The position numbers and the translations under genes were made by a program. Source: a virus. Taken from it: DNA of 64,000 bases. Of the stretch, positions 1 through 64,000 are shown piece after piece. The notes under the pieces are model-generated. The model ran no database searches. It was not told the origin of the DNA and saw nothing but the letters and a program-made list of their open reading frames with translations. The stretch spans positions 1 through 64,000 of the IMG/VR virus record IMGVR_UViG_3300042332_001411. One strand, 5' to 3'. Within the stretch, counting starts at the first letter, position 1. Each line of letters starts with the position of its first letter.

Positions 1-2
1 CA

Positions 3-635
3 AGAGGTACATCTAGCGATATTATCGTTGGCGCTGCTGCACTGTTTACAGCAGATAGTACATTAACACCAGGAACTGTCCCTGCTTTCGTTACAACTGA
101 GTCTTACAAAACGACTCTATCCAATAGCGCTAATATCGCTGCTGGAATTGAAAACGTAGGATATACAAGTAATGGTATTGAAATCACATTCCAACCTGAT
201 TTCGGCGAAGTTCAAGTAGACCAAATTCTTGACGTTGCAAAACTTTACAAACAAGGTATGCAGGTAACACTTGCTACTTCTTTTGCAGAGGCAACTTTAG
301 AAAATCTATTGTTCTCAATCGCAGGACAAGGCGACGATCTTTCAGGCACCAAATCATCATCTGCAGGACGCACACTTAATCTCGCTTCTGGCGATATCGG
401 TGAATGTCCAGTAGAGCGTGCTTTGATTGCAGTAGGTCCAGGAACAGGTGACTGTGATGAATCATCTAGCGTTGAGCGTGTTTATGTTGCATACCGTGCA
501 CTTTCTATCGAAAATGTTACAGTATCAGCAAAGCGTGACACAGCAACAATGTTTGATGTTACTTTCCGTCTTCTACCAGAAGATGCAACAGGATCTTACG
601 GAAAAATTATTGACCGTACAGTCCAAGGTTCATAA
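3..635 (+). CDS. Major tail protein (tail tube), 5' partial
   Basis: The reading frame is open from the window edge to the stop at 633-635, so the N-terminus is missing. The product is rich in beta-prone segments and ends in a stretch (SIENVTVSAKRD, MFDVTFRLLPE) typical of siphoviral tail-tube subunits, which polymerise into the tube through which DNA passes. Its place just before the tail-assembly chaperones and the tape measure is the usual position of the major tail gene. Codon use here is slightly richer in GC than in the neighbours, as is common for a highly expressed structural gene. A strong hairpin terminator follows. The family assignment rests on context and general character, not on a diagnostic motif. 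Confidence 0.7.
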   Translation, partial: RGTSSDIIVGAAALFTADSTLTPGTVPAFVTTESYKTTLSNSANIAAGIENVGYTSNGIEITFQPDFGEVQVDQILDVAKLYKQGMQVTLATSFAEATLENLLFSIAGQGDDLSGTKSSSAGRTLNLASGDIGECPVERALIAVGPGTGDCDESSSVERVYVAYRALSIENVTVSAKRDTATMFDVTFRLLPEDATGSYGKIIDRTVQGS

Positions 636-656
636 AAAACTTAATAAAGAAAAGAA

Positions 657-690
657 GGGCCCACTAGTCAAACTGGTGGGTCTTTTTTTT
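657..690 (+). terminator. Rho-independent terminator after major tail gene
   Basis: A 9-bp stem (CCCACTAGT / ACTGGTGGG, one T-G pair, CAA loop) is followed by a run of eight T. It separates the highly expressed tail-tube gene from the chaperone genes. Confidence 0.85.
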
Positions 691-698
691 GATATAAT
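690..698 (+). promoter_or_regulatory. Extended -10 promoter, leaderless, for the long chaperone
   Basis: TG-A-TATAAT directly follows the terminator T-run. The hexamer ends six bases before the ATG at 705, so transcription should start at or next to the start codon. No -35 box is evident. Confidence 0.65.
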
Positions 699-704
699 GG
701 AATT

Positions 705-1385
705 ATGGCAAACACTGTTTATGATATTAAAAATGTATATACTGTTGATGATTTTGAAATTGAGATTAGCCCTTTAAAAATTAAATATTTAAGAGAATTT
801 ATGCAAACCTTTCAATCTGTAAAAAATACAAAGACTGACGAAGAGGCTACAGACATATTAATAGAATGCATTAGAATTTGTATGAAACAGTTTTACCCCG
901 AGTGGTCCAAAAACAAAAAGGATGTAGAGGATAATTTTGATATGCCAACAATATTTGAAATATTAGATACCGCAGCAGGAATCAAACTTAGCAAAAATTC
1001 AAAAGAACCTGTAGCAAAAGACATTATAGAAGACAAATCCGTTTGGGCAGATTTAGATTTAGTCAAGTTAGAATCAGAGGCATTTTTGCTAGGGATATGG
1101 AAAGACTACAACGAACTAGAAACTTCTATATCTATGCCAGAATTAATGGCCATATTGCAATCAAAAAGAGAGGTTGACAATGAAGAAAGAAAATTTCTTG
1201 CTGCTATTCAGGGGATTGACTTAGATAAAAATAAACCAAAAGAAGAAGACCCGTGGACTAAATTAAAAAATAAAGTATTTAATGGGGGAAGACAGGATAA
1301 TGACATTCTTACCTATAAAGGCGATAAAGCCCAGAGGGCAGGGTTTGGTATTGGTATGGGTCTGGATTATGAAAAACTAAATTAG
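705..1385 (+). CDS. Tail assembly chaperone, long form
   Basis: Predicted chaperone that keeps the tape measure soluble during tail assembly. Residues about 15-100 are clearly homologous to the whole of the next gene (shared blocks: SPLKIKYLREFM versus RPLKLSLLRPFM, and AAGIKL versus ASGIKL). The second half carries the actinophage-type extension with ESEAFLLGIW, FLAAIQGIDL, DPWTKLKNKVFNGG and AGFGIGMGLDYE. In most siphoviruses this long form is made by a -1 frameshift from the short gene. Here it is a separate, unbroken 226-residue ORF placed upstream of the short paralogue. There is no ribosome binding site because the -10 box at 693-698 predicts a leaderless message. Confidence 0.8.
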   Translation: MANTVYDIKNVYTVDDFEIEISPLKIKYLREFMQTFQSVKNTKTDEEATDILIECIRICMKQFYPEWSKNKKDVEDNFDMPTIFEILDTAAGIKLSKNSKEPVAKDIIEDKSVWADLDLVKLESEAFLLGIWKDYNELETSISMPELMAILQSKREVDNEERKFLAAIQGIDLDKNKPKEEDPWTKLKNKVFNGGRQDNDILTYKGDKAQRAGFGIGMGLDYEKLN

Positions 1386-1407
1386 TGTATAAAAAAACAA
1401 GGTTTTG

Positions 1408-1416
1408 TGATATAAT
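1408..1416 (+). promoter_or_regulatory. Extended -10 promoter for short chaperone and tape measure
   Basis: TG-A-TATAAT lies about 30 bases before the ATG at 1447, followed by a normal Shine-Dalgarno (GGGAAGG, 1434-1440). This gives the short chaperone its own leadered transcript, distinct from the leaderless long form. Confidence 0.6.
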
Positions 1417-1446
1417 TAAGTTCAACCTAAACAGGGAAGGAAGTAT

Positions 1447-1782
1447 ATGCCAACAGCAAAATCAGAAGGAACAGAACTTGTCTTGATGGATGGAACAAAG
1501 ATTAGTGTTAGACCACTAAAACTTTCGTTGTTAAGACCATTTATGAAGAAGTTCGAACAGGTCGCAGCAGTAGCCGAAGATAATGATAAGTCTATGACAC
1601 TACTTGTAGAATGTGCTCAAATTGCTATGGAGCAATTTAGTCCTGAATTATCTAAAGACATTGATAAGTTAGAAGAAATATTAGATCTTCCAACAACTTA
1701 TAAAATTATTGAAGCAGCCTCTGGAATTAAATTAGCAGACGCAAATGCTCTTTTAAATACAGTACTCGCAAATAACGAATAA
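1447..1782 (+). CDS. Tail assembly chaperone, short form
   Basis: A 111-residue paralogue of the N-terminal half of the preceding gene, equivalent to the gpG-type short chaperone. It should bind the tape measure protein, which starts 19 bases downstream. I looked at its 3' end for a slippery heptamer of the X-XXY-YYZ type in the right frame and saw none. That fits with the long form being supplied by the separate gene upstream. Start chosen for the GGGAAGG ribosome binding site 6-12 bases upstream. Confidence 0.75.
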   Translation: MPTAKSEGTELVLMDGTKISVRPLKLSLLRPFMKKFEQVAAVAEDNDKSMTLLVECAQIAMEQFSPELSKDIDKLEEILDLPTTYKIIEAASGIKLADANALLNTVLANNE

Positions 1783-1801
1783 ATAAACGGGGTGTAAATG
1801 A

Positions 1802-4800
1802 ATGGCTGATGTAAACGCTAAAATTGGCGTAAGTATAGATGCATCCGCCGCTTTAGCAGAACTAAAAAGTTTACAGAGGCAACTAGCAGCCTTTCATTCA
1901 TCTCTATCAAAAGGCAGCGCAGCCTCTGTTGCAGCGCAAAAAAATCTATCTACAAATCTTTTAAATTCAATTAATTCTACGGGCAAATTTACTGCCCAAA
2001 TGGGGCTAGTAAGAAGTTCCACAGAATCATTTACTCACTCACTTGAAAAGAACAAACTTTCAATGCGTGAGTATTTCCGTTATGCAGGCGGATCTACAAA
2101 AACATTTGGAAAATTATTTTCACAAGAATTTAACACTATTGGCAAGGTAGCCGAAGAACGTGTTAAGAAAATGCAGACTCAATATATTAAAATGGGTCGT
2201 GATGCATCTGGAGCAATTAAGGCAATGTCAATTACTCCAAGAACATTGGACATGAATGACTATGCAACTAAAACAGCGCTAGCAGCACAAAAACAAGCAT
2301 TATTTAATCAACTATTAAAGCAAGGATCTACCAATCTTTTAAATTTTGGTAAAAACACTCAGTGGGCAGGTCGTCAATTAATGGTAGGTTTTACAATACC
2401 ACTTGCATATTTTGGAACAACAGCATCAAAAACATTTATGGATCTTGAAAAACAAGCGATTAAGTTTAAGCGTGTTTATGGAGACATGTTTACAACTGCT
2501 GATGAAACAAATAAGGCGCTAGGAGACATTCAAAAACTTGCTGAATCATTTACAAAGTATGGAGTTGCCGTTACTGAAACTATGGAGATGGCAGCCTCAG
2601 CAGCAGCAATGGGTAAAATGGGGGCCGAATTAACTGCTCAAGTAGCAGAGGCAACAAGGCTTGCAGTTCTTGGCGGAGTAGAACAAGCACAGGCATTAGA
2701 AACAACAATATCGGTAACAAATGCTTTTGGTATAGCATCAGAAGATTTAGCAAGCAAAATAAATTTTCTTAACGCAGTTGAAAACCAGACAATTCTTTCT
2801 ATTGAAGATTTAACAGTAGCAATGCCTAAAGCAGGACCAGTTGTTAAACAGTTGGGTGGATCAGTTGAAGATTTAGCATTTTTTATGACCGCTATGAAAG
2901 AGGGTGGAATTAATGCATCCGAAGGCGCAAACGCTCTAAAATCTGGTCTAGCATCATTAATTAATCCAAGCAAAAAGGCTAGTGAAATGTTGGCTGGCTT
3001 TGGTGTTAATATTAAAGGAATTGTTGAAGCAAATCAGGGGGATATTAAAAATACCGTAATAGGATTTGCACAAGCACTAGACACCCTAGATCCACTTAAT
3101 CGTGCTCGTGCTATTGAGCAACTATTTGGTAAGTTCCAATTTTCACGTCTATCAACATTATTCCAAAACGTTACTAAAGAGGGAACACAGGCTAATAAGG
3201 TTTTACAACTCACAAATGCCTCCATTGAAGAACTTGCTATTCTTGCAGAACGAGAATTAGGAACAATTGAAAATGCTATAGGGGTTGACTTTAAAGAATC
3301 TGTTGAAAAATTAAAACTTGCTATTGCTCCAATAGGTAAAACATTTTTAGAGGCGATAACACCAATTGCAACAGTTTTAGGAAAAATGCTAGCAAAGTTT
3401 AATGACCTTGGAGAAGGAACTAAAAAGTTTATTGTCATAGCGTCAACACTTGTTGGAGTAATTGGTCCAGTATTATTGATGACTTTTGGTTTAGTTCTAA
3501 ATGCTGGAGCAAATATAATTAAACTATTTGCAACTATGAGGGCTGGATTCTTAAAGTCTAGCAGTGGAACTAAGATTTTAGCAGAACAAACAAATTATTT
3601 AAATTCAGAACAAATGGAAGCAGCAACAGTTGCGACTTCTTTAAATCAAGCACACAACAAACTTACTCAATCATTTACCGTAGAAGCAGTAGCAGTTAAA
3701 GCATTAAGACAGGCATATCTAGATGCAACCATTGCTGCAACCAATTTTGCTAGGGCAAATCCTGGAATGATGGGGCCAGGAGTAATAAAAGGCGGAAAGA
3801 CTCCAAAGAAATATGCAAAAGGTATTCCTACCGTTCCAGGAACTGGAAATAAAGATACTGTTCCTTCTTTATTAACTCCAGGAGAAGCAGTTTTACCAAC
3901 ATCTGTTTCACAAAATCCAGCGTATCAACCAATTATTCAAGGAATGATAGATGGAACATTACAAGAATTTAATGAAGGAACTCCTAATGCTCAAATTAAA
4001 AATTCTCCACAATTAAATAAAACTGTTTTTGCACATGCTGTTGACAACAGAGTTTTGTCTGGTTCAAATGTCCCGTCATCTATGCAGGCTGCTGGTTTTA
4101 CAAAAGCAAATGCATTTTCTGCAATTGGGTTTGATGTAAATCCTTCAGTAAACTCTAGACTTATTTCTAACAAAGTTCCCGTATCAGAATACCTATCAGA
4201 AATTAAATCACCGTTATCAACACAAACAATGACATCTAGACTTATTGATCTTGGCGCATCGCCAAAAGAGGCTGCACGTGTAACAGAAACAATGAAAAAT
4301 AATCTTATTAAATCTCTTGAGCCACTGCCTCAGAATCGACTTATTGGAGATAGCGATATTTATTCAAGAATGGGTAATTTAAAAACTGGAATTCTTGGTG
4401 GTATGGTTAAAAAATCTGAAAAGGGATTGTTTGGAAATTCAGTAAAACAACTTTATGCAAATACAACCTTTAGTCAATCTGGAAAATCTTTAGTTACAAT
4501 GAATTCAACTGCTCCAATTGGCGCAGTAATTGATGCTGTCAAAAAAACAAAAACTAGACAGTCATCTGTAGATGTATTGCGAAATTTACAAAAAATAGAT
4601 CCAAATTTAAATATTCCGGTAAGACTTGATGCAAATGGAAATATTACAGCATATAGCAGACCAGAAATAAGTAAAACAACTGGAAAGATGACAAGCACAA
4701 AAAACGTAGGAGTTTTAAGTGGGGATAAGTTTATTGTTGGAAGAGAAAATCGTGGTGGGGGAAGAAAACTTAAAGTAAGTAAAAATGCTAGACAATTGGC

Positions 4801-7800
4801 ATCTCAAGAATTACTTGGCACAACAAAAAATAGTCCGCAATCTGTTAGAAAAGGAAGCACCATAATAGAAGACATACGTCGCTATCAACAGGCTAGATAT
4901 AACAGAGAAGATAACGCTTTACTTGAGGCAATGAGAGGTGGCACAAAGTCTGGAGTTGTTACTGGTCAGACAGGAATAGCAAAGCCCTCATCACTTAATG
5001 TGCTTGGCGGAGGACCAAATGATACAAGACAGATTGCAGTTGGTAAAGGTGAAGCAGTTCTTACTCAAAAAACAACATCATCACTTCGTGCAGGCAAACA
5101 AGTATTTATTCCAGGGATGGGAAGACTTGGCATCTTTGGAGCAGACGGAGGAATTCCTGGAGGACAAACTCAGGGTGGCAGTCTAGATATACCTTTCTCA
5201 GGTACTAAACCTGCAAGCGCTAAATTAAAAGAGTATGAACAGAATATGAAGATTTCAGCAAAACAATTAGATTCTAAAATAGAAATGCAAAAAAAAGAAA
5301 ACAAAATGACAAAACAATCTCTTGATGATAAAAGACAACTAAATAAATTTACTAAAGCAGAAATAAAAAATCAAAGATCTATGTCAGTTGGAAGAGTTGC
5401 AGGCCCAATTGCTGGAATTGCAGGCACCGCTTCTATGGCTGGATACATGACAGGAAATGCTGGTTTAGGAAATGCAATGATGGGACTTTCAGCCTTAGCC
5501 ATGGCTGCCCAAATGGTAACAGGAAAATTTTCTGCAATAGCAGTTAGCGCTGCTCTTGTTGCAACAACAGTAATCTTACTAAGAAAAGAATTTGACAAAG
5601 CAAGAAAAGAAGCAATAGAAATGAACAAGGCCACAGGTGCTAGTTCTCAAGCAATAGATAAGTATGCTAAGTTTAGTAATAAAGTAACTGCTTCAGAAAT
5701 TATGGATCGACGTAGATCTCAAAAATTTGCTCTTACTCAAACTGCTGCTGGTAAAACCACTTTTGGTGGAGCGTTTGTACAAACAGAAGATGGCAAAGCC
5801 CTTGCAGAATCTTTTGCAAAACAAATATCTAGCAAAAATGGAAATATTCAAACAAGTGTTCAAGATCTAACATCTCAACTTTCAACAAGCGTATTGGCGG
5901 GGGCTCTTACTGCAGATCAAGCAAAAAGTATTGCTGTAAATCTTGCAGACGAACTTGGAAATATGAGTCTAGGCTTACAGGTTACTGCTAATTTGACAGA
6001 ATTATTGGGTCCAGATGGAAAAAATATATTAACAAACGGAATAGAAATTAGAGCAAAAATGATTCAAGACCAACAAAACAAAGTTGCAAATAGTGCAAAC
6101 GCATTTGGTAATAATAAAATTGGTAACTTTGCATCACAGAAGAAAATACAAATAGCAGGCACTGGATCCTTAGCAGCAGGGGGAGCAGCGACTGGCGCAC
6201 TTATTGGTTCTGCAGTTCCAGTTGTTGGCACTGCTGTTGGTTTAGTTGTTGGTGCTGCAATCGGCGCAGGAATAGGATATGCAGTACAAAAAAGTAAAAG
6301 TAAAGTTACTGGTGCGTTAGCAGGAGCATTGGTAGCAGACATGGAAACTGCACTACAGGTTCAGTCTCAATTACAAGACGCTCTAACAGTTTCTTTTGAA
6401 AAAAGAATTAAAGAAGCAAAGGCTGCAGGAGATACTGCAAAAGCATATGAATTACAATTGCAATATACAAAAGAAAAAAATGCTCTTGATGCAAAAGGCC
6501 TAGAGTTAAATACGCAAATAATGGATATCTATAAAAACGCAGGATCAGGGCAAGAAGCACTTTTAAATGGTATTAAGCAAGATGCTAAAGATGCATATAA
6601 AGGCACCAATGAATCAAAGTATGTTGACTCTGCTCAAGCGTTATTGGGTAATGCTCGTAAAACAGGAATATCTCGTGAGCAAGAGGCTTTAATTAACTTA
6701 CAAATAAGCAGTAAAACTTTAAAGCCTAGCGAAGTCACAAGTCTTTTTGGAATGTTTGAGGGCAAAGAAAAAGAAACAAAATTAATTGCAGATATCCTTG
6801 TTAATAGACCAAAATTAGGATCAGACGTATCTACCATATTAGGATTAATTACAGACAAACAAGGGGTTGCAAACGAACAACTAAAGACTGAGGTTCTTGT
6901 TGCTATTAGTGCAGCAAAAACAGATCAAGACGCACAAAGAATTATTGACCTTGTCGGCGCAATTGGACAGTTTGGAGGCATCCTTGATGCAGATGTTGCA
7001 ATAGATTTTTATATGAAAAACAAAGGCCTTGCAGAACAATTTTTAACGACATGGGAAGAATTACAAAGTGCAAAAAATATTACACTAGACGTTGTATACG
7101 ATATTGATTATCGCCTTAAAGGGCAAATTGATGAAGAATATTTTAAGACACTTAAAGGGGATGATGATAAAAAGATATACACAAAAACAATTTCTTTAAT
7201 TTATAATGCAGATGTAGAAACAGTTATTAATGGCGATGACTACAAGGCTTGGCTTCCTCAGAACAAAACAGAAACAGACGCTAATGGAAAAACATATCAA
7301 TTTGGTGGGGCTGAATTTGCAGGGAAAAATCTAACCAGTGCACAGATGATTAAGGAATATGCAAATGACGTAGCAAAATCAGCGGTTGAAACAGGAGTAG
7401 TTCCTCCACAAACTGCACCTGCCACTACTGTTAACACAGGCACAAGACAAAGTACCCCATACGATTCTATATTGACTGATTTAAAACGTACAAGAAATTC
7501 AAAAATTAATGCTGAGGGTGGCGCTCCAGAACTTATGCGTATTCTTGGTAAAAACAAAGATATTAAAATATTTAATGGCCTTGATCAACAATTAGCCAAG
7601 GCTGGAGCAAATACAGACTTTATTGATTGGGTCGGCGGACTAGAAAAAGCAATACAAAATAAATTAATTAAAGTAGCAAAAGATGGAACAGTTGCAGTTA
7701 CTGCATTAGGCAAGGCTGCTCAAAAGGCCTTTGATGAGAAACAGTTGGGATCATTTGCTGCCCAACAAGTTAATGCAATAGAAGGAGCAAAAGCACAAAG

Positions 7801-9427
7801 AACTGCTTTTGTAAAATTAACTGCAGCAGGAATGGATCAAGCCCAGGCTTTAGAGTTAGTCGCTGATGCAAACTTTGCTGTGGCTATTTCTCGTGTAAAA
7901 GATATAAAAGAATTAAAAGAATTAATAAAATTATATCAAGATGCAGAAATAGCGGTAAAAGGAACGGCAAGGGCAAACGATCCAATTAGAGCATTCCGTG
8001 ACGACATGGATAAAATTAATGAAATGCTTGACGTTCAAGAAAGACAAGCAAAGGCTAAATATCAACCAGAAATTGATAGAGTAAATGGTTTAATTGAAGC
8101 AAACGAAAAAGCAATAGAGGCCAAACAACGCTACTCTGAGATGACTTATGACAGACCAATTCAAAAACTTCAAAACGAAATTACAGAATTAAATTATGAT
8201 TTATCGCTAATAGAAAAAACAGCCTCAACAATAACTGAAAAATATGATAAACAAAGAGAGGCCTTGGAGCAAGTTTATTCAATTAATTCAAGAATTGCAG
8301 ATCAACAAAAGGCTAAAATTTCTCTTGCTGATGCATTAACAAGTGGAGATATTTCACAAGCAGCCCAGATAGTGCAAGACATTAGAAGTCAAGAACAAAC
8401 TTATGCAAAAGAGGAAAGTTTAAATGCTCTAGAAATTGCCCAAACTAATGAAATAAATGCTTTAAGGTCAACAGGCGGATTATCTAAACTTCAAATTGAA
8501 GAAAAGATTTATACTTTGGGACAAGACATATATTCTTTAGAACAAAAGCAGAAAGTTGTTACAGCAGAAATTGTAGTGCTTCAAGATAAAAACTATGACC
8601 TAAAAGTTGGGGAGTTAGCAAAAGCACAAGGACTACTTGATAATGAAATAAAACTTATTGAAAAATCAAGATTAAAATATGCAGAGGCAGAACTTGCTAT
8701 TAAAAGTGCAGAAGTTAACACTGACGATTATACCGAGGCATTAAAAAGATCAGAAGAAGTTTTAAAAAGAATGGCAATTCTATGGGCATCTCTGGGAAGT
8801 AAAACATCAGCAGACCTAGGAGCCATTACAGGAGCAGTTGAAGACCCAAAGGATAAAGGTGTAGACAAAAAAGCAGAAGACAAAAAAGCAGAAGACAAAC
8901 CCCCAGCCAAAACAAACCTTATAAGCGTTACAGCCAAAAGCGGACAAACATTATCCAGTATTGCTAAGGCGAACAATACAACCGTAAAAGAATTACTTGC
9001 CATAAACCCAGTACTAACCAGCAATCCTAAATATAATAATGGAAATACAATCTTTAACGGAACAACAGTTAAGGTCCCAGGGAAAATGTATGGAGGCGTT
9101 GTTTCTGGAAGTGGAATGTTAGATAAAGTTCCTACCATGCTCACTCCAGGAGAATTTGTCATGAATAGGGCTGCTTCACAAAAATTTGGCCCACTGTTAG
9201 AAAGGATGAATGAATCTAAATATCCAGGAAGTATGTCCCTTGGTGGAAACCCTGTGGTAAATATGGTTAGCAATAATTCAGCAAATAACAGGAGCAGTTC
9301 AGTGTATAATTATAGTTTAAATGTAGGAGTAAATGGAACTTCTGCAAGTCCAGACGATATTGCAAGAACAGTAATTACGCAAATTAGACACATGGATGCT
9401 AGAAGATTGAGGGGGAATACATACTAA
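1802..9427 (+). CDS. Tail tape measure protein with LysM domain
   Basis: At 2541 residues this is by far the largest gene of the window. It sets tail length and is probably ejected with the DNA. The N-terminal third contains the TP901-type tape-measure core (PKAGPVVKQLGGSVEDLAFF, then MKEGGINASEGANALKSG, about residues 340-385). It is followed by hydrophobic segments (near 545-570 and glycine/alanine-rich ones near 1200-1260 and 1460-1495) and long coiled-coil-like stretches. Residues about 2373-2428 form a LysM peptidoglycan-binding domain, and two LTPGE(A/F)V blocks (about 690 and 2443) recur. At the common 1.5 angstrom per residue the tail would be near 380 nm, which is inference. The stop overlaps the next start (TAATG). 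Confidence 0.93.
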   Translation: MADVNAKIGVSIDASAALAELKSLQRQLAAFHSSLSKGSAASVAAQKNLSTNLLNSINSTGKFTAQMGLVRSSTESFTHSLEKNKLSMREYFRYAGGSTKTFGKLFSQEFNTIGKVAEERVKKMQTQYIKMGRDASGAIKAMSITPRTLDMNDYATKTALAAQKQALFNQLLKQGSTNLLNFGKNTQWAGRQLMVGFTIPLAYFGTTASKTFMDLEKQAIKFKRVYGDMFTTADETNKALGDIQKLAESFTKYGVAVTETMEMAASAAAMGKMGAELTAQVAEATRLAVLGGVEQAQALETTISVTNAFGIASEDLASKINFLNAVENQTILSIEDLTVAMPKAGPVVKQLGGSVEDLAFFMTAMKEGGINASEGANALKSGLASLINPSKKASEMLAGFGVNIKGIVEANQGDIKNTVIGFAQALDTLDPLNRARAIEQLFGKFQFSRLSTLFQNVTKEGTQANKVLQLTNASIEELAILAERELGTIENAIGVDFKESVEKLKLAIAPIGKTFLEAITPIATVLGKMLAKFNDLGEGTKKFIVIASTLVGVIGPVLLMTFGLVLNAGANIIKLFATMRAGFLKSSSGTKILAEQTNYLNSEQMEAATVATSLNQAHNKLTQSFTVEAVAVKALRQAYLDATIAATNFARANPGMMGPGVIKGGKTPKKYAKGIPTVPGTGNKDTVPSLLTPGEAVLPTSVSQNPAYQPIIQGMIDGTLQEFNEGTPNAQIKNSPQLNKTVFAHAVDNRVLSGSNVPSSMQAAGFTKANAFSAIGFDVNPSVNSRLISNKVPVSEYLSEIKSPLSTQTMTSRLIDLGASPKEAARVTETMKNNLIKSLEPLPQNRLIGDSDIYSRMGNLKTGILGGMVKKSEKGLFGNSVKQLYANTTFSQSGKSLVTMNSTAPIGAVIDAVKKTKTRQSSVDVLRNLQKIDPNLNIPVRLDANGNITAYSRPEISKTTGKMTSTKNVGVLSGDKFIVGRENRGGGRKLKVSKNARQLASQELLGTTKNSPQSVRKGSTIIEDIRRYQQARYNREDNALLEAMRGGTKSGVVTGQTGIAKPSSLNVLGGGPNDTRQIAVGKGEAVLTQKTTSSLRAGKQVFIPGMGRLGIFGADGGIPGGQTQGGSLDIPFSGTKPASAKLKEYEQNMKISAKQLDSKIEMQKKENKMTKQSLDDKRQLNKFTKAEIKNQRSMSVGRVAGPIAGIAGTASMAGYMTGNAGLGNAMMGLSALAMAAQMVTGKFSAIAVSAALVATTVILLRKEFDKARKEAIEMNKATGASSQAIDKYAKFSNKVTASEIMDRRRSQKFALTQTAAGKTTFGGAFVQTEDGKALAESFAKQISSKNGNIQTSVQDLTSQLSTSVLAGALTADQAKSIAVNLADELGNMSLGLQVTANLTELLGPDGKNILTNGIEIRAKMIQDQQNKVANSANAFGNNKIGNFASQKKIQIAGTGSLAAGGAATGALIGSAVPVVGTAVGLVVGAAIGAGIGYAVQKSKSKVTGALAGALVADMETALQVQSQLQDALTVSFEKRIKEAKAAGDTAKAYELQLQYTKEKNALDAKGLELNTQIMDIYKNAGSGQEALLNGIKQDAKDAYKGTNESKYVDSAQALLGNARKTGISREQEALINLQISSKTLKPSEVTSLFGMFEGKEKETKLIADILVNRPKLGSDVSTILGLITDKQGVANEQLKTEVLVAISAAKTDQDAQRIIDLVGAIGQFGGILDADVAIDFYMKNKGLAEQFLTTWEELQSAKNITLDVVYDIDYRLKGQIDEEYFKTLKGDDDKKIYTKTISLIYNADVETVINGDDYKAWLPQNKTETDANGKTYQFGGAEFAGKNLTSAQMIKEYANDVAKSAVETGVVPPQTAPATTVNTGTRQSTPYDSILTDLKRTRNSKINAEGGAPELMRILGKNKDIKIFNGLDQQLAKAGANTDFIDWVGGLEKAIQNKLIKVAKDGTVAVTALGKAAQKAFDEKQLGSFAAQQVNAIEGAKAQRTAFVKLTAAGMDQAQALELVADANFAVAISRVKDIKELKELIKLYQDAEIAVKGTARANDPIRAFRDDMDKINEMLDVQERQAKAKYQPEIDRVNGLIEANEKAIEAKQRYSEMTYDRPIQKLQNEITELNYDLSLIEKTASTITEKYDKQREALEQVYSINSRIADQQKAKISLADALTSGDISQAAQIVQDIRSQEQTYAKEESLNALEIAQTNEINALRSTGGLSKLQIEEKIYTLGQDIYSLEQKQKVVTAEIVVLQDKNYDLKVGELAKAQGLLDNEIKLIEKSRLKYAEAELAIKSAEVNTDDYTEALKRSEEVLKRMAILWASLGSKTSADLGAITGAVEDPKDKGVDKKAEDKKAEDKPPAKTNLISVTAKSGQTLSSIAKANNTTVKELLAINPVLTSNPKYNNGNTIFNGTTVKVPGKMYGGVVSGSGMLDKVPTMLTPGEFVMNRAASQKFGPLLERMNESKYPGSMSLGGNPVVNMVSNNSANNRSSSVYNYSLNVGVNGTSASPDDIARTVITQIRHMDARRLRGNTY

Positions 9428-10029
9428 TGGCCAATGCAGCATATTTAACAGGTAGACGTAAATATGGCCTTCCACAAGCCATGCTTTGGTCTGATAATCC
9501 AGGAACCCTATCTAATGGATTTTATTATCCCGATGGATATGAAATTGGATCAAATTTAACAGGGGTCCCAACAGAAGACCAAAATACATTTTTAATTTTG
9601 TCAGATCATAATAGAGCAGAACTAGCCTTTAGTCAAGAAAGAATACAAAAAAAAGAAAGAATGATTAATGGAAATATGAGAGCCTATAATATAGCAGATA
9701 AAATTAGTTTGTCAACATCTTGGCAAATGCTGCCATCAAAAGCATATGCAGATAACCCATCATTTGATTCATCAGGAATAACATCTTTTAAGAACACTAC
9801 CTCCGAATACACCGTCGATGGTGGTGCAGGGGGACTAGAGTTATTGGGATGGTATGAAAATCACAAAGGCCCATTCTGGGTTTATTTAGCATATGATAGA
9901 TACGATGATAGGACTAAATATAATCAAATTGTTCAAATGTATTTTAGGGATTTTTCTTACTCTGTAGTAAAAAGAGGAACAGTTATTCATGATCTATGGA
10001 ACATTAACTTAACGCTAGAAGAGGTTTAA
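9427..10029 (+). CDS. Minor tail protein, probably distal tail
   Basis: A 200-residue protein directly behind the tape measure, where siphoviruses usually encode a distal-tail (Dit-like) protein connecting tube and tip. It is rich in aromatic and beta-prone segments (GPFWVYLAYDRYDD, IVQMYFRDFSYSV). It starts in a one-base TAATG overlap and is followed one base later by the next tail gene, so the three genes are translationally coupled. The assignment is by position; I see no diagnostic motif. Confidence 0.55.
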   Translation: MANAAYLTGRRKYGLPQAMLWSDNPGTLSNGFYYPDGYEIGSNLTGVPTEDQNTFLILSDHNRAELAFSQERIQKKERMINGNMRAYNIADKISLSTSWQMLPSKAYADNPSFDSSGITSFKNTTSEYTVDGGAGGLELLGWYENHKGPFWVYLAYDRYDDRTKYNQIVQMYFRDFSYSVVKRGTVIHDLWNINLTLEEV

Positions 10030-10030
10030 A

Positions 10031-13000
10031 GTGTTTAGCAATAGCGACCTTGTAGAATATTTAAAAACATCTAGTGACATTTCTTTAAAGTCAATTGTTA
10101 TTGCTGAATGGAACATGAATGTCCCTGGAAATGTTAAAAAAATAGGAAACTACAGGTACAGACCACTAGATGTTTCTAGTATTTATAAAAACATTCCAAA
10201 TACTTTTGATTTAGAAGATGGCGGAGACTATTATACAGATGCAGAATTGTCTTATGAGCAAATACAAAATACGTACAACACTGACGACACTCCTCAATTA
10301 TTTAAATCTTTAGACCAAAAAAGATCTTTATATTACTCTTTAGAGGATTGTATTAAACCTTTTAGGCCAAGATCTGGCATTAATAAAATGTCTTTTTTTG
10401 CTAAAAAATATATACCAACAAATGTCATGTTTGGAGACAATGCTCCGAGGTATTATATGTCATCAAGAAACGATATTTTTAAATACTGGACATCTTATAG
10501 AAAAGAAAATGAAATTGAAAGAGGAATTGCAAATAAAAAAGTTAATGGAATTAACTATATAGAAGACTCTTGTCCATTTGTAGTCTATAAAGAAAAAGTT
10601 CCCTGTAATAGAATTGTAGTAAAAATGCAAACCAATGTAGGGCAAAATGATCCAGGAAATTTTCAAGATATTGTTGGAACAGGACCAAGCCCTTTTTATG
10701 GTAATGAAAATAAAACTGTTCCAAGTAAATTTAAAATACAAATTTTAAAAAATAATAATTGGATAGACATTTTAAACATTAATCAAAATGATAGAAGAGC
10801 GGATGGTTCTGATATTATTGGTGCAGATGGATATCTAGAATTGTCATATTTAAACAATGAGTGGTTTTTAAAATCTGAAACAGTTAACAGTGAAACTGCA
10901 TTTGTTACAAAAATTTCTAATCCATTAAAGACCACTAATAGTGACGGTACATTTTTTTATAATGAATTTGACTACATTGACGGAATAAGAATAGTAGTTT
11001 TATCAATGAACAAATTTGATTCAACTTTTGACTTAATTGAAATATCTCCAAGACTTGCTGTGAATATTTCAAATAATATTTTAGATTTTTCAATAACAAA
11101 AACAATGTCAGATATGTCTCAGGGGGCTATCCCAGTAGGGCAACTACTTGCATCAAACGGAACTGTTTCTATTTTTGACGATGAATTAGCCTTTAATGAA
11201 AACAATGAAAATAGTATTATAAAAAATTATTTAAATAAAAACATTAAATTTGTTTTTTATGAAAATATCTATAACGATGATTTAACCGTTAACTATTTTG
11301 TACCAATAAAAACATTATACTCGGATAACTTTCCACAAGCAAGCGATGACGGATCTTTAGTCTCAATTGAATTACGTGATTTTTATTTTTACTTTGAATC
11401 TCAAACGGCACCAAGAATGCTTTTGACAAATGTTTCTTTAAGTTTTGCAATATCAACATTATTAGACTCAGTAGGATTTTCAAATTATACATTTAAAAGA
11501 ATAGGATTAGAAAAAGATCCAACTATTCCTTTTTTCTTTATTGCTCCAAATCAAACTATTGCTCAAGTCTTAAATGAATTGGCAGTTTCAACTCAGACTG
11601 CAATGTTTTTTGATGAATACAATAACTTTGTTGTTATGAGTAAAAACTATATAATGCCAAATGCTGGAGAGCGAGATTCATCTTTTACGTTAATCGGCAC
11701 AGATAATCAATTAAATTTTGGTCCAATTAAAAACAAACAGTCCTCATTAGAATTGCCCAATATTATTTCTATATCATCAAACGATAAAAAAATATACAAT
11801 GATGGGAAAATAAATTATACTCAAAGATACATACAAAGATCTTATGGCTCTGTTAAGCAAAGCACTTTAATTGATAAAGAAAAAACATGGATATATAAGC
11901 CCTCGTTGCTTTGGGAGGCATCTGGAGAAGATAGACCAAAAACAATAAATTCACAAGTAGAAAAACAGTCTAGCCTTGTACTTGGGGCTATGCCAATTAA
12001 CTCTAATTTACCAGCATCTTTACCATCAGTTTTCAATGGGGTTATTATAAACAATGTTGTAGATCTTGGAGAAAATGTTTATTGGATAACAAAACATAAA
12101 GGATATTTTTATTCTAATGGAGAAATCATTAAATATGACGCTGTTCAATTTAACATAACTGGAACTGGAAATGTTTGGATATCAAATAATCAAGAGTATC
12201 AAGAGTACATGGGATCTCTTCCGTTTAATGGAAAAATATATCCTACTGGGTTGATTAGAATTTTAGCAAATCCATACTACGAAACAGTAGATGGAGAAAT
12301 AAGAATAAAGAATGGTCCAGTTTTTGAACATGGCAGAGGACAATTTGGAACGGTAATTAGTGAGCATACAGCGGGGGTAGCAAGCCACTGGACTGAAGAA
12401 ACGTATCTTCGTGGATGTAGCATGAAATCGGAATATCTGTTTACCACCAATTCAACAATTGAATATCCTTTAAGCCTTACAGAAGGTGCCGCTGGTGTTA
12501 ATAATGCCCTCGCTAAAAAATCTTCAAGAAATGGCGTAATAAGAAATTTTATGGCAAGTAATTATTTAACAGAGACAGAATTAAATAATTTACAAGCAAC
12601 TCAAAGTGGAACTCTTCAGTCATCAGCCTTAGTCATGGCTGGTCCGTCATTTACCTCTACAGATATCCCTATAGACTTTGTATCTTATGTATACAAGCCC
12701 TTAAATAATTCCTATAAACATTTTGGAACTAGAATAAGAATTATTGGAAATCAGGGAAGCAATGAAGATAGACTTCAGACCCCGATTGGCAGTTCGGCAT
12801 ATTATCAAGTGCCAACAACACAGCCAAATCAAAACTCAAGTATTGGCGGAGGCTCTGGTGGCCTTGGCGTTATGATTAACCCAGAAACAAATAATGGATA
12901 TTATTTTGAAATAGTTGCTTTAACAGAAAAAAATATTGAATCATACTTAAAAATTAAGTCAGACGGGTCATCTGAAAATAATATCTCAAACGTTGTTTTT

Positions 13001-14161
13001 TATAAAATTAAAAAAGATAGTTCTGGAAATGCTATACCAATAAAACTTTGGTCAGGGCTAACTAATGTTTTGGTAGATGATGGCAAATTTACTGGCCAGT
13101 ATAGGAAATCTGGAGAAGAAAATCCAACCGTATATGATTTAGCAGTTGAGTATTCAAATGTCGGAACAACAAGAAAATTTTATTTATATATTAATAATAA
13201 GTTAATTGGTATAGTTGACGACACAGATCCACTGCCTATATATAATAACATTTCTCTTTTTGTAAGAGGATCTTCAAAATGCATGTTTGAAAATATTTAT
13301 GCTTTAGGGGAAAATTATTCTCAAAACACAGTATTTAATGTTACGGACTCTATATCTTCAGTATTTGGGGCAAATCAAGTTAACGCCAATTCAGCATTAA
13401 GAAAATATGCAATGAGTGGAATTGTTCAATCTACATACTTAAGTGGAATATCTAGTTTAGAGCCACCAAGATATAACATGTATTATGATGAGTTTGGTTC
13501 TATTTTTAGAGAGGTTGCATCTTTTAATATAAAGTATGACAAAGCATACCCAGCATTATATGCAAAAATGTCTCCCACTACAAGCACAATAAAAGGATAT
13601 GTTGTTTCTGGTTTTCAAGCAGACTCCTATGGAGCAGAATTTTTAGTATTTAATGCAACAGACTCTGCGCTTTTTCTAGATGGAACTGGAGGAAATTCTT
13701 TAAAAATTCAAGGAATAGCATTTACACAAGACACAACATATACGTTATCTGTAGATGATTATTTTAACAAAAAATCAAATTTTTCTGAGTTAAATAATTT
13801 AGACAACACCACAGTTAGGTCTGAGTTAGTAAGTATTCAAGATTATAACCAGATTAAACAAAGCAGAATAAATCATGGCATTAGTAGTTTTACTTTAGAA
13901 AGTCCATATATCCAAACATCTTCAGATGCTGAGAATATTTTAGGATGGATTATTGAAAAATCTATGAAATCTAAAAAACTTGTTGGCGCAGAAATATTTT
14001 CATTGCCAATTCTTCAATTAGGAGATATAGTTCAAATTGATTACAATAAAGATGGGGTAGATTTAATTTCAAACCCCGATAAGCAGTTTGTTATTTACAA
14101 TATAGATTATAAAAGAAATGGAAGCGGTCCAAATATGACATTATATATGGCGGAGGTGTAA
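10031..14161 (+). CDS. Large minor tail protein (tail tip/fibre)
   Basis: A 1376-residue structural protein with GTG start. The N-terminal part resembles baseplate-hub/minor tail proteins placed after Dit. Around residues 970-1095 there is a concanavalin/LamG-like section (DLAVEYSNVG, KFYLYINNKLIGIVDD, NISLFVRGSSK, FENIYAL), a fold often used for carbohydrate binding. It probably forms the tail tip and contacts the host surface. The C-terminus (LGDIVQIDYNKDG, FVIYNIDYKRNG) looks like the end domain of many actinophage minor tail proteins. No protease or hydrolase motif is visible. Strongly AT-rich codon use like its neighbours. Confidence 0.7.
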   Translation: MFSNSDLVEYLKTSSDISLKSIVIAEWNMNVPGNVKKIGNYRYRPLDVSSIYKNIPNTFDLEDGGDYYTDAELSYEQIQNTYNTDDTPQLFKSLDQKRSLYYSLEDCIKPFRPRSGINKMSFFAKKYIPTNVMFGDNAPRYYMSSRNDIFKYWTSYRKENEIERGIANKKVNGINYIEDSCPFVVYKEKVPCNRIVVKMQTNVGQNDPGNFQDIVGTGPSPFYGNENKTVPSKFKIQILKNNNWIDILNINQNDRRADGSDIIGADGYLELSYLNNEWFLKSETVNSETAFVTKISNPLKTTNSDGTFFYNEFDYIDGIRIVVLSMNKFDSTFDLIEISPRLAVNISNNILDFSITKTMSDMSQGAIPVGQLLASNGTVSIFDDELAFNENNENSIIKNYLNKNIKFVFYENIYNDDLTVNYFVPIKTLYSDNFPQASDDGSLVSIELRDFYFYFESQTAPRMLLTNVSLSFAISTLLDSVGFSNYTFKRIGLEKDPTIPFFFIAPNQTIAQVLNELAVSTQTAMFFDEYNNFVVMSKNYIMPNAGERDSSFTLIGTDNQLNFGPIKNKQSSLELPNIISISSNDKKIYNDGKINYTQRYIQRSYGSVKQSTLIDKEKTWIYKPSLLWEASGEDRPKTINSQVEKQSSLVLGAMPINSNLPASLPSVFNGVIINNVVDLGENVYWITKHKGYFYSNGEIIKYDAVQFNITGTGNVWISNNQEYQEYMGSLPFNGKIYPTGLIRILANPYYETVDGEIRIKNGPVFEHGRGQFGTVISEHTAGVASHWTEETYLRGCSMKSEYLFTTNSTIEYPLSLTEGAAGVNNALAKKSSRNGVIRNFMASNYLTETELNNLQATQSGTLQSSALVMAGPSFTSTDIPIDFVSYVYKPLNNSYKHFGTRIRIIGNQGSNEDRLQTPIGSSAYYQVPTTQPNQNSSIGGGSGGLGVMINPETNNGYYFEIVALTEKNIESYLKIKSDGSSENNISNVVFYKIKKDSSGNAIPIKLWSGLTNVLVDDGKFTGQYRKSGEENPTVYDLAVEYSNVGTTRKFYLYINNKLIGIVDDTDPLPIYNNISLFVRGSSKCMFENIYALGENYSQNTVFNVTDSISSVFGANQVNANSALRKYAMSGIVQSTYLSGISSLEPPRYNMYYDEFGSIFREVASFNIKYDKAYPALYAKMSPTTSTIKGYVVSGFQADSYGAEFLVFNATDSALFLDGTGGNSLKIQGIAFTQDTTYTLSVDDYFNKKSNFSELNNLDNTTVRSELVSIQDYNQIKQSRINHGISSFTLESPYIQTSSDAENILGWIIEKSMKSKKLVGAEIFSLPILQLGDIVQIDYNKDGVDLISNPDKQFVIYNIDYKRNGSGPNMTLYMAEV

Positions 14162-14163
14162 TC

Positions 14164-14997
14164 TTGCCTACAGACTCTCAAAACTGGGAAAGACATGCTG
14201 CTGCAAAAACTTATGCTCCCGCTACTCCCCCACCCAAAGTAGAAAAATATACAGTTCAAAAAGGAGACACTCTTTCAAAAATTGCTGTAGATGCTGGTAT
14301 ATCTTTACAAGAATTAAAAGATTTAAATCCTAAATTTACTTCAGATCCAAAATATAAAAATGGAAATATGATTTGGTCTGGAACAAAAGTAAATTTGCCT
14401 GGACAGGCCTCTGCGCCAGTTGAAGAGCCAATCCCTCCAGTTAAAGGTCCAGAAGTGATACAGGGCCCATTTTCAGGAAATCCTGGAATTATTTTTACAC
14501 CGATAGTTACAGCAGTTCCAATAAATTTACCACCTCCCCCTCCACCACCACCCACTACCTACAAGGTAAAAATTGCTAACCCAGAAGTAATTTTATTTGA
14601 TGACGAGACTTTGCCAGCCACAACTTTAATTGACATCTTATTTGAAGACATTGGAGGACAGGAACTTTTGTCTATGTCTAGACATGACATAATTTCAGGA
14701 GACTATGTTCCTAATCAGTTGATTAAAAATTTAACATCTTTAAATCAAGAATTTTCTTCAAAGCGCCTACTAAGCCTACAAAATACTTCAGATAAATATT
14801 TTTCTAATTTTGGTATTAAATTAGAAAACAAAATACCATATGTTGGTGGCGGAGCAAATGGAGAAAATGTATATTTAAATGATAGCCAAGATATTGTTAT
14901 TGATTTAATAAATTTGGATATAGACGAGCAAGTAGAAGTTCAATTAAGCATAAGTGGTACAATATATACTATAGTGCTTGAAGCGGGAGAGTCATGA
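14164..14997 (+). CDS. LysM-domain minor tail protein
   Basis: A 277-residue protein with TTG start, three bases after the previous stop. Residues about 28-80 are a LysM domain (YTVQKGDTLSKIAVDAG, then WSGTKVNLPG) that binds peptidoglycan N-acetylglucosamine chains. It is followed by a proline-rich linker with two poly-Pro runs (about residues 120-130). The LysM copy is clearly related to that at the end of the tape measure (shared DPKYKNGN / NPKYNNGN). The C-terminal half is unrecognised. Likely role: wall binding at the tail tip. The ATGA overlap couples it to the next gene. Confidence 0.65.
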   Translation: MPTDSQNWERHAAAKTYAPATPPPKVEKYTVQKGDTLSKIAVDAGISLQELKDLNPKFTSDPKYKNGNMIWSGTKVNLPGQASAPVEEPIPPVKGPEVIQGPFSGNPGIIFTPIVTAVPINLPPPPPPPPTTYKVKIANPEVILFDDETLPATTLIDILFEDIGGQELLSMSRHDIISGDYVPNQLIKNLTSLNQEFSSKRLLSLQNTSDKYFSNFGIKLENKIPYVGGGANGENVYLNDSQDIVIDLINLDIDEQVEVQLSISGTIYTIVLEAGES

Positions 14998-16118
14998 TAA
15001 CCAATACTGGCAAATACATTATTGCAAAATATTTACTGGGACAAACTCCAGCCTATGCCTCATATATGGCTCTCGGCTGCGGGGCAAAGCCTTTAGATAC
15101 GTTTGATAGCCCACCAGACTACTCTGCAAAAGAAAATCTAGATTTTGAAATGTTTCGTGTACCAATAAGTTCAAGAGGGTATGTTGTAGAAGACGGACAG
15201 TCCAAGTTGGTATTAACAGCAGAATTGCCAACAGAAGAAAGGTATGAGATTTCTGAAATTGGTATTTATTCTGCTGGGTCAAACCCTTATGCTGCTTCCT
15301 ATGACAGTCGAACTTTGCTAACTTTTACACAAACAGAAAACTGGCAGCATGTTTCTCCAAGCGCAACCGTAGATATTGAAAGAATTATTCAGCCATTAGA
15401 CGGAACATTGTCAGACAACGTAATTGAGACAGCCTCAAAAATTTTTGAAACTAACGCAGACAATAAAATATTTTATAATGCAAATAGAGCAGCAAGGTAT
15501 GAACGTTGCAGGTATTATAATAATATTATTGCAATGCGTGGAGATTCTTCTATAATGACAAGTTCAGGTGGGCATCTAGTTGTAGGAAATGACCCTGAAC
15601 ACATCAGAACAAGTGGAATATCTTTAGATCTTTCCAAGAATGCTCCATCGGATGAATTAAGCCTAGCATTTTCTGTAATAAATAAAGACGGAGATTCTGT
15701 AGCAGTTCCAGACACAGTTAAAATTATTGTTGAGTTTATTAGTAGTAGTGATGAAACTAAATTTTCTAGATTTGAGGCAACTGTTGCCAATGGCAGTGGT
15801 TCTGGACAACAAGATTTTGCAAACAATAGATATTGCATTGTAAAAAAACAAAAACAAGAACTTTACACTACATCAAATTTTACTTGGGCAACTGCCGACA
15901 CAATTAATATCTATGTATCAGTTGTTGATGGTGGCACCGCATCTGATGACTTTTATGTTGTTTTGGATGCCTTAAGACTTGAGAACCTAAATACACCAAA
16001 TCCGCTTTATGGCCTGGTAGGGTATTCCGTTGTTCAGAATGACAATGCCACAACAATTATTAAATCTTCAAACACAAGTAACTATGTAGAGTTTAAATTT
16101 TCCATTGGGGTTGGGTAA
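14994..16118 (+). CDS. Putative tail protein (fibre/collar type)
   Basis: A 374-residue protein starting in an ATGA overlap with the LysM gene. The first 100 residues (ITNTGKYIIAKYLLGQTP, YASYMALGCG, RYEISEIGIYSAG) look like the N-terminal attachment region of actinophage tail-fibre proteins; the remainder is beta-rich. It lies in an unbroken tail operon with one- to four-base overlaps on both sides. The specific function is not recognised. Confidence 0.5.
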   Translation: MITNTGKYIIAKYLLGQTPAYASYMALGCGAKPLDTFDSPPDYSAKENLDFEMFRVPISSRGYVVEDGQSKLVLTAELPTEERYEISEIGIYSAGSNPYAASYDSRTLLTFTQTENWQHVSPSATVDIERIIQPLDGTLSDNVIETASKIFETNADNKIFYNANRAARYERCRYYNNIIAMRGDSSIMTSSGGHLVVGNDPEHIRTSGISLDLSKNAPSDELSLAFSVINKDGDSVAVPDTVKIIVEFISSSDETKFSRFEATVANGSGSGQQDFANNRYCIVKKQKQELYTTSNFTWATADTINIYVSVVDGGTASDDFYVVLDALRLENLNTPNPLYGLVGYSVVQNDNATTIIKSSNTSNYVEFKFSIGVG

Positions 16119-16672
16119 TGGTAGACCCAGGAATTAAACAAAGTATTATAAGATCATCAGACCTTCCTCCAACGTTGGGCGATAACACAAACTTAACTTA
16201 CACGCTAAGATATCGTATATTATCAGAAGACAAAAACAGATTTTCACATTGGTCTCCAATAAAACAAATGACAATACAAAATACATTTACTGAAACTGGT
16301 TTTAATCCAAGTAGTCCAGAAACTACAAATATTCCGCATAACGTTAGCGTTGATACTAATTCACACATAGTTAATGCTTCGTGGACAATGCCAGCCTTAT
16401 TAATTGCCAACCCAACAGATGCAGAAAAAATATTACAAACAGAACAAGCCTCAATTAAAGAATTTGACATTTATGTTCAATGGACAACAAATAGCATTTT
16501 AAGTAATTGGATTTGGGTTGGAAAATCTACAGGGACAAGTTATTCTATTTCTTATCCATATGGTGTTTCTGCTCCAAGTCACGTTAAAATTAGAGTACAA
16601 AAAGTGACAATATTAAAAGGACCATTTAATGCAGCCACGTATTTAATTAGTGATTTAAAAAGTTTAACCTGA
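16118..16672 (+). CDS. Fibronectin-III-like minor tail protein
   Basis: A 184-residue protein whose sequence has the pattern of one or two Fn3 beta-sandwiches (LTYTLRYRILSEDKNRFSHW, SHIVNASWTMP, IKEFDIYVQW, HVKIRVQKV). Such domains are common on phage tails and are thought to stick weakly to cell-surface sugars. It begins in a one-base TAATG overlap with the previous gene and ends the tail operon segment before a new promoter at 16670. Confidence 0.5.
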   Translation: MVDPGIKQSIIRSSDLPPTLGDNTNLTYTLRYRILSEDKNRFSHWSPIKQMTIQNTFTETGFNPSSPETTNIPHNVSVDTNSHIVNASWTMPALLIANPTDAEKILQTEQASIKEFDIYVQWTTNSILSNWIWVGKSTGTSYSISYPYGVSAPSHVKIRVQKVTILKGPFNAATYLISDLKSLT

Positions 16673-16678
16673 TATACT
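16670..16678 (+). promoter_or_regulatory. Extended -10 promoter
   Basis: TG-A-TATACT sits on the stop codon of the Fn3-like gene and 16 bases before the ATG at 16695, which has its own AAAGGAG ribosome binding site. Confidence 0.6.
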
Positions 16679-16694
16679 AGTAAAAGGAGAAAAA

Positions 16695-17138
16695 ATGTCA
16701 AAAATACCATTGCCAGAAAGAGGACAGCCTCTAGATGTAACTTACATTTATCAATTGGCTGAAGCCGTAAATGATCTTGCGTCAGAAGTTTCTTCAACAA
16801 CCTCTAATTACGCAACAGTAGACACAGTTGGATCAGACAAATCAAACGTAAAAACTTCAGAATTGAGAGTAGTTGCTGGCCGAGTTGAAATTTTTAACAA
16901 TACAACTGTGACACCAACAACAGAAAAAGACTTTTTTTATAACTTTAGCACTAACTTTAAGTATGCTCCAATTGTTACTGCAACCCCAGTCAACGTAGGA
17001 AATACTCCAGCAGGAAAAAATGTGTCTATAATTTTAAAAAATATTACAACTTCTCGTGTAGAGGGGAGCGTAAAATTTGGAGCATCTGGAGATTTATCGG
17101 TATGGGTAAATCTTATTATTGTAGGCATTCCAAATTAA
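16695..17138 (+). CDS. Putative tail fibre tip / structural protein
   Basis: A 147-residue protein. Residues 1-45 are a short helical region (DVTYIYQLAEAVNDLASEV), and the last 90 residues form a likely beta-sandwich (NFSTNFKYAPIVTATPVNVG, IILKNITTSRVEGSVKFG) that resembles small lectin-like tip domains. It is preceded by its own promoter and a strong AAAGGAG site, suggesting higher expression than the rest of the tail. Function is inferred from position and general shape only. Confidence 0.45.
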   Translation: MSKIPLPERGQPLDVTYIYQLAEAVNDLASEVSSTTSNYATVDTVGSDKSNVKTSELRVVAGRVEIFNNTTVTPTTEKDFFYNFSTNFKYAPIVTATPVNVGNTPAGKNVSIILKNITTSRVEGSVKFGASGDLSVWVNLIIVGIPN

Positions 17139-17329
17139 TGATTAAATGCCCAAAATGTAAAAATAGAATGTTCGTTGATCGACTATATAGTCAAGAACAA
17201 CATTTAGAAACATTTTGCTTAAAATGCGGGACTAGAAAATTTTATAATCCACCGTCAACATCAAGTGAGGGGCTATGGCTACTGCAAAAGGAAAAATTGA
17301 GGGCCAAGAATATAATCAATCATCTGTAA
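17138..17329 (+). CDS. Small zinc-ribbon protein
   Basis: A 63-residue protein starting at an ATG that overlaps the previous stop by one base (TAATG). I chose it over an upstream ATG at 17102, which would run out of frame through the preceding gene. Cys4-Cys7 and Cys27-Cys30 make a two-knuckle zinc ribbon. Its 3' end overlaps the next gene by 55 bases, which is unusual here. Function unknown; it may be a small nucleic-acid-binding or regulatory protein. Confidence 0.55.
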   Translation: MIKCPKCKNRMFVDRLYSQEQHLETFCLKCGTRKFYNPPSTSSEGLWLLQKEKLRAKNIINHL

Positions 17330-17820
17330 TAAAAGGTAGTGGCTCTGTTTGGTTTTTAAATAAAGACTTAGTTAGAATTCATCACTATAATAGATCAGAT
17401 GGAACTGTTGCTATTTATAATATTGTTAAAAATAAAATTGAACTTTGTTTTATTTTGGATTTTAAAAAAAATAGAGAAAAGGCATACACTATAGCAGAGA
17501 CCGCTAAACTTGTCAATAGGCATAGAAAATATATGCCAAGTTTAATAAAACGAGGAGTCATTCCTCCACCACTTGGTTGTTCTGAAAATGGAAAACGTGG
17601 ATATCAAATAAGAGCATATTATTCTGAATCGCAAGTAAAAGAGATACGTGATATACTTGCAAGTATACATATTGGCCAACCTCGAAAGGATGGATTAATT
17701 ACAAACAATATGACTCCCACAAAACAAGAGTTGACAAGAAAAATGGGCGATGGTATACTTACATATACGAAAACTGAAGATGGAAGATTTATTCCTATTT
17801 GGAATGAATCAATAAGATAG
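17275..17820 (+). CDS. MerR-like helix-turn-helix protein
   Basis: A 181-residue protein with a ribosome binding site GAGGGG just before the ATG. Residues about 75-105 (YTIAETAKLVNRHRKYMPSL followed by IKRGVIPPP) resemble a MerR/excisionase winged helix-turn-helix. It lies at the border between the tail and replication modules, where a phase regulator would make sense. No integrase is seen nearby, so an excisionase role is not supported. Confidence 0.5.
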   Translation: MATAKGKIEGQEYNQSSVIKGSGSVWFLNKDLVRIHHYNRSDGTVAIYNIVKNKIELCFILDFKKNREKAYTIAETAKLVNRHRKYMPSLIKRGVIPPPLGCSENGKRGYQIRAYYSESQVKEIRDILASIHIGQPRKDGLITNNMTPTKQELTRKMGDGILTYTKTEDGRFIPIWNESIR

Positions 17821-17842
17821 TTAAATTGAAAGGGGTAACAAA

Positions 17843-18070
17843 GTGTCAGATAACAATCCTGTAGCAATAAATGAACCAACCAAAGTATCAGTAACATTGG
17901 GATATACGCTAAACCTTGGAAATTTTCAATCACTAAGGCTTGATCTTGGCGTAGTAGATAGTAGACGTGATGGGGAAAATACGGATCAGGCTTTTGAAAG
18001 AGTTTATAAATTTGTTGAAGATAAATTAACTGATAAACTTAACGAAGCCAAAGCAGAAATAGACGTATAG
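17843..18070 (+). CDS. Small conserved-type phage protein, unknown
   Basis: A 75-residue, acidic protein with GTG start behind GAAAGGGG. It has a short beta-like N-terminal half (VSVTLGYTLNLGNFQSLRLD) and a charged helical C-terminus (FVEDKLTDKLNEAKAEI). It opens the replication operon, overlapping the next gene by one base (TAGTG). Not recognised. Confidence 0.5.
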   Translation: MSDNNPVAINEPTKVSVTLGYTLNLGNFQSLRLDLGVVDSRRDGENTDQAFERVYKFVEDKLTDKLNEAKAEIDV

Positions 18071-18378
18071 TGGCTGAACGCAAAGACCGAATGGCTTTGC
18101 TAAGTAGGTACAATAAGTTGCATACGGCAAAGTATGAGCAAAAGGCATCGTTAAATTTAAATGTTGAGCAGTGGGCCTCTGACGCTTTAATAGAGTCCTA
18201 CGGAATTGGACAGTGCTATGATTTACTTCAGTATTATTTTGATATTGCTCTGGCCCCTTCTTGGAATTATTTTGCATATAATGCAGAAAAAATACTTCAA
18301 GCAAAGTTAAATAAAATTAAAGATGATGAAGAACGTGAAGAGCGTAAAAGACTTGCAAAGGAGTGGTTAAGTGAATAA
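18070..18378 (+). CDS. Small protein upstream of helicase, unknown
   Basis: A 102-residue, mostly helical, charged protein with GTG start, coupled by overlaps to both neighbours and ending 8 bases inside the helicase gene. Its position just before a DnaB-like helicase would suit a helicase-associated factor. I see no loader or AAA motif, so this is only a contextual guess. Confidence 0.5.
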   Translation: MAERKDRMALLSRYNKLHTAKYEQKASLNLNVEQWASDALIESYGIGQCYDLLQYYFDIALAPSWNYFAYNAEKILQAKLNKIKDDEEREERKRLAKEWLSE

Positions 18379-19600
18379 CACAGAATCTAAACTTATATCG
18401 GCACTTCTTAAAGATAAACAAATGCATGTTCTTTTGCAGGCTAATGTTGAAAATCTTTTAAAAACACATACAGACCTTTGGCTATTTATAAGAAAATATT
18501 ATGAGGCTAATACTGCGGTCCCTCCCGAGTCACTGGTTGTTGAAAAATTTAGAGATTTTCAAACAATAGAGAATGTTGGTGCAACTAAATATCACTTAGA
18601 AGAATTGCAGGCAGAATATCTAACCGATAGTCTAAAAGATATTTTAAGATCTGCTGCAACTGATGTTCAGGGTGGGAATGGAGACATAGCCCTAACAGGA
18701 TTGATTAATAAAACATCAGAGTTAAAAAAGAATGTTGCTGCAATTAGAGATATTGATGCCACAGATTTAGATTCTGCCGTTGCCTATTTTACCAATGTGC
18801 AAAAAATGAAAGAACTAGGATCGGTTGGAATTAAAACAGGTTTGCCAGGATTTGACAACTACCTTCCATCTGGAATTATGCCAGGCCAACTTGGTGTTTT
18901 CCTTGCGTATCCAGGAATTGGCAAATCTTGGCTTGCTCTTTATTTTGCGGTACAAGCATGGAAACAAGGAAAGTCTCCACTAGTAATAAGTTTAGAAATG
19001 TCAGAAGTAGAGGTTAGAAATCGTGTATACACCATTATGGGCCAAGGTGTTTGGTCACACAGAAAAATAAGCAATGGTGAAATTGAATTAGACATGCTAA
19101 AGTCATGGCATGAAAAAAACTTAGTTGGAAAACCAGAGTTTCACATTATTTCAAATGATAGCGGGGGAGAAGTAAATCCTTCAGTTGTTCGTGGAAAGAT
19201 TGATCAGTATAAGCCAGATTTTGTTATTGTGGATTATTTGCAATTAATGTCTCCAAATCAAAAATCTGATAACGAAACAGTAAGAATGAAAAATCTTTCA
19301 AGAGAGTTAAAACTTATGGCAATTGGTGAAGAGGTCCCTATTATTGCTATCTCATCAGCCACTCCTGATGATGTTACAAACCTCAATACAGTACCAACAT
19401 TAGGCCAGACTGCTTGGTCTAGACAGATTGCTTATGATGCAGATTGGGTGCTAGCGCTAGGCCGAGCAGCAAATAGTGATATTATTGAATGTGCTTTTAG
19501 AAAAAATAGAAATGGTTTTATGGGAGAGTTTTTAGTTCAAGCAGATTTTGACAAAGGATACTATAAGTATAAAGATTTTGAGGATTTAAGTGGCAAATAA
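18371..19600 (+). CDS. dnaB: DnaB-like replicative DNA helicase
   Basis: A 409-residue RecA-fold hexameric helicase. The Walker A motif PGIGKSW lies near residues 180-187, and the Walker B FVIVDYLQLM, a DnaB hallmark, near 286-295; SLEMSEVEVRNR between them is the usual H1a-like motif. The N-terminal domain is short, as in phage DnaB homologues. The GTG start overlaps the previous gene. The primase follows with an 11-base overlap, so the helicase-primase pair is translationally coupled and probably acts together at the fork. Confidence 0.9.
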   Translation: MNNTESKLISALLKDKQMHVLLQANVENLLKTHTDLWLFIRKYYEANTAVPPESLVVEKFRDFQTIENVGATKYHLEELQAEYLTDSLKDILRSAATDVQGGNGDIALTGLINKTSELKKNVAAIRDIDATDLDSAVAYFTNVQKMKELGSVGIKTGLPGFDNYLPSGIMPGQLGVFLAYPGIGKSWLALYFAVQAWKQGKSPLVISLEMSEVEVRNRVYTIMGQGVWSHRKISNGEIELDMLKSWHEKNLVGKPEFHIISNDSGGEVNPSVVRGKIDQYKPDFVIVDYLQLMSPNQKSDNETVRMKNLSRELKLMAIGEEVPIIAISSATPDDVTNLNTVPTLGQTAWSRQIAYDADWVLALGRAANSDIIECAFRKNRNGFMGEFLVQADFDKGYYKYKDFEDLSGK

Positions 19601-20522
19601 TAAAATAGATTTATATAGCGAAGATCAAGTAAAAAGAGTGTTAGACGGATCTGGCATTAATATAGAGTCAGAAATGGATAATGACTTTATGATATTTTGT
19701 CCATATCATAACAACTTTAGGACTCCTGCAGGGGAAGTGTCAAAAACAAGAGGAACCTTTTTTTGCTTTTCTTGTCAAGAAACCAAAGACTTAGTTGAAT
19801 TAGTAATGACTGCCACAAATAGAACTTATTTTGAAGCGGTTAGATTTATTGCAAGCAAAGGGAAAGAAACAAACATTGAACAATTTGTTAATAAAGCCCT
19901 TGTAGATGTTCCAGATTATGTTGCTTTTGATGAATTAATTATTAAAAGATTGAATAATCATGCATTGATTTCACCAAGGGCTATGTCTTATTATGAAAGT
20001 AGAAAAATAACAAAAGAATCAATTGTTAAATTTAACTTAGGCTATTCGGAAAAACAAGATATGGTTACTGTTCCAGTTCATTCACCAGACGGATTAGCAG
20101 TTGGTTTTGTTGGAAGATCTATTGAAGGCAAAGATTTTAAAAATACCCCAAAACTTCCAAAAGCAAAGACACTTTTTAATCTTCATAAAGTAAAAGCATC
20201 AGAAAAAGTTTATGTGGTAGAATCCTCTTTTGATGCAATTAGACTAGACCAAGTTGGCTTTGCTGCAGTTGCTACCCTAGGGGCTAATGTATCAAATACA
20301 CAAATAGATTTGCTTCAAAAATATTTCAATAACATTATTGTTATTGCAGATAATGATGAAGCAGGGGGGAACATGAAAGAGAGAATAGTTGAAAAATTAA
20401 AATCTCGTGTCTCCGTAATACAACTTAATATAGAATATAAAGACATAGGCGATATGGATGATAATGCAATCAGAAATTTAGAATTTCAGTTTGACAAATC
20501 TATATCGCTTATGCTAAACTAA
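19590..20522 (+). CDS. dnaG: DnaG-type primase
   Basis: A 310-residue primase. An N-terminal CHC2-like zinc finger is present (CPYH near residue 37 and CFSCQ near 59), then a TOPRIM domain with VVESSFDAI (glutamate, about 208-216) and VIADNDEAG (Asp pair, about 251-259). It is shorter than bacterial DnaG and lacks an evident C-terminal helicase-binding domain, which may be why the DnaB-like helicase is so closely coupled. GTG start. A consensus promoter for the next gene is embedded in its last codons. Confidence 0.88.
   Translation: MANNKIDLYSEDQVKRVLDGSGINIESEMDNDFMIFCPYHNNFRTPAGEVSKTRGTFFCFSCQETKDLVELVMTATNRTYFEAVRFIASKGKETNIEQFVNKALVDVPDYVAFDELIIKRLNNHALISPRAMSYYESRKITKESIVKFNLGYSEKQDMVTVPVHSPDGLAVGFVGRSIEGKDFKNTPKLPKAKTLFNLHKVKASEKVYVVESSFDAIRLDQVGFAAVATLGANVSNTQIDLLQKYFNNIIVIADNDEAGGNMKERIVEKLKSRVSVIQLNIEYKDIGDMDDNAIRNLEFQFDKSISLMLN
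20491..20520 (+). promoter_or_regulatory. Promoter with TTGACA -35 for the ssDNA-binding protein
   Basis: TTGACA (20491-20496), 18-base spacer, TG-C-TAAACT (-10 at 20515-20520), all inside the end of the primase gene. A leader of about 20 bases with AAAGGAG precedes the ATG at 20549. This is one of the few promoters here with a perfect -35 box, consistent with high expression of a stoichiometric replication protein. Confidence 0.65.
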
Positions 20523-20548
20523 ATACACAAAACACAAAGGAGAAACAT

Positions 20549-21199
20549 ATGAGCGTTATTAAGGGACTAAAAAATATCAACGCCCTGCTCGACAAACCAA
20601 AATCAGATACACCAAAAGTTCGTTGGCTTAAATTGGCTGATGGACAATCAGTTAAAATTCGTTTTATAGAAGAACTAGATGAGGATTCTGCAAGTTATAA
20701 TGCAGATCGTGGTCTTGCTCTTGTTGTAAAAGAACATGTTAATCCAAAAGATTACAAGCGCAAGGCTGTAGACACGATGGATTCCGAAGGCCGTGACTGG
20801 GCAGAAGAGATGCACAGAAAAGATCCAAAGGCTGGCTGGAGAGCACGCCTTCGTTTTTATTGCAACGTTTTAGTAGATGATGGTATTGAACCACCATACG
20901 TAGCAATTTGGTCAATGGGTGTTAGCAAGCAGTCATCATTTAATACAATTCGTGAGTTTGCTTTAGAAACAGGAAGCATCTCAAACCTAACTTGGAAACT
21001 TAAACGTAATGGACAAAGTACAGAAACTAGTTATACTATGATTCCGTCTGCTCCAGATAAAGAACCATTTAATTGGGAAGGGCTAGCACCTTATCCACTT
21101 GAGATGGCTTTACGTCGGATTCCATATGCAGAGCAAGAAAGTTTTTATCTTGGCTTTGATTCACCATCAGTAACTTCAGCAACAAATACTGATTGGTAG
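20549..21199 (+). CDS. Putative single-stranded DNA-binding protein
   Basis: A 216-residue protein between primase and polymerase, with its own strong promoter and AAAGGAG site. The blocks VRWLKLADGQSVKIRFIEEL, GWRARLRFYCNVLVDD and PPYVAIWSMGVSKQSSFNTI match the style of ssDNA-binding proteins found in this position in other actinophages. Codon use is richer in GC and more uniform than in its neighbours, as expected for a very abundant protein. No acidic interaction tail is evident. It might instead be another replication accessory protein. Confidence 0.55.
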   Translation: MSVIKGLKNINALLDKPKSDTPKVRWLKLADGQSVKIRFIEELDEDSASYNADRGLALVVKEHVNPKDYKRKAVDTMDSEGRDWAEEMHRKDPKAGWRARLRFYCNVLVDDGIEPPYVAIWSMGVSKQSSFNTIREFALETGSISNLTWKLKRNGQSTETSYTMIPSAPDKEPFNWEGLAPYPLEMALRRIPYAEQESFYLGFDSPSVTSATNTDW

Positions 21200-21200
21200 T

Positions 21201-24200
21201 ATGAATTACGTAGGACTACACGTACATACACACTATTCGTTAATGGATGGTGTTGCTACGCCAGAAGAATATTTAGAACGTGCCGTGACTCTTGGTATGC
21301 CAGCACTGGCAATCACGGATCATGGCACTCTATCTGGGCATCGTGAGTTCTATCGCATTGCAAAAGAAAAAGGGATAAAACCAATTCTTGGCATAGAAGG
21401 CTATATGTGTGCTGACCGCTTTGACAAAAGAGACAGGGCGGAAAGAAAAGATCCACTAGATAATGTATACAATCATATAGTTCTTCTAGCCAAGAATAAG
21501 CAAGGTTTAGAAAATCTTAACAAAATTAACGAAATTGCATGGACTGAAGGTTACTTTAGAAAACCAAGGTTTGATTTTGAAACATTGGAAAAATACAAAG
21601 AAGGAATTATTGTTACGTCAGGATGTTTAAGTGGAATTGTTACCAAGGCAGTAGAACTTGAAGAATTTGCAAAAGCCAAAAAATATATAAAATGGTTTAA
21701 AGATACATTTAAAGATGACTATTACATTGAGGTGATGCCACATAACCCGCAACAAGTAAATATGCATTTAATGGATTTGGCAGATGAGTTTGGCATTAAG
21801 ATTGTTGTTACCCCAGATTGTCATCATTCAGATAAAAGTCAAAAAGAAATACAAGAGTTAAAATTAATTTTAAATACTCATGCAAAATTAGAAAAAAATG
21901 TTACTTATGAAAAATCCAAAAAATATAATGACATGATGACAAAACTTGATTATTTGTATGGCAAAGACAGACAAATGAGTTTTAACAAGTTTAACATTCA
22001 CTTGCTAAGTGGAACAGAAATGTTAGAAGAAATGCAAAAACAAATGTTTACAAGAACAGACATGTTTGATTCAACTATTGAAATTATGAATAAAATAGAA
22101 GACTATGACATTAAAGAACATTTAAATTTATTGCCAGTTCAATATAAAAATCCAGATCAGGAGTTGGCAAATTTGGCATTTGCTGGATTAGAAGAAAAAC
22201 GTTTAACTAGTAGTTGGCTTGGTAATGATATATATGAACAAAGACTTGATGAAGAACTATCAATTATTAGAGATAAAAAATTTGCTCCCTATTTTCTTGT
22301 TGTAAGCAACATGATTAATTGGGCAAAAAAAGAAAGCATTAGAGTTGGTCCAGGTCGTGGATCTTCTGCTGGCTCTTTACTTTGTTATTTAATTGGAATT
22401 ACAGAAATTGATCCAATAGAGCATGGGCTTTTATTCTTTCGATTTATCAATCCAGAACGTAATGACTTTCCAGATATTGACACAGATATTCAAGATTCTA
22501 GAAGAGAAGAAGTAAAAGATTATCTTGTTAGACAATACAGGCATGTGGCTTCTATTGCAACATTTTTAGAATTTACAGGAAAAGGAATTGTTCGTGATGT
22601 TTCTAGAGTTCTTAATATTCCATTATCAGATGTAAACAAAATTTTAAAAACAGTAGATACCTGGGATGATTTTTGTAACTCTAGATCTACATTAGAGTTT
22701 AGAGAGAAGTATCCAGAAGTAGAAGTTTACGGAGAACAATTGCGTGGGCGCATTAGGGGCACTGGAATTCATGCTGCCGGAATTGTTACTAGCAAAGAGC
22801 CAATTTTTAAACATGCTCCATTAGAAACAAGATCTTCTCCAGGATCAGAAAATCGCATACCAGTTGTTGGGGTAGATATGGAAGAAGCAGAAAAAATAGG
22901 CTTAATTAAAATTGATGCCCTAGGACTAAAAACTTTAAGTGTTTTAGATGACACTATTAAGATGATTGAAAAAAATCATTTTGTTAAAATTAATCCACTT
23001 GAGATAGACATGGAAGATTCTAAGGTGTATGAAATGATTTCAGATGGGCATACTAAAGGAATTTTTCAATGCGAAGCAACACCCTACACTAACTTAATTG
23101 TTAAAATGGGGGTAAAAAATCTTAATGAATTAGCAGCATCAAATGCTCTTGTTAGGCCAGGAGCAATGAACACTATCGGAAAAGACTATGTTGCAAGAAA
23201 ACATGGAAAACAGGCTGTATCATATTTACATCAGATATTAAAACCTTACACGGAGGATACTTATGGCTGCATTCTTTATCAAGAGCAAGTTATGCAAGCA
23301 TGCGTACACCTTGGACAAATGTCAATGTCTGAAGCCGATAAAGTCAGAAAAATTATTGGAAAAAAGAAAGACGCCAAAGAGTTCGACATTTATAAAGAAC
23401 GTTTTATTACTGGTGCTTCTGCCTATATTACTCCCAATCAGGCTCGTGATTTATGGCATGACTTTGAGGCGCATGCGGGATACTCGTTCAATAAGAGCCA
23501 TGCAGTCGCTTACTCTACTCTCTCGTATTGGACGGCGTGGCTAAAATATTACTACCCTCTTGAGTTTATGTTTGCATTATTAAAAAATGAAAAAAATCCT
23601 GACAATAGAACTGAATATTTAATTGAAGCAAAACGCATGGGTATTCCTATTAAACTTCCACATATTAATGATTCTGGTAAAGACTTTCAAATTGAAGGAA
23701 AAGGAATTCGATTTGGGTTAACTGCAATTAAATATATATCAGATAAAATAGCAGACAAATATATTGCTGCAAGACCTTTTAAAACCTATAAAGATGTAGA
23801 AGACTTCACTTTTACTAAAGGTAACGGGGTAAACAGTCGTGCATTAGCAGCAATGAACGCCGTTGGATCATTGACATTTTTAGACAATCCCCGTAATGAT
23901 AATCAAATAAAAGAAAATTTATACGAATATTTAAATTTGCCAGAGTTTAATATTAATATTCCATCTCACTATCATGCCTTTATTCAGCAAGTTGACGAAT
24001 TTGAAGAAAAGGGTTCTTTTATTTTAATGGGTATGGTTAAAACAATTAAAAGAGGAAAGGGATGGTCACGAGTTGAAATTCTTGACAAAACTGGGAGTGT
24101 TGGTATATTTGATGAAGAAGGAACGACTATTGAGACGGGTCGTACTTACTTGGTTCTTGCTAATGACAATAGGATTATATCTTCAGTTCCTATTGATGAA

Positions 24201-24485
24201 ATAAAACAATCTTCTAGTGCTCTTGTTAAATTTTTAAGTTATAAACAGTTGCCATTTAAAGATGAAGAAATGTTTGTTGTTGCATTTAAATCAAGGACAA
24301 CTAAGCAGGGAAAAAAAATGGCTTCAATGACATTAGCAAACACGTCTAGAGAATTAAAATCTATTCTTGTGTTTCCTACATCTTTTGCTAAAGCCTATAT
24401 GAATATTAAAGAGGGAAATTCTTATAAGTTTGTTTTTGGAAAAACAAAAGATGGAACTGTTACGTTAGAAGATGTACTTATTTAA
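21201..24485 (+). CDS. dnaE: DNA polymerase III alpha subunit (DnaE-type)
   Basis: A 1094-residue family C replicative polymerase. The N-terminal PHP domain shows HVHTHYSLMDG and ITDHG. The palm has GRGSSAGSLLCYLIG (about residues 388-402) and the catalytic PDIDTDI (about 422-428). The helix-hairpin-helix region lies around 860-900. The C-terminal OB fold is near 955-990 (ILMGMVKTIKRGKGWSRVEI). No DEDD proofreading domain is present. Encoding its own DnaE lets the phage replicate independently of the host polymerase. Confidence 0.96.
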   Translation: MNYVGLHVHTHYSLMDGVATPEEYLERAVTLGMPALAITDHGTLSGHREFYRIAKEKGIKPILGIEGYMCADRFDKRDRAERKDPLDNVYNHIVLLAKNKQGLENLNKINEIAWTEGYFRKPRFDFETLEKYKEGIIVTSGCLSGIVTKAVELEEFAKAKKYIKWFKDTFKDDYYIEVMPHNPQQVNMHLMDLADEFGIKIVVTPDCHHSDKSQKEIQELKLILNTHAKLEKNVTYEKSKKYNDMMTKLDYLYGKDRQMSFNKFNIHLLSGTEMLEEMQKQMFTRTDMFDSTIEIMNKIEDYDIKEHLNLLPVQYKNPDQELANLAFAGLEEKRLTSSWLGNDIYEQRLDEELSIIRDKKFAPYFLVVSNMINWAKKESIRVGPGRGSSAGSLLCYLIGITEIDPIEHGLLFFRFINPERNDFPDIDTDIQDSRREEVKDYLVRQYRHVASIATFLEFTGKGIVRDVSRVLNIPLSDVNKILKTVDTWDDFCNSRSTLEFREKYPEVEVYGEQLRGRIRGTGIHAAGIVTSKEPIFKHAPLETRSSPGSENRIPVVGVDMEEAEKIGLIKIDALGLKTLSVLDDTIKMIEKNHFVKINPLEIDMEDSKVYEMISDGHTKGIFQCEATPYTNLIVKMGVKNLNELAASNALVRPGAMNTIGKDYVARKHGKQAVSYLHQILKPYTEDTYGCILYQEQVMQACVHLGQMSMSEADKVRKIIGKKKDAKEFDIYKERFITGASAYITPNQARDLWHDFEAHAGYSFNKSHAVAYSTLSYWTAWLKYYYPLEFMFALLKNEKNPDNRTEYLIEAKRMGIPIKLPHINDSGKDFQIEGKGIRFGLTAIKYISDKIADKYIAARPFKTYKDVEDFTFTKGNGVNSRALAAMNAVGSLTFLDNPRNDNQIKENLYEYLNLPEFNINIPSHYHAFIQQVDEFEEKGSFILMGMVKTIKRGKGWSRVEILDKTGSVGIFDEEGTTIETGRTYLVLANDNRIISSVPIDEIKQSSSALVKFLSYKQLPFKDEEMFVVAFKSRTTKQGKKMASMTLANTSRELKSILVFPTSFAKAYMNIKEGNSYKFVFGKTKDGTVTLEDVLI

Positions 24486-24509
24486 AATATGGAAAAGGAA
24501 AAAATAAAA

Positions 24510-25529
24510 ATGACAATGACGATAGAAGATGTACTAGCGCAACTAGATCCTAAGTTACGTAAGACTGTAATGGCTGGAGATACAATACCCGCAACAGAAT
24601 ATGCTGCAACTCCCAGTTTTGGTTTAAATAAAGCATTAAGCGGTGGGCTGCCATACGGAAGACAAGTTTTAATTTGGGGAAGTAAGTCAAGCGCTAAATC
24701 TTCTTTATGTTTGCAAACAGTAGCACTTGCACAAAAAGAAGGAAAGGTATGTGCTTGGATAGATGCCGAAATGTCATATGATAAAAATTGGGCTGAAAAA
24801 CTTGGCGTAGACACATCAAAACTTATTGTTTCTCAATGTCGTACAATAAATGAAATGGTAGATATTGGAACTAACTTAATGAACGCAGGAGTAGATTTAG
24901 TTGTTGTTGACTCCATTACTTCTCTCCTTCCAGCAATATATTTTGAAAAGGATTCTACTGAATTAAAACAATTAGAGAATACAAAACAAATTGGTGCAGA
25001 GGCAAGAGACTTTAGCAATGCTTGGAAAATGATTAACTATGCTAACAATAAAATTAAACCAACACTGTTTGTTTTAATTAGTCAGTCTAGAAATAATATT
25101 AATGCAATGTATACTAGCCAACAGCCTACTGGCGGACAAGCCACTAAATTTTATTCTTCAACGATCATCAAACTGTTTTCTTCAGAATCAGACAATCAAG
25201 CAATTAAAGGGAAGATTTCTGTAGGTGATAAATTGATTGAAGAAAAGATTGGTCGCAAGATTAGATGGGACTTACAGTTTTCAAAAACAAGTCCAGGATT
25301 TCAATCTGGAGAATATGACTTTTACTTTAGGGGGAATTCGGTTGGAGTTGACAGTGTTGCTGATCTTATTGATACTGCTGAATTGATGGGGATAGTAGAG
25401 CGCACAGGGGCCTGGTACCTATTACCAGATGGATCAAAGGTGCAGGGAAGAGAAGGTTTTATTAATAAGGTTAGAGAAGACAAAGAATTATTTGCAGACA
25501 TTTTAAATAAGGTTAAACAGTTTGGATAA
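24510..25529 (+). CDS. recA: RecA-like recombinase
   Basis: An approximately 339-residue RecA/UvsX-type ATPase for strand exchange in repair and recombination-dependent replication. Features are SFGLNKALSGGLPYGRQVLI, a Walker A at GSKSSAKSS, DAEMSYDKNWAEKLGVD and a Walker B at LVVVDSIT. I favour the ATG at 24510 because AAAGGA (24494-24499) sits before it; an in-frame ATG at 24489 would add seven residues but has no ribosome binding site. The Walker A ends in SSAKSS rather than the classic GKT/GKS, retaining the Lys-Ser pair. It overlaps the next small gene by eight bases. Confidence 0.9.
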   Translation: MTMTIEDVLAQLDPKLRKTVMAGDTIPATEYAATPSFGLNKALSGGLPYGRQVLIWGSKSSAKSSLCLQTVALAQKEGKVCAWIDAEMSYDKNWAEKLGVDTSKLIVSQCRTINEMVDIGTNLMNAGVDLVVVDSITSLLPAIYFEKDSTELKQLENTKQIGAEARDFSNAWKMINYANNKIKPTLFVLISQSRNNINAMYTSQQPTGGQATKFYSSTIIKLFSSESDNQAIKGKISVGDKLIEEKIGRKIRWDLQFSKTSPGFQSGEYDFYFRGNSVGVDSVADLIDTAELMGIVERTGAWYLLPDGSKVQGREGFINKVREDKELFADILNKVKQFG

Positions 25530-25701
25530 ACAGTATTCGGTATATCCTGGCAAATTTTTATGTAAGACCTGCAACGAAGAAGTAACATCTATGAGGCTAT
25601 TTCCAGAAACAACAGAGTGTACTTGGATGTGTAGTAAAAAACACTTATCAAGAATGACCCTGGTAAAGCAAACAAGTTATACAAAGAGGGGTAGGGTATA
25701 A
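25522..25701 (+). CDS. Small zinc-knuckle protein (TTG start)
   Basis: A 59-residue protein starting with TTG inside the recA stop region (TTGGATAA). Cys14-x2-Cys17 and Cys33-x3-Cys37 suggest a bound zinc. It ends in Arg-Gly-Arg-Val-stop, and the last two codons (GTA TAA) are part of the TATAAT -10 box of the next gene. It fills an otherwise non-coding stretch of 180 bases, and both edges fit its neighbours closely. Function unknown. Confidence 0.6.
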   Translation: MDKQYSVYPGKFLCKTCNEEVTSMRLFPETTECTWMCSKKHLSRMTLVKQTSYTKRGRV

Positions 25702-25702
25702 T
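25694..25702 (+). promoter_or_regulatory. Leaderless promoter overlapping a stop codon
   Basis: GGG-TATAAT, with the TAA stop of the upstream gene inside the hexamer, ends six bases before the ATG at 25709. There is no room for a ribosome binding site in the transcript. Confidence 0.65.
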
Positions 25703-25708
25703 ATTATC

Positions 25709-26377
25709 ATGACTACTTTCCCACCCTTAGATGAATTTCCTGAATATAAAAAATTACGCACATCTCAAGACCCTATATCTGATCAAGATTTTATTCCAGT
25801 GCTAGTAGATAATGTTTTTACTGATGAAGAACTAAAAAATATATTACAAACAGTTAAATGGTTTCCTTTAGAAAAAATTAGAATTCAAAAGTGGGGTGGC
25901 CAAGGAGTTTTAGATCATATAACAATTTCAGACAGTGTACTTGCAAAAATACAAAAATTAGCATCAGAAGCGTGTAATAAAGAATTGGTTATTGCAGAAC
26001 ATTCTGTTGTTAAATATTCTCCTAAATATGGATATGAGGTTAAACTATTTCCACATTATGACACAAGGCTGGATGAAATGTTTGTCTTTGATATTCAATT
26101 AAAAACAAACGAGGATTGGGGAATAATTGTTGAAGGCAAACAGTTTAATCTTTTAGATAACCAGGCTTTATTATTTTCTGGTACCCAACAGATGCATTGG
26201 CGAGAAGACAAAAAATTGCAAGATGGCTCAGAAATTATAATGATGTTTTGCTGGCTTAAGCATAAAATTTCAAAACCTATATCTGAAAATCAATCAATGA
26301 TTATGCTTGAAAGACAAAAAGTTCTTCAAAAAGAAACAAATATACTAAGTGACGAAACTTTAAGGAAAGGGGTATAA
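25709..26377 (+). CDS. Fe(II)/2-oxoglutarate-type oxygenase, HWR family (1)
   Basis: A 222-residue protein with the double-stranded beta-helix residues expected for a non-haem iron oxygenase: His116-x-Asp118 (FPHYDTR) and His163 in QMHWRED, with Arg165 positioned to bind the 2-oxoglutarate carboxylate. Between them lie the family blocks VFDIQL, WGIIVEG and LLDNQALLFSG. It belongs to a group of six genes with the same layout and a constant 46-48 residue spacing from HxD to HWR. Substrate unknown; protein side chains, nucleobases and small molecules are all possible. Expressed from a leaderless promoter. First of two tandem paralogues. Confidence 0.72.
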   Translation: MTTFPPLDEFPEYKKLRTSQDPISDQDFIPVLVDNVFTDEELKNILQTVKWFPLEKIRIQKWGGQGVLDHITISDSVLAKIQKLASEACNKELVIAEHSVVKYSPKYGYEVKLFPHYDTRLDEMFVFDIQLKTNEDWGIIVEGKQFNLLDNQALLFSGTQQMHWREDKKLQDGSEIIMMFCWLKHKISKPISENQSMIMLERQKVLQKETNILSDETLRKGV

Positions 26378-26378
26378 G
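26370..26378 (+). promoter_or_regulatory. Leaderless promoter overlapping a stop codon
   Basis: GGG-TATAAG; the TAA of the preceding gene lies within it. Six bases separate the hexamer from the ATG at 26385. The arrangement and flanks match those at 25694 and 27995. Confidence 0.5.
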
Positions 26379-26384
26379 ATTAAT

Positions 26385-27719
26385 ATGAATAATTTTCCAG
26401 ACTACTCTAAATTGCCAGAATATAAAAAATTAAGAGAAGAACAAAAAGCAAATAATCAAATTTTAAATGATGAAGATTTACCGCCTTTTATTTTTAATAA
26501 TTTTCTATCTTTAGATGAATTATCATATATTCAAAATTTACTTAACAATGCTTCAGAAGATAAACTTGTTCTTAAAACTTGGGGTGGTCAAGGAGGATTT
26601 AATGCTCTAAAAAATGATCCGATATTTGATTTAATTTATAAAAGAATTAAACAATTTTCTAGCGATGCCTACGGAGAAGAATTAGAACTTCAGGATTTTC
26701 AATTTGCAAAATATACTTCTGATTTTGGGTATGAAGTAAAATTACCTCCTCATTATGACTCAAGGTCTAAAGAAACACTTGTTTTTGATCTTCAAATAGC
26801 AGCAAATCATAAGTGGGATATTATTGTAGAAGGAAAAGGGTATGATCTAAAAGACGGGCAGGCAATTTTATTTGGCGGAACTAACCAGATACATTGGCGA
26901 GAAAATAAAAAAATAAAATCAGGAGAAGAAACAATTTTACTTTTTGCTTTTTTAACTCATAAAAAACAAAGAGAGTTTAGCAATGATAGTTCCATCATTA
27001 TGCAAAAACGTAAAGCGTTATTAGAAAAAGAAACACAAATAAACGATATTCCAATAAAAATAGAAAACCATAAAAATTTTAGCGTTGAAGAAAGATCACC
27101 ACTAACACATAGCGGAAGATACGGCAATATTTTTCCAAAAGACGAAATTGATTTAATTTATGAAACAATAGATCTAAACTCTGATAATAGGACAACACAG
27201 GTTAAAATTTATGGCCAAAAAGTTTGGTTTATAGATCTTCCAGAAAAAATAAAAGATAGAGTCACACATCAAATGAAAATTATTCATAATCAAAATGTAA
27301 AATTAGAAGAAATTTCTTTTGCGAGGTATTCTAAAGAATACTCAGACATACCAGTATTAACCCCACACTATGACAACACATTTACGCATCCGAGGGTTAC
27401 CTTAGATGTACAATTAAGGGCTAATATTGATTGGCCTATTGTTGTGGAAGGTCATGAGATTATCCTTAGCAACAACATGGCTGCTGCTTTTTCTGGAACA
27501 CACCAAGTTCATTGGAGAAAGCCATTAGAATTCAAAGATGGGGATTTTGTAGAAATGTTGTTTTGTCATTTTTCTTTAGAGGATAGCCTGCCAATAACTT
27601 TAGATGAAAAACAAAAAATAGAATCAAACATGATGAGATTTTCAAATAAATTTTCTGTTGATTTAATGAAAGAAAATTTAGATTTAAAACAAGCAATAAA
27701 GAGGTATAGTAATGAGTGA
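26385..27719 (+). CDS. Two-domain oxygenase, HWR family (2)
   Basis: A 444-residue tandem duplication of the HWR oxygenase domain. Domain 1 has His123-x-Asp125 and His170-Trp-Arg172; domain 2 has His328-x-Asp330 and His376-Trp-Arg378. Both sets look complete, so both domains could be active. Domain 1 resembles the preceding gene closely, including the N-terminal FP-x-YSKLPEYKKLRE block, which points to a recent tandem duplication. Domain 2 lacks that block. The last eight bases overlap the next gene (ATGAGTGA). The substrate is not known. Confidence 0.72.
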   Translation: MNNFPDYSKLPEYKKLREEQKANNQILNDEDLPPFIFNNFLSLDELSYIQNLLNNASEDKLVLKTWGGQGGFNALKNDPIFDLIYKRIKQFSSDAYGEELELQDFQFAKYTSDFGYEVKLPPHYDSRSKETLVFDLQIAANHKWDIIVEGKGYDLKDGQAILFGGTNQIHWRENKKIKSGEETILLFAFLTHKKQREFSNDSSIIMQKRKALLEKETQINDIPIKIENHKNFSVEERSPLTHSGRYGNIFPKDEIDLIYETIDLNSDNRTTQVKIYGQKVWFIDLPEKIKDRVTHQMKIIHNQNVKLEEISFARYSKEYSDIPVLTPHYDNTFTHPRVTLDVQLRANIDWPIVVEGHEIILSNNMAAAFSGTHQVHWRKPLEFKDGDFVEMLFCHFSLEDSLPITLDEKQKIESNMMRFSNKFSVDLMKENLDLKQAIKRYSNE

Positions 27720-28002
27720 AAAAAATGAAATAAAAAGAATTAGTGCTATTCCTCATAAAAATTCTGGCAGAGGAAATAAAAAAGGAGATGCTACCTGGAA
27801 ATCTTTTGTAGTTGACATAAAGGAAGCAAAAAAATCTTTTACGTTAAATGAAAATGTTTGGGCAAAAATAACAACAGATGCCATTAAGTCTGGAGTTGAT
27901 AAATCTCCAGCACTAATAATAGTGTTGGGCGATGGGCCTAAAAAAACACGATTGCTAGTTGCTGAACTATCGGTTATTGAAGATTTGGTAGATAGGGTAT
28001 AA
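27712..28002 (+). CDS. Putative PD-(D/E)XK nuclease / resolvase
   Basis: A 96-residue protein. NSGRGNKKGDATWKSF followed by VVDIKEAKKSF fits a small restriction-like fold in which GD and the D-x-K type motif bind metal, as in phage Hjc-like resolvases. PALIIVLGDG would form the following core strand. It lies between RecA and the Cas4-like exonuclease, fitting a role in recombination. A RuvC-like protein is also present at 30 kb, so two resolvases would be redundant and the call is tentative. Its terminal GTA-TAA forms part of the next promoter. Confidence 0.45.
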   Translation: MSEKNEIKRISAIPHKNSGRGNKKGDATWKSFVVDIKEAKKSFTLNENVWAKITTDAIKSGVDKSPALIIVLGDGPKKTRLLVAELSVIEDLVDRV

Positions 28003-28003
28003 T
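27995..28003 (+). promoter_or_regulatory. Leaderless promoter overlapping a stop codon
   Basis: GGG-TATAAT with the stop TAA of the putative nuclease inside the hexamer, six bases before the ATG at 28010. Third example of the same arrangement in 2.3 kb, each before an HWR-family oxygenase. Confidence 0.65.
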
Positions 28004-28009
28004 TTTAAT

Positions 28010-28690
28010 ATGAATACTAATTGCGGAATTGTAAAAAATTTTTTTACAAGAGAAGAAGAAGAAGAACTTAGACTCCTAGTTGAAACAAATAGAATGCTAA
28101 CTCCTGGAGTAAGCAGATACTCCCCTATGACAATTGAGAGCATGTCAAGAGTACAGATTGAGTTTGATGCTCCAAACAACATTGTAGAAAAATTAAAAAA
28201 TCTTGCTTTAGAATATGTTAATGACCCAGACTTGGAGTTAACTCATTATCAATATTTAGATTATTATGGTAAATACGGTAATGGAAATTCCCCAAACCTT
28301 CCCCCGCACTTAGACACAGAAAATTACTATACAAAGGTTAGCATTGATTATCAAATGTCAAGCAATATAGACTGGGCCATTGTTGTAGAAGGGCAAGAAT
28401 TTTTTCTAAAAGATAATGAAGTCTTGGTTTTTGAAGCAGCAGACAGAATACATTGGAGATCGCCAATTAAACTAAAAGAAAATGACAGATGTGAAGTAAT
28501 TGTGTTTCATTTTTCCAATAAACATGACCATAAACCTTATGCAGAAAAACAAATGTCTCCAATAGAAAGAGAATTTATTATGGCAAAACATAACAATATG
28601 CCAAGAATGATTAAGTATAGAGAGCAATTTTTTGAACAACTAGAAAAACTGAAAAGAGGAAAAGATGGAGCCAGTAAAAACAACGCTTGA
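28010..28690 (+). CDS. Fe(II)/2-oxoglutarate-type oxygenase, HWR family (3)
   Basis: A 226-residue member of the HWR group: His100-x-Asp102 (LPPHLDTEN), WAIVVEGQEFFL and His148-Trp-Arg150. The N-terminus starts with an acidic run of five Glu (about residues 15-19). It is leaderless. The 3' end overlaps the next gene by 26 bases. Its substrate is unknown; within the group it is the member closest to the recombination nucleases, but that may only reflect gene shuffling. Confidence 0.72.
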   Translation: MNTNCGIVKNFFTREEEEELRLLVETNRMLTPGVSRYSPMTIESMSRVQIEFDAPNNIVEKLKNLALEYVNDPDLELTHYQYLDYYGKYGNGNSPNLPPHLDTENYYTKVSIDYQMSSNIDWAIVVEGQEFFLKDNEVLVFEAADRIHWRSPIKLKENDRCEVIVFHFSNKHDHKPYAEKQMSPIEREFIMAKHNNMPRMIKYREQFFEQLEKLKRGKDGASKNNA

Positions 28691-28970
28691 AAGCATTAAT
28701 GGTTTAGCAGAAATTGCAGAATATATGGACGATGAAGAACTTACAACTTCATTAGAAATGATTGCTAAATTAATTATCAGGCCAGATATCCCAATTGCAG
28801 TTGCTACTGTAGAAATAGTTAGATTGCAAGCAATTGCAGGAAAATTATCTTTAAAGGCAACCTGGATGGCCAATGTGGATAAAAGTAACAGGGCTAAGAA
28901 AAATATATACTACACTGCAGCAGAGTCAGTAAACAATTTAGTATCTGCTCTTAAATACATAGCACGCTGA
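28665..28970 (+). CDS. Helical hypothetical protein
   Basis: A 101-residue, largely alpha-helical protein (TTLESINGLAEIAEYMDDEE, ATVEIVRLQAIAGKLSL) with no recognised motif. It starts inside the previous oxygenase gene behind AGAGGA. Together with the Cas4-like gene that follows it may be part of the recombination group. Confidence 0.5.
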   Translation: MEPVKTTLESINGLAEIAEYMDDEELTTSLEMIAKLIIRPDIPIAVATVEIVRLQAIAGKLSLKATWMANVDKSNRAKKNIYYTAAESVNNLVSALKYIAR

Positions 28971-28974
28971 TAAC

Positions 28975-28983
28975 TGATATACT
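28975..28983 (+). promoter_or_regulatory. Extended -10 promoter for the exonuclease gene
   Basis: TG-A-TATACT just after the preceding stop; about 22 bases lie between the hexamer and the ATG at 29006. Confidence 0.6.
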
Positions 28984-29005
28984 AAACACTAACGAAAAGA
29001 GATAT

Positions 29006-29827
29006 ATGAGTAAAAATTTATTACAGCAGATTATGATTAAAGCAGACAGCATTCCAAAGCCAGACTTTGATGTTTCTGGAATGATTGAAAAAATTAATGA
29101 TGGATATTTGATTGGACAAGTTCCAAAATTTACCAAGAAAAAAACCTTTGCTCCATCAACAATATCTTATAGTGAGGGCAACGGAGTATGCCCAAGATAC
29201 TGGTATCTTGCTTTTGAAGGCACAACTTTTGAAAGTAATAATACTGCCACAAGTATAGCCAATATGGGAAATGGGGTTTTATCTCATAGCAGAATTCAGA
29301 AAGTAATGCTCGATTCTGGAATTGCAAAATCTTTTAAAGACGATGATAACAATGATACAACAGAGTTTAAGGTATCAAATTCTCAACCACCAATTTTTGG
29401 GTACGGGGATTGCATGCTAGTTTGGAATGGTGAAGAGATTGTCGGAGAAATAAAAACAACAAGCCAAGAAGCATTTGAATATAGGAAAAAGGTTGGCAAG
29501 GCCAAACTAGATCACATAGAGCAAACTCTTATATACATGAAAATTCTTAAAAAATCAAAGGGCATTGTTATTTATGAAAATAAAAATAATCACGAGTTAT
29601 TATTATTTCCTATTGAAGTCAATGATCACTACAGGCAATGGATTGACAATACTTTTGAATGGATGAATGAAGTGCATAATTCTTGGAAGAATAAACAGTT
29701 GCCAATTAAAAACTATAGAAATAATTCCAAGGTCTGCAAAAATTGTCCAGTCAGGAAAACTTGTGACGAGGCTGGAGATGGAGTAATTAAGATAGCCTCC
29801 CTAAAGGAATTAAGTGAAGCAGTGTAG
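29006..29827 (+). CDS. Cas4/RecB-like exonuclease with Fe-S cysteines
   Basis: A 273-residue PD-(D/E)XK nuclease. The catalytic core is Asp135 (FGYGDCM), Glu148 and Lys150 (VGEIKTT), followed by a QTLIYM helix. Cys62 near the N-terminus (VCPRYWYL) and Cys244, Cys247 and Cys253 (CKNCPVRKTC) form the four-cysteine iron-sulphur clasp typical of Cas4 and AddB-like enzymes. Such proteins are widespread in actinophages and are thought to process DNA ends for recombination with RecA. No CRISPR array or other cas gene is present, so an adaptation role is not indicated. Confidence 0.85.
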   Translation: MSKNLLQQIMIKADSIPKPDFDVSGMIEKINDGYLIGQVPKFTKKKTFAPSTISYSEGNGVCPRYWYLAFEGTTFESNNTATSIANMGNGVLSHSRIQKVMLDSGIAKSFKDDDNNDTTEFKVSNSQPPIFGYGDCMLVWNGEEIVGEIKTTSQEAFEYRKKVGKAKLDHIEQTLIYMKILKKSKGIVIYENKNNHELLLFPIEVNDHYRQWIDNTFEWMNEVHNSWKNKQLPIKNYRNNSKVCKNCPVRKTCDEAGDGVIKIASLKELSEAV

Positions 29828-30107
29828 TTGGTGCAACCAAGACTTTAAGGCTAAGGTAAGTTATCAAATTTACTGCAGCGCTGATTGTAGAGACCTTGCC
29901 ACAAAAGAAAAAATTGTAGCAAGGTATTCTGTTGCAAAAAGACAAAAAAGAAAAAATAAAATAAGAAAATGTTCGGGTGGGTGTGGAATAACTTTGTCTA
30001 TCTACAATGACGATAGTTTATGTAATACTTGCAGAGTTAATAATAACGATGTTTTTAAAGTTTTAAAAAAAATAAAAAGGATTGTTCGTGATAGCAAAGA
30101 TACTTAA
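29814..30107 (+). CDS. Double zinc-finger basic protein
   Basis: A 97-residue protein with GTG start that overlaps the exonuclease. It has two Cys4 modules: Cys4/7/21/25 (CSWCNQDF, YCSADCRD) and Cys53/57/70/73 (KCSGGCG, CNTC). A lysine/arginine-rich linker separates them (AKRQKRKNKIRK). It is probably nucleic-acid binding. It overlaps the RuvC-like gene. Confidence 0.55.
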   Translation: MKQCSWCNQDFKAKVSYQIYCSADCRDLATKEKIVARYSVAKRQKRKNKIRKCSGGCGITLSIYNDDSLCNTCRVNNNDVFKVLKKIKRIVRDSKDT

Positions 30108-30678
30108 CAGTAGCACCGCAGTGCCTGAAAATATTTGTGCTATTGATGCTAGCACTAACAATATTGCGTTTGCAGTTTTTAATAAAAAAGAAATACAATA
30201 TGTTGGCAAATTAAATTTTAGTGGCAGCACAATATATAAAAAAATAGGAGACGCTTATGCAAAAACAAAAGCACTATTTGATTTATACAAAATTGATGCA
30301 GTAGTAATTGAACATACAGTATTTATGAATAGCCCCAAAACAGTGTCAGATTTAGCATTAGTGCAAGGTGGAGTTCTTGCTGCAATGTGGTCCTGTGGAG
30401 TAAAAGATATGGGATCCGTCTCTCCTATTACTTGGCAAAACTATATTGGGAATAAAAGATTTAGCAAAGAAGAAAAAATATCAATGAGAGCAGCAATGCC
30501 CAATAAATCAGAATCTTGGTATAAAACTCAAGAAAGAGAAGTTAGAAAAGAAAAAACAATTAGGTTTATTAATATGCAGTATGATAAAAAAATAACAGAC
30601 AATGACGTTGCCGATGCTTGCGGAATAGGGCATTGGGCTATTAATAATTGGAATAAAGCGATGGGAAATTATGAATAG
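30088..30678 (+). CDS. ruvC: RuvC-like Holliday junction resolvase
   Basis: An approximately 196-residue RNase H-fold nuclease. Acidic catalytic residues are visible at ENICAIDASTNNIAFAVF (Asp20), VVIEHTVF (Glu) and NDVADACGIGHWA (Asp pair), the order seen in RuvC. It resolves branched recombination and replication intermediates before packaging. I prefer GTG at 30088 with AAAGG upstream; an in-frame TTG at 30082 would add two residues. It sits at the end of the recombination operon. Confidence 0.75.
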   Translation: MIAKILNSSTAVPENICAIDASTNNIAFAVFNKKEIQYVGKLNFSGSTIYKKIGDAYAKTKALFDLYKIDAVVIEHTVFMNSPKTVSDLALVQGGVLAAMWSCGVKDMGSVSPITWQNYIGNKRFSKEEKISMRAAMPNKSESWYKTQEREVRKEKTIRFINMQYDKKITDNDVADACGIGHWAINNWNKAMGNYE

Positions 30679-30844
30679 AGATAGTTTTGTTTTTAAAGAA
30701 GAAGATAATGAAGTTTCTTTAATTGTAAAAACATTATCTCCAGAAAAATGGTTATTGATAGATCGTGAGACTGGACAAACCTATCAGGGAAATCCTGGCG
30801 GGTATTGGGATAAACTTACTACTATAAAAAGGAACAACAAATAA
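30671..30844 (+). CDS. Small hypothetical protein
   Basis: A 57-residue ORF that starts 8 bases inside the RuvC-like gene and ends in a TAATG overlap with the next gene. It has a compact beta-like pattern (VSLIVKTLSPEKWLLIDRET, GNPGGYWDKL). The tight overlaps at both ends are the main support. Not recognised. Confidence 0.55.
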   Translation: MNRDSFVFKEEDNEVSLIVKTLSPEKWLLIDRETGQTYQGNPGGYWDKLTTIKRNNK

Positions 30845-31488
30845 TGCCAGAGTTAAATGCAAATGTCCCACCCATAGAATGCTATGTTCGTGGAAACTAT
30901 TTAAGAAATCAGTTAGATAGTCATGACAAATATTTTCCATGTGTTATATTTGGTGTTGCTAGTATAAAAAGTAGAAGTCCTTTATTTCACATAATGATGG
31001 AAGATGGTGGGCTATGGTGGAGATTGCCAATTAGTGCATTTTGTACAAAACCTGGAGTTCCTGAAGCAGACTTACATAATTTAGTTTTATGGAATGCCTT
31101 TAGCCATCACATATCTGTGACTAAATTTGAAAACCTTACAAATCTTAGAATGTCATATATTGACAGAACAAAAACTATAAACAAAGGAACATATTTGTTT
31201 ACGCTTGACTGGCACAATCCAGATTCTAATGTTTTAGATGATGGTTATTCAGAAAATCCAGCAGAACATAAATGTGGCCATGTTATACAAAGAGATGACG
31301 GTAACTTTGCTATACAGCCAAACAATAGAGTTCGTATTTATGAACCTTCTTTTACTTTAAAAAAGGACTATGTTATTGATAGAATAATTAGTGAGTATAA
31401 GTGGGATGTAGAAAATCAAGATAAATGGACCTTGGAAGATTCTAATAGGTTTAACTATGACATTTCTGAAGCAGAAGTTGACAAATAA
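30844..31488 (+). CDS. Hypothetical protein
   Basis: A 214-residue protein starting in a TAATG overlap. It has well-formed, conserved-looking blocks (GGLWWRLPISAFC, TYLFTLDWHNPD, EHKCGHVIQRDDGNFAIQPN) and a C-terminus rich in Asp and Glu. I do not recognise the family. It lies between the recombination operon and genes leading to terminase. Confidence 0.55.
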   Translation: MPELNANVPPIECYVRGNYLRNQLDSHDKYFPCVIFGVASIKSRSPLFHIMMEDGGLWWRLPISAFCTKPGVPEADLHNLVLWNAFSHHISVTKFENLTNLRMSYIDRTKTINKGTYLFTLDWHNPDSNVLDDGYSENPAEHKCGHVIQRDDGNFAIQPNNRVRIYEPSFTLKKDYVIDRIISEYKWDVENQDKWTLEDSNRFNYDISEAEVDK

Positions 31489-31492
31489 TCTG

Positions 31493-31648
31493 ATGCCTGC
31501 TAAACTATATACTAGTGAGACTTGGCTCCGTAAACGATATGTTATGGACAAAAAGTCTCCACAAGAAATTGCAAAAGAGTGCGGGGCTAGCGTAGAGACC
31601 ATTTATGTATATCTTGCCAAGTTTGGATTAAGGAGATCTAAAAGATGA
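31493..31648 (+). CDS. Small helix-turn-helix protein
   Basis: A 51-residue protein. SPQEIAKECGASVETIYVYL followed by AKFGLRR is a typical homeodomain-like helix-turn-helix. I take the ATG at 31493, five bases after the previous stop, rather than one within the upstream gene. It overlaps the next gene by four bases (ATGA). Probably a small DNA-binding regulator. Confidence 0.6.
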   Translation: MPAKLYTSETWLRKRYVMDKKSPQEIAKECGASVETIYVYLAKFGLRRSKR

Positions 31649-31977
31649 AACCAGTTCCAGTCTATCAAGATGTTGACCATTTTGTTTATAATGACTTATA
31701 CCTGCATTCATTATCCGCTCCATCTGGAAATGATATTTTAATGAACTGCATGGGAATAGCCCAAATGTTAATTGAAAAAAATATATCTTATGGAAATTCT
31801 GCTTTAGACCCAGTAAGAATTTTTAGTAAGGCCAACTCAATAGAACAACTTCACGTAAGAATAGATGACAAGTTAAGTCGCTTGATGAAAGGTACGGAGA
31901 TGGTTGGAGATAACGACATTGACGATTTAATTGGATATTTAATTTTATTAAAGGTAGCAAAGGAAAAAAATGACTGA
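31645..31977 (+). CDS. DUF1599-like nucleotide-modification-associated protein
   Basis: A 110-residue all-helical protein. KNISYGNSALDPVRIF, IDDKLSRLMKGTE and IDDLIGYLILLKVA follow the pattern of DUF1599 (nucleotide modification associated domain 1), a domain noted by comparative genomics next to phage DNA-base modification enzymes. This phage also carries a carbamoyltransferase and many oxygenases, so a role in handling modified nucleotides is possible but unproven. Confidence 0.55.
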   Translation: MKPVPVYQDVDHFVYNDLYLHSLSAPSGNDILMNCMGIAQMLIEKNISYGNSALDPVRIFSKANSIEQLHVRIDDKLSRLMKGTEMVGDNDIDDLIGYLILLKVAKEKND

Positions 31978-32809
31978 TTCTGTAGCCCTTCGAAATCCTG
32001 ATCCAATCTACCAACATGAGTTTTTGTACGTTGGCGACGAGTCGTTTTGCCAAACTGAGAGAAAACTGATAGGCCTTGGCAATCGGCGCTTTGGACAAGA
32101 TAAACTGACTGCTCCAGATCTAAGAATTAACTCTGATGGATTTAGGTCTGATGAATTTAAAAAAAATCATGATAAAAAGCATATATTGTTTTCTGGATGC
32201 TCAGTTACATATGGGATAGGCCTTTTAGAAAATGAAATTTGGGCTAAAAAATTATACAATAGATTAAACATAAAAAATGATCTTTCTGGATTTTTTAATT
32301 TAGGAATGCCAGGAACTAGTATTTTTGATATTATTGCTAACATTTTTAGATATATTCATAATTTTAATAAGCCAGACACAATTTTTATTGCTATACCAAA
32401 CTATCAACGTAGATATGTTTCTAATCCAAAGACATCTAATATAAAAGACGAAATTGCTAATCAAAAGAACAAGATTTTTCATGGTGTATATAAAGATAAT
32501 ACAAGAGATGAGTTTTCTGATACTCTTCATATCTACGCATATCACTATTTAATGTTTTTAGAAATGTTTTGTAAATCAAATAATATTAATTTATTTTATT
32601 TTTGCTACAAGCCTGATTACGTAAAAATGGAACTTGATAGACTTTTTGAAATAGATATAGAAGATTTTAAAAATAAGTTGACACAATTTTCTATAGATAA
32701 CCCTAGCAATAAATATGCCTTATATGCCAGAGATAACTCTCATTTTGGAGAGGCCTATCACAGTTATTGGGCAGATTTTTGTTATAAAATAAGTCAAGAG
32801 GAGAATTAA
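31970..32809 (+). CDS. SGNH-hydrolase-like protein (1)
   Basis: A 279-residue protein with the block order of SGNH/GDSL hydrolases: HILFSGCSVTYGIG (candidate nucleophile Ser in block I), NLGMPGTS (Gly, block II), AIPNYQRR (Asn, block III) and ARDNSHFGEAYHSYWAD (Asp-His, block V). Members remove acyl groups from glycans or lipids. A clear paralogue is at 58172. In both, the block I GDS is changed to GCS, so enzymatic activity should not be assumed. Confidence 0.6.
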   Translation: MTDSVALRNPDPIYQHEFLYVGDESFCQTERKLIGLGNRRFGQDKLTAPDLRINSDGFRSDEFKKNHDKKHILFSGCSVTYGIGLLENEIWAKKLYNRLNIKNDLSGFFNLGMPGTSIFDIIANIFRYIHNFNKPDTIFIAIPNYQRRYVSNPKTSNIKDEIANQKNKIFHGVYKDNTRDEFSDTLHIYAYHYLMFLEMFCKSNNINLFYFCYKPDYVKMELDRLFEIDIEDFKNKLTQFSIDNPSNKYALYARDNSHFGEAYHSYWADFCYKISQEEN

Positions 32810-32811
32810 AA

Positions 32812-33345
32812 ATGTCACAAGAACAAGAAATAGTAAAACATTTAGACCAGGTCAATCAGGTAGTTGAAGAATATTTAAAAGGAAGCGATCCAACAAAGAT
32901 ATCTAAAGATTTAGATATTCCTAGGACTCGTGTTGTCGCATTAATTAATGAGTGGAAAGTTATGGCTTCTGCTAACGATGCAATTCGTGCCCGTGCTAAA
33001 GAAGCAATGGCGTCAATGGATGCTCATTATGGTAAGTTGATTACAAAAGCATATGAGGTTATTGATGAGGCTAGCCTAACAAATAATCTTTCAGCAAAAA
33101 CTCAAGCAATTAAGTTAGTAGTAGATATTGAAAAATCTAGGATTGAGATGTTACAAAAAGCAGGCTTATTAGAAAATAAAGAATTGGCTGAAGAAATAGT
33201 TGAAATAGAAAAAAGACAAGAAATTCTTGTTGAAATATTAAGAGACATCGCAAGTGAACATCCAGAGGTAAGAGATAAAATTATGAGAAGGCTATCCGAC
33301 ATCGCCAAAGAGAACGAGGTGATTACAATTGTCCAAGACGTTTAA
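32812..33345 (+). CDS. terS: Terminase small subunit
   Basis: A 177-residue protein immediately before the large terminase. The N-terminal helix-turn-helix (YLKGSDPTKISKDLDIPRTR) would recognise the packaging site. A long helical part follows, for oligomerisation. The 3' end overlaps the large subunit by 17 bases. Assignment is by context and the HTH-plus-helix layout. Confidence 0.7.
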   Translation: MSQEQEIVKHLDQVNQVVEEYLKGSDPTKISKDLDIPRTRVVALINEWKVMASANDAIRARAKEAMASMDAHYGKLITKAYEVIDEASLTNNLSAKTQAIKLVVDIEKSRIEMLQKAGLLENKELAEEIVEIEKRQEILVEILRDIASEHPEVRDKIMRRLSDIAKENEVITIVQDV

Positions 33346-35110
33346 TGACTTTCTTGATGTTTTAACAGATAATGTTTTTGAAGAAAATCCGGTAGATGTA
33401 AAAACATTTGTTGAGTCCTCAAACTATCTTGGTCAACCTTCGCTGTCAGAAATACAATATAATATTGTAGAGGCCATGAGTCAAATTTATTACAAAAAAG
33501 ATCTTGAAGATTTGATGGGTACAAATAATGGAAGTGCTTATTATGATAAATATACAAAAAATGAAATCATTTTGCAACTTGGTAAAGGTAGCGGTAAAGA
33601 CTTTACGTCTACAGTAGGATGTGCATATTTAGTTTATAAACTTTTATGCCTTAAAGATCCAGCAAAATATTTTGGCAAACCAAGTGGAGATGCCATAGAC
33701 TTGATTAACGTTGCCATAAATGCCCAACAAGCAAAAAATGTTTTCTTTAAAGGTTTTAAAACAAAAATAGAATCCTCTCCGTGGTTTGCTGGAAAATTTT
33801 ATGCTAAAGCGGACAGCATAGAGTTTAACAAAGCAATAACTGTTTACTCTGGGCACTCAGAAAGAGAATCACACGAAGGTTTAAACTTAATACTTGCCGT
33901 CCTTGATGAAATTTCTGGTTTTGCATCAGAGGTTGGCACCGCAAATGAACAAGGCAAAACTGCAGAAAATATTTATAAAGCATTTCGTGGATCAGTAGAT
34001 TCTCGTTTTCCAGATTTAGGAAAAGTTGCACTTCTATCTTTTCCAAGATATGTTGGAGACTTTATTTCTAAAAGATATGAAGATGTAATTGCAGAAAAAG
34101 AAATTCTTGAAAAAAAACATACGTTTATAATTAATCCAGCATTACCAGAAGATAATTCAGACAACACTTTTGAAATAAATTGGGAAGAAGACCACATTAA
34201 ATCATATAAATTTCCGGGAGTTTTAGCAATTAAAAGACCAACGTGGGAAGTAAACCCAACAAGAAAAATCGAAGACTTTAAGTTATCATTTTTTACAGAT
34301 CCTGGAGATGCCTTAATGCGTTTTGCATGTAAGCCAACGTATTCATCTGATGCCTTTTTTAAACAAAGAGATAAACTGGAAAAATGTATGTCTTTAAGAA
34401 ATCCAATAGATAATAATAAGAGGTTTGATTCTTCTTTTAAACCAGATCCAGAAAAGACTTATTACATTCATGCTGACCTTGCACAAAAACATGACAAGTG
34501 TGCTGTAGCAATCGCCCATGTTGATAAATGGGTAAATGTTCAAGTTTTAAAAGACTATGAACAAATTTCTCCAGTTGTTATTGTTGACGCTGTTGCCTGG
34601 TGGGAACCAAAAGTTGAGGGCCCAGTTAATCTTAGCGATGTAAAAAATTGGATTATTAATCTTAGAAGGCAAGGGTTTAATATTGGAATGGTTACATTCG
34701 ATAGATGGCAATCTTTTGATATTCAACAAGAACTAAAGTCTGTTGGTATTAGAACTGATACTGTTTCTGTTGCTAAGAAACATTATGAAGATTTTGCTAT
34801 GTTGATTTATGAAGAGAGAGTTGCTATGCCCTTAATCCCCCTTTTGTTAGAAGAAATGGGAGAACTTAAGATTATTAATGATAAGAAGGTGGATCACCCA
34901 CGTAAAAAATCTAAAGACTTAGCAGACGCAGTTTGTGGTGCAGTATTTGGTGCCATAAGTTTTACGCCTAAAAATGTAAATCAAGAAATAGAGGTTCACA
35001 CATTCAAAGATAGGCCAAGGCAAGTTGACGACCTACCTGAGAACGTGATACAATATAAACCTATCCCTGATGATGTAAAAGATTATCTAGATAGATTTAA
35101 CTTATTATAA
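33329..35110 (+). CDS. terL: Terminase large subunit
   Basis: A 593-residue packaging motor. The ATPase has Walker A at LGKGSGKDF (about residue 83) and Walker B at ILAVLDEIS (about 186-194). The nuclease domain begins at YYIHADLAQKHDKCAVAI (about 378), with further acidic residues at VTFDRW (about 454) and DLADAVCG (about 530). It cuts concatemers and drives DNA into the head. The TTG start sits within the small-subunit gene. Head genes are not in this window, so they must lie upstream of the major tail gene. Confidence 0.92.
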   Translation: MSKTFNDFLDVLTDNVFEENPVDVKTFVESSNYLGQPSLSEIQYNIVEAMSQIYYKKDLEDLMGTNNGSAYYDKYTKNEIILQLGKGSGKDFTSTVGCAYLVYKLLCLKDPAKYFGKPSGDAIDLINVAINAQQAKNVFFKGFKTKIESSPWFAGKFYAKADSIEFNKAITVYSGHSERESHEGLNLILAVLDEISGFASEVGTANEQGKTAENIYKAFRGSVDSRFPDLGKVALLSFPRYVGDFISKRYEDVIAEKEILEKKHTFIINPALPEDNSDNTFEINWEEDHIKSYKFPGVLAIKRPTWEVNPTRKIEDFKLSFFTDPGDALMRFACKPTYSSDAFFKQRDKLEKCMSLRNPIDNNKRFDSSFKPDPEKTYYIHADLAQKHDKCAVAIAHVDKWVNVQVLKDYEQISPVVIVDAVAWWEPKVEGPVNLSDVKNWIINLRRQGFNIGMVTFDRWQSFDIQQELKSVGIRTDTVSVAKKHYEDFAMLIYEERVAMPLIPLLLEEMGELKIINDKKVDHPRKKSKDLADAVCGAVFGAISFTPKNVNQEIEVHTFKDRPRQVDDLPENVIQYKPIPDDVKDYLDRFNLL

Positions 35111-35111
35111 T
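35106..35111 (+). promoter_or_regulatory. Possible -10 box for exported surface protein
   Basis: TATAAT spans the terL stop, 16 bases before the ATG at 35128. No TG extension or -35 is seen. A good AGGAG site follows. Confidence 0.35.
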
Positions 35112-35127
35112 AAGAAATAGGAGAAAA

Positions 35128-36138
35128 ATGAAAAATATCAAGAAAGTATCGCTAATCATCGCTGCAGCCCTGACTAGCACAATGCTCGTAACGCCAGCAG
35201 CGCAAGCAAACGCTGGAACTGTCACACTAACGGTGGCAGGATCTGCAGCAACAGGTGGAACAGTAGTAACAACTCCTGTATCACTACCAGTGCCAGCAGA
35301 TAACAGTATTGAAGCAGCAGATGCACTAAAGATTGCTGTAACATCAGTAGACACAGGAACAGTAGTAACAGCAGTTGCAGTAAATGCAACTATTGTGCCT
35401 GCTCTTGCAGCAACTGGTTCAGCAGTAACAGCATCATCTGGAACATCAACGCTATCAATTGCAACAGGAACTGGAACATCAGCAGACTTTTATGTATATA
35501 CTAAAAGTACAGCAGTAGGATCAGTCTCTATCACTCGTGCTGGAACTACAACAGTTTATTATGTTCAAGGTACCGCAGGTGCACTGAACTCAATTACACT
35601 AACCGCTCCTGCCTCAGCAGCAGCAGGTACATCACAAGTTCTTAAGGTATCTGGATACGATGTATTCGGAAATCTAAAAGGTGGAGCCACAATTAATACT
35701 TTGGTTTCAAGTTCTGGATCAGCGCTATCAACAGCATTAACAACTGATACAACAACTGCAACTGTAGGAACAAAAGAGCAGACAGTAACAATTCCTGCAA
35801 CTGGTTCAGTAACAGTAGTTGCGTATGCAACAGTAGCAACAGCCGTAACAGGCTTAGCAGCACCAGTCGGTTCTGTAAGCGCTACAATTGTAGTACGTGA
35901 TGTTCTGTCAGAACTAGCAGCAAAGAATGCAGAATTAGCAGTTGCTAACTCAGCACTTGCAGCAGAACGTGCTGGACGTGCAGCCGATAAGGTAGCATCA
36001 GATTCAGCAACAGCAACTTTAAAGGCAGAAAACGAAACCTTAAAGAAGGCTATTGTAGATCTAAAAACAAAATTCAATGCTTTGGCTAAAAAGTGGAATG
36101 CAAAGTTCCCTAAGTTAAAGGTAAATTGGATTAAGTAA
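35128..36138 (+). CDS. Exported surface protein, S-layer-like, host-type
   Basis: A 336-residue secreted protein. Residues 1-29 are a Sec signal peptide (VSLIIAAALTSTMLVTPAAQ) with an AxA-type site. The middle is Ala/Thr/Val-rich with Ig-like beta domains (LKVSGYDVFGNLKGGATINT). Residues about 255-320 form a coiled coil (ELAAKNAELAVANSALAAER), and the tail is lysine-rich. Codons are clearly richer in GC and more regular than in flanking genes. It looks like a surface protein of an actinobacterial host captured by the phage. It could coat the infected cell, act as a decoy receptor or decorate the virion. Flanked by a terminator. Confidence 0.6.
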   Translation: MKNIKKVSLIIAAALTSTMLVTPAAQANAGTVTLTVAGSAATGGTVVTTPVSLPVPADNSIEAADALKIAVTSVDTGTVVTAVAVNATIVPALAATGSAVTASSGTSTLSIATGTGTSADFYVYTKSTAVGSVSITRAGTTTVYYVQGTAGALNSITLTAPASAAAGTSQVLKVSGYDVFGNLKGGATINTLVSSSGSALSTALTTDTTTATVGTKEQTVTIPATGSVTVVAYATVATAVTGLAAPVGSVSATIVVRDVLSELAAKNAELAVANSALAAERAGRAADKVASDSATATLKAENETLKKAIVDLKTKFNALAKKWNAKFPKLKVNWIK

Positions 36139-36152
36139 TTAAATAAATTAAA

Positions 36153-36181
36153 GGGTTAGCCAAACGCTAGCCCTTTTTTTT
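36153..36181 (+). terminator. Rho-independent terminator
   Basis: An 8-bp stem GGGTTAGC / GCTAGCCC (one T-G pair, five-base loop) is followed by eight T. It isolates the surface-protein gene transcriptionally. Confidence 0.85.
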
Positions 36182-36211
36182 ATTGTTTGTTATCATTAAT
36201 TAATTAATAAA

Positions 36212-36220
36212 TGATATAAT
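36212..36220 (+). promoter_or_regulatory. Extended -10 promoter for anchored surface protein
   Basis: TG-A-TATAAT, 34 bases upstream of the TTG start at 36255. The leader contains a small hairpin (AATGTA-GAGA-TACATT, 36225-36240) that ends exactly where the ribosome binding site GGAG begins. Confidence 0.6.
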
Positions 36221-36254
36221 TGGCAATGTAGAGATACATTGGAGACCCACCCAA

Positions 36255-38909
36255 TTGAATAATATAAAGCGTAAAATTTTTATTATATTCGGTTCTGCCT
36301 TATGCATAACCGTTTTTGCTTTTTTGGCACCCAACGAGGCTTATGCTGCAGATAATCAAGAGCAGGTTATTGTTAGCCCTGCTCAACAGGCAGTTAACAC
36401 AGCCCTTGAGACGGCTACTACAGAGGTTCAACAGGCTATTACAGCCACGAACAATGCTCTAGTAGAGGTAACACAAGCACAAACCGAATATTCCCAAGCC
36501 CAAGGGGTCACGGCTGAGGTGGCATCAAAAATATCTTTGGCTAACACAGAAATAAATAATGTTCAAGTCGCTATTAATACTATTAGCGGTGTTGATTTAT
36601 CTGTTACCCCAATAGATCAAAGTTCTCAGGTAGTTCAAGATGCAAAGGCTACAGTAACTGTTGCAACTACCGCCATAAATAATATAACAACACAAATAAC
36701 AGAGGCTCAGACAGCAATATCTGAAGTAGTCACTGCAAAAACAGAAGCCTCTACAGCACAGGCAACTGCTCAAACCGAATTAACTCAAGCAAACCTTGCT
36801 ATTGATGCTGCCCAAACAGCAGTCAACAATTTACAAGCCACTATTGGAACTAGCACAAATGTTTTGGCTGGAGTAGATGATGCTGGGGTTCAAATGAATC
36901 TTCCGTTCGGAATGCAAATGGGTGGAACTGTTTATAATAACGTTTATGTTGGGTCTAATGCAACAATAACATTTGGTGTAAATGAGGGTGGCGTATACCA
37001 TACAACTCCAAGTGCCCCATCCGTATCTATAGCGGGATGGGACTGGACTACTTGGAGCACAGGAACAGGTATTACCTATGCAACAACTGGTACAAGTTTA
37101 GATATTGCTTGGGACCTTCGTCCATACCCACAACAAGATGCCTCTACACAAATGGTTCAAATTAGATTTAATGCTGATGTTAATCCAAATGACGGGGCAT
37201 GGATGGCAAGTGTAACTGCTAATGGACCAATACCAGATCAAGCAAGATTTAATGTTAGAGAAACAACCAACGGTGCACTTATTCCAATTACAGATACTAA
37301 TGCTGGAGCAGGTTTTGCTGGACAAATAAGTCAAGGTGCAGCATTCACTCCATATGTAGATCCAAACACAGAAACAGTTCAGGCATCGGTTGACGCAGCA
37401 AATGCAACGATTGCACAATTAAACTCAAGCCTTACCCCAGTTGTTGCACAAAATACAACAAATACTTCTAATATAAATGCAATCAATATAACATCTTTAA
37501 CCAATACCGTAAACTCAGCGGTATCAACAAAAACATCTCTTGAGTCATCATTGAATACTAAATCAAGTCAATTAGTTACTGCAATTAACAACAACATTCC
37601 AACCCCTGCCCCAATAATTTCAACTCCAATTGTTGCAGGAACTACCGCAACTATTACACCATCCTTACCTGAAGGATATACAGCAAACACTTGGTTTTAT
37701 CAAGTAATAACAGAAGATCCTGATGCAGAAAATCCATATGAAGGACAAACATTAAATACTGACGGTGCTCCTGCATCTATTCAGTTAAGTGGTTTGACAG
37801 AAGGCGCTACCTATACTGTTAGAGTTGCTAACTGGTCTGGACCTGTAAGTCAATATACTGATACTGTTATTTCTGTACCCGCACCACAAGGCTCTAATTT
37901 AACTACTGGTGGCAATAGTTCCCCAATAGATACAACTCCAATAGATACAACCCCTGTATACACAGAACCAGTTGATACAACTCCCGTAGATACAGAGCCA
38001 GTAGATATAGACCCTGTGGATACGGAGCCAGTAGATACAGATCCTGTAGATACGGATCCAGTAGACACAGAACCAATTGATACAGAACCAATTGATACAG
38101 AACCAATTGATACAGAACCAATTGATACAGAACCAGTTAATACTCCTGCAGAAGAAGCAGAGGCTGTATTTGAAGAAAGTGAAGTTTCTATTGAAGAAAT
38201 ATCAGAAAGCGGTGCAAATCTTTCTGTAGAAGATATTCAAGAAGTTGTTACTGATTTAATTAGCGATAGCAGTTTAGATGCATCTGAAATCTCTGCCGTA
38301 CTAGAAGCAATTGCTGAAGGTGGAGAAGTGTCTGAAGAGATTGCTGCTGAAGTATCTGAATCTTTATCAGAGGGCGGATTAACAGAAGCAGAAGCAGAAT
38401 TTATTACAGAAATGCTTTCTGCAGACGGAGAAATAACAACTGCAGAAGTTGTTAATTTATCTGAAGCCTTATCTGAAGACGGCAAATTTACTTTAGCAGA
38501 AAAAGATTTAGTTGCAGATGTATTGGTAGAATCAGCAGAAGGAGCACCTGTAACTGCTGCCAACATAGAAGCAGCGGGAATTGAATATCGTGATCTTCCA
38601 CCTACAATTCCAGTAGAGGTAAGAGAAGATGCAAACGGAAACCCCGTAGTAATTCAAGCAGAAGTTGCTTCAGCATTACTTGTTTTAGAAAGTCCAGCAG
38701 CACTAGCAGAAGCAATTGCTGGGTGTTTTAATCCAGAACAAGCAATAGAAGGTTTGACAGAAGAGCAAAAATGCGAGTTAGGGAAAGCCTTGCTTAACAT
38801 CGGAGCAGATATGTCTATTCCAGAACGTGAAAAATCGGAAGATATTGTAGTTGTAACAATCATTGCTGGCCAAGTGATAGTTGGAACTGCATCAAGAAGG
38901 AGGAAATAA
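36255..38909 (+). CDS. Large exported protein with C-terminal membrane anchor
   Basis: An 884-residue protein with TTG start. It has a signal peptide (IFIIFGSALCITVFAFLAP, then AYAAD) and an Ala/Thr/Gln coiled coil (about 30-200). A beta domain follows (about 210-370: NVYVGSNATITFGVNEGG, LDIAWDLRPYPQQD), then an Fn3-like domain (about 450-540). Next come 15 pentapeptide repeats PxDTx (37923-38147) and an acidic helical region with EF-hand-like pieces (SADGEITTAEV, SEDGKFTLAE). It ends in a hydrophobic segment and RRRK, as in membrane-anchored surface proteins. An LPxTG motif is not seen. Possible role: display on the infected cell surface or on the virion. Confidence 0.6.
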   Translation: MNNIKRKIFIIFGSALCITVFAFLAPNEAYAADNQEQVIVSPAQQAVNTALETATTEVQQAITATNNALVEVTQAQTEYSQAQGVTAEVASKISLANTEINNVQVAINTISGVDLSVTPIDQSSQVVQDAKATVTVATTAINNITTQITEAQTAISEVVTAKTEASTAQATAQTELTQANLAIDAAQTAVNNLQATIGTSTNVLAGVDDAGVQMNLPFGMQMGGTVYNNVYVGSNATITFGVNEGGVYHTTPSAPSVSIAGWDWTTWSTGTGITYATTGTSLDIAWDLRPYPQQDASTQMVQIRFNADVNPNDGAWMASVTANGPIPDQARFNVRETTNGALIPITDTNAGAGFAGQISQGAAFTPYVDPNTETVQASVDAANATIAQLNSSLTPVVAQNTTNTSNINAINITSLTNTVNSAVSTKTSLESSLNTKSSQLVTAINNNIPTPAPIISTPIVAGTTATITPSLPEGYTANTWFYQVITEDPDAENPYEGQTLNTDGAPASIQLSGLTEGATYTVRVANWSGPVSQYTDTVISVPAPQGSNLTTGGNSSPIDTTPIDTTPVYTEPVDTTPVDTEPVDIDPVDTEPVDTDPVDTDPVDTEPIDTEPIDTEPIDTEPIDTEPVNTPAEEAEAVFEESEVSIEEISESGANLSVEDIQEVVTDLISDSSLDASEISAVLEAIAEGGEVSEEIAAEVSESLSEGGLTEAEAEFITEMLSADGEITTAEVVNLSEALSEDGKFTLAEKDLVADVLVESAEGAPVTAANIEAAGIEYRDLPPTIPVEVREDANGNPVVIQAEVASALLVLESPAALAEAIAGCFNPEQAIEGLTEEQKCELGKALLNIGADMSIPEREKSEDIVVVTIIAGQVIVGTASRRRK
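37923..38147 (+). repeat. 15-bp tandem repeat, fifteen units
   Basis: Fifteen consecutive 15-base units encode PIDTT/PVDTE-type pentapeptides in frame. Four adjacent units near 38088-38135 are identical at the DNA level (ATTGATACAGAACCA), indicating recent slippage or expansion. The repeat forms an acidic, proline-containing stalk within the surface protein. Confidence 0.9.
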
Positions 38910-38910
38910 A

Positions 38911-39090
38911 ATGAAATGGTTAAAAAAATGGGGCATGGCAGCCCTAAATGAAAACTTTACATTCCTAGGGTTTTTCGTAGCCTGGGTAGTACTTGAGGGC
39001 AGCGCAAAAACAGTAGTAGGATATGTAACTATAGCCTCAGTAGCCCTATGGTTTCTAACTATGGGCATTCGTGAAAAAGGGGAAGAGTAA
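38911..39090 (+). CDS. Small two-span membrane protein
   Basis: A 59-residue protein behind a strong AGGAGG site. It has two hydrophobic segments (TFLGFFVAWVVLEG and VVGYVTIASVALWFLTMG) and charged ends. It lies upstream of the lysis genes, so it could be a holin or antiholin, but several small membrane proteins here compete for that role. Confidence 0.5.
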   Translation: MKWLKKWGMAALNENFTFLGFFVAWVVLEGSAKTVVGYVTIASVALWFLTMGIREKGEE

Positions 39091-39138
39091 TAACACTATC
39101 CTATTAATAATACTATAAAACATTATCTTAATGTATAG

Positions 39139-39144
39139 TATAAT
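39139..39144 (+). promoter_or_regulatory. Leaderless promoter for lipoprotein
   Basis: TAG-TATAAT ends six bases before the ATG at 39151. No ribosome binding site is present. Confidence 0.6.
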
Positions 39145-39150
39145 ATTGGT

Positions 39151-39345
39151 ATGAGAAAGTTGCCCTCAGCCCTACTTTGCGGTATACTTGTATTAGGTCT
39201 TTCAGGCTGTGGCGTTTTCGAAAGTAGATATCGTTACGAGTGTCAAGACCCAGCAAACTGGAAAGAAGCAAAGTGCCTTCCTCCAGCATGTGAAGCAAGC
39301 GGTACATGTACAAAAGATTTAGTAAAGGAAACTAACAATGGGTAA
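39151..39345 (+). CDS. Phage-encoded lipoprotein
   Basis: A 64-residue protein with a lipoprotein signal (MRKLPSALLCGILVLGLSGC; lipobox LSGC, Cys20). The mature part has four further cysteines (C31, C42, C47, C53) that could form two disulphides outside the membrane. Small phage lipoproteins often block superinfection, which is a possible role. Leaderless expression. It overlaps the next gene by eight bases. Confidence 0.65.
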   Translation: MRKLPSALLCGILVLGLSGCGVFESRYRYECQDPANWKEAKCLPPACEASGTCTKDLVKETNNG

Positions 39346-39742
39346 ACGTAGAACGCAAGCAGAACTAGATGGTTTATTAAAGTTTGTATTAGGTCTTACT
39401 TTAGGGGCAATTTTATTCTTTACAACAATGGGTATTTTATATGCTCTCGTTTTTGTTGAGCAACCACTAACTGGTCAATCTGAAAACGACAAAATGTTTT
39501 TTAATGTTTTGGGTAGCGTAGCAACTTTTATTACTGGAACGCTTGCAGGTATTTTAATTGGTCAGTCTGGTGCAAAAGATATTATGGATGCACAGTTGTC
39601 TAATAAAGAAATGGATTCTAAAAATACATTAGCAGATAAAAAACTTGAATCAGAAATTGATGAAGCAAAGGCACGGAGATTAAATAAACCTGACGGAGCA
39701 ATGCCAGAAGAACAACCTATTGATACAGATTGGGATAAATAA
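39338..39742 (+). CDS. Membrane protein with helical cytoplasmic tail
   Basis: A 134-residue protein with two transmembrane segments (FVLGLTLGAILFFTTMGILY; VLGSVATFITGTLAGILIG) and a charged helical C-terminus. It lies between the lipoprotein and the DUF2061-like gene, with overlaps on both sides, within the lysis-region operon. It could take part in membrane permeabilisation. Not recognised further. Confidence 0.5.
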   Translation: MGKRRTQAELDGLLKFVLGLTLGAILFFTTMGILYALVFVEQPLTGQSENDKMFFNVLGSVATFITGTLAGILIGQSGAKDIMDAQLSNKEMDSKNTLADKKLESEIDEAKARRLNKPDGAMPEEQPIDTDWDK

Positions 39743-39975
39743 TGTCTAAAAAAAAATCAGATAGCAAAAAAAGAAGTATTTATAAATCAGTTACTTGGCC
39801 ATTAGTCCATATTGGATTTGTTGGAACGTTAGTTTATTTTTTTGAAAAGGCTATTACTGGTGAAGCCCATTGGGAATATGCTGGCACATTTGCAATAATT
39901 TATACAGGATGTGAAATATTAGGTTTCTTTTTACATGAAAGAGCCTGGGCTAAATTTGGAAAAAAGGTTAAATAA
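39742..39975 (+). CDS. DUF2061-like small membrane protein
   Basis: A 77-residue protein. SIYKSVTWPLVHIGFVGTLV and IIYTGCEILGFFLHERAWAK match the two-span DUF2061 pattern ending in H-E-R-x-W. It overlaps by one base with both the preceding gene and the endolysin (TAATG), so it probably belongs to the lysis cassette. The family's molecular function is unknown. Confidence 0.6.
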   Translation: MSKKKSDSKKRSIYKSVTWPLVHIGFVGTLVYFFEKAITGEAHWEYAGTFAIIYTGCEILGFFLHERAWAKFGKKVK

Positions 39976-40562
39976 TGGCAGAGCAAGGTACAGCAGCACG
40001 ACTTATTGAAGTTGCCACTGCAGAAGTAGGAACTGTTGAAGGTCCTAAAGATAATGAAACAAAGTATGGAGCATATGCCAAAGCCAATTTCCAACCGTGG
40101 TGCGGAAGTTTTGTTAATTGGTGTGGTAATGAAGCAGGAGTAAAAATTCCTAATACCGTTTATACCCCTGGTGGAGCAGCAGCATTTAAGAAGTCTGGAC
40201 AATGGATTGACGTAGACGTTGCAGATCCAGAGCCAGGAGATATTGCATACTTTGATTTTCCATCTGACGGGGTAGATAGAATATCCCATGTAGCAATTGT
40301 TGTTAAAGACAATGAAGATGGGACAGTCTGGTGTGTTGAAGGAAATACATCTGGAGATCCTAAAGGTAGCCAACGTAATGGTGGAGAGGTTTGTAAAAAA
40401 CTTCGTGCTTACAAGAAAAATAAAAAAGGAATTCTTATTTCTATTGTGGGTTTTGGCAGGCCTAAATTTGGTGCCTCTGCATCAAAAACACCAGCAGCCC
40501 CTGTAAAAAAGGGTACTGCTAAACCAAAAACATGCTCAGCATGTGGACAAACTATAAAATAA
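39975..40562 (+). CDS. Endolysin, CHAP amidase/peptidase
   Basis: A 195-residue cysteine hydrolase that cuts peptidoglycan peptides. The catalytic residues are Cys43 (PWCGSFVNWC), His105 (ISHVAIVV) and Glu122/Asn124 (CVEGNTSG). No signal peptide is present, so it needs a holin. The C-terminus has an Ala/Pro/Lys linker and ends in CSACGQ, a half zinc knuckle rather than a recognised wall-binding domain. Confidence 0.82.
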   Translation: MAEQGTAARLIEVATAEVGTVEGPKDNETKYGAYAKANFQPWCGSFVNWCGNEAGVKIPNTVYTPGGAAAFKKSGQWIDVDVADPEPGDIAYFDFPSDGVDRISHVAIVVKDNEDGTVWCVEGNTSGDPKGSQRNGGEVCKKLRAYKKNKKGILISIVGFGRPKFGASASKTPAAPVKKGTAKPKTCSACGQTIK

Positions 40563-40568
40563 TAGTGC

Positions 40569-40596
40569 TTGACTAGCCAAAATTTTTTGGTATACT
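40569..40596 (+). promoter_or_regulatory. Promoter for threonine hydrolase operon
   Basis: TTGACT (40569-40574), 16-base spacer, and TG-G-TATACT (-10 at 40591-40596). The leader of about 20 bases has AAAGGGGAG before the ATG at 40623. This starts a long operon that runs through the carbamoyltransferase. Confidence 0.7.
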
Positions 40597-40622
40597 TAAA
40601 TAGAAAAAGTAAAGGGGAGCCT

Positions 40623-41144
40623 ATGACAATCATTGCTGTCGTTAAACAAGATGGTAAAGTCTATATGGCAGGAGATCGTGGTGCCTCTGATGACGATAAT
40701 ATAATGTCTATTGTCGCCCCCAAAGTTTGGAAAACTGGACCATATCTTTTTGGATATGCTGGAACAATGGATGGGGAAAGAATTAGACATAACTTCAAAC
40801 CACCACTACCAGAAGGAAATTTAGATAAGTTTATGTATACAAAATTTATCAAGTCATTACGTAAATTTTATGAAGAATGGTGGGTAGATACAACCAAAGA
40901 TGCTGATTTTGGCATGATTATTTGTATTCGTGGAAGAATATTTGAACACAACGCAATAGACATGTCTTTAACAGAATATCAACAACCATTCTTGTGTATG
41001 GGATCTGGATCGGGGTATGCCTATGGATCCTTATACTCAACACAAAAACAAAAAAATCCTAGAAATAGAGTAAGACAAGCAGTTGCATCAGCAATAGAAT
41101 ACTCCCCTTCATGTAAAGGGCCAATAGATACGGTGAGTGCATAA
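40623..41144 (+). CDS. HslV/proteasome-beta-like threonine hydrolase
   Basis: A 173-residue N-terminal-nucleophile hydrolase. After removal of the initiator Met the first residue is Thr1. Counting from it, Asp17 lies in MAGDRGAS and Lys33 in VAPKVW, the exact positions of the catalytic Thr1, Asp17 and Lys33 of HslV and proteasome beta subunits. Length is also that of HslV. No HslU-type ATPase or alpha subunit is visible here. It may be a stand-alone protease, a processing enzyme for phage proteins, or a modulator of a host proteasome. The start is fixed by the ribosome binding site and by the Thr1 requirement; an upstream TTG at 40569 would lie inside the promoter. Confidence 0.78.
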   Translation: MTIIAVVKQDGKVYMAGDRGASDDDNIMSIVAPKVWKTGPYLFGYAGTMDGERIRHNFKPPLPEGNLDKFMYTKFIKSLRKFYEEWWVDTTKDADFGMIICIRGRIFEHNAIDMSLTEYQQPFLCMGSGSGYAYGSLYSTQKQKNPRNRVRQAVASAIEYSPSCKGPIDTVSA

Positions 41145-41350
41145 TGAGTGATATCTTTAAAGAAGAAAGAGAAGAATTGGCAAATATTCAAGAATTTGAA
41201 ATTTGGCTAGAAAATGGAATTAGTAGAAAATGGATAACTCCTCCATTCTGTAACACACATGATGGAGATCCGTATATGACCGAAGAAGAAGAACAAGAAT
41301 GGTCAGATGGCGGAGACCCTTGTCAAGTTGTGTTGAAAGTTGTTAGTTAA
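41144..41350 (+). CDS. Small acidic protein
   Basis: A 68-residue, strongly acidic protein (EEREELANIQEFEIW, TEEEEQEWSDGGD). It overlaps both neighbours by one base (TAATG), so it is coupled to the threonine hydrolase and the carbamoyltransferase. Not recognised. Confidence 0.55.
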   Translation: MSDIFKEEREELANIQEFEIWLENGISRKWITPPFCNTHDGDPYMTEEEEQEWSDGGDPCQVVLKVVS

Positions 41351-42801
41351 TGATAATTTTAGGAATTAATGAAACAACTCATGACGCATCTGTGTCTTTG
41401 TTAAGAAATGGAGAGTTAGTATTTGCTGCACATGCAGAGCGTTTTAGTAAACAAAAAAATGATTGGTTTACTAATGATGAACTAATTGATTGTGCACTTC
41501 AGTATGGAAAGCCAGACCGCATAGCCTACTACGAAAATCGTTGGTTAAAAAAATCTAGAATATTGCTAAAAGGTGGATTTGGTGGTGGCAAGCCAAACTA
41601 TCTAAACAGAAAAGATTTAAGGTGGGTGCCAAGAGAATCATTTAGCCATCACTATTCACACGCAGCAGCAGGCTACTACACAAGCCCATTTCGTGATGCT
41701 GTTATTGTTGTTTTAGATGCTATTGGCGAGTACAACACCTCTACTATATGGGTAGGAGATGGTTCAAGAATTAAACAAGTTTACAAAAAAAATTACCCCT
41801 TTAGTTTTGGTTTATTTTATTCAGCATTTACACAATTAGTTGGCTTAAAACCAAACGAAGAAGAATATATTTTTATGGGTATGGCAGCCTATGGGGATGC
41901 AAACAAATATTACAATAAAGTAAGAGATTATTTTCCAGAGCACAACAAACAAAAATATAATTTTCACAAAGGCATTACTGACTGGGGCTGGGTAACAGAA
42001 CAGGATAAGTTTGATATTGCTGCAGCAGTTCAAAAAGTATATGAACTTAGACTTATGGAATTCATGAAAATGGCAAGAACCATTACAGGGAAAACCGAGT
42101 TAGTATTTATGGGTGGTTGTGCATTAAACTGTTCTGCTAACACAAGATTGTGGGATATATTTGATGATGTTTGGATCATGCCAAATCCTGGAGATTCTGG
42201 AAGTTCATTAGGTGCTGCAGTTGCATCATATGGAAAACATATTAAATGGCAAAATCCTTATCTAGGCTATGATTTGGGCGGGACTTATCCAGTATCAGAA
42301 ATAATTACAGAGTTAATTAAAAATAAAGTAGCAGCAGTTGCGGTTGGCAGAGCAGAATATGGACCAAGAGCACTAGGAAACAGAAGCATCCTAGCAGATC
42401 CAAGGGATCCTTTAATTAAGGACAAAGTCAATTTAATTAAACAAAGAGAACTTTTTAGACCATTTGCTCCAGTAGTCTTGGAAGAGCATGCTGATAAATG
42501 GTTTGACATGGATTTTACATCTCCATATATGCAGTATGCAGTAAAGTGTTTACAGCCAGACAAAATTCCTGCAGTAGTCCATAAAGATGGAACTTCAAGA
42601 GTGCAAACAGTAAACAAAGATCAACATCCTGGGTTGCACGAAGTTTTGTCTAACTGGTATGCACTTACGGGAGTCCCAGTATTATTAAATACTAGTTTAA
42701 ATATTAAAGGGCAGCCATTGTTAAATGACGAAAAAGATATCTTGGCATGGGAAAAAGCATATAATTCTAAAGTTATAACTGGTAAAAATGGCAAAGACTG
42801 A
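41350..42801 (+). CDS. Carbamoyltransferase, NodU/TobZ family
   Basis: A 483-residue enzyme that transfers a carbamoyl group from carbamoyl phosphate to a hydroxyl. The N-terminal Kae1-like domain shows NETTHDASVSLLRNGELVFA, FSHHYSHAAAGYY, VVLDAIGEYN and FMGGCALNC. The C-terminal YrdC-like part has EYGPRALGNRSILADPRD and QRELFRPFAPVV. Targets in the family include sugars, antibiotics and, in some environmental phages, 5-hydroxymethylcytosine. The following sugar-transfer genes favour a glycan; DUF1599 at 31645 would fit DNA modification. Confidence 0.88.
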   Translation: MIILGINETTHDASVSLLRNGELVFAAHAERFSKQKNDWFTNDELIDCALQYGKPDRIAYYENRWLKKSRILLKGGFGGGKPNYLNRKDLRWVPRESFSHHYSHAAAGYYTSPFRDAVIVVLDAIGEYNTSTIWVGDGSRIKQVYKKNYPFSFGLFYSAFTQLVGLKPNEEEYIFMGMAAYGDANKYYNKVRDYFPEHNKQKYNFHKGITDWGWVTEQDKFDIAAAVQKVYELRLMEFMKMARTITGKTELVFMGGCALNCSANTRLWDIFDDVWIMPNPGDSGSSLGAAVASYGKHIKWQNPYLGYDLGGTYPVSEIITELIKNKVAAVAVGRAEYGPRALGNRSILADPRDPLIKDKVNLIKQRELFRPFAPVVLEEHADKWFDMDFTSPYMQYAVKCLQPDKIPAVVHKDGTSRVQTVNKDQHPGLHEVLSNWYALTGVPVLLNTSLNIKGQPLLNDEKDILAWEKAYNSKVITGKNGKD

Positions 42802-43432
42802 TTTTAATATTTGGCAAAAATCTTTTGATAAATCATTTTTATTTATTAATGAACAATCAAACGTTAGACCTGATTGGCTAACCTACAATGAAGTATTAAA
42901 GACTGAATATAAAGATTCAGTAATCAAACCAATAAATAAATATATATATAAATTATGTCCACCACCAAAATTAGTTTCTATTGAGGATAATGTCATAACT
43001 TTATGTCAAGAAAATTTTGCTGAAATATTTTTAGTAAAAAGAAAAAATTCTTTATCTTTAGCAGCAACTGAAAAAATTCATGTAAGACAATTTTATTTAT
43101 CTAAAGAAAAAAAAGAAAAAACACCAGAATGTTTTGACCAAGTATTTAATTGGGCCATGCCTTGGTTTATTGATGAAGAAAATATAGACATAGAAATATC
43201 ACCTGCGCCAGACTCACCATTTTATTTTTACAACTTTGCTTATACAAGTAAAAAAACATTACAGGAAAAAATAGACCCACTTATGTTATTTTTTAAATTT
43301 AAGAATGCTGGAAATCACATGGTAGATGAGGAGTGTGGTAGAATAAAAAGACAACAGCCTGCGTATTTGATAAAGTTTGCCTGTAGTGATATACTAGTAA
43401 ACAAGGTAAAGGAGTTTTATGGCAAAAATTAA
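42788..43432 (+). CDS. Hypothetical protein in modification cluster
   Basis: A 214-residue protein overlapping the carbamoyltransferase by 14 bases. Blocks include FNWAMPWFIDEENIDIEISP, PFYFYNFAYTSKK and LMLFFKFKNAG. The layout weakly recalls the next two paralogous genes (short hydrophobic strands, ending near a basic tail), but I cannot show homology. Function unknown. Confidence 0.5.
   Translation: MAKTDFNIWQKSFDKSFLFINEQSNVRPDWLTYNEVLKTEYKDSVIKPINKYIYKLCPPPKLVSIEDNVITLCQENFAEIFLVKRKNSLSLAATEKIHVRQFYLSKEKKEKTPECFDQVFNWAMPWFIDEENIDIEISPAPDSPFYFYNFAYTSKKTLQEKIDPLMLFFKFKNAGNHMVDEECGRIKRQQPAYLIKFACSDILVNKVKEFYGKN
43387..43395 (+). promoter_or_regulatory. Extended -10 promoter inside upstream gene
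   Basis: TG-A-TATACT within the 3' end of the gene at 42788, 23 bases before the ATG at 43419; AAAGGAG lies in the leader. Confidence 0.6.
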
Positions 43433-44144
43433 ATTTTATCCATTTAGTCAAGAAACAATACATGTTGCCCCAGAACCAACCCCTGCTTCAAAAAATATGC
43501 CAACTTGGTACAAAAAACAACCAGCGTATGGCGCCAACGAAGAAACATCCTTGCAGAAGGGTTTTTCTGCATCAACCGTAAAAAGATGCATGCCAATTTT
43601 TGATGCATTAAATAGCGGGTATATAATTTATTTTCCTTGTGATATATATATAGATGCAACGAATCCAGAAAAAATTTCTTGGTCGTTACCAGAAACTATG
43701 AAAATGTTTAAAAGAGAGATAGTATCTTCTCACAGCCCAGAGCAAGTTTCACATTATCCAAGAGATGAAAAAAAATATCATAAAGAAATATTTAGAGTTA
43801 TGCCATTTTGGTCTGTTGGAACAGACAGGGGATATAGTTCCCTATTTACGCACCCAATACATAGAGATGGCCTTCCATTTCAAGCATTTTCAGCAGTAAT
43901 AGATACTGACAAATTTGTAAGTGATGGACACTTGTCTGTTTATATTGAAAAAGATTTTAAAGGCATAATTGAAAGAGGCACGCCATTAGTTCAAGTAATT
44001 CCATTCAAAAGAGATAAATATGAAATGGAGTTAGTTGACATTAAAGAGTCTTCTAATTTTATCAATAAACAAAGGTTACTTGTAAGAAGTAAATTTAAAA
44101 ATTTTTATAGAGACAATTTAAGACAAAAGAAAGAGTATCGATGA
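43419..44144 (+). CDS. DUF6065-like protein (1)
   Basis: A 241-residue protein with the sequence style PTPASKNMPTWYKKQPAYG, VKRCMPIFDALNSGYIIYFP, HPIHRDGLPFQAF, RGTPLVQVIPFKR and a C-terminal RQKKEYR. A paralogue follows directly. I recall this pattern from DUF6065-type phage proteins of unknown function, but I could not check it. It is located among sugar-transfer enzymes and shares conserved His/Asp residues with its paralogue, so it may be an enzyme of the same pathway. It overlaps the next gene by four bases (ATGA). Confidence 0.5.
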   Translation: MAKIKFYPFSQETIHVAPEPTPASKNMPTWYKKQPAYGANEETSLQKGFSASTVKRCMPIFDALNSGYIIYFPCDIYIDATNPEKISWSLPETMKMFKREIVSSHSPEQVSHYPRDEKKYHKEIFRVMPFWSVGTDRGYSSLFTHPIHRDGLPFQAFSAVIDTDKFVSDGHLSVYIEKDFKGIIERGTPLVQVIPFKRDKYEMELVDIKESSNFINKQRLLVRSKFKNFYRDNLRQKKEYR

Positions 44145-44869
44145 GCGATCCACAAAAAATAAGTTTTATTCCATCTTTGGAAAATTTTAAAGATGTTTAT
44201 ACTGCTCCAGTTCCAGCAATTACTATGGTTCCAGAATGGTACAAAAGTCTTACTTTATATGGAGATACTAACGATATCAAAAATTTAAATCCAGTGAATC
44301 ACGTAGGTACTGATGGGACTTTAGTTGACACTAAAAAATGTATGCCGATGTTTGACGCCTTGACGTCAGGCTATTATTATTTGTTAGAAGATGACTTACA
44401 TGTTGCTTTAAATGATGATGGTTTTCCAACTTTAACTTGGAAGGGTGATGTTATGTTAGTTGATAAAAGACCAACTCTACAAATTCCAGTTCCAGGGAAT
44501 TGCCATCAGTTACATTTTGGCTTCAGAATGAATTGGTTTTATCGCACACCACCAGGACATTCTGTTTTAGTTACACACCCAATGAATAGATATGACTTGC
44601 CGTTCTACACTCTTTCTGGAATGGTTGATTCTGATATTTGGGGTCTTCCAGTGTTTTTTTCATTTTTTTTAAAAAGAGATTTTATTGGAACAATTCCAAA
44701 AGGAACTCCTATTATGCAATTTGTTCCATTTAAAAGAGATGAGTGGGAAATTGAAATAAAAACTGATAAAAAATCTATAGAAGAAGAAGAGTTTAAGGCT
44801 GAAAAAAGGAGAACAATGGTGACTGGCTACTACAAAGAAGATGTCTGGCAAAAAAAGGAGTACAGATGA
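44141..44869 (+). CDS. DUF6065-like protein (2)
   Basis: A 242-residue paralogue of the preceding gene, with the same order of blocks: PAITMVPEWYKSLTLYG, KKCMPMFDALTSGYYYL, THPMNRYDLPFYTLSG, PKGTPIMQFVPFKRDEWE and the end WQKKEYR. Tandem duplication is evident. The shared motif (T)HP-(I/M)-x-R-x-(G/D)-LPF may hold functional residues. Unknown function. Coupled by an ATGA overlap to the glycosyltransferase that follows. Confidence 0.5.
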   Translation: MSDPQKISFIPSLENFKDVYTAPVPAITMVPEWYKSLTLYGDTNDIKNLNPVNHVGTDGTLVDTKKCMPMFDALTSGYYYLLEDDLHVALNDDGFPTLTWKGDVMLVDKRPTLQIPVPGNCHQLHFGFRMNWFYRTPPGHSVLVTHPMNRYDLPFYTLSGMVDSDIWGLPVFFSFFLKRDFIGTIPKGTPIMQFVPFKRDEWEIEIKTDKKSIEEEEFKAEKRRTMVTGYYKEDVWQKKEYR

Positions 44870-45825
44870 GTGATCTTTCTAAACTAACTAAAGAAGAACA
44901 AATAGAAAAACAAAATACTTCTGTAGACAGTATTAACGTTGTCATGTATTCATACAGGGATAAAGATGCAATTAAAACTTTAGAAAATTTAATGAAAACT
45001 TGGTCTGGTAAAATATTTTTGTTTGTTCACTGGCATGATCAAAGTGGTCCAAATAGGCATAGATCATTAGAAAATCTTATTAATTCTTATGACAATAGCA
45101 ACGGAGCCTACGTTCATATTCCTTGGGACGATAACTCAGGGGCTGTTGCCTACAGAAACGATAGACTAAAAGTAACTTTTGGGGGAAGATACCACCTAAG
45201 TATAACTCCTGGAACAGTGTTTGAGCAGGATTGGGATTTAAAATTAATAAATTTTGTACAAGGAAAAAACATAATTGTTTCAGGAGACAAACAAATAAAA
45301 ATAGAAAAAGGAGATAATTTTTTTATTAAAAAAGAATTGTCAGATATCTCCGATTTTACATTGACAAATTTTATAGATAAAAATTTTATTTTTGGTAATG
45401 TGGTTATGATGAAAAGTAGTTCTTTAGGAGATTACCATTTGCCAGGTTGGCTAAAGTATTACGGAGAAGAAGAAGTCTTGTCATTGCAATATTTTAAAGA
45501 CAATATTGAAATTTATGCTGCTCCGCAAAATGTTGTCACTATAACCAAAAAAACAACTTTAGAAGATTTTAATTATTATCTCACATTTTCTAAATATCAT
45601 AATTATAATAAAGCGTTAGAGTTATTTAAAAAATCATCAAATGATATTGTGGGGGAAATTGATTCAACAATTGTAGATAATTTTAGTAAATTCCATAATT
45701 TTGATTTTAAATCTTTATCGTTGTTACCATTTGATGGAAACGATGTAGCATATAGAAAAACAGATTCTAAGTTTGATCGTTATAATGGAAGCAGATTTAT
45801 CAAAGATTTAAAGAAGGTAGATTAA
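44866..45825 (+). CDS. GlcNAc-transferase-like (GT60-type) glycosyltransferase
   Basis: A 319-residue protein resembling the family that includes the Skp1 hydroxyproline GlcNAc-transferase. Visible blocks are INVVMYSYRDKDAIKTLENL (about 23-42), VHIPWDDNSGAVAYRND (about 83-99), GGRYHLSITPGTVFEQDWD (about 106-124), FGNVVMMKSSSLG (about 176-188) and YYGEEEVLSLQYF (about 198-210). Where the family usually has a D-x-H metal motif, this protein reads SITPG, so catalysis may be altered. The stop lies one base before the P4H-like gene, suggesting a joint function. Confidence 0.6.
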   Translation: MSDLSKLTKEEQIEKQNTSVDSINVVMYSYRDKDAIKTLENLMKTWSGKIFLFVHWHDQSGPNRHRSLENLINSYDNSNGAYVHIPWDDNSGAVAYRNDRLKVTFGGRYHLSITPGTVFEQDWDLKLINFVQGKNIIVSGDKQIKIEKGDNFFIKKELSDISDFTLTNFIDKNFIFGNVVMMKSSSLGDYHLPGWLKYYGEEEVLSLQYFKDNIEIYAAPQNVVTITKKTTLEDFNYYLTFSKYHNYNKALELFKKSSNDIVGEIDSTIVDNFSKFHNFDFKSLSLLPFDGNDVAYRKTDSKFDRYNGSRFIKDLKKVD

Positions 45826-45826
45826 T

Positions 45827-46375
45827 ATGCATAGAATAACAGTTATTGAAAATTTTATTGATAGCCAAGACGCCAAGGTTTTGATTGATGAAATGAAAAA
45901 TCCTTCTGAAACTAATCCATATCCAGAATATTATAAAAAAAGGTATGGCGGAACGGCATTTCCATATAATCCAACGGTTATGAATTTGCTTATTAAATAT
46001 GGAAAAAAATCTAATGATATTCATAAGTCATTAAATGGATATGTTAAGCCAATACATGTATTTAAAGCGTTTGGTTCTTGGTGGCAAGCGGGTACTAAAG
46101 GAGATTTACACATAGACGCACAGGGACCAGAGCCTTTTATTGAGTGGAGTACTATCATGTATCTTAATGATTCTTCAGAATATGAAGGCGGAGAGATTTA
46201 TTTTCCAAACCAGGCATTCTCATATAAACCTAAAAAATATTCTGCAGTATTTTTTCCAAGCGCAGGAACAGAATACGTGCATGGTATAACAGAAGTAAAA
46301 TCTGGTCATAGACACACCGCTTTATACATGCATGTTTCTAACAGACAGTTTGCTGATCCAGACTTTTTAAAATAA
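45827..46375 (+). CDS. Prolyl-4-hydroxylase-like 2-oxoglutarate oxygenase (1)
   Basis: A 182-residue enzyme of the P4H class. His95-x-Asp97 (GDLHIDAQG) and His152 (YVHGITEV) bind iron, and Arg162 (GHRHTALY) would bind 2-oxoglutarate. The block YEGGEIYFPNQ between them is the family signature. It hydroxylates C-H bonds, typically on proline in peptides. It follows the GT60-like gene by one base, so the pair could hydroxylate and then glycosylate a protein. Length matches small bacterial and viral P4Hs. Confidence 0.8.
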   Translation: MHRITVIENFIDSQDAKVLIDEMKNPSETNPYPEYYKKRYGGTAFPYNPTVMNLLIKYGKKSNDIHKSLNGYVKPIHVFKAFGSWWQAGTKGDLHIDAQGPEPFIEWSTIMYLNDSSEYEGGEIYFPNQAFSYKPKKYSAVFFPSAGTEYVHGITEVKSGHRHTALYMHVSNRQFADPDFLK

Positions 46376-46386
46376 AGCATAAGGAT

Positions 46387-46459
46387 TGGCTCATAACTCA
46401 GATGGTAGAGTGCCGAACTGTTAATTCGGATGTCCCAGGATCGAAACCTGGTGAGCCAG
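46387..46459 (+). tRNA. tRNA-Asn (GTT)
   Basis: A 7-bp acceptor stem TGGCTCA/TGAGCCA, D-arm ACTC...GAGT, anticodon stem CCGAA/TTCGG around loop CTGTTAA (anticodon GTT), and T-arm CCAGG/CCTGG. The discriminator base is G; CCA is not encoded. Confidence 0.93.
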
Positions 46460-46463
46460 CAAG

Positions 46464-46536
46464 GTCCCCATCGTCTAGTGGCCTAGGACGTCGCCCTTTC
46501 ACGGCGTTAACACGGGTTCAAATCCCGTTGGGGACA
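46464..46536 (+). tRNA. tRNA-Glu (TTC)
   Basis: Acceptor stem GTCCCCA/TGGGGAC, anticodon loop CTTTCAC (anticodon TTC), T-loop GGTTCAAATCC. The outermost anticodon-stem pair is T-T, a small deviation. CCA is not encoded. The discriminator A is followed by a single base and then the ATG of the next gene. Confidence 0.9.
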
Positions 46537-46537
46537 C

Positions 46538-46918
46538 ATGAACTTAGAAAATAATAAAAAGTCTTGCGGAGACTGCACTAAATGTTGCGATGGCTGGCTT
46601 TCTGGAACGGTACAGGGACACCCATTTGGAAATATAGGTGGCACAAGAATTCCTTGTAATTTTGTTTTACAAGGGAGTGGATGTGGAATATATGAACAAA
46701 GACCAAAAAACCCTTGTCGTAATTTTCAATGTGCGTGGTTAAAAATTCCAGAAGTTCCAGAACATCTTAAGCCAAACTTGTCTAATATAATTGTTACTCA
46801 AAGAGGATTTGGAATTTATGAACTTACAAAGGCTGGAGAAACAGTTAATAGTGAGGCTATTGACTGGTGGATAGAATATTGTAAAATTAATAATTTTAAA
46901 TTAATATATAGTCAATGA
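46538..46918 (+). CDS. CxxCxxCC (YkgJ-like) zinc/iron-chelating protein
   Basis: A 126-residue protein with Cys10-x2-Cys13-x2-Cys16-Cys17 (CGDCTKCC), then Cys40, Cys49, Cys60 and Cys65 (GSGCGIYEQRP, NPCRNFQC). This is the pattern of the YkgJ/UPF0153 family, thought to hold zinc or an iron cluster. The ATG lies two bases after the mature 3' end of tRNA-Glu, so tRNA processing would free an almost leaderless mRNA. Iron handling would fit with the many iron oxygenases, as inference. Overlaps the convergent gene by seven bases. Confidence 0.7.
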   Translation: MNLENNKKSCGDCTKCCDGWLSGTVQGHPFGNIGGTRIPCNFVLQGSGCGIYEQRPKNPCRNFQCAWLKIPEVPEHLKPNLSNIIVTQRGFGIYELTKAGETVNSEAIDWWIEYCKINNFKLIYSQ

Positions 46919-47619
46919 ATCAAAGTAAAATCTGCAAGACTATATTCAGGATTTTCTAGACTGCTCGGCATTGGAAAAGCAGATTCAAGCGTTGTATCTT
47001 TTAATCTGAGAAAAGATCTGTCATCAACAGAAACAAAATAAAGATTTTTGTCTAATTGTATTTTTTCTGTAGAGTTATAAATTTTTACATCTTTAATTTG
47101 TTCCCCACCAATTTTGGCAAAATTTCCATAGGATGATCTTGGGAAATAGGCAATGTCTAAAGATTCTCTAAGTTTATTTTTATTCATAACCATCGGTACA
47201 TGAATGTCATAATCGATTGGGTCTTTTATTCCGCTCATAACTAACTGTTTGTGTGTCAATTCTAATAAACGAATATAGACTGAAGCCATGCCCAACTCTT
47301 TATACTGTTTTATTTTATTAGAAAGAAGTCCCCCATGAAAATTTGGGACACTTTCCATTGTTTTTAAAGCAAAAAAATCATCATTCATTAAAACAAAGTC
47401 ATCAGATATTTCTGGATGCTCCGAAGCAACTTTAATGCAATTTCTAATATTATCAAATTTTTTAGCAGTATCTTCTATATATATAAAATCACCGATATAC
47501 CACACTGGTCGATATCCTAAAACCCAGACTCTTCCTTTAGGCATATTTTTTTCAATTGACCTTAAAGAATATTTTAATTCTTCATTTTCACCAGCACGAG
47601 CAATATAAACATAATCCAT
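46912..47619 (-). CDS. Stealth-type sugar-phosphate transferase
   Basis: A 235-residue protein on the minus strand. GENEELKYSLRSIEKNMP (about 11-28) and DDFVLMNDDFFALK (about 73-86) match conserved region 2 of Stealth hexose-1-phosphate transferases, with the NDDFF acidic centre. SSYGNFAKIGGEQI may correspond to a later region. It would transfer sugar phosphates onto glycans. It is shorter than bacterial Stealth proteins and lacks an evident CR1. Leaderless promoter at 47626-47631. Confidence 0.6.
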   Translation of the reverse strand: MDYVYIARAGENEELKYSLRSIEKNMPKGRVWVLGYRPVWYIGDFIYIEDTAKKFDNIRNCIKVASEHPEISDDFVLMNDDFFALKTMESVPNFHGGLLSNKIKQYKELGMASVYIRLLELTHKQLVMSGIKDPIDYDIHVPMVMNKNKLRESLDIAYFPRSSYGNFAKIGGEQIKDVKIYNSTEKIQLDKNLYFVSVDDRSFLRLKDTTLESAFPMPSSLENPEYSLADFTLIH

Positions 47620-47625
47620 TTTAAA

Positions 47626-47631
47626 ATTATA
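47626..47631 (-). promoter_or_regulatory. Leaderless promoter, minus strand
   Basis: TATAAT read on the minus strand ends six bases before the ATG at 47619. It lies back to back with the + strand box at 47640. Confidence 0.6.
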
Positions 47632-47639
47632 GCATGGTG

Positions 47640-47645
47640 TATAAT
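47640..47645 (+). promoter_or_regulatory. Near-leaderless promoter, plus strand
   Basis: TATAAT preceded directly by TG, seven bases before the ATG at 47653. The 33-base gap between the divergent genes holds both promoters. Confidence 0.55.
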
Positions 47646-47652
47646 TAACAGG

Positions 47653-49569
47653 ATGGCAAAAATCCTAGTTATAAGCGCAAATCTTCCAGATTGGTCCAAA
47701 AATAGTGGTGGTAAAGAAAGGACCTTGACGCTAGTTGAAGCGCTATCAGAGCATGAAGTAACATTTTTATCTTTTAATTGGGATAATGAACTAATTAATA
47801 AAAAAATTAATAAAAATTTACACCACTATCAGCCACAAATAGGGCACACTCTTTATAAACGTCGGCAAAGATTAGTTAATGATTTTGCAAAACTTAATCA
47901 TGATACAGTTTTTGAAATTTTAAAAGATGATTTAGAAATCTTTACTTCAACAGCAAAAGAATTATCAAAAAGTTGTGATCTTATAATCGTTGATCACTAT
48001 TCTGTTTCTCCCCTTCTTCAAAATATTAAAAATGTTCCGATTATTTATAATTCTCACAATGCAGAATTTGAGTTGGGGAAACAGGTTCATGGCGAAAGCA
48101 AAGAACTAATGGACTTAGTTGAAAAAATGGAAACTCGCATTTTAAAACAAGCACAAGAAATTACATATTGCTCTTCCGCAGATTTTGTAAAAATAAAGAA
48201 TCACTACGGACAAAGTATTCGTGGAAAATATATTCCAAATGGAACAATAGTCCAGGATAAAATAAATTATGAAAATAGACTTAGGTCTAGGGATATTATT
48301 TTTGTTGGTAGTGGCCATCCACCAAATAAAGCAGCAGCAAAAAAAGTTGTTGCATTTGCTCAGTCCATGCCAGAATTTAATTTTATTATTATAGGGGGGT
48401 GCGGTAGTGGCATTAAATCTCCAAACATTCCTAGCAATGTTCAAATTGTTGGTCATGTAAATGATGAATTATTAGATAAATATTTTAGAACATCTTTTGC
48501 TTTTGTTAATCCTATGCTTAATGGTTCTGGAACACATTTAAAAATGATGAAAGCCCTGGGATATGCAATTCCAATAATAACATCAACCGTTGGTGCAAGA
48601 GGGTTTTCTGATCAAGAAATAGAAGAGGCAATGCTAATTGCAGATACAGAGGATGACTTTTATCAAAAAATTAAAACACTTAAAGATAAAGAAGTTTATA
48701 AGAATTTATGTGAAAATGCATATAAGCACTCAAAAACCTATGATTGGGATAAAATAAAAAAAGATTATGCAAATTTTATTGATGAATGTATAAATAAGTA
48801 TGCTGAAAATAAAACAAAAGAGGCTAATCTCAAAAAAGAAAAAGAAAAAATTCTAATATGTTCTATTGTTAGAAATGACGAACATTTCTATTTAGACTAT
48901 TACAAGAAAATTAAAGCAATGGTAGATTTTTTTCCAGAATACGAGTTTTATTTGTCTTTATATGAGAATGACTCAGTAGATGCGACAAGCAGTTTAATGC
49001 TCAAACAAGACTATTCAATGTTTAATGGTGTGTCAATTATTTCTGAAAAAATTAATACACGGTTTTATGGTTCTTCAAAAGATGAGGATAGAGTAAAAAA
49101 CCTATCACTGGCAAGGAACAAAGCCTTAACAGCAAACAACTTTTTAAATAGTGTTAATTATGTTTTAATGATAGATGTAGACGTAGATTTTAAAATGTCC
49201 GATGTTGAAAAAATATTAAACTTTAAAGACCTAGAGCCTAATTTTAATATTGTTGCAGCAGCAACCAAAAGAAGAAGGGTTCTGTATGATCAGTGGGCAA
49301 CAAGAGAAGGGCCAAGGTATGACCCAGCAATTCAAGAGTTGTTTGAGCAATATAAAAAAGAAAAATATACAAAATATTATTCTGTTTCTAGTGGGTTTTG
49401 TTTATACCAAGCCCAACCATTTAAAGATGGGGCTAGGTATGGCTATATAAATAAAGAAACTGGTGAGCCAGATTGTGAAATGGTAGTTATTTGTCAAGAA
49501 TTTCAAGAAAGGGGGTATAAGAATATATACATGGCTAATCAAGCAGAAATGACACATAATCATAATTAG
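47653..49569 (+). CDS. Two-domain glycosyltransferase (GT4 plus CAP59/GT69-like)
   Basis: A 638-residue fusion. Residues 1-385 are a GT-B transferase of the GT4 type (SANLPDWSKNSGGKERTLTL at the start; FVGSGHPPNKAA; GSGTHLKMMKALGYAIPII with the nucleotide-sugar-binding end). Residues about 398-638 are a GT-A domain resembling the cryptococcal CAP59 mannosyltransferase group: ICSIVRNDEHFYLDYYKKI, SLYENDSVDATSSLML, SLARNKAL and VLMIDVDVDF (metal-binding Asp triplet). A single polypeptide could add two sugars in sequence. The acceptor is unknown. Confidence 0.75.
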   Translation: MAKILVISANLPDWSKNSGGKERTLTLVEALSEHEVTFLSFNWDNELINKKINKNLHHYQPQIGHTLYKRRQRLVNDFAKLNHDTVFEILKDDLEIFTSTAKELSKSCDLIIVDHYSVSPLLQNIKNVPIIYNSHNAEFELGKQVHGESKELMDLVEKMETRILKQAQEITYCSSADFVKIKNHYGQSIRGKYIPNGTIVQDKINYENRLRSRDIIFVGSGHPPNKAAAKKVVAFAQSMPEFNFIIIGGCGSGIKSPNIPSNVQIVGHVNDELLDKYFRTSFAFVNPMLNGSGTHLKMMKALGYAIPIITSTVGARGFSDQEIEEAMLIADTEDDFYQKIKTLKDKEVYKNLCENAYKHSKTYDWDKIKKDYANFIDECINKYAENKTKEANLKKEKEKILICSIVRNDEHFYLDYYKKIKAMVDFFPEYEFYLSLYENDSVDATSSLMLKQDYSMFNGVSIISEKINTRFYGSSKDEDRVKNLSLARNKALTANNFLNSVNYVLMIDVDVDFKMSDVEKILNFKDLEPNFNIVAAATKRRRVLYDQWATREGPRYDPAIQELFEQYKKEKYTKYYSVSSGFCLYQAQPFKDGARYGYINKETGEPDCEMVVICQEFQERGYKNIYMANQAEMTHNHN

Positions 49570-49571
49570 TT

Positions 49572-49580
49572 TGATATAAT
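49572..49580 (+). promoter_or_regulatory. Extended -10 promoter
   Basis: TG-A-TATAAT just after the glycosyltransferase stop. A 36-base leader with AGGAGG precedes the small gene at 49617. Confidence 0.65.
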
Positions 49581-49616
49581 ATAAAGAAGTGCAAGTCTAC
49601 TAGAATAGGAGGAATA

Positions 49617-49727
49617 ATGCGTATTAAAATTATTAAGTTTGTTGTAAAAGCATTAGGGTATGAATGGTCAGGCGATAGTCTAAAATTACCAGTGTGGTAC
49701 GTAAAAGAAAAAAAGAAGGTAAAGTAA
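49617..49727 (+). CDS. Small basic protein
   Basis: A 36-residue peptide (MRIKIIKFVVKALGYEWSGD...) with a strong AGGAGG site and a lysine-rich C-terminus. It overlaps the nuclease start by one base (TAATG). The ribosome binding site and coupling support it as real. Function unknown; it might be a leader for nuclease translation. Confidence 0.55.
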   Translation: MRIKIIKFVVKALGYEWSGDSLKLPVWYVKEKKKVK

Positions 49728-50134
49728 TGTTTGAGTATTATGTTAAAAAAGTAAATAAAATTGTAGACGGAGATACTATTGATGTAGATATAGATCTCGG
49801 GTTTGATATATCTTTTAGTTCTAGAGTAAGACTTGCTGGGATAGACACTCCAGAATCTCGTACAACAGACAAAGCAGAAAAGGCTTTGGGTCTTGAAGCA
49901 AAAGCATTTTTAAAACATGAAATTGAATCAGCAAAATCTGTTGTAATTAAAACAGAAAAAATGGATTCATCAGAAAAATATGGAAGAATTTTAGGATGGG
50001 TTTTTCTGGACGGATCAGATAAATCTATTAATCAAAAGATGATTGATGTAGGCCATGCCTGGGGATATCTGGGCGAAACAAAAATTAAAGATTTTGAAGC
50101 ACTTGCCAAAGCAAGAAAAATATCTAAAGTTTAA
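49727..50134 (+). CDS. Thermonuclease (SNase-type)
   Basis: A 135-residue staphylococcal-nuclease-like OB fold: VNKIVDGDTIDVDIDLG, SSRVRLAGIDTPESR (Arg and Asp of the active site) and YGRILGWVFLDG. It cleaves DNA or RNA 5' phosphodiester bonds with calcium. No signal peptide is seen, so it probably acts inside the cell, perhaps degrading host DNA. I use the ATG at 49727 rather than an upstream GTG at 49694 because the latter overlaps the small coupled gene. Confidence 0.85.
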   Translation: MFEYYVKKVNKIVDGDTIDVDIDLGFDISFSSRVRLAGIDTPESRTTDKAEKALGLEAKAFLKHEIESAKSVVIKTEKMDSSEKYGRILGWVFLDGSDKSINQKMIDVGHAWGYLGETKIKDFEALAKARKISKV

Positions 50135-50144
50135 GTATAAAACT

Positions 50145-50172
50145 TTGACCTTTAAGACAAATATGATATAAT
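50145..50172 (+). promoter_or_regulatory. Promoter of the Hsp20 gene
   Basis: TTGACC (50145-50150), 16-base spacer, TG-A-TATAAT (-10 at 50167-50172). The predicted start near 50179 gives a leader of about 53 bases, much longer than usual here. Confidence 0.7.
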
Positions 50173-50177
50173 ATATA

Positions 50178-50230
50178 TGTTCCTGCTCAAATGAGGGGGA
50201 CATTAACTTATTCGCTTGAAGGAGGAATAA
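50178..50230 (+). promoter_or_regulatory. Structured 5' leader of Hsp20, possible thermosensor
   Basis: Two stem-loops are visible. The first, at the 5' end, pairs TGTTCC with GGGACA (50178-50202). The second pairs TTATTC (50208-50213) with GAATAA (50225-50230), leaving the ribosome binding site AAGGAGG in the 11-base loop and its last G in the stem. A weak AU stem next to the start codon could open with heat, as in RNA thermometers of heat-shock genes. Confidence 0.4.
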
Positions 50231-50231
50231 A

Positions 50232-50663
50232 ATGGTAAGTACATTCGCTATGGATCTTTTTAAGGATCCATTTTTTATTGGTTTCAACAAAGAGTTGAGT
50301 CGCCTAAACAGTGCATACAGAACAAACTCGCAGTCATATCCACCTTACAACATAGTCAAACTAGATGAAGATTCTTATCTAGTTTCTATTGCTGTGGCTG
50401 GATTTTCTAAAGATGATATAGAAGTCACTTTAGATGACAGAACTTTATTTATTAAAGGTGAATTAAAAGATCAGAGTGATGGAAGAAAGAAATATCCAGA
50501 AGTAGTTCATAATGGAATTGCAACTCGTCAATTTTCAAGATCCTTTGCACTTGGAGAGTACATGGAAATTACTAGTGCTGATCTAAAGGACGGTATGTTA
50601 AAAATACAAATTGATCGTATTGTTCCAGAAGAAAAAAAACCTAAAATAATCAAAGTAAAATAA
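50232..50663 (+). CDS. Small heat-shock protein (Hsp20/IbpA-like)
   Basis: A 143-residue alpha-crystallin-domain chaperone. PPYNIVKLDEDSYLVSIAVA, GFSKDDIEVTLDDRTLFIKG, RQFSRSFALGEYME and LKDGMLKIQIDR are the usual strands. It holds unfolded proteins and is known from cyanophages and other aquatic phages. It has its own promoter and a structured leader. The C-terminal IXI-type motif appears as PKIIKVK. Confidence 0.88.
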   Translation: MVSTFAMDLFKDPFFIGFNKELSRLNSAYRTNSQSYPPYNIVKLDEDSYLVSIAVAGFSKDDIEVTLDDRTLFIKGELKDQSDGRKKYPEVVHNGIATRQFSRSFALGEYMEITSADLKDGMLKIQIDRIVPEEKKPKIIKVK

Positions 50664-50674
50664 TATAATATAAT
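50664..50674 (+). promoter_or_regulatory. Double TATAAT box after Hsp20
   Basis: Two overlapping hexamers (TATAATATAAT) follow the Hsp20 stop and directly precede the GC-rich element and the ATG at 50675. The first box is five bases from that ATG. Confidence 0.45.
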
Positions 50675-50791
50675 ATGATTCTGCACCCTTTCATCGGGGA
50701 GTCGCAGGGTGGTCGGGGGAGACAGCGACCTTTAAATAACTGGAATACACCTGAGCATGTGAATAAACTGCTCATATTTGATATAGGATGA
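50675..50791 (+). ncRNA. GC-rich structured element or 38-residue ORF
   Basis: This is the only strongly GC-rich patch in its surroundings (50681-50730). It can fold as CACCCT/AGGGTG (50684-50689 with 50706-50711), GGTCG/CGACC (50711-50715 with 50726-50730) or alternatively GTCGC/GCGAC, and later TGAGCA/TGCTCA (50752-50774). An open frame starting MILHPFIGESQ also runs through it to TGA at 50789, but uses CGG/GGG codons that are rare here. I cannot decide between a small RNA, a regulatory leader of the next gene and a tiny gene. Confidence 0.4.
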
Positions 50792-50806
50792 TTTCTTTGG
50801 TATACT
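50778..50806 (+). promoter_or_regulatory. Promoter of HWR oxygenase at 50827
   Basis: TTGATA (50778-50783), 17-base spacer, TG-G-TATACT (-10 at 50801-50806). GAGGTGG precedes the TTG start at 50827. Confidence 0.7.
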
Positions 50807-50826
50807 TATAAAGAGGTGGTGTTAAT

Positions 50827-51402
50827 TTGAATAGCCAAGTATTTAGCAATATTTTTGATATCGATACGATCAACAACCTAAAGCAATTAAAAAATAGTAT
50901 TGATGGCCGAATAGATAGAAACAAGGGAAGAATTATTCGTTCAATACCAAATATATCCTTATTGCCAAAAGAAGTTGTTACAATTCTCACAAACAAAGCA
51001 TCAGAACTTTATGGTAAAAATTTAAAATTATATGCAGCAGCATTTGGTCAATATGGCAAAGAGTTTGGCGATCCTAAATTAACCCCCCATATAGACGAAG
51101 TGCCGTCACAATTTACAATAGACTATCAACTAGATGGCAATGTCGATTGGTCAATAGTTATTGAGGGCAATGAGTATTGGCTAAAAAATAATTCAATTCT
51201 TACATTTGAGGGAGAAAATGTTTTGCATTGGCGCCCTAAAAAAGAGTTTTCTGACAACGAGTTTTTAGATTTAATCTGGTTTCAATTTATAGATGACGAT
51301 CATTGGTCTTATAAAACAGATGTGCGTCCAGACTTTAAAGAATATAAGAAAAATTTTAGAGAAAAAATGAGCCGTTGGGAGAGCACATATAATGCAATAT
51401 GA
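50827..51402 (+). CDS. Fe(II)/2-oxoglutarate-type oxygenase, HWR family (4)
   Basis: A 191-residue HWR-group oxygenase starting with TTG. It has His88-x-Asp90 (LTPHIDEVP), VDWSIVIEGNEYWL and His134-Trp-Arg136, with the group's 46-residue spacing. Unlike the three copies at 25-28 kb it has a normal leader and ribosome binding site. The last 11 bases overlap a P4H-type oxygenase, so members of two oxygenase families are made from one message. Substrate unknown. Confidence 0.72.
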   Translation: MNSQVFSNIFDIDTINNLKQLKNSIDGRIDRNKGRIIRSIPNISLLPKEVVTILTNKASELYGKNLKLYAAAFGQYGKEFGDPKLTPHIDEVPSQFTIDYQLDGNVDWSIVIEGNEYWLKNNSILTFEGENVLHWRPKKEFSDNEFLDLIWFQFIDDDHWSYKTDVRPDFKEYKKNFREKMSRWESTYNAI

Positions 51403-52033
51403 AATTAAGGCTGCTGGAATGGTATATTATAAAAATGCTATAGAAAATACTGAAGAAGTAATTAGTTCTATTGAGTATATGCAAAGTCAACTTGAAAAAG
51501 GTGTTTCAAGCGCTGCTCAGCCATGGCACGAGTGGAATGGGGCTAATCCCGAAATAGAAAAATTTTGCATAAGGCACTTTATAACTGAGCCTAAAAATGT
51601 GTCTAAACTAGATCCCCTTTATTCTCATATATCTTTTGTTTATGATAAAATTTTTGGTGGTATTGAAAAAGCATACAATCATTATTCAAAAGAGTTGTAC
51701 CCTCATGCATCTCAAAATATTAAGTCAACAGAAGGTCTGTTAAGTGTTTTAAAGTATGGAACTACTGGATACTTGCCAGAACATCAGGACCAAGGGGTTA
51801 GTAGTAGAGTTTTGTCTACAGTGGCTTACCTAAATGATGATTATGTTGGTGGAGAAATTTATTTTCCACAAATAGATGTTGAAATTAAACCAGAGGCTGG
51901 AAGCGTTATATTTTTTCCATCAAATTTTGTTTTTACCCATACAGTAAAACCTATTGAGAAAGGTTTTAGATATGCAGTACCACAGTGGTATCACAGTTTA
52001 AAGGAACCAAGAATGTCAACAGGAGAAGTCTAA
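51392..52033 (+). CDS. P4H-like 2-oxoglutarate oxygenase (2)
   Basis: A 213-residue oxygenase: His131-x-Asp133 (LPEHQDQG), the YVGGEIYFPQ block, KPEAGSVIFFPS, His183 (FTHTVKPI) and Arg193 (GFRYAVPQWY). All iron and co-substrate residues are in place. It is translated from within the end of the HWR gene and overlaps the FmdB-like gene by one base. The extra 90 N-terminal residues may bind a specific protein substrate. Confidence 0.8.
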   Translation: MQYEIKAAGMVYYKNAIENTEEVISSIEYMQSQLEKGVSSAAQPWHEWNGANPEIEKFCIRHFITEPKNVSKLDPLYSHISFVYDKIFGGIEKAYNHYSKELYPHASQNIKSTEGLLSVLKYGTTGYLPEHQDQGVSSRVLSTVAYLNDDYVGGEIYFPQIDVEIKPEAGSVIFFPSNFVFTHTVKPIEKGFRYAVPQWYHSLKEPRMSTGEV

Positions 52034-52215
52034 TGCCTGCTTATGAATATGATTGCATGCCTTGTGGAGAAAGATATGTAAAAGTTAGGGCAATGACTGA
52101 GACAGATCCAGGATACAAATGTGATAAATGTAACAGGCCTGTTGTTCGTGTATATTCTAGTATTGGTGTTACATTTAATGGAGGTGGTTTTTATAAAACG
52201 GATAATCGAAAATGA
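52033..52215 (+). CDS. FmdB-like zinc-ribbon protein
   Basis: A 60-residue protein. MPAYEYDCMPCGERYVKVRA and GYKCDKCNRPVVRVYSS give Cys8/11/30/33, the FmdB/CxxC-CxxC-SSSS family pattern, though the serine tail is replaced by a Gly/Phe segment. The start in a TAATG overlap is clear. It is probably regulatory or nucleic-acid binding; the exact role is unknown. Confidence 0.7.
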   Translation: MPAYEYDCMPCGERYVKVRAMTETDPGYKCDKCNRPVVRVYSSIGVTFNGGGFYKTDNRK

Positions 52216-52745
52216 TTGTCAATATACCTAAAAACCAATTATGTCAGGCATTTGATCCAATGGTAATATTGCCCGTAAAAACTCGTGAACTTAATATCCC
52301 TAAACTGACAGAAAATACTGGATGCGTGTGTCCAGCATATTTTTATATGGAAGGCATACATGGAAAAAGATTTTTATGCGATTTTCATTTTGCATATGAA
52401 AAAGATATAGTTATGGAAAGAACCCCTGATGATTGGCCAAAAATTTGTGAATATTTAATTAATAAATTAGAGGATATAGCAGAGACATTTGCCAAAGATC
52501 CTGGGACTGAGCCACAATTATTAAATAAAAAATGCTCAAATGAAGGATGTAACTTATCTGGATATGTGTTATTTAGTATAAAAAATGTTGAAAGAATTTT
52601 TTGTAATTTTCACTACAGAAAAAGATATTACCGATTTTTATCTAATAATATTGACTTTATAGAACAAACAGACATATTTATTGATGAAAGATACAGGATG
52701 CACTACTCTGTAGAAGAAGAAATGCTTATGTTGACATATATCTAA
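52212..52745 (+). CDS. Protein with two C-C-x-C-FH zinc modules
   Basis: A 177-residue protein with an internal repeat: Cys38, Cys40, Cys56, His59 (RFLCDFHF) and Cys108, Cys113, Cys131, His134 (RIFCNFHY). The same style of module occurs in the next gene. The repeat suggests duplication of a small zinc-binding unit. It overlaps the FmdB-like gene by four bases (ATGA). Function unknown. Confidence 0.5.
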   Translation: MIVNIPKNQLCQAFDPMVILPVKTRELNIPKLTENTGCVCPAYFYMEGIHGKRFLCDFHFAYEKDIVMERTPDDWPKICEYLINKLEDIAETFAKDPGTEPQLLNKKCSNEGCNLSGYVLFSIKNVERIFCNFHYRKRYYRFLSNNIDFIEQTDIFIDERYRMHYSVEEEMLMLTYI

Positions 52746-52753
52746 TACTATAG

Positions 52754-52759
52754 TATAAT
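52754..52759 (+). promoter_or_regulatory. Leaderless promoter
   Basis: TAG-TATAAT ends six bases before the ATG at 52766. No ribosome binding site lies between them. Confidence 0.6.
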
Positions 52760-52765
52760 TAGTAT

Positions 52766-53020
52766 ATGAATTCCGCCATAGTTGACACAAACTCCAAAAC
52801 AGAACTTAACTCTACCCACAGGTGTGATCAGTGTGGGGCAAGAGCGCTAGTTTTAGTAAAAGGAGAAATTGGAGACCTAATGTTTTGTTCTCATCATTAT
52901 AATAAAATTATGGATAATGCTGTTGGTTATGACAAAATGATGAAATTTGCAAAAGAAATTTTAGATAAAAGGTATGTTCTTGAGACAAAGCAGGATTTAG
53001 AAGAAGCAATAAAAAGATAA
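52766..53020 (+). CDS. DUF7455-like zinc protein
   Basis: An 84-residue protein with Cys20, Cys23 (HRCDQCGARALVLVKG), Cys41 and His43-His44 (LMFCSHHYNKIMD). The pattern C-x2-C-G-A-x-A...L-x-F-C-x-H-H is that of a small protein common in actinobacteria (DUF7455). It supports an actinobacterial host. Leaderless. It overlaps the next gene by one base. Confidence 0.6.
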   Translation: MNSAIVDTNSKTELNSTHRCDQCGARALVLVKGEIGDLMFCSHHYNKIMDNAVGYDKMMKFAKEILDKRYVLETKQDLEEAIKR

Positions 53021-53361
53021 TGAACAAAGACAATGATGCAATTGTGCAAGAAATGATAGAGGCTGGAGCGCTTGAACTTGAGGGGATAGATTCAGAAAGC
53101 GGAGAGTTTTTATATAAAATTACAGACAAAATGAAAGACATAAACAAAGCCCTTTATGATGAACATTTAAACATGATTTATGCAGACACAATGTATTTTT
53201 GGGAAAGAGGGTTTTTAGATGTTAGTGACTTTAGCAGTTCAAATCCAATGATCTCTCTTACCTCTAAGGCTTTCGATGTTAAGGCCATATCAGAATTATC
53301 GCTAGAAAAAGCAGAACTTTTTGTTAGAATAAGAGATGCTTTAAAAGAAAACAAAAGATGA
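53020..53361 (+). CDS. Hypothetical protein
   Basis: A 113-residue acidic protein coupled by a TAATG overlap to the DUF7455-like gene. It appears helical, with blocks IVQEMIEAGALELEGID, DEHLNMIYADTMYFWERGFL and LEKAELFVRIRDAL. No family recognised. Ends just at the -10 box of the next oxygenase. Confidence 0.5.
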   Translation: MNKDNDAIVQEMIEAGALELEGIDSESGEFLYKITDKMKDINKALYDEHLNMIYADTMYFWERGFLDVSDFSSSNPMISLTSKAFDVKAISELSLEKAELFVRIRDALKENKR

Positions 53362-53367
53362 TATAAT
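53359..53367 (+). promoter_or_regulatory. Extended -10 promoter for HWR oxygenase (5)
   Basis: TG-A-TATAAT overlaps the preceding stop; 31 bases separate it from the ATG at 53399. Confidence 0.6.
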
Positions 53368-53398
53368 CTTGATGTGGCTATTTTAAAAAGAAGTAATT

Positions 53399-53986
53399 AT
53401 GTATAAAATTATTGAAAATGTTTTTTCAAAAACAGAAATTGATTATCTAAAGGATGTGTTTGAAAAAAGGGAAACTTTAAAACTTTATACTTTTCGTCCA
53501 GATACGGGAAGAATTTCTATAACCATGCCCCCGAATTCAATAAAACCAGAAATAGTTGCCAAAGTGCAAGAAATTATTAAAAGTGTTTATGGTAAAGATT
53601 ATGAAATTAAAGATATTGGATTTCAAAGATATAAATTACAGTATGGCATTCCAAATTTAAAGCCACATATAGATGACCAAAAATGTCAAATTGTATTTGA
53701 CTATCAAATTGAGTCAAATAAAAACTGGGATCTTGTTGTTGAAGGAGAGTCTATAAGTTTAAATGATAATGATGCTGTTGTTTTTGAAGGAGAAAAAGAT
53801 GTTCATTGGAGAAATCCAGTGCATTTTAAATCACATGAGTATGTATCGATGCTTAATTTTAATGCCGTTGACAAAGATCATTGGAGCAATTTCACAGAAA
53901 TAGACCCAATTGGGCCAGAAGAATTAAAAAAAATTCGTACAAGCATCGCAGAAAAATGGAAAAATAATTACCCTATTAAAGATTAA
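53399..53986 (+). CDS. Fe(II)/2-oxoglutarate-type oxygenase, HWR family (5)
   Basis: A 195-residue HWR oxygenase: His90-x-Asp92 (LKPHIDDQK), NWDLVVEGESISL, NDNDAVVFEGE and His136-Trp-Arg138. The first residues (MYKIIENVFSKTEI) and many inner blocks are nearly the same as in the copy at 60620, making these two the most similar pair in the family. The gene has a short leader without a clear ribosome binding site. Substrate unknown. Confidence 0.72.
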   Translation: MYKIIENVFSKTEIDYLKDVFEKRETLKLYTFRPDTGRISITMPPNSIKPEIVAKVQEIIKSVYGKDYEIKDIGFQRYKLQYGIPNLKPHIDDQKCQIVFDYQIESNKNWDLVVEGESISLNDNDAVVFEGEKDVHWRNPVHFKSHEYVSMLNFNAVDKDHWSNFTEIDPIGPEELKKIRTSIAEKWKNNYPIKD

Positions 53987-54017
53987 GTCTTTAGACAGCG
54001 TATCAGTTCTAAATTAG

Positions 54018-54026
54018 TGATATACT
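54018..54026 (+). promoter_or_regulatory. Leaderless extended -10 promoter
   Basis: TG-A-TATACT ends six bases before the ATG at 54033. Confidence 0.65.
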
Positions 54027-54032
54027 GATATT

Positions 54033-54236
54033 ATGAACAAATTTGATGGCTGTTGCCCAGAAGAAGATATTGAAAAAAAAGCACCATGTTGGAAAGGATA
54101 TGTGCAGCGTGGCATGAAGCCAGGAAAAAATGGAAAGCCAGTTCCTAATTGTGTTCCTGCTGCAAAAGCACTTTTTAGTGAATTTGGAAAAGACTATACA
54201 AAATCTAAAACTACTAGATATACATTAGGAGAGTAG
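54033..54236 (+). CDS. Small cysteine-containing protein
   Basis: A 67-residue protein with four cysteines (CCPEED, CWKGY, PNCVP) and the phrase KGYVQRGMKPGKNGKPVPNC. I recall this phrase from small proteins in several aquatic phages but cannot assign a function. Leaderless. A second small gene with its own AGGAGA site follows four bases later. Confidence 0.5.
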   Translation: MNKFDGCCPEEDIEKKAPCWKGYVQRGMKPGKNGKPVPNCVPAAKALFSEFGKDYTKSKTTRYTLGE

Positions 54237-54239
54237 TCT

Positions 54240-54392
54240 ATGTCTTCTGGTAGATATAAAAGACACGATGGTTTTAATCCTGTTCAAATCAAAGATGGAA
54301 AAATTGTTAGACTTCGTAAAGATGGAACAATCAAGGCAGTATTAGGAGAAATGGGCAAAGATGGCAAAGCAAAAAAACCTCGAATCAACTAA
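54240..54392 (+). CDS. Small basic protein
   Basis: A 50-residue, lysine/arginine-rich protein (SSGRYKRHDGFNPVQIKDGK, KIVRLRKDGTIKAVLGEMGK) preceded by AGGAGA within the end of the upstream gene. It is likely nucleic-acid binding by charge. Not recognised. Confidence 0.5.
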   Translation: MSSGRYKRHDGFNPVQIKDGKIVRLRKDGTIKAVLGEMGKDGKAKKPRIN

Positions 54393-54433
54393 AAAAACTT
54401 TAATAAAAACACTTGGTAGAAAAATCAAATAAT

Positions 54434-55027
54434 ATGTCTCAAATTACCAAAGAATCTATAATCTTTGCTAAAAAAAATAACAAAGTTTTATTATGTCCAA
54501 ATTTTTGGGAACAAGTTCCTAGTTGGTCAGATGTTTTTGATATTTTTAAGTTAGCAAATAAAAAAAATAGCGTTCATTTTAATTCTTTTGGCACCTGTAC
54601 TATTGATAAATCAGAACAATATTCAGATATTTTTGATAATTTTATAGATAAACTTTCTTTGATTCACCCTGGAAAAAAAATAGCAGTTTTTTCAATTATT
54701 CATTTTATAACTAAACATGATAATACCATTAAAGATGAAATAGCCAAAATTTTTAAAGAAGATTTTATTAACACAAACCCACACCCTATGCCAAACCCCC
54801 TGCCCCCAAAGGAAGCATTTGAGCCTACAATTCATTCTGATGCGGTTGATGGATTTTTTACTCAATTTGCAGGCTCAACCCTTTGGAAGGTGTATGATAA
54901 TAATAATTTAGAACAAGAGAGTTATACGTTAAATTCGGGCGATCTTATTTTTATTCCAAAAAATTTAAAACATAGCGTAGAGTCTCTGTGCCCAAGAAAT
55001 GCAATATCTATATCCTTTTCTGACTAA
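54434..55027 (+). CDS. JmjC/cupin-like oxygenase
   Basis: A 197-residue protein. The C-terminal half has His134-x-Asp136 (PTIHSDAVDGFFTQFAG), WKVYD, NSGDLIFIPKNLKHS with His180, and Arg188. This is the order of iron ligands in JmjC-type hydroxylases, which modify proteins or RNA-binding factors. The N-terminal half is unrecognised. No clear ribosome binding site precedes the ATG at 54434; an in-frame TTG lies at 54413. It is a third, separate type of oxygenase in this phage. Confidence 0.6.
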   Translation: MSQITKESIIFAKKNNKVLLCPNFWEQVPSWSDVFDIFKLANKKNSVHFNSFGTCTIDKSEQYSDIFDNFIDKLSLIHPGKKIAVFSIIHFITKHDNTIKDEIAKIFKEDFINTNPHPMPNPLPPKEAFEPTIHSDAVDGFFTQFAGSTLWKVYDNNNLEQESYTLNSGDLIFIPKNLKHSVESLCPRNAISISFSD

Positions 55028-55028
55028 A

Positions 55029-55037
55029 TGATATACT
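55029..55037 (+). promoter_or_regulatory. Extended -10 promoter with very short leader
   Basis: TG-A-TATACT, nine bases before the ATG at 55047, so the leader would be only two or three bases. Confidence 0.55.
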
Positions 55038-55046
55038 GAGGCTATT

Positions 55047-55508
55047 ATGGAATACTTTGTGGCTATAGGCTTGACATCTATCGTCTTTTCCTTTATAATA
55101 TATATAGGAGTTAAGATTAATAAAGTCTTGACAAAAGAAAAAACTTTTGGCGGGATTCGGCACAGGCAAAGCACTTTGCATAATGCTGTTAGATTAATTT
55201 TACCAACCAATGAAGACATAATTAAAAACATAATTATGAATAGGGAGAGGTCACCACAAGCAAAACAGTCTAATCAAAAGTATAATCCAGAACGTATCAA
55301 AGTTGTTGTTATTAACGATAAAGCATATTGGATTCAAGACAATGCGTTTTACGAAACAACAATAACTGATAGTGGAGAAATAAATCAATCACTAGCAAAA
55401 CCAGTTGATACAAGCAATATGGATACAGAAGAAATTGATAAACTGATGAAAATTGTTGATGATTTAAGGAGTGTAGAAGACAATGATGGTAGTGATACAG
55501 GGAACTAA
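55047..55508 (+). CDS. Membrane-anchored hypothetical protein
   Basis: A 153-residue protein with one N-terminal transmembrane helix (FVAIGLTSIVFSFIIYIGVK), a basic middle region and an acidic C-terminus. KVVVINDKAYWIQDNAFYET looks like a small beta domain on the cytoplasmic side. Function unknown. It overlaps the next gene by 26 bases. Confidence 0.5.
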   Translation: MEYFVAIGLTSIVFSFIIYIGVKINKVLTKEKTFGGIRHRQSTLHNAVRLILPTNEDIIKNIIMNRERSPQAKQSNQKYNPERIKVVVINDKAYWIQDNAFYETTITDSGEINQSLAKPVDTSNMDTEEIDKLMKIVDDLRSVEDNDGSDTGN

Positions 55509-55839
55509 CGAGTTTAAAGAGTACTCGGTTTTTTTGCGTGCCATGGGCGTTGTTTTATCTAACATGAAACCAGAAGACAAAGAGTTAGCCCTTTACGTTG
55601 TAGGATCTAGAAATAGTAAAATACAAGAATTTGCTATGGAGTTTTGTAATCTTTCTGAAAGGGGAATGAAAGGAAGAGGCAAAAAGATTCAAATGCATCA
55701 AACAACAGATTCTTGGGTTAGTACATATTTATCACAAATGAATTATTTTGCATTTTTTAGCAACACAAAACAACCAATATCGGTATTGGCAAAAAAGGCC
55801 AAAGACCAAGGAGTAGAACTGGGAACATTCCAGTACTAA
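55483..55839 (+). CDS. Hypothetical protein
   Basis: A 118-residue helical protein (MGVVLSNMKPEDKELALYVV, EFAMEFCNLSERGMKGRGKK) starting within the previous gene. ATG codons at 55483 and 55486 are both possible. Function not recognised. Confidence 0.5.
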   Translation: MMVVIQGTNEFKEYSVFLRAMGVVLSNMKPEDKELALYVVGSRNSKIQEFAMEFCNLSERGMKGRGKKIQMHQTTDSWVSTYLSQMNYFAFFSNTKQPISVLAKKAKDQGVELGTFQY

Positions 55840-55848
55840 AGGAGATAT

Positions 55849-56064
55849 ATGTTAATTAAAAAACTAGAAGAAGCCGAGCAAATTGTTAAATCTAATAAAG
55901 ATTTAAGATGGTTTGGCTGGGATATAATTTCAAGAGAAATTACAATTAATGGATTTAGTCATAAGTCTGGATCATTTCTTAATAACCGTTGGGGCATTGA
56001 TAGGCGCTATCCAATAACGGAAAAAGGCTGGTACTTACCAAACAATTTGGGAGTAAAAAAATGA
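55849..56064 (+). CDS. Small hypothetical protein
   Basis: A 71-residue protein after a good AAAGGAG site. It has a tryptophan-rich core (RWFGWDIISREITING, NNRWGIDRRYPITEKGWYLP). It overlaps the P4H-type gene by four bases (ATGA), so the two are coupled. Not recognised. Confidence 0.55.
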   Translation: MLIKKLEEAEQIVKSNKDLRWFGWDIISREITINGFSHKSGSFLNNRWGIDRRYPITEKGWYLPNNLGVKK

Positions 56065-56789
56065 CAAATTATCAACCGTATCAAAACTATTTTGATGTTT
56101 TAGGAAAAAATAAAGACAACATTGTTATAATTAATAATTTTATTAGCCATGAAGATTTGCTAGCCATTAATGATTATCTTGATTTGTACGAAAATAATGA
56201 TGAATTTATGGGCGGAAAAGATTTAAGAGAAGATCAAGTTGAAAAAGAAAATCCAAAAGTTGCAAAAATTCTTGATAAATATGAGAAAAAAATATATGAA
56301 AAAGTAAATGAACTTTTTACTGAAAAATATAAAATTCCTATTATTAGAAAGCCAGTTAACTCTACGCATTTTGTTAAATGGATCCCTGGGATGAATTCTA
56401 AATTGCACTCTGATTGTGAAAAACCAGATGGGACTCCAGCATATGCTGCAGATTTTTATACTTATAATGTAGCAGTTTTGATGTATCCAAATGACAAATA
56501 CACTGGGGGAGAAATTACTTTTCCAGACTATGATTTAGTTTTAAAGCCAAAGCCAGGAGATATGATTATGTTTCCAGGAAACAATGCATACAAGCATACA
56601 GTTCAAAGAGTAGAAAGTGGAACCAGGTACACCATGCCATCTTGGTATGCTTTTGATGTTAATGAGGCGCCTAAAGAGTCTAAGAAATATTCATACTTAG
56701 ATTCTGTTCAACTTTGGGAAGGTCTGCCAGATTTTGACAAAATAGACCCAGTTGGTATTGATGTTAGGAAGTATAATGAAGGATCATAA
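56061..56789 (+). CDS. P4H-like 2-oxoglutarate oxygenase (3)
   Basis: A 242-residue oxygenase: His116-x-Asp118 (SKLHSDCEKPDG), the YTGGEITFPDYD block, KPKPGDMIMFPGN, His179 (AYKHTVQRV) and Arg189 (GTRYTMPSWY). The active site is complete. It starts in an ATGA overlap with the small gene before it and runs 14 bases into the WhiB gene. Substrate unknown; the family prefers peptidyl proline but other substrates occur. Confidence 0.8.
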   Translation: MTNYQPYQNYFDVLGKNKDNIVIINNFISHEDLLAINDYLDLYENNDEFMGGKDLREDQVEKENPKVAKILDKYEKKIYEKVNELFTEKYKIPIIRKPVNSTHFVKWIPGMNSKLHSDCEKPDGTPAYAADFYTYNVAVLMYPNDKYTGGEITFPDYDLVLKPKPGDMIMFPGNNAYKHTVQRVESGTRYTMPSWYAFDVNEAPKESKKYSYLDSVQLWEGLPDFDKIDPVGIDVRKYNEGS

Positions 56790-57069
56790 ATGGAAAGATT
56801 CTGCTTTATGTTTAGGGCAACCAACTAGTGTTTTTTTTGAGCAATACGAAGAAGGCAGTATAGATTATAAAAATGGGATAGATCAATTTTGTTTAAATTG
56901 TCCAGTATTAAAAAAATGCTTTGCAGTCGGAGTATCTGGTAAAGAATATGGCCTTTGGGGAGGGATATATTTAGAAGAAGGGGAGCCGTCAAAAGAGTTT
57001 AATTCTCATAAAACAAAAGAAAAGTGGTCAACTCATTGGAAAGCATTAACAATGGATAAAGAATTATAA
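56776..57069 (+). CDS. WhiB-family transcription regulator
   Basis: A 97-residue iron-sulphur protein. Cys12, Cys39, Cys42 and Cys48 (LCLGQP...FCLNCPVLKKC) bind a 4Fe-4S cluster, and GLWGG (59-63) is the family turn. WhiB proteins are restricted to actinobacteria and their phages and act with the housekeeping sigma factor; phage copies can interfere with host WhiB regulation. I use the ATG at 56776, which begins in the previous gene. The basic stretch after the turn is short. Confidence 0.88.
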   Translation: MKDHKWKDSALCLGQPTSVFFEQYEEGSIDYKNGIDQFCLNCPVLKKCFAVGVSGKEYGLWGGIYLEEGEPSKEFNSHKTKEKWSTHWKALTMDKEL

Positions 57070-57299
57070 TGTATACAGACAGTATGCGTAGAGCCTTTAG
57101 GTCTATCAGGGCCCCTAAAAATTTTAGTGTTGATCTTGTAGATAATGAACATTTTTTAGTTGTTCGAGCAGACGAGGTGGCTTTTGTAAAATTAGGGCAT
57201 GATGACAAAATAGAAGCAGTACAATATATGATAAAAGTTAAAAAAGCATTAGAAGAAAATGGGGCAATTGTTTTGTTAACACGAAAGGCAGTAAAATAA
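57069..57299 (+). CDS. Small hypothetical protein
   Basis: A 76-residue protein overlapping the WhiB stop by one base. The blocks MRRAFRSIRAPKNFSVDLVD, NEHFLVVRADEVAFVKLGHD and AVQYMIKVKKALEENGAIV suggest a small alpha/beta protein. Not recognised. Confidence 0.55.
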   Translation: MYTDSMRRAFRSIRAPKNFSVDLVDNEHFLVVRADEVAFVKLGHDDKIEAVQYMIKVKKALEENGAIVLLTRKAVK

Positions 57300-57301
57300 C
57301 A

Positions 57302-57475
57302 ATGATAGATTTACGGGGCACACCTACACATGTATGCGTATGTGGCTCTAAGGTTTGGAATATTAAGGCAATGTTTGAAGATGGTGCAATTGCCTTATAT
57401 TTCTTAGATATGAAGTGTGCTGATTGCGGATCTTTGGCAACAGCACCTACTGAAATTGACGGAGGAGAGTTATAA
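57302..57475 (+). CDS. Small zinc-ribbon protein
   Basis: A 57-residue protein with Cys12, Cys14 (HVCVCGSKVW) and Cys39, Cys42 (MKCADCGSLA), a compact zinc ribbon. It fills the stretch between 57299 and 57477 exactly, two bases from the preceding stop and one from the next start. Its end supplies a GGAGGAG ribosome binding site for the methyltransferase. Function unknown. Confidence 0.6.
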   Translation: MIDLRGTPTHVCVCGSKVWNIKAMFEDGAIALYFLDMKCADCGSLATAPTEIDGGEL

Positions 57476-57476
57476 G

Positions 57477-58172
57477 ATGTCAAGAATGCCAGTGCCTCCT
57501 GCATCTTCTGATGACTTTGTTTTGTTAGATGATCAAATAGACTGTGCTTATTTAATTGATCAAGACAAACTTAATCTTGCAAAAATATATTCGTCTAGAG
57601 AAGAATACATCAAGACCCTTCCTTTTGGTTTAAACTATATGGAGGTAGGGGTAGCCTGGGGATATTATTCCGAATTGGTTGCTAAACAAAAAGCCCCAGA
57701 ATGCATACACCTGGTAGATTATTTTGATCAAGATTTAAAGTGTTGGTCTTGGAGAAAATTTGGAGAGTGTAAATGTTCGGGGCAAAAACATGAACTATTA
57801 TATACTCCAGAAACGCATGAAGCCTATATAGTTGATAAATTCAGTACATACAACAACGTAAAAACGTTTAAAGGGGATAGTAAAAAAATATTAAAAAATA
57901 TTTTAAATAAATATGACTATATATATTTAGATATAACTAACGATAGAAAAGACATAAGGCCCACCCTTCAAGCAGCCTCCTTATTAGTTAAAGATGGAGG
58001 AATTATTGGCCTAAATGATTATTTAATTTATGATGGAATAATTGAAGACAAGCCATACGCAACATTTCAGGTAGTAAATGAGTTTTTACGCTATAATAGT
58101 AATTGGAGCGTTGATGCAATAGCATTACATGCTCTAGGATTTTATGATATATATATAAAAAAGGACTGCTAA
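57477..58172 (+). CDS. Class I SAM-dependent methyltransferase (1)
   Basis: A 231-residue methyltransferase of the Methyltransf_24 style: NYMEVGVAWGYYSELV (motif I), CIHLVDYFD (motif II acidic), YDYIYLDITNDRKDI and LLVKDGGIIGLNDY. A paralogue lies at 62565 and shares YSSREEYIKTLPFGL. In this family substrates include sugars and small metabolites. I take the ATG at 57477 with GGAGGAG upstream. It overlaps the SGNH gene by one base. Confidence 0.72.
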   Translation: MSRMPVPPASSDDFVLLDDQIDCAYLIDQDKLNLAKIYSSREEYIKTLPFGLNYMEVGVAWGYYSELVAKQKAPECIHLVDYFDQDLKCWSWRKFGECKCSGQKHELLYTPETHEAYIVDKFSTYNNVKTFKGDSKKILKNILNKYDYIYLDITNDRKDIRPTLQAASLLVKDGGIIGLNDYLIYDGIIEDKPYATFQVVNEFLRYNSNWSVDAIALHALGFYDIYIKKDC

Positions 58173-59092
58173 TGACAAATAACTATAACTATATTCCAAA
58201 ACATGTTTCGTCTTCTCCTGTTACAGAAGACTACATATTTACTGACCCAAATAATATTTTTATGGATTTATTTAAGAATGAATTTGATACAACATGGATG
58301 AGAAATACCGAACAAAAAACATTTAGCATAATTGAACCAGAAAAAGAAACTATTGATGATGGTTTGGTTATTTATAATTATAACAAACAGAAGTTTAGAT
58401 CTGATGACTTTACTAATGTTCATAATGGAAAGCATATTCTTTTTTCTGGATGCTCAGAAACAGAGGGTGTTGGCGGAAACATAGAAGACGCTTGGTCTAA
58501 AGTCTTGTATGATCTTTTGTCTAAAGAAGAAAAATGTTCTGGATTTTTTAATTTGTCAAGATCTGGCTGGGGCTGGTCAAGAATTATAACAAATGCTTTA
58601 GTTTATTTTAAAAAGTATGGATACCCTGATACCTATTTTATTATGTTGCCAAATCATCAAAGAAAATTTCTTTATTCTAGTCATGGACATCCGTGGGCAT
58701 ATTGGCAAAAATACCCAAAAGTCTACATGATGAAAAATCCTGACAAAGCAAACGATCCCGACTTTGCAACAGAGCCTAAAGAACATCTAGAAGATTTTGT
58801 TTATTTTTTGATTTCTTGGAAAATTTTTAGCGAATTGTGTGTACAAAAAAATATCAATTTAATATTTTCTTCGTGGGATTCTATAGATAAAGAAAGCATA
58901 TCTAGGCTAGAAGGCTTTGACAATTTTGTTAATATTCAAAACAATAAGATTGAAGATTATGCCAAGACATATTATAAAGATCATGAAATTAAAAAAGATG
59001 ATTATAGCAAAAGAGATCATCATGCTGGAAGGATTCTTCATCATTTTTGGGCTGATGAATTCTATAAAAAATATCAGCAATTAGGAAAATAA
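58172..59092 (+). CDS. SGNH-hydrolase-like protein (2)
   Basis: A 306-residue paralogue of the gene at 31970: KHILFSGCSETEGVGG (block I), SGFFNLSRSGWGWSR (block II), IMLPNHQRKF (Asn) and KRDHHAGRILHHFWADEFY (Asp/His). It is coupled by one base to the methyltransferase. A glycan O-acyl hydrolase is the obvious guess, but block I reads GCS instead of GDS. Confidence 0.6.
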   Translation: MTNNYNYIPKHVSSSPVTEDYIFTDPNNIFMDLFKNEFDTTWMRNTEQKTFSIIEPEKETIDDGLVIYNYNKQKFRSDDFTNVHNGKHILFSGCSETEGVGGNIEDAWSKVLYDLLSKEEKCSGFFNLSRSGWGWSRIITNALVYFKKYGYPDTYFIMLPNHQRKFLYSSHGHPWAYWQKYPKVYMMKNPDKANDPDFATEPKEHLEDFVYFLISWKIFSELCVQKNINLIFSSWDSIDKESISRLEGFDNFVNIQNNKIEDYAKTYYKDHEIKKDDYSKRDHHAGRILHHFWADEFYKKYQQLGK

Positions 59093-59093
59093 T

Positions 59094-59186
59094 ATGATAA
59101 ATAAAATAAAGAGATATATAAAACTTAAAATACAAATAAGAAAAATTAAAAAACAAATAAATAAGCCACGAACTTTTATATATTAA
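59094..59186 (+). CDS. Possible 30-residue basic peptide
   Basis: An ORF of 30 codons, extremely rich in Lys, Ile and Arg (KIKRYIKLKIQIRKIKKQI), two bases after the SGNH stop with AGGAAA upstream. It could be an amphipathic membrane or nucleic-acid-binding peptide. It could also be chance in an AT-rich gap. Confidence 0.35.
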   Translation: MINKIKRYIKLKIQIRKIKKQINKPRTFIY

Positions 59187-59188
59187 TA

Positions 59189-59217
59189 TTGACAAATCAT
59201 TGATTTGACACTATACT
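59189..59217 (+). promoter_or_regulatory. Full consensus leaderless promoter of the trypsin gene
   Basis: TTGACA (59189-59194), exactly 17 bases, TATACT (59212-59217), then six bases to the ATG at 59224. It is the best -35/-10 pair in the window, and the geometry places transcription start on the start codon. Confidence 0.8.
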
Positions 59218-59223
59218 TTATAT

Positions 59224-60216
59224 ATGACAAAAATAAAAACAATCCTAACTGTTTTATTAATTTCTATTGCTTCTCCAGCACATTCTATGGAGAATGCTCC
59301 TGATGCGCTAAATGATGGGAGAACAGTCCCTCTTATAATTCAAGGTAGTGGCAAAAATTGTACTGGATTTTTATATTCTGAAAAAATTGTTTTAACTGCA
59401 GGGCATTGTATATTTGACCGATACACACAAAATTTATGGAAACAGCAGTATATAGGAAAACCAGGTATGCCTTACGTGCCAAACAGCAATGAGTACGAAT
59501 TATTTTCTATAGAAAAGACTTTTTCAAATTGGAAAATTAAAACAGAAAAAGATTATTCAGATACCGATGATTTTGCTGTTTTGGTTTTAAAAAATAAAAT
59601 TTCAGTTCCTGGAAAAGCATATATTGCTACAAAAGAACAGGTGGACAATTATATAAAAAACAAAGCCATGGTCACAACAATTGGCTATGGTATGCAAAGC
59701 AAAGAACATAAACAAAACGATCTTACAAAGCCAAAATATGCACAATTTCCATTAATTTCAAATGAAAGAGTTAACGCTGTAGTATCCGAAGTTTATAATT
59801 ATAGTGGGGTTGGTCACTATGGAATGAAAATTCACGTACTTCAAGTTCCTGGAGGGCCAAGCACCTGTTCTGGTGATTCAGGGTCGCCATTTTATATAAA
59901 AGATGGAGAAACCTTTATCTATTTAGGGCCATTGTCTTGGGGTTTTGGTGGAATTCCAAATTGCAGTGGTAACGGATGGAAGACAAATGAAATGAATATG
60001 GGGTCAGTAGCAGCATACGATTATTTATCTTTAATTAAAGAAGCAGAAGATTATGTTGCCAAGCAAAATGTGGTAATTATACCAACACCAACCAACTCTC
60101 CATTAACCAAAAAATCAATTATTAAAGTAACAATAAAATGTTATAAAGGAAAAGAAATAAAGAAAATATATGGAATTAATCCTAAATGTCCAAAAGGATA
60201 TAAAGTAAAGGTTTAG
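59224..60216 (+). CDS. Secreted trypsin-like serine protease (S1)
   Basis: A 330-residue exported protease. The signal peptide is about residues 1-21 (ILTVLLISIASPAHS). The catalytic triad is complete: His61 (LTAGHC), Asp116 (DDFAVL) and Ser219 (CSGDSGSP). The last 40 residues (IKVTIKCYKGKEIKKIYGIN, then PKCPKGYKVKV) resemble a short C-terminal module I associate with secreted proteins of freshwater actinobacteria, suggesting capture from the host lineage. It could process surface proteins or exclude other phages. Leaderless mRNA. Confidence 0.85.
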   Translation: MTKIKTILTVLLISIASPAHSMENAPDALNDGRTVPLIIQGSGKNCTGFLYSEKIVLTAGHCIFDRYTQNLWKQQYIGKPGMPYVPNSNEYELFSIEKTFSNWKIKTEKDYSDTDDFAVLVLKNKISVPGKAYIATKEQVDNYIKNKAMVTTIGYGMQSKEHKQNDLTKPKYAQFPLISNERVNAVVSEVYNYSGVGHYGMKIHVLQVPGGPSTCSGDSGSPFYIKDGETFIYLGPLSWGFGGIPNCSGNGWKTNEMNMGSVAAYDYLSLIKEAEDYVAKQNVVIIPTPTNSPLTKKSIIKVTIKCYKGKEIKKIYGINPKCPKGYKVKV

Positions 60217-60225
60217 GGTTGATAG

Positions 60226-60234
60226 TGCTATAAT
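60226..60234 (+). promoter_or_regulatory. Extended -10 promoter of holin-like gene
   Basis: TG-C-TATAAT, with a leader of about 42 bases that contains a possible short CCC/GGG hairpin (60240-60256) and AAAGGAG before the ATG at 60283. Confidence 0.6.
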
Positions 60235-60282
60235 AGAGGTACCCTTTAAACGGGGGAATAAAAATATATAAAAAGGAGAAAC

Positions 60283-60555
60283 ATGTCAAACATTGACACT
60301 AAACAATTAAAGGCTATGGGAGCATCCTATGGTCGATCAGTATTAGGTGCAGGAATTGCCTTATACATGTCTGGTATCACAGATCCAAAGGATCTATGGG
60401 CTGCTCTAGTGGCTGCCATTGCGCCCGTTCTATTACGTGCAATAAATCCTGGAGATCAGGCATTTGGTCTACTACCAACTGTTGAGTCCGTAGACAAGGC
60501 TTTAAAGGCTGCTAAGGCCCCTGTAAAGAAGGCTGCTGCAAAGAAAAAGAAATAG
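60283..60555 (+). CDS. Holin-like membrane protein
   Basis: A 90-residue protein with a hydrophobic centre (SVLGAGIALYMSGITDP, DLWAALVAAIAPVLLRAINP) and a Lys/Ala-rich tail. The pattern ...P-x-DLWAAL-x-AA-x-APV-x-LRA-x-NP-x-D-x-AFG is one seen in small actinophage proteins called putative holins. Its own promoter, GC-richer codons and a terminator indicate strong expression. It lies 20 kb from the endolysin, so the lysis role is uncertain. Confidence 0.5.
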   Translation: MSNIDTKQLKAMGASYGRSVLGAGIALYMSGITDPKDLWAALVAAIAPVLLRAINPGDQAFGLLPTVESVDKALKAAKAPVKKAAAKKKK

Positions 60556-60570
60556 GTTTAATTTAAAATT

Positions 60571-60598
60571 GGCCATGCAGAAATGTGTGGCCTTTTTT
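60571..60598 (+). terminator. Rho-independent terminator
   Basis: Stem GGCCAT / GTGGCC (one T-G pair) with a loop of about ten bases, followed by six T. It ends the holin-like transcript. Confidence 0.75.
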
Positions 60599-60604
60599 AT
60601 TTAA

Positions 60605-60613
60605 TGATATAAT
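60605..60613 (+). promoter_or_regulatory. Leaderless extended -10 promoter
   Basis: TG-A-TATAAT ends six bases before the ATG at 60620 and directly follows the terminator, as at 690. Confidence 0.65.
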
Positions 60614-60619
60614 AAAAAT

Positions 60620-61195
60620 ATGTATAAGATAATTAATAATTTTTTTAATGAAGAAGAAATAAATATTATATTAAATAATATAAAAGAAACAGAAGATTCA
60701 GGGGCTGGACAAATATATAGGCAGACAGGAAGAAAATTAATTGGTTTAGATAGTTTAAATAGAGATATTATTGATAAAGTTGAAGCCTACGTTAACAGCA
60801 CATATAATAAAAAATTAATAGTAAAAGATATTGGTTTTATGAGGTTTAAAAAAGAATATGGAACCCCAAAACTATTGCCACATAAAGATGACTATGCTTG
60901 CGAAGTAGTATTTGATTATCAAGTTAAAACTAATAAAAAATGGGATTTGTTTATTAAGGGAGAAAGAATAGAGTTATTAGATAATGATGCAGTTTGCTTT
61001 GAGGGAGAGGAAGAAGCGCACTGGAGAGAAAAGGTGTTATTTGGTGATGATGAGTTTGTAGAAATGATTTGTTTTAATTGTATTGGCGAAAATCATTGGA
61101 GACATTCGTCTACAACAAATCCTTTAAATGAAATTGAGCAAGCAAAAAAAACAAAACAAACTTTTAAAGATTGGTCTCATATATATTCTGGTTGA
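60620..61195 (+). CDS. Fe(II)/2-oxoglutarate-type oxygenase, HWR family (6)
   Basis: A 191-residue HWR oxygenase: His88-x-Asp90 (LLPHKDDYA), KWDLFIKGERIELL, DNDAVCFEGEEE and His134-Trp-Arg136. It is the closest relative of the copy at 53399 (both start MYKII). Leaderless. Its last 19 bases overlap the end of the convergent two-domain oxygenase. Substrate unknown. Confidence 0.72.
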   Translation: MYKIINNFFNEEEINIILNNIKETEDSGAGQIYRQTGRKLIGLDSLNRDIIDKVEAYVNSTYNKKLIVKDIGFMRFKKEYGTPKLLPHKDDYACEVVFDYQVKTNKKWDLFIKGERIELLDNDAVCFEGEEEAHWREKVLFGDDEFVEMICFNCIGENHWRHSSTTNPLNEIEQAKKTKQTFKDWSHIYSG

Positions 61196-62526
61196 TCTGG
61201 ATATCCAGAAATTTTTAAAAATACATTAATTGCATATCTGAAATCGCTTGCTGGCATTATCCCATGCCTGTTGTACCAATTTCCTGGAAAAGACACCAAC
61301 ATTCCTGGCTCTGGTTTAATTTTAAAATCATGCTCAGGAAAATATAATTCTCCGCCATCGTAATCATCATTTAAATATAGCAAATTTGATATGTGCCCAC
61401 TCCAGTCATATTTAATATTATTGTCAAAATCAGTCAATATATCGCTATGAATATTAGTTGCAAAGTAAGGCAATCTACCATTTAAATAATCACTTTTAAT
61501 GTTATACCTGTTTGCATCATCATCGTGTTCTAATTTTAATTTAAATAAATCTTCTGAAATATTTTTAATTTTTTCTTTATATTTTAATATTAAATTTTTA
61601 GCGATAGGGATATTTTTTTCATTAATTAGATCTTCTCTATAAAAAAAATTACATAATTCATTTATGACGGCAAGATCATCTTTAGGCATAAAATTTTTTA
61701 CAATTTTAATTGTATCCTTATTGGTTCCCAAAAAAATAGTTGCTTTATCTTTTATTTTAGTCTCACCTCTAATTGAGTCAGTAAATATTTTTTTAGGATC
61801 TGCTGTAGCAATATTTTCTACTTTAAAATATTCACTCATTTTTGGTTTTTGCAAATTCATAGACTCTGATTCTATAATTTCATTTTTAAAATCACTAAAT
61901 CTAGTCCATAACGAAAGGGTAAACCTTGTTGCCCCAGTAGTTTGTGTTACTCCATGAAGAAAATGTAAATTTCCAGGGAAACATACAAACATTCCTGGCT
62001 CAGGAACAATTTCGACTCCTTGATCTGGAAAATACAAAACTCCCCCATCGTAATCTTTGTTTAAATAACAAAGAATAGACAGATGCCCACTCCACAAAAA
62101 TGGCCAAACTTTTTCTTGCTCGGCGAATAAATTGGGCTGATCATAAACTTCTTCTTGATGATAATCAATGATATCTGTATGTGGCTCAAGGTAAGATCCT
62201 TCTGGATGAATAAATAAATCTAAGGGTCTATCTTTATTCAACTTTAATCCATATAGTTCTTCTGCTTTATTCCTTAGCATATTTTCATATTTTTTAAATT
62301 TTTCTTGCAATACGGGATCAGTTGCATTAACAATAAAATGGTGTGTTTTATTTTTTTCAACTTTTGACATTATTTTTCCAAAATTTACAAATTCATCGAT
62401 ATCAGATTGCGGAATAAAATTTTTAATTATTTTTATTGTGTCTGGGCCAGTACCAATTATTTTACTAATGTTATCTATTTTTTTTGTTGGCACATTGACT
62501 GGCGTAATTTGACCATTTTTGTTCAT
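61177..62526 (-). CDS. Two-domain P4H-like oxygenase
   Basis: A 449-residue tandem oxygenase on the minus strand. Domain 1: His116-x-Asp118 (LEPHTDIID), YDGGVLYFPD, His191 (FLHGVTQT) and Arg201. Domain 2: His360-x-Asp362 (TNIHSDIL), YDGGELYFPE, His421 (NRHGIMPA) and Arg430. Both active sites are complete. I choose the second Met (62526) because a TACAAT -10 box ends six bases before it; an ATG at 62532 would touch the box. Two-domain P4Hs with two active sites could process repeated substrates. Confidence 0.8.
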   Translation of the reverse strand: MNKNGQITPVNVPTKKIDNISKIIGTGPDTIKIIKNFIPQSDIDEFVNFGKIMSKVEKNKTHHFIVNATDPVLQEKFKKYENMLRNKAEELYGLKLNKDRPLDLFIHPEGSYLEPHTDIIDYHQEEVYDQPNLFAEQEKVWPFLWSGHLSILCYLNKDYDGGVLYFPDQGVEIVPEPGMFVCFPGNLHFLHGVTQTTGATRFTLSLWTRFSDFKNEIIESESMNLQKPKMSEYFKVENIATADPKKIFTDSIRGETKIKDKATIFLGTNKDTIKIVKNFMPKDDLAVINELCNFFYREDLINEKNIPIAKNLILKYKEKIKNISEDLFKLKLEHDDDANRYNIKSDYLNGRLPYFATNIHSDILTDFDNNIKYDWSGHISNLLYLNDDYDGGELYFPEHDFKIKPEPGMLVSFPGNWYNRHGIMPASDFRYAINVFLKISGYPDQPEYI

Positions 62527-62532
62527 ATACAT

Positions 62533-62541
62533 ATTGTATCA
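62533..62541 (-). promoter_or_regulatory. Leaderless extended -10 promoter, minus strand
   Basis: Read on the minus strand: TG-A-TACAAT, then six bases to the ATG at 62526. Only eight bases separate it from the opposing promoter at 62550. Confidence 0.6.
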
Positions 62542-62549
62542 TGACCATA

Positions 62550-62558
62550 TGTTATAAT
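62550..62558 (+). promoter_or_regulatory. Leaderless extended -10 promoter, plus strand
   Basis: TG-T-TATAAT ends six bases before the ATG at 62565. It would lie inside the coding sequence if the upstream ATG at 62541 were used, so it decides the start. Confidence 0.65.
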
Positions 62559-62564
62559 AATTTT

Positions 62565-63170
62565 ATGGCAAATTTTTTAATTCCACAAGATAGTCTAAAA
62601 TATGCAAAACTGTATAGTAGTCGTGATGAGTTTATAAAAACGTTGCCGAAAGGGCTAACATTTTTAGAGGCTGGAGTTTTGGCTGGAGATTTTTCTGCCA
62701 AGGTAATAGAGGTTTGCTCTCCGTCTAAATCTATCTTAATTGACCCATACGAGTCTCTTGATTGGAATGCTGCCGAATATCATGAAAGCAGGTGGCATGG
62801 GCCAGAGCAGCATTTTAATTTTGTAAAACAAAGATTTTCTAATATAACAACAGTAAAACTTTTTCAAGGAAAATATGAAGATTTTGCTTTAAACAATAAA
62901 GATACTTTTGATTTTTTATATATGGATTATGATACTTCGTATACCTCAATACAACATCAAATAGAAATATCAAAATCTAGGTTAAGTATAGATGGAATTT
63001 TAGGCTTTAATGATTACAATATTTATGAGAATGATACAAATACAGGAAAAAAACAAGGGACAGTTCATGCAATTAATGATTTTCTTTATAAAAATTCTGA
63101 TTGGTACGTTTACGCTTTTGCCTTAAATGACAACCTTACCTCAGACATTTATTTAAAAAAATTAACTTAA
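62565..63170 (+). CDS. Class I SAM-dependent methyltransferase (2)
   Basis: A 201-residue paralogue of the methyltransferase at 57477: YAKLYSSRDEFIKTLPKGLT, FLEAGVLAGDFSAKVI (motif I), SILIDPYESLDW (motif II), FDFLYMDYDTSYTSIQHQIE and IDGILGFNDYN. Start placed at 62565 on promoter evidence. The end overlaps the convergent gene by nine bases. The methyl acceptor is unknown; a sugar or small molecule is plausible. Confidence 0.7.
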   Translation: MANFLIPQDSLKYAKLYSSRDEFIKTLPKGLTFLEAGVLAGDFSAKVIEVCSPSKSILIDPYESLDWNAAEYHESRWHGPEQHFNFVKQRFSNITTVKLFQGKYEDFALNNKDTFDFLYMDYDTSYTSIQHQIEISKSRLSIDGILGFNDYNIYENDTNTGKKQGTVHAINDFLYKNSDWYVYAFALNDNLTSDIYLKKLT

Positions 63171-64000
63171 ACCTTTAATTTCACTTATAATTCTATTTGC
63201 TATCTTATCGTACTCAATTTCTAAAATAGCGTTGTTCATGTCTATTGTATGAACTTTAATTTTGCCAATCTCCTCAAAAAGAATTTTTGTTATTTTTTTA
63301 TGATTTTCTTCTGGTAGCCTATCAGATGATGTAGGTATAATAAGAAAAGACATTTTAAATGGCACGTCAAAATCATAATCTAATAATTGATTTTTTGCAT
63401 TTGTTATAAAGTCATTTATAATCAATTCGTTAATTGTTGTGGCATTAATTACTATTGTAATAAAAGTGCTATTTGGAAAAATATCAATAACTTTGTCTAA
63501 AAATTCTAATATAAAAGTTTTTGAGTCTTGGTGATCTGTTTTAATGTAAGGAAAAAGACAAGGCATTCCATGATCAAGTAAATCTAACAAAAAAATATCT
63601 TGATCTTTTTTGCTTGCTGGAATTAGTTCTTTATATATAAATTCACTAGATGCAAAGGCAGAATGGCTAAGAATTAAAGAAGAAATTGATGGTCCTGGGC
63701 AAACAGTATAAGGAATTTTATTTTTTAATGCCAAAGAAACTAACATTGTCCCTGGGTCTGTGGTTCCAGGCATTCCTTCGGCAGAACAATATACAACATT
63801 TTTGTTACTATCAATAGTTTCTTTTATTATTTTAATTACTTCGTCATCTGATATACCTTGCCAACTGTGCTTTTTCATAATTTCGGTTCGAAGATCTACA
63901 GTCGGATTGGGCCATTGATAAATTTTTTTATTATCTATAATGTTTAATTGTTTTAATTTATTTTTAAAGAATCCTTTATCTTCTACAATAAAGACATCTG
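63162..64000 (-). CDS. Tetrapyrrole methylase-fold (RsmI-like) protein, 5' partial
   Basis: Minus-strand frame open to the window edge; at least 279 residues are visible. DVFIVEDKGFFKNKLKQLNI (N-terminal end in window), YCSAEGMPGTTDPGTMLVSL (SAM-binding loop), YTVCPGPSISSLIL and a FIYKELIPASKK stretch follow the order of RsmI, the 16S rRNA C1402 2'-O-ribose methyltransferase. Identity with RsmI itself is uncertain; the C-terminal part differs. A phage enzyme of this fold might act on rRNA or on a small cofactor. Internal Met at 63878 is not the start because the frame continues upstream. Confidence 0.65.
   Translation of the reverse strand, partial: DVFIVEDKGFFKNKLKQLNIIDNKKIYQWPNPTVDLRTEIMKKHSWQGISDDEVIKIIKETIDSNKNVVYCSAEGMPGTTDPGTMLVSLALKNKIPYTVCPGPSISSLILSHSAFASSEFIYKELIPASKKDQDIFLLDLLDHGMPCLFPYIKTDHQDSKTFILEFLDKVIDIFPNSTFITIVINATTINELIINDFITNAKNQLLDYDFDVPFKMSFLIIPTSSDRLPEENHKKITKILFEEIGKIKVHTIDMNNAILEIEYDKIANRIISEIKGLS

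Follow-up and report, generated by a model that had tools for sequence, protein, structure and literature searches.

Predicted leaderless promoters fused to upstream stop codons at accessory oxygenase genes in a phage replication block

Three oxygenase-like genes with an HWR motif, here termed ox1, ox2 and ox3, lie among the DNA-replication genes in a 64,000-nt stretch of viral DNA (the window; positions 1 to 64,000 of IMG/VR record IMGVR_UViG_3300042332_001411). Each starts behind nearly the same short string, within which the preceding gene ends. What does this string do, and how did it come to stand before all three genes? An earlier note had taken the genes for products of amplification, in which each duplicated unit took along its promoter as well as the end of the gene before it and thus formed a self-contained cassette that could be inserted after any gene.

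The near-identical 18-mer at the three starts is real. The pattern GGGTATAA(T/G)-N6-ATG, i.e. GGGTATAAK-N6-ATG, has three matches in the window, all on the + strand and each at an oxygenase start (the promoter rows of Table 1 begin at the match positions), against a chance expectation of 0.04 per window, and none of 100 shuffles reached three. The whole 70,785-base record likewise contains three matches and none to a reversed-pattern control. It was also confirmed that the upstream reading frame closes inside the -10 box at every junction, read as GTA-TAA. This shared frame is partly forced and less coincidental than it appears, because TAA is the sole stop that TATAAT holds, so that a gene ending within the box must end nTA-TAA. 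The N-terminus described as common to ox1 and ox2 is indeed shared, with a spacing of five residues rather than four (FP-x5-PEYKKLR; FPPLDEFPEYKKLR and FPDYSKLPEYKKLR).

Table 1. Features of the replication block around the three oxygenase-like genes (window coordinates).
Feature	Position	Strand	Remark
RecA/UvsX-like recombinase	24489..25529	+	backbone anchor for comparison
znf, small CxxC zinc-finger-like gene, upstream of ox1	25522..25701	+	TAA within ox1 -10 box
ox1 putative leaderless promoter, GGG TATAAT + 6 nt	25694..25708	+	hexamer 25697-25702; znf stop 25699-25701
ox1, N-type HWR oxygenase-like protein, 222 aa	25709..26377	+	
ox2 putative leaderless promoter, GGG TATAAG + 6 nt	26370..26384	+	hexamer 26373-26378; ox1 stop 26375-26377
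ox2, 444 aa, two HWR domains: N (ox2N) ~aa 1-225, C (ox2C) ~aa 226-444	26385..27719	+	
HJR, Holliday-junction-resolvase-like, phrog_2002	27712..28002	+	stop within ox3 box
ox3 putative leaderless promoter, GGG TATAAT + 6 nt	27995..28009	+	hexamer 27998-28003; HJR stop 28000-28002
ox3, HWR oxygenase-like protein, 226 aa	28010..28690	+	orthologous between HJR and p9818 in every filled relative examined
p9818 (phrog_9818), backbone gene	28665..28970	+	right border of ox3 slot

The geometry of the string points to a promoter for leaderless transcripts. At all three junctions the hexamer stands exactly 6 nt before the start codon (offset 6), no Shine-Dalgarno sequence is present at the usual spacing, and the GGG run sits 12 nt from the ATG. 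A search of the three junctions for a convincing -35 element found none, and among terminator-like sites on the + strand between 24400 and 30200 there is a single one, inside ox2, and none at the junctions. Across the window, a -10 hexamer is found at offset 6 in 9 of 77 genes, where 0.5 would be expected (0.7% of null ATGs; binomial p ~5e-9), and ox2, with TATAAG, is a tenth. An SD-like 4-mer 3-11 nt upstream is absent from all nine and present in 36 of the 77 window genes overall. Such a box is ordinary for this phage family, at unrelated genes too: within the window it precedes genes at 705, 39151, 52766, 54033 and 59224 that are unrelated to oxygenases, and in a divergent gene pair (46912-47619 on the - strand, 47653-49569 on the + strand) TATAAT lies 6 nt and 7 nt before the ATG, respectively. 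In 30 related contigs, GTATAAT-N6-ATG also stands before thioredoxin-like, small lipoprotein-like and conserved unknown-function genes, the former two named by judgement of their sequences. The two putative promoters of the divergent pair are of the leaderless type and lie back to back across a 33-bp gap. In the replication loci of relatives, a second peak of -10 hexamers is seen at non-oxygenase genes, 20-23 nt before the ATG, and is predicted to represent a conventional promoter class with a short leader.

Leaderless mRNAs are common in Actinobacteria; in M. tuberculosis, a quarter of the genes are leaderless and a TANNNT box lies 7-12 bp before the transcription start site (TSS) (PMC3898074). 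Cluster O mycobacteriophages, too, have predicted leaderless promoters (PMC4351075). Among annotated relatives, the virus comes closest in its DNA polymerase to Streptomyces phages of the Stanwilliamsviridae (~53% identity), which makes an actinobacterial host likely. We consider it probable that each junction is an internal promoter of the sigma-70/SigA type for a leaderless mRNA of an accessory oxygenase, with its box embedded in the upstream stop. RNA polymerase would use the TATAAT box and begin the RNA 6 nt further on, with the first letter of the start codon, and the oxygenase would be translated without a Shine-Dalgarno sequence, independently of the replication operon. The box would overlap the end of the upstream gene because these phage genomes leave almost no intergenic gap, and that gene would end in GTA-TAA because the hexamer offers no other stop. 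The oxygenase genes themselves would be accessory genes resembling morons, each kind held to one of three fixed slots between DNA-replication genes.

Assignment of the gene products relies on the predicted fold and on invariant residues. An AF2 model of ox3 (pLDDT 89.4) gave 465 matches at E <= 0.001 in a Foldseek search of the PDB, and the best listed are 2OG-Fe(II) oxygenases. As in these enzymes (6n1f, PHD2 and ALKBH5 by fold), a double-stranded beta-helix is predicted and an HxD...H triad is invariant: among 21 sequences H100, D102, H148, W149 and R150 never vary, with H100/D102/H148 as the triad. Unlike in these enzymes, an invariant HWR, whose Arg (R150) follows the second His at H+2, seems to stand in place of the usual distal Arg, the 2OG-binding Arg/Lys downstream of the second His. 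Identity to solved structures is 10-15%; a sequence search against solved structures returned nothing relevant, and a Pfam search gave no 2OG-FeII model match for ox1-ox3. The PHROGs label 'ferrochelatase' for their family (phrog_2954) is probably wrong, since the predicted fold and the triad point to a 2OG-Fe(II) oxygenase. We refer to ox1-ox3 as oxygenase-like; the model suggests that they may use iron and 2OG.

More genes of this kind are found outside the block. HWR-family genes lie at 50827-51402, 53399-53986 and 60620-61195, the last being the only one of the three with a leaderless-type box (GATATAAT-N6-ATG, lacking the GGG run). Three others, at 45827-46375, 51392-52033 and 56061-56789, match Pfam 2OG-FeII_Oxy_3 above cut-off, which brings the number of oxygenase-like genes in 64 kb to at least nine. 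A tRNA-Asn and a tRNA-Glu gene lie side by side at 46387-46537. In the relatives L128, L132, L145 and L150, GGTATAAT-N6-ATG precedes genes of a further family, which has the N-terminus '...ENFMTQEEIEFLEKAAKSL' and looks like a different 2OG-oxygenase family.

Where the oxygenase genes sit becomes apparent from relatives anchored on RecA, in which the order RecA-znf-HJR-p9818-Cas4-HNH is kept. Of 67 distinct genomes, 52 have no oxygenase in the backbone from RecA to Cas4, whose genes there overlap or abut, and the cultured Streptomyces phage BillNye has RecA, one small gene and an overlapping resolvase without any oxygenase. Filled slots hold one or two oxygenase genes between znf and HJR, always ox3 between HJR and p9818 (three oxygenase genes in L029, L030 and L032), and, in L029-L033, an oxygenase between RecA and znf. 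The oxygenases are accordingly accessory insertions that separate genes adjoining each other in most relatives, and single genes or domains are present in some relatives and absent from others, a pattern that the earlier note had proposed to look for with single cassettes; insertion after any gene is too broad a claim, the slots being RecA/znf, znf/HJR and HJR/p9818. A scan with a family alignment added 33 distinct ox3 homologs of ~35-40% identity, located between HJR and p9818 wherever flanks are present. With two matches from L179, all 35 distinct members of this distant set have a box at offset 6-7 and an upstream stop in or adjoining it (consensus built from 32 rows). As judged from these alignments, the junction of HJR and ox3 is deeply conserved, stop codon included. 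Searches for further relatives of the RecA/znf and HJR/N-type oxygenases added no new lineages, tblastn of ox2 and ox3 against annotated phage genomes found no oxygenase relatives, and in bacterial and archaeal genomes none was confirmed. A first rooted RecA tree placed all filled genomes in one clade within the empty ones. Once the distant ox3 carriers are added, the tree, with a very long outgroup branch, no longer fixes the branching order, which would accord with one gain of oxygenases or with several.

The box accompanies the oxygenases across these relatives. With the best start chosen, 31 of 51 distinct oxygenase starts have it at offset 6; with the start not chosen, 25 of 46 oxygenase ATGs do, compared with 8 of 1013 others in the compared loci (p 4e-31, kinship ignored), and six of these eight lie elsewhere in this window. 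Within the replication block the offset-6 box is almost confined to oxygenases. The upstream frame ends at the box in 20 of the 25 offset-6 oxygenases versus 1 of the 8 other offset-6 genes (kinship again ignored). Like junctions arising as often in unrelated genes, which the earlier note had named as telling against it, are partly observed: unrelated genes in relatives do share the promoter but rarely its fusion to a stop. All these counts are inflated by the relatedness of the compared genomes, in which independent events are few. Nor are promoters retained at every oxygenase, as the ox2 place has the weak TATAAG here, GGATAAT in L026 and no promoter-like box in L036 and L042. Of the self-contained cassette, the promoter-like element before each of the three genes stands, whereas promoter plus gene is a hypothetical mobile unit.

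As to the origin of the string, amplification of the oxygenases together with their promoter and the preceding tail would account for three near-identical 18-mers within a 2.3-kb stretch, for the box at both paralogs ox1 and ox2N, and for a DNA likeness between junctions from ~-16 to ~+9 relative to the ATG (blastn: ox1/ox3 26 bp at 85%, ox2/ox3 22 bp at 91%). Beyond -20, however, likeness between the junctions falls to the level of chance: over the 30 positions -50 to -21 the three pairs share 9, 6 and 11 of 30 positions, against 8.4 +/- 2.5 for random 30-mers. Moreover, the znf and HJR proteins of filled genomes are native up to their last few residues, znf ending ...KKDFE-V before its stop in L018 and ...KKDFE-DE in empty genomes. 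Since the tails are native and this upstream likeness is lacking, no upstream tail was copied, and amplification is already largely refuted for the tail; the upstream genes were apparently shortened or altered in their last few codons only, so as to accommodate the box. Box likeness does not follow gene kinship either (in -20..-7, ox1 is closer to ox3 than to ox2), and the HWR genes at 50827 and 53399 lack the element. All four domains have HWR, and protein identities among ox1, ox2 and ox3 are 27-41%, with the N-type ox1 and ox2N as the sole near pair (41%). In the domain tree, ox2C and ox3 form separate deep branches, the latter a deep orthologous clade at one slot. Identities and tree speak against a recent triplication, and recent amplification of all three is not supported, the genes being old paralogs. 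Overall, amplified units are an unlikely origin. That the string acts in translation, as a ribosome-binding or similar element, is suggested by its position at gene starts and by the start-associated sequences (SAS) of cluster K mycobacteriophages, which are similarly placed and may include upstream stops (PMC3203893); yet the distance of the G run from the ATG, the missing Shine-Dalgarno sequence and the recurrence of an exact TATAAT at a constant 6-nt spacing at the divergent pair and other unrelated genes render this reading very improbable.

Two further accounts fit parts of the evidence. Turnover of oxygenases is real, and in two cases the moving unit appears to be a gene body behind a fixed promoter. 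In the RecA/znf slot, L029 (4600-6420) and L030 or L032 (8900-10780 and 8900-10280) are ~95% identical in DNA through promoter and ATGAAT, after which non-orthologous oxygenase bodies follow. Between this phage and L026, ox2 is 84% identical up to ATG+15 nt, a 640-nt N domain is then absent from L026, and 79% identity follows. The C-type domain makes up a gene by itself in L017-L020; in this phage, L082, L080, L015 and L007 it is joined to an N-type domain. Conceivably, then, the string from ~-16 to +9 serves as a short homology that lets one oxygenase body replace another behind an unchanged promoter and start codon, and the likeness between junctions has just this extent. Against this, the independent cases number only two, a 159-aa oxygenase gene present in L030 and missing from L032 has no such box, ox3 shows no exchange, and selection for intact genes would in any case place breakpoints at gene boundaries. 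Such a joint is possible rather than probable. The promoters may instead have arisen in place from the stop-codon region without any movement, as the TAA of a preceding gene, followed by an ATG, already supplies half a -10 box. Empty slots can already contain a G-rich run, TAA and ATG (L044 ataggagaataaaATG, L092 ggagaataatATG), a few changes from GGGTATAAT, and frames vary between slots: in L030 the HJR end reads GGT-ATA-ATA-TAA through the box, and L020 has TACAAT as its box, with the upstream stop shifted one codon downstream. The G run before TATAAT nevertheless recurs at several slots and is missing from the non-oxygenase leaderless-type genes of the window, which leaves convergence conceivable without making it the expected course. 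A combined role of box and start as a fixed socket, in which a conserved regulatory element doubles as short homology for exchanging oxygenase bodies with expression and frame unchanged, seems rather doubtful.

If the junctions are leaderless promoters, as we favor, accessory genes could enter a gapless operon and yet be expressed alone, at a cost of a few codons to the preceding gene. With the leaderless geometry, promoters could be read straight off phage DNA in metagenomes, and the junction of HJR and ox3 would be a deeply conserved sequence under three constraints, namely stop codon, -10 box and start spacing.

Phage morons are accessory genes that have entered between conserved genes and bring their own promoter and terminator. 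The oxygenases resemble them in separating genes that adjoin each other in relatives and in having, in silico, a promoter-like element of their own; they differ in that no terminator was found, and in their fixed slots within a replication block and their leaderless design. With the leaderless SigA-type promoters of M. tuberculosis (PMC3898074) and Cluster O phages (PMC4351075), they share a TANNNT box that sets the TSS at the start codon, without SD or required -35; here the box lies inside a packed operon, holds the upstream stop and is preceded by a G run, and the TSS is a predicted one. Cluster K SAS, GGGATAGGAGCCC with the SD core AGGAG, are likewise short repeats just before the ATG of several genes, sometimes with an upstream stop codon (PMC3203893), whereas the junctions consist of a -10 box at a fixed distance of 6 and contain no GGGATAGGAGCCC-like AGGAG-core sequence. 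Finally, the T4 mobile regulatory cassettes or PeSLs (Arbiol 2010, Comeau 2014), as far as they are portrayed in the articles citing them (PMC4177764, PMC4503421), have a stem-loop and are much longer, and the junctions differ from them further in leaderless geometry and in shuffling that amounts to two cases; what the two have in common is a promoter motif at a module border that may act as a joint for shuffling.
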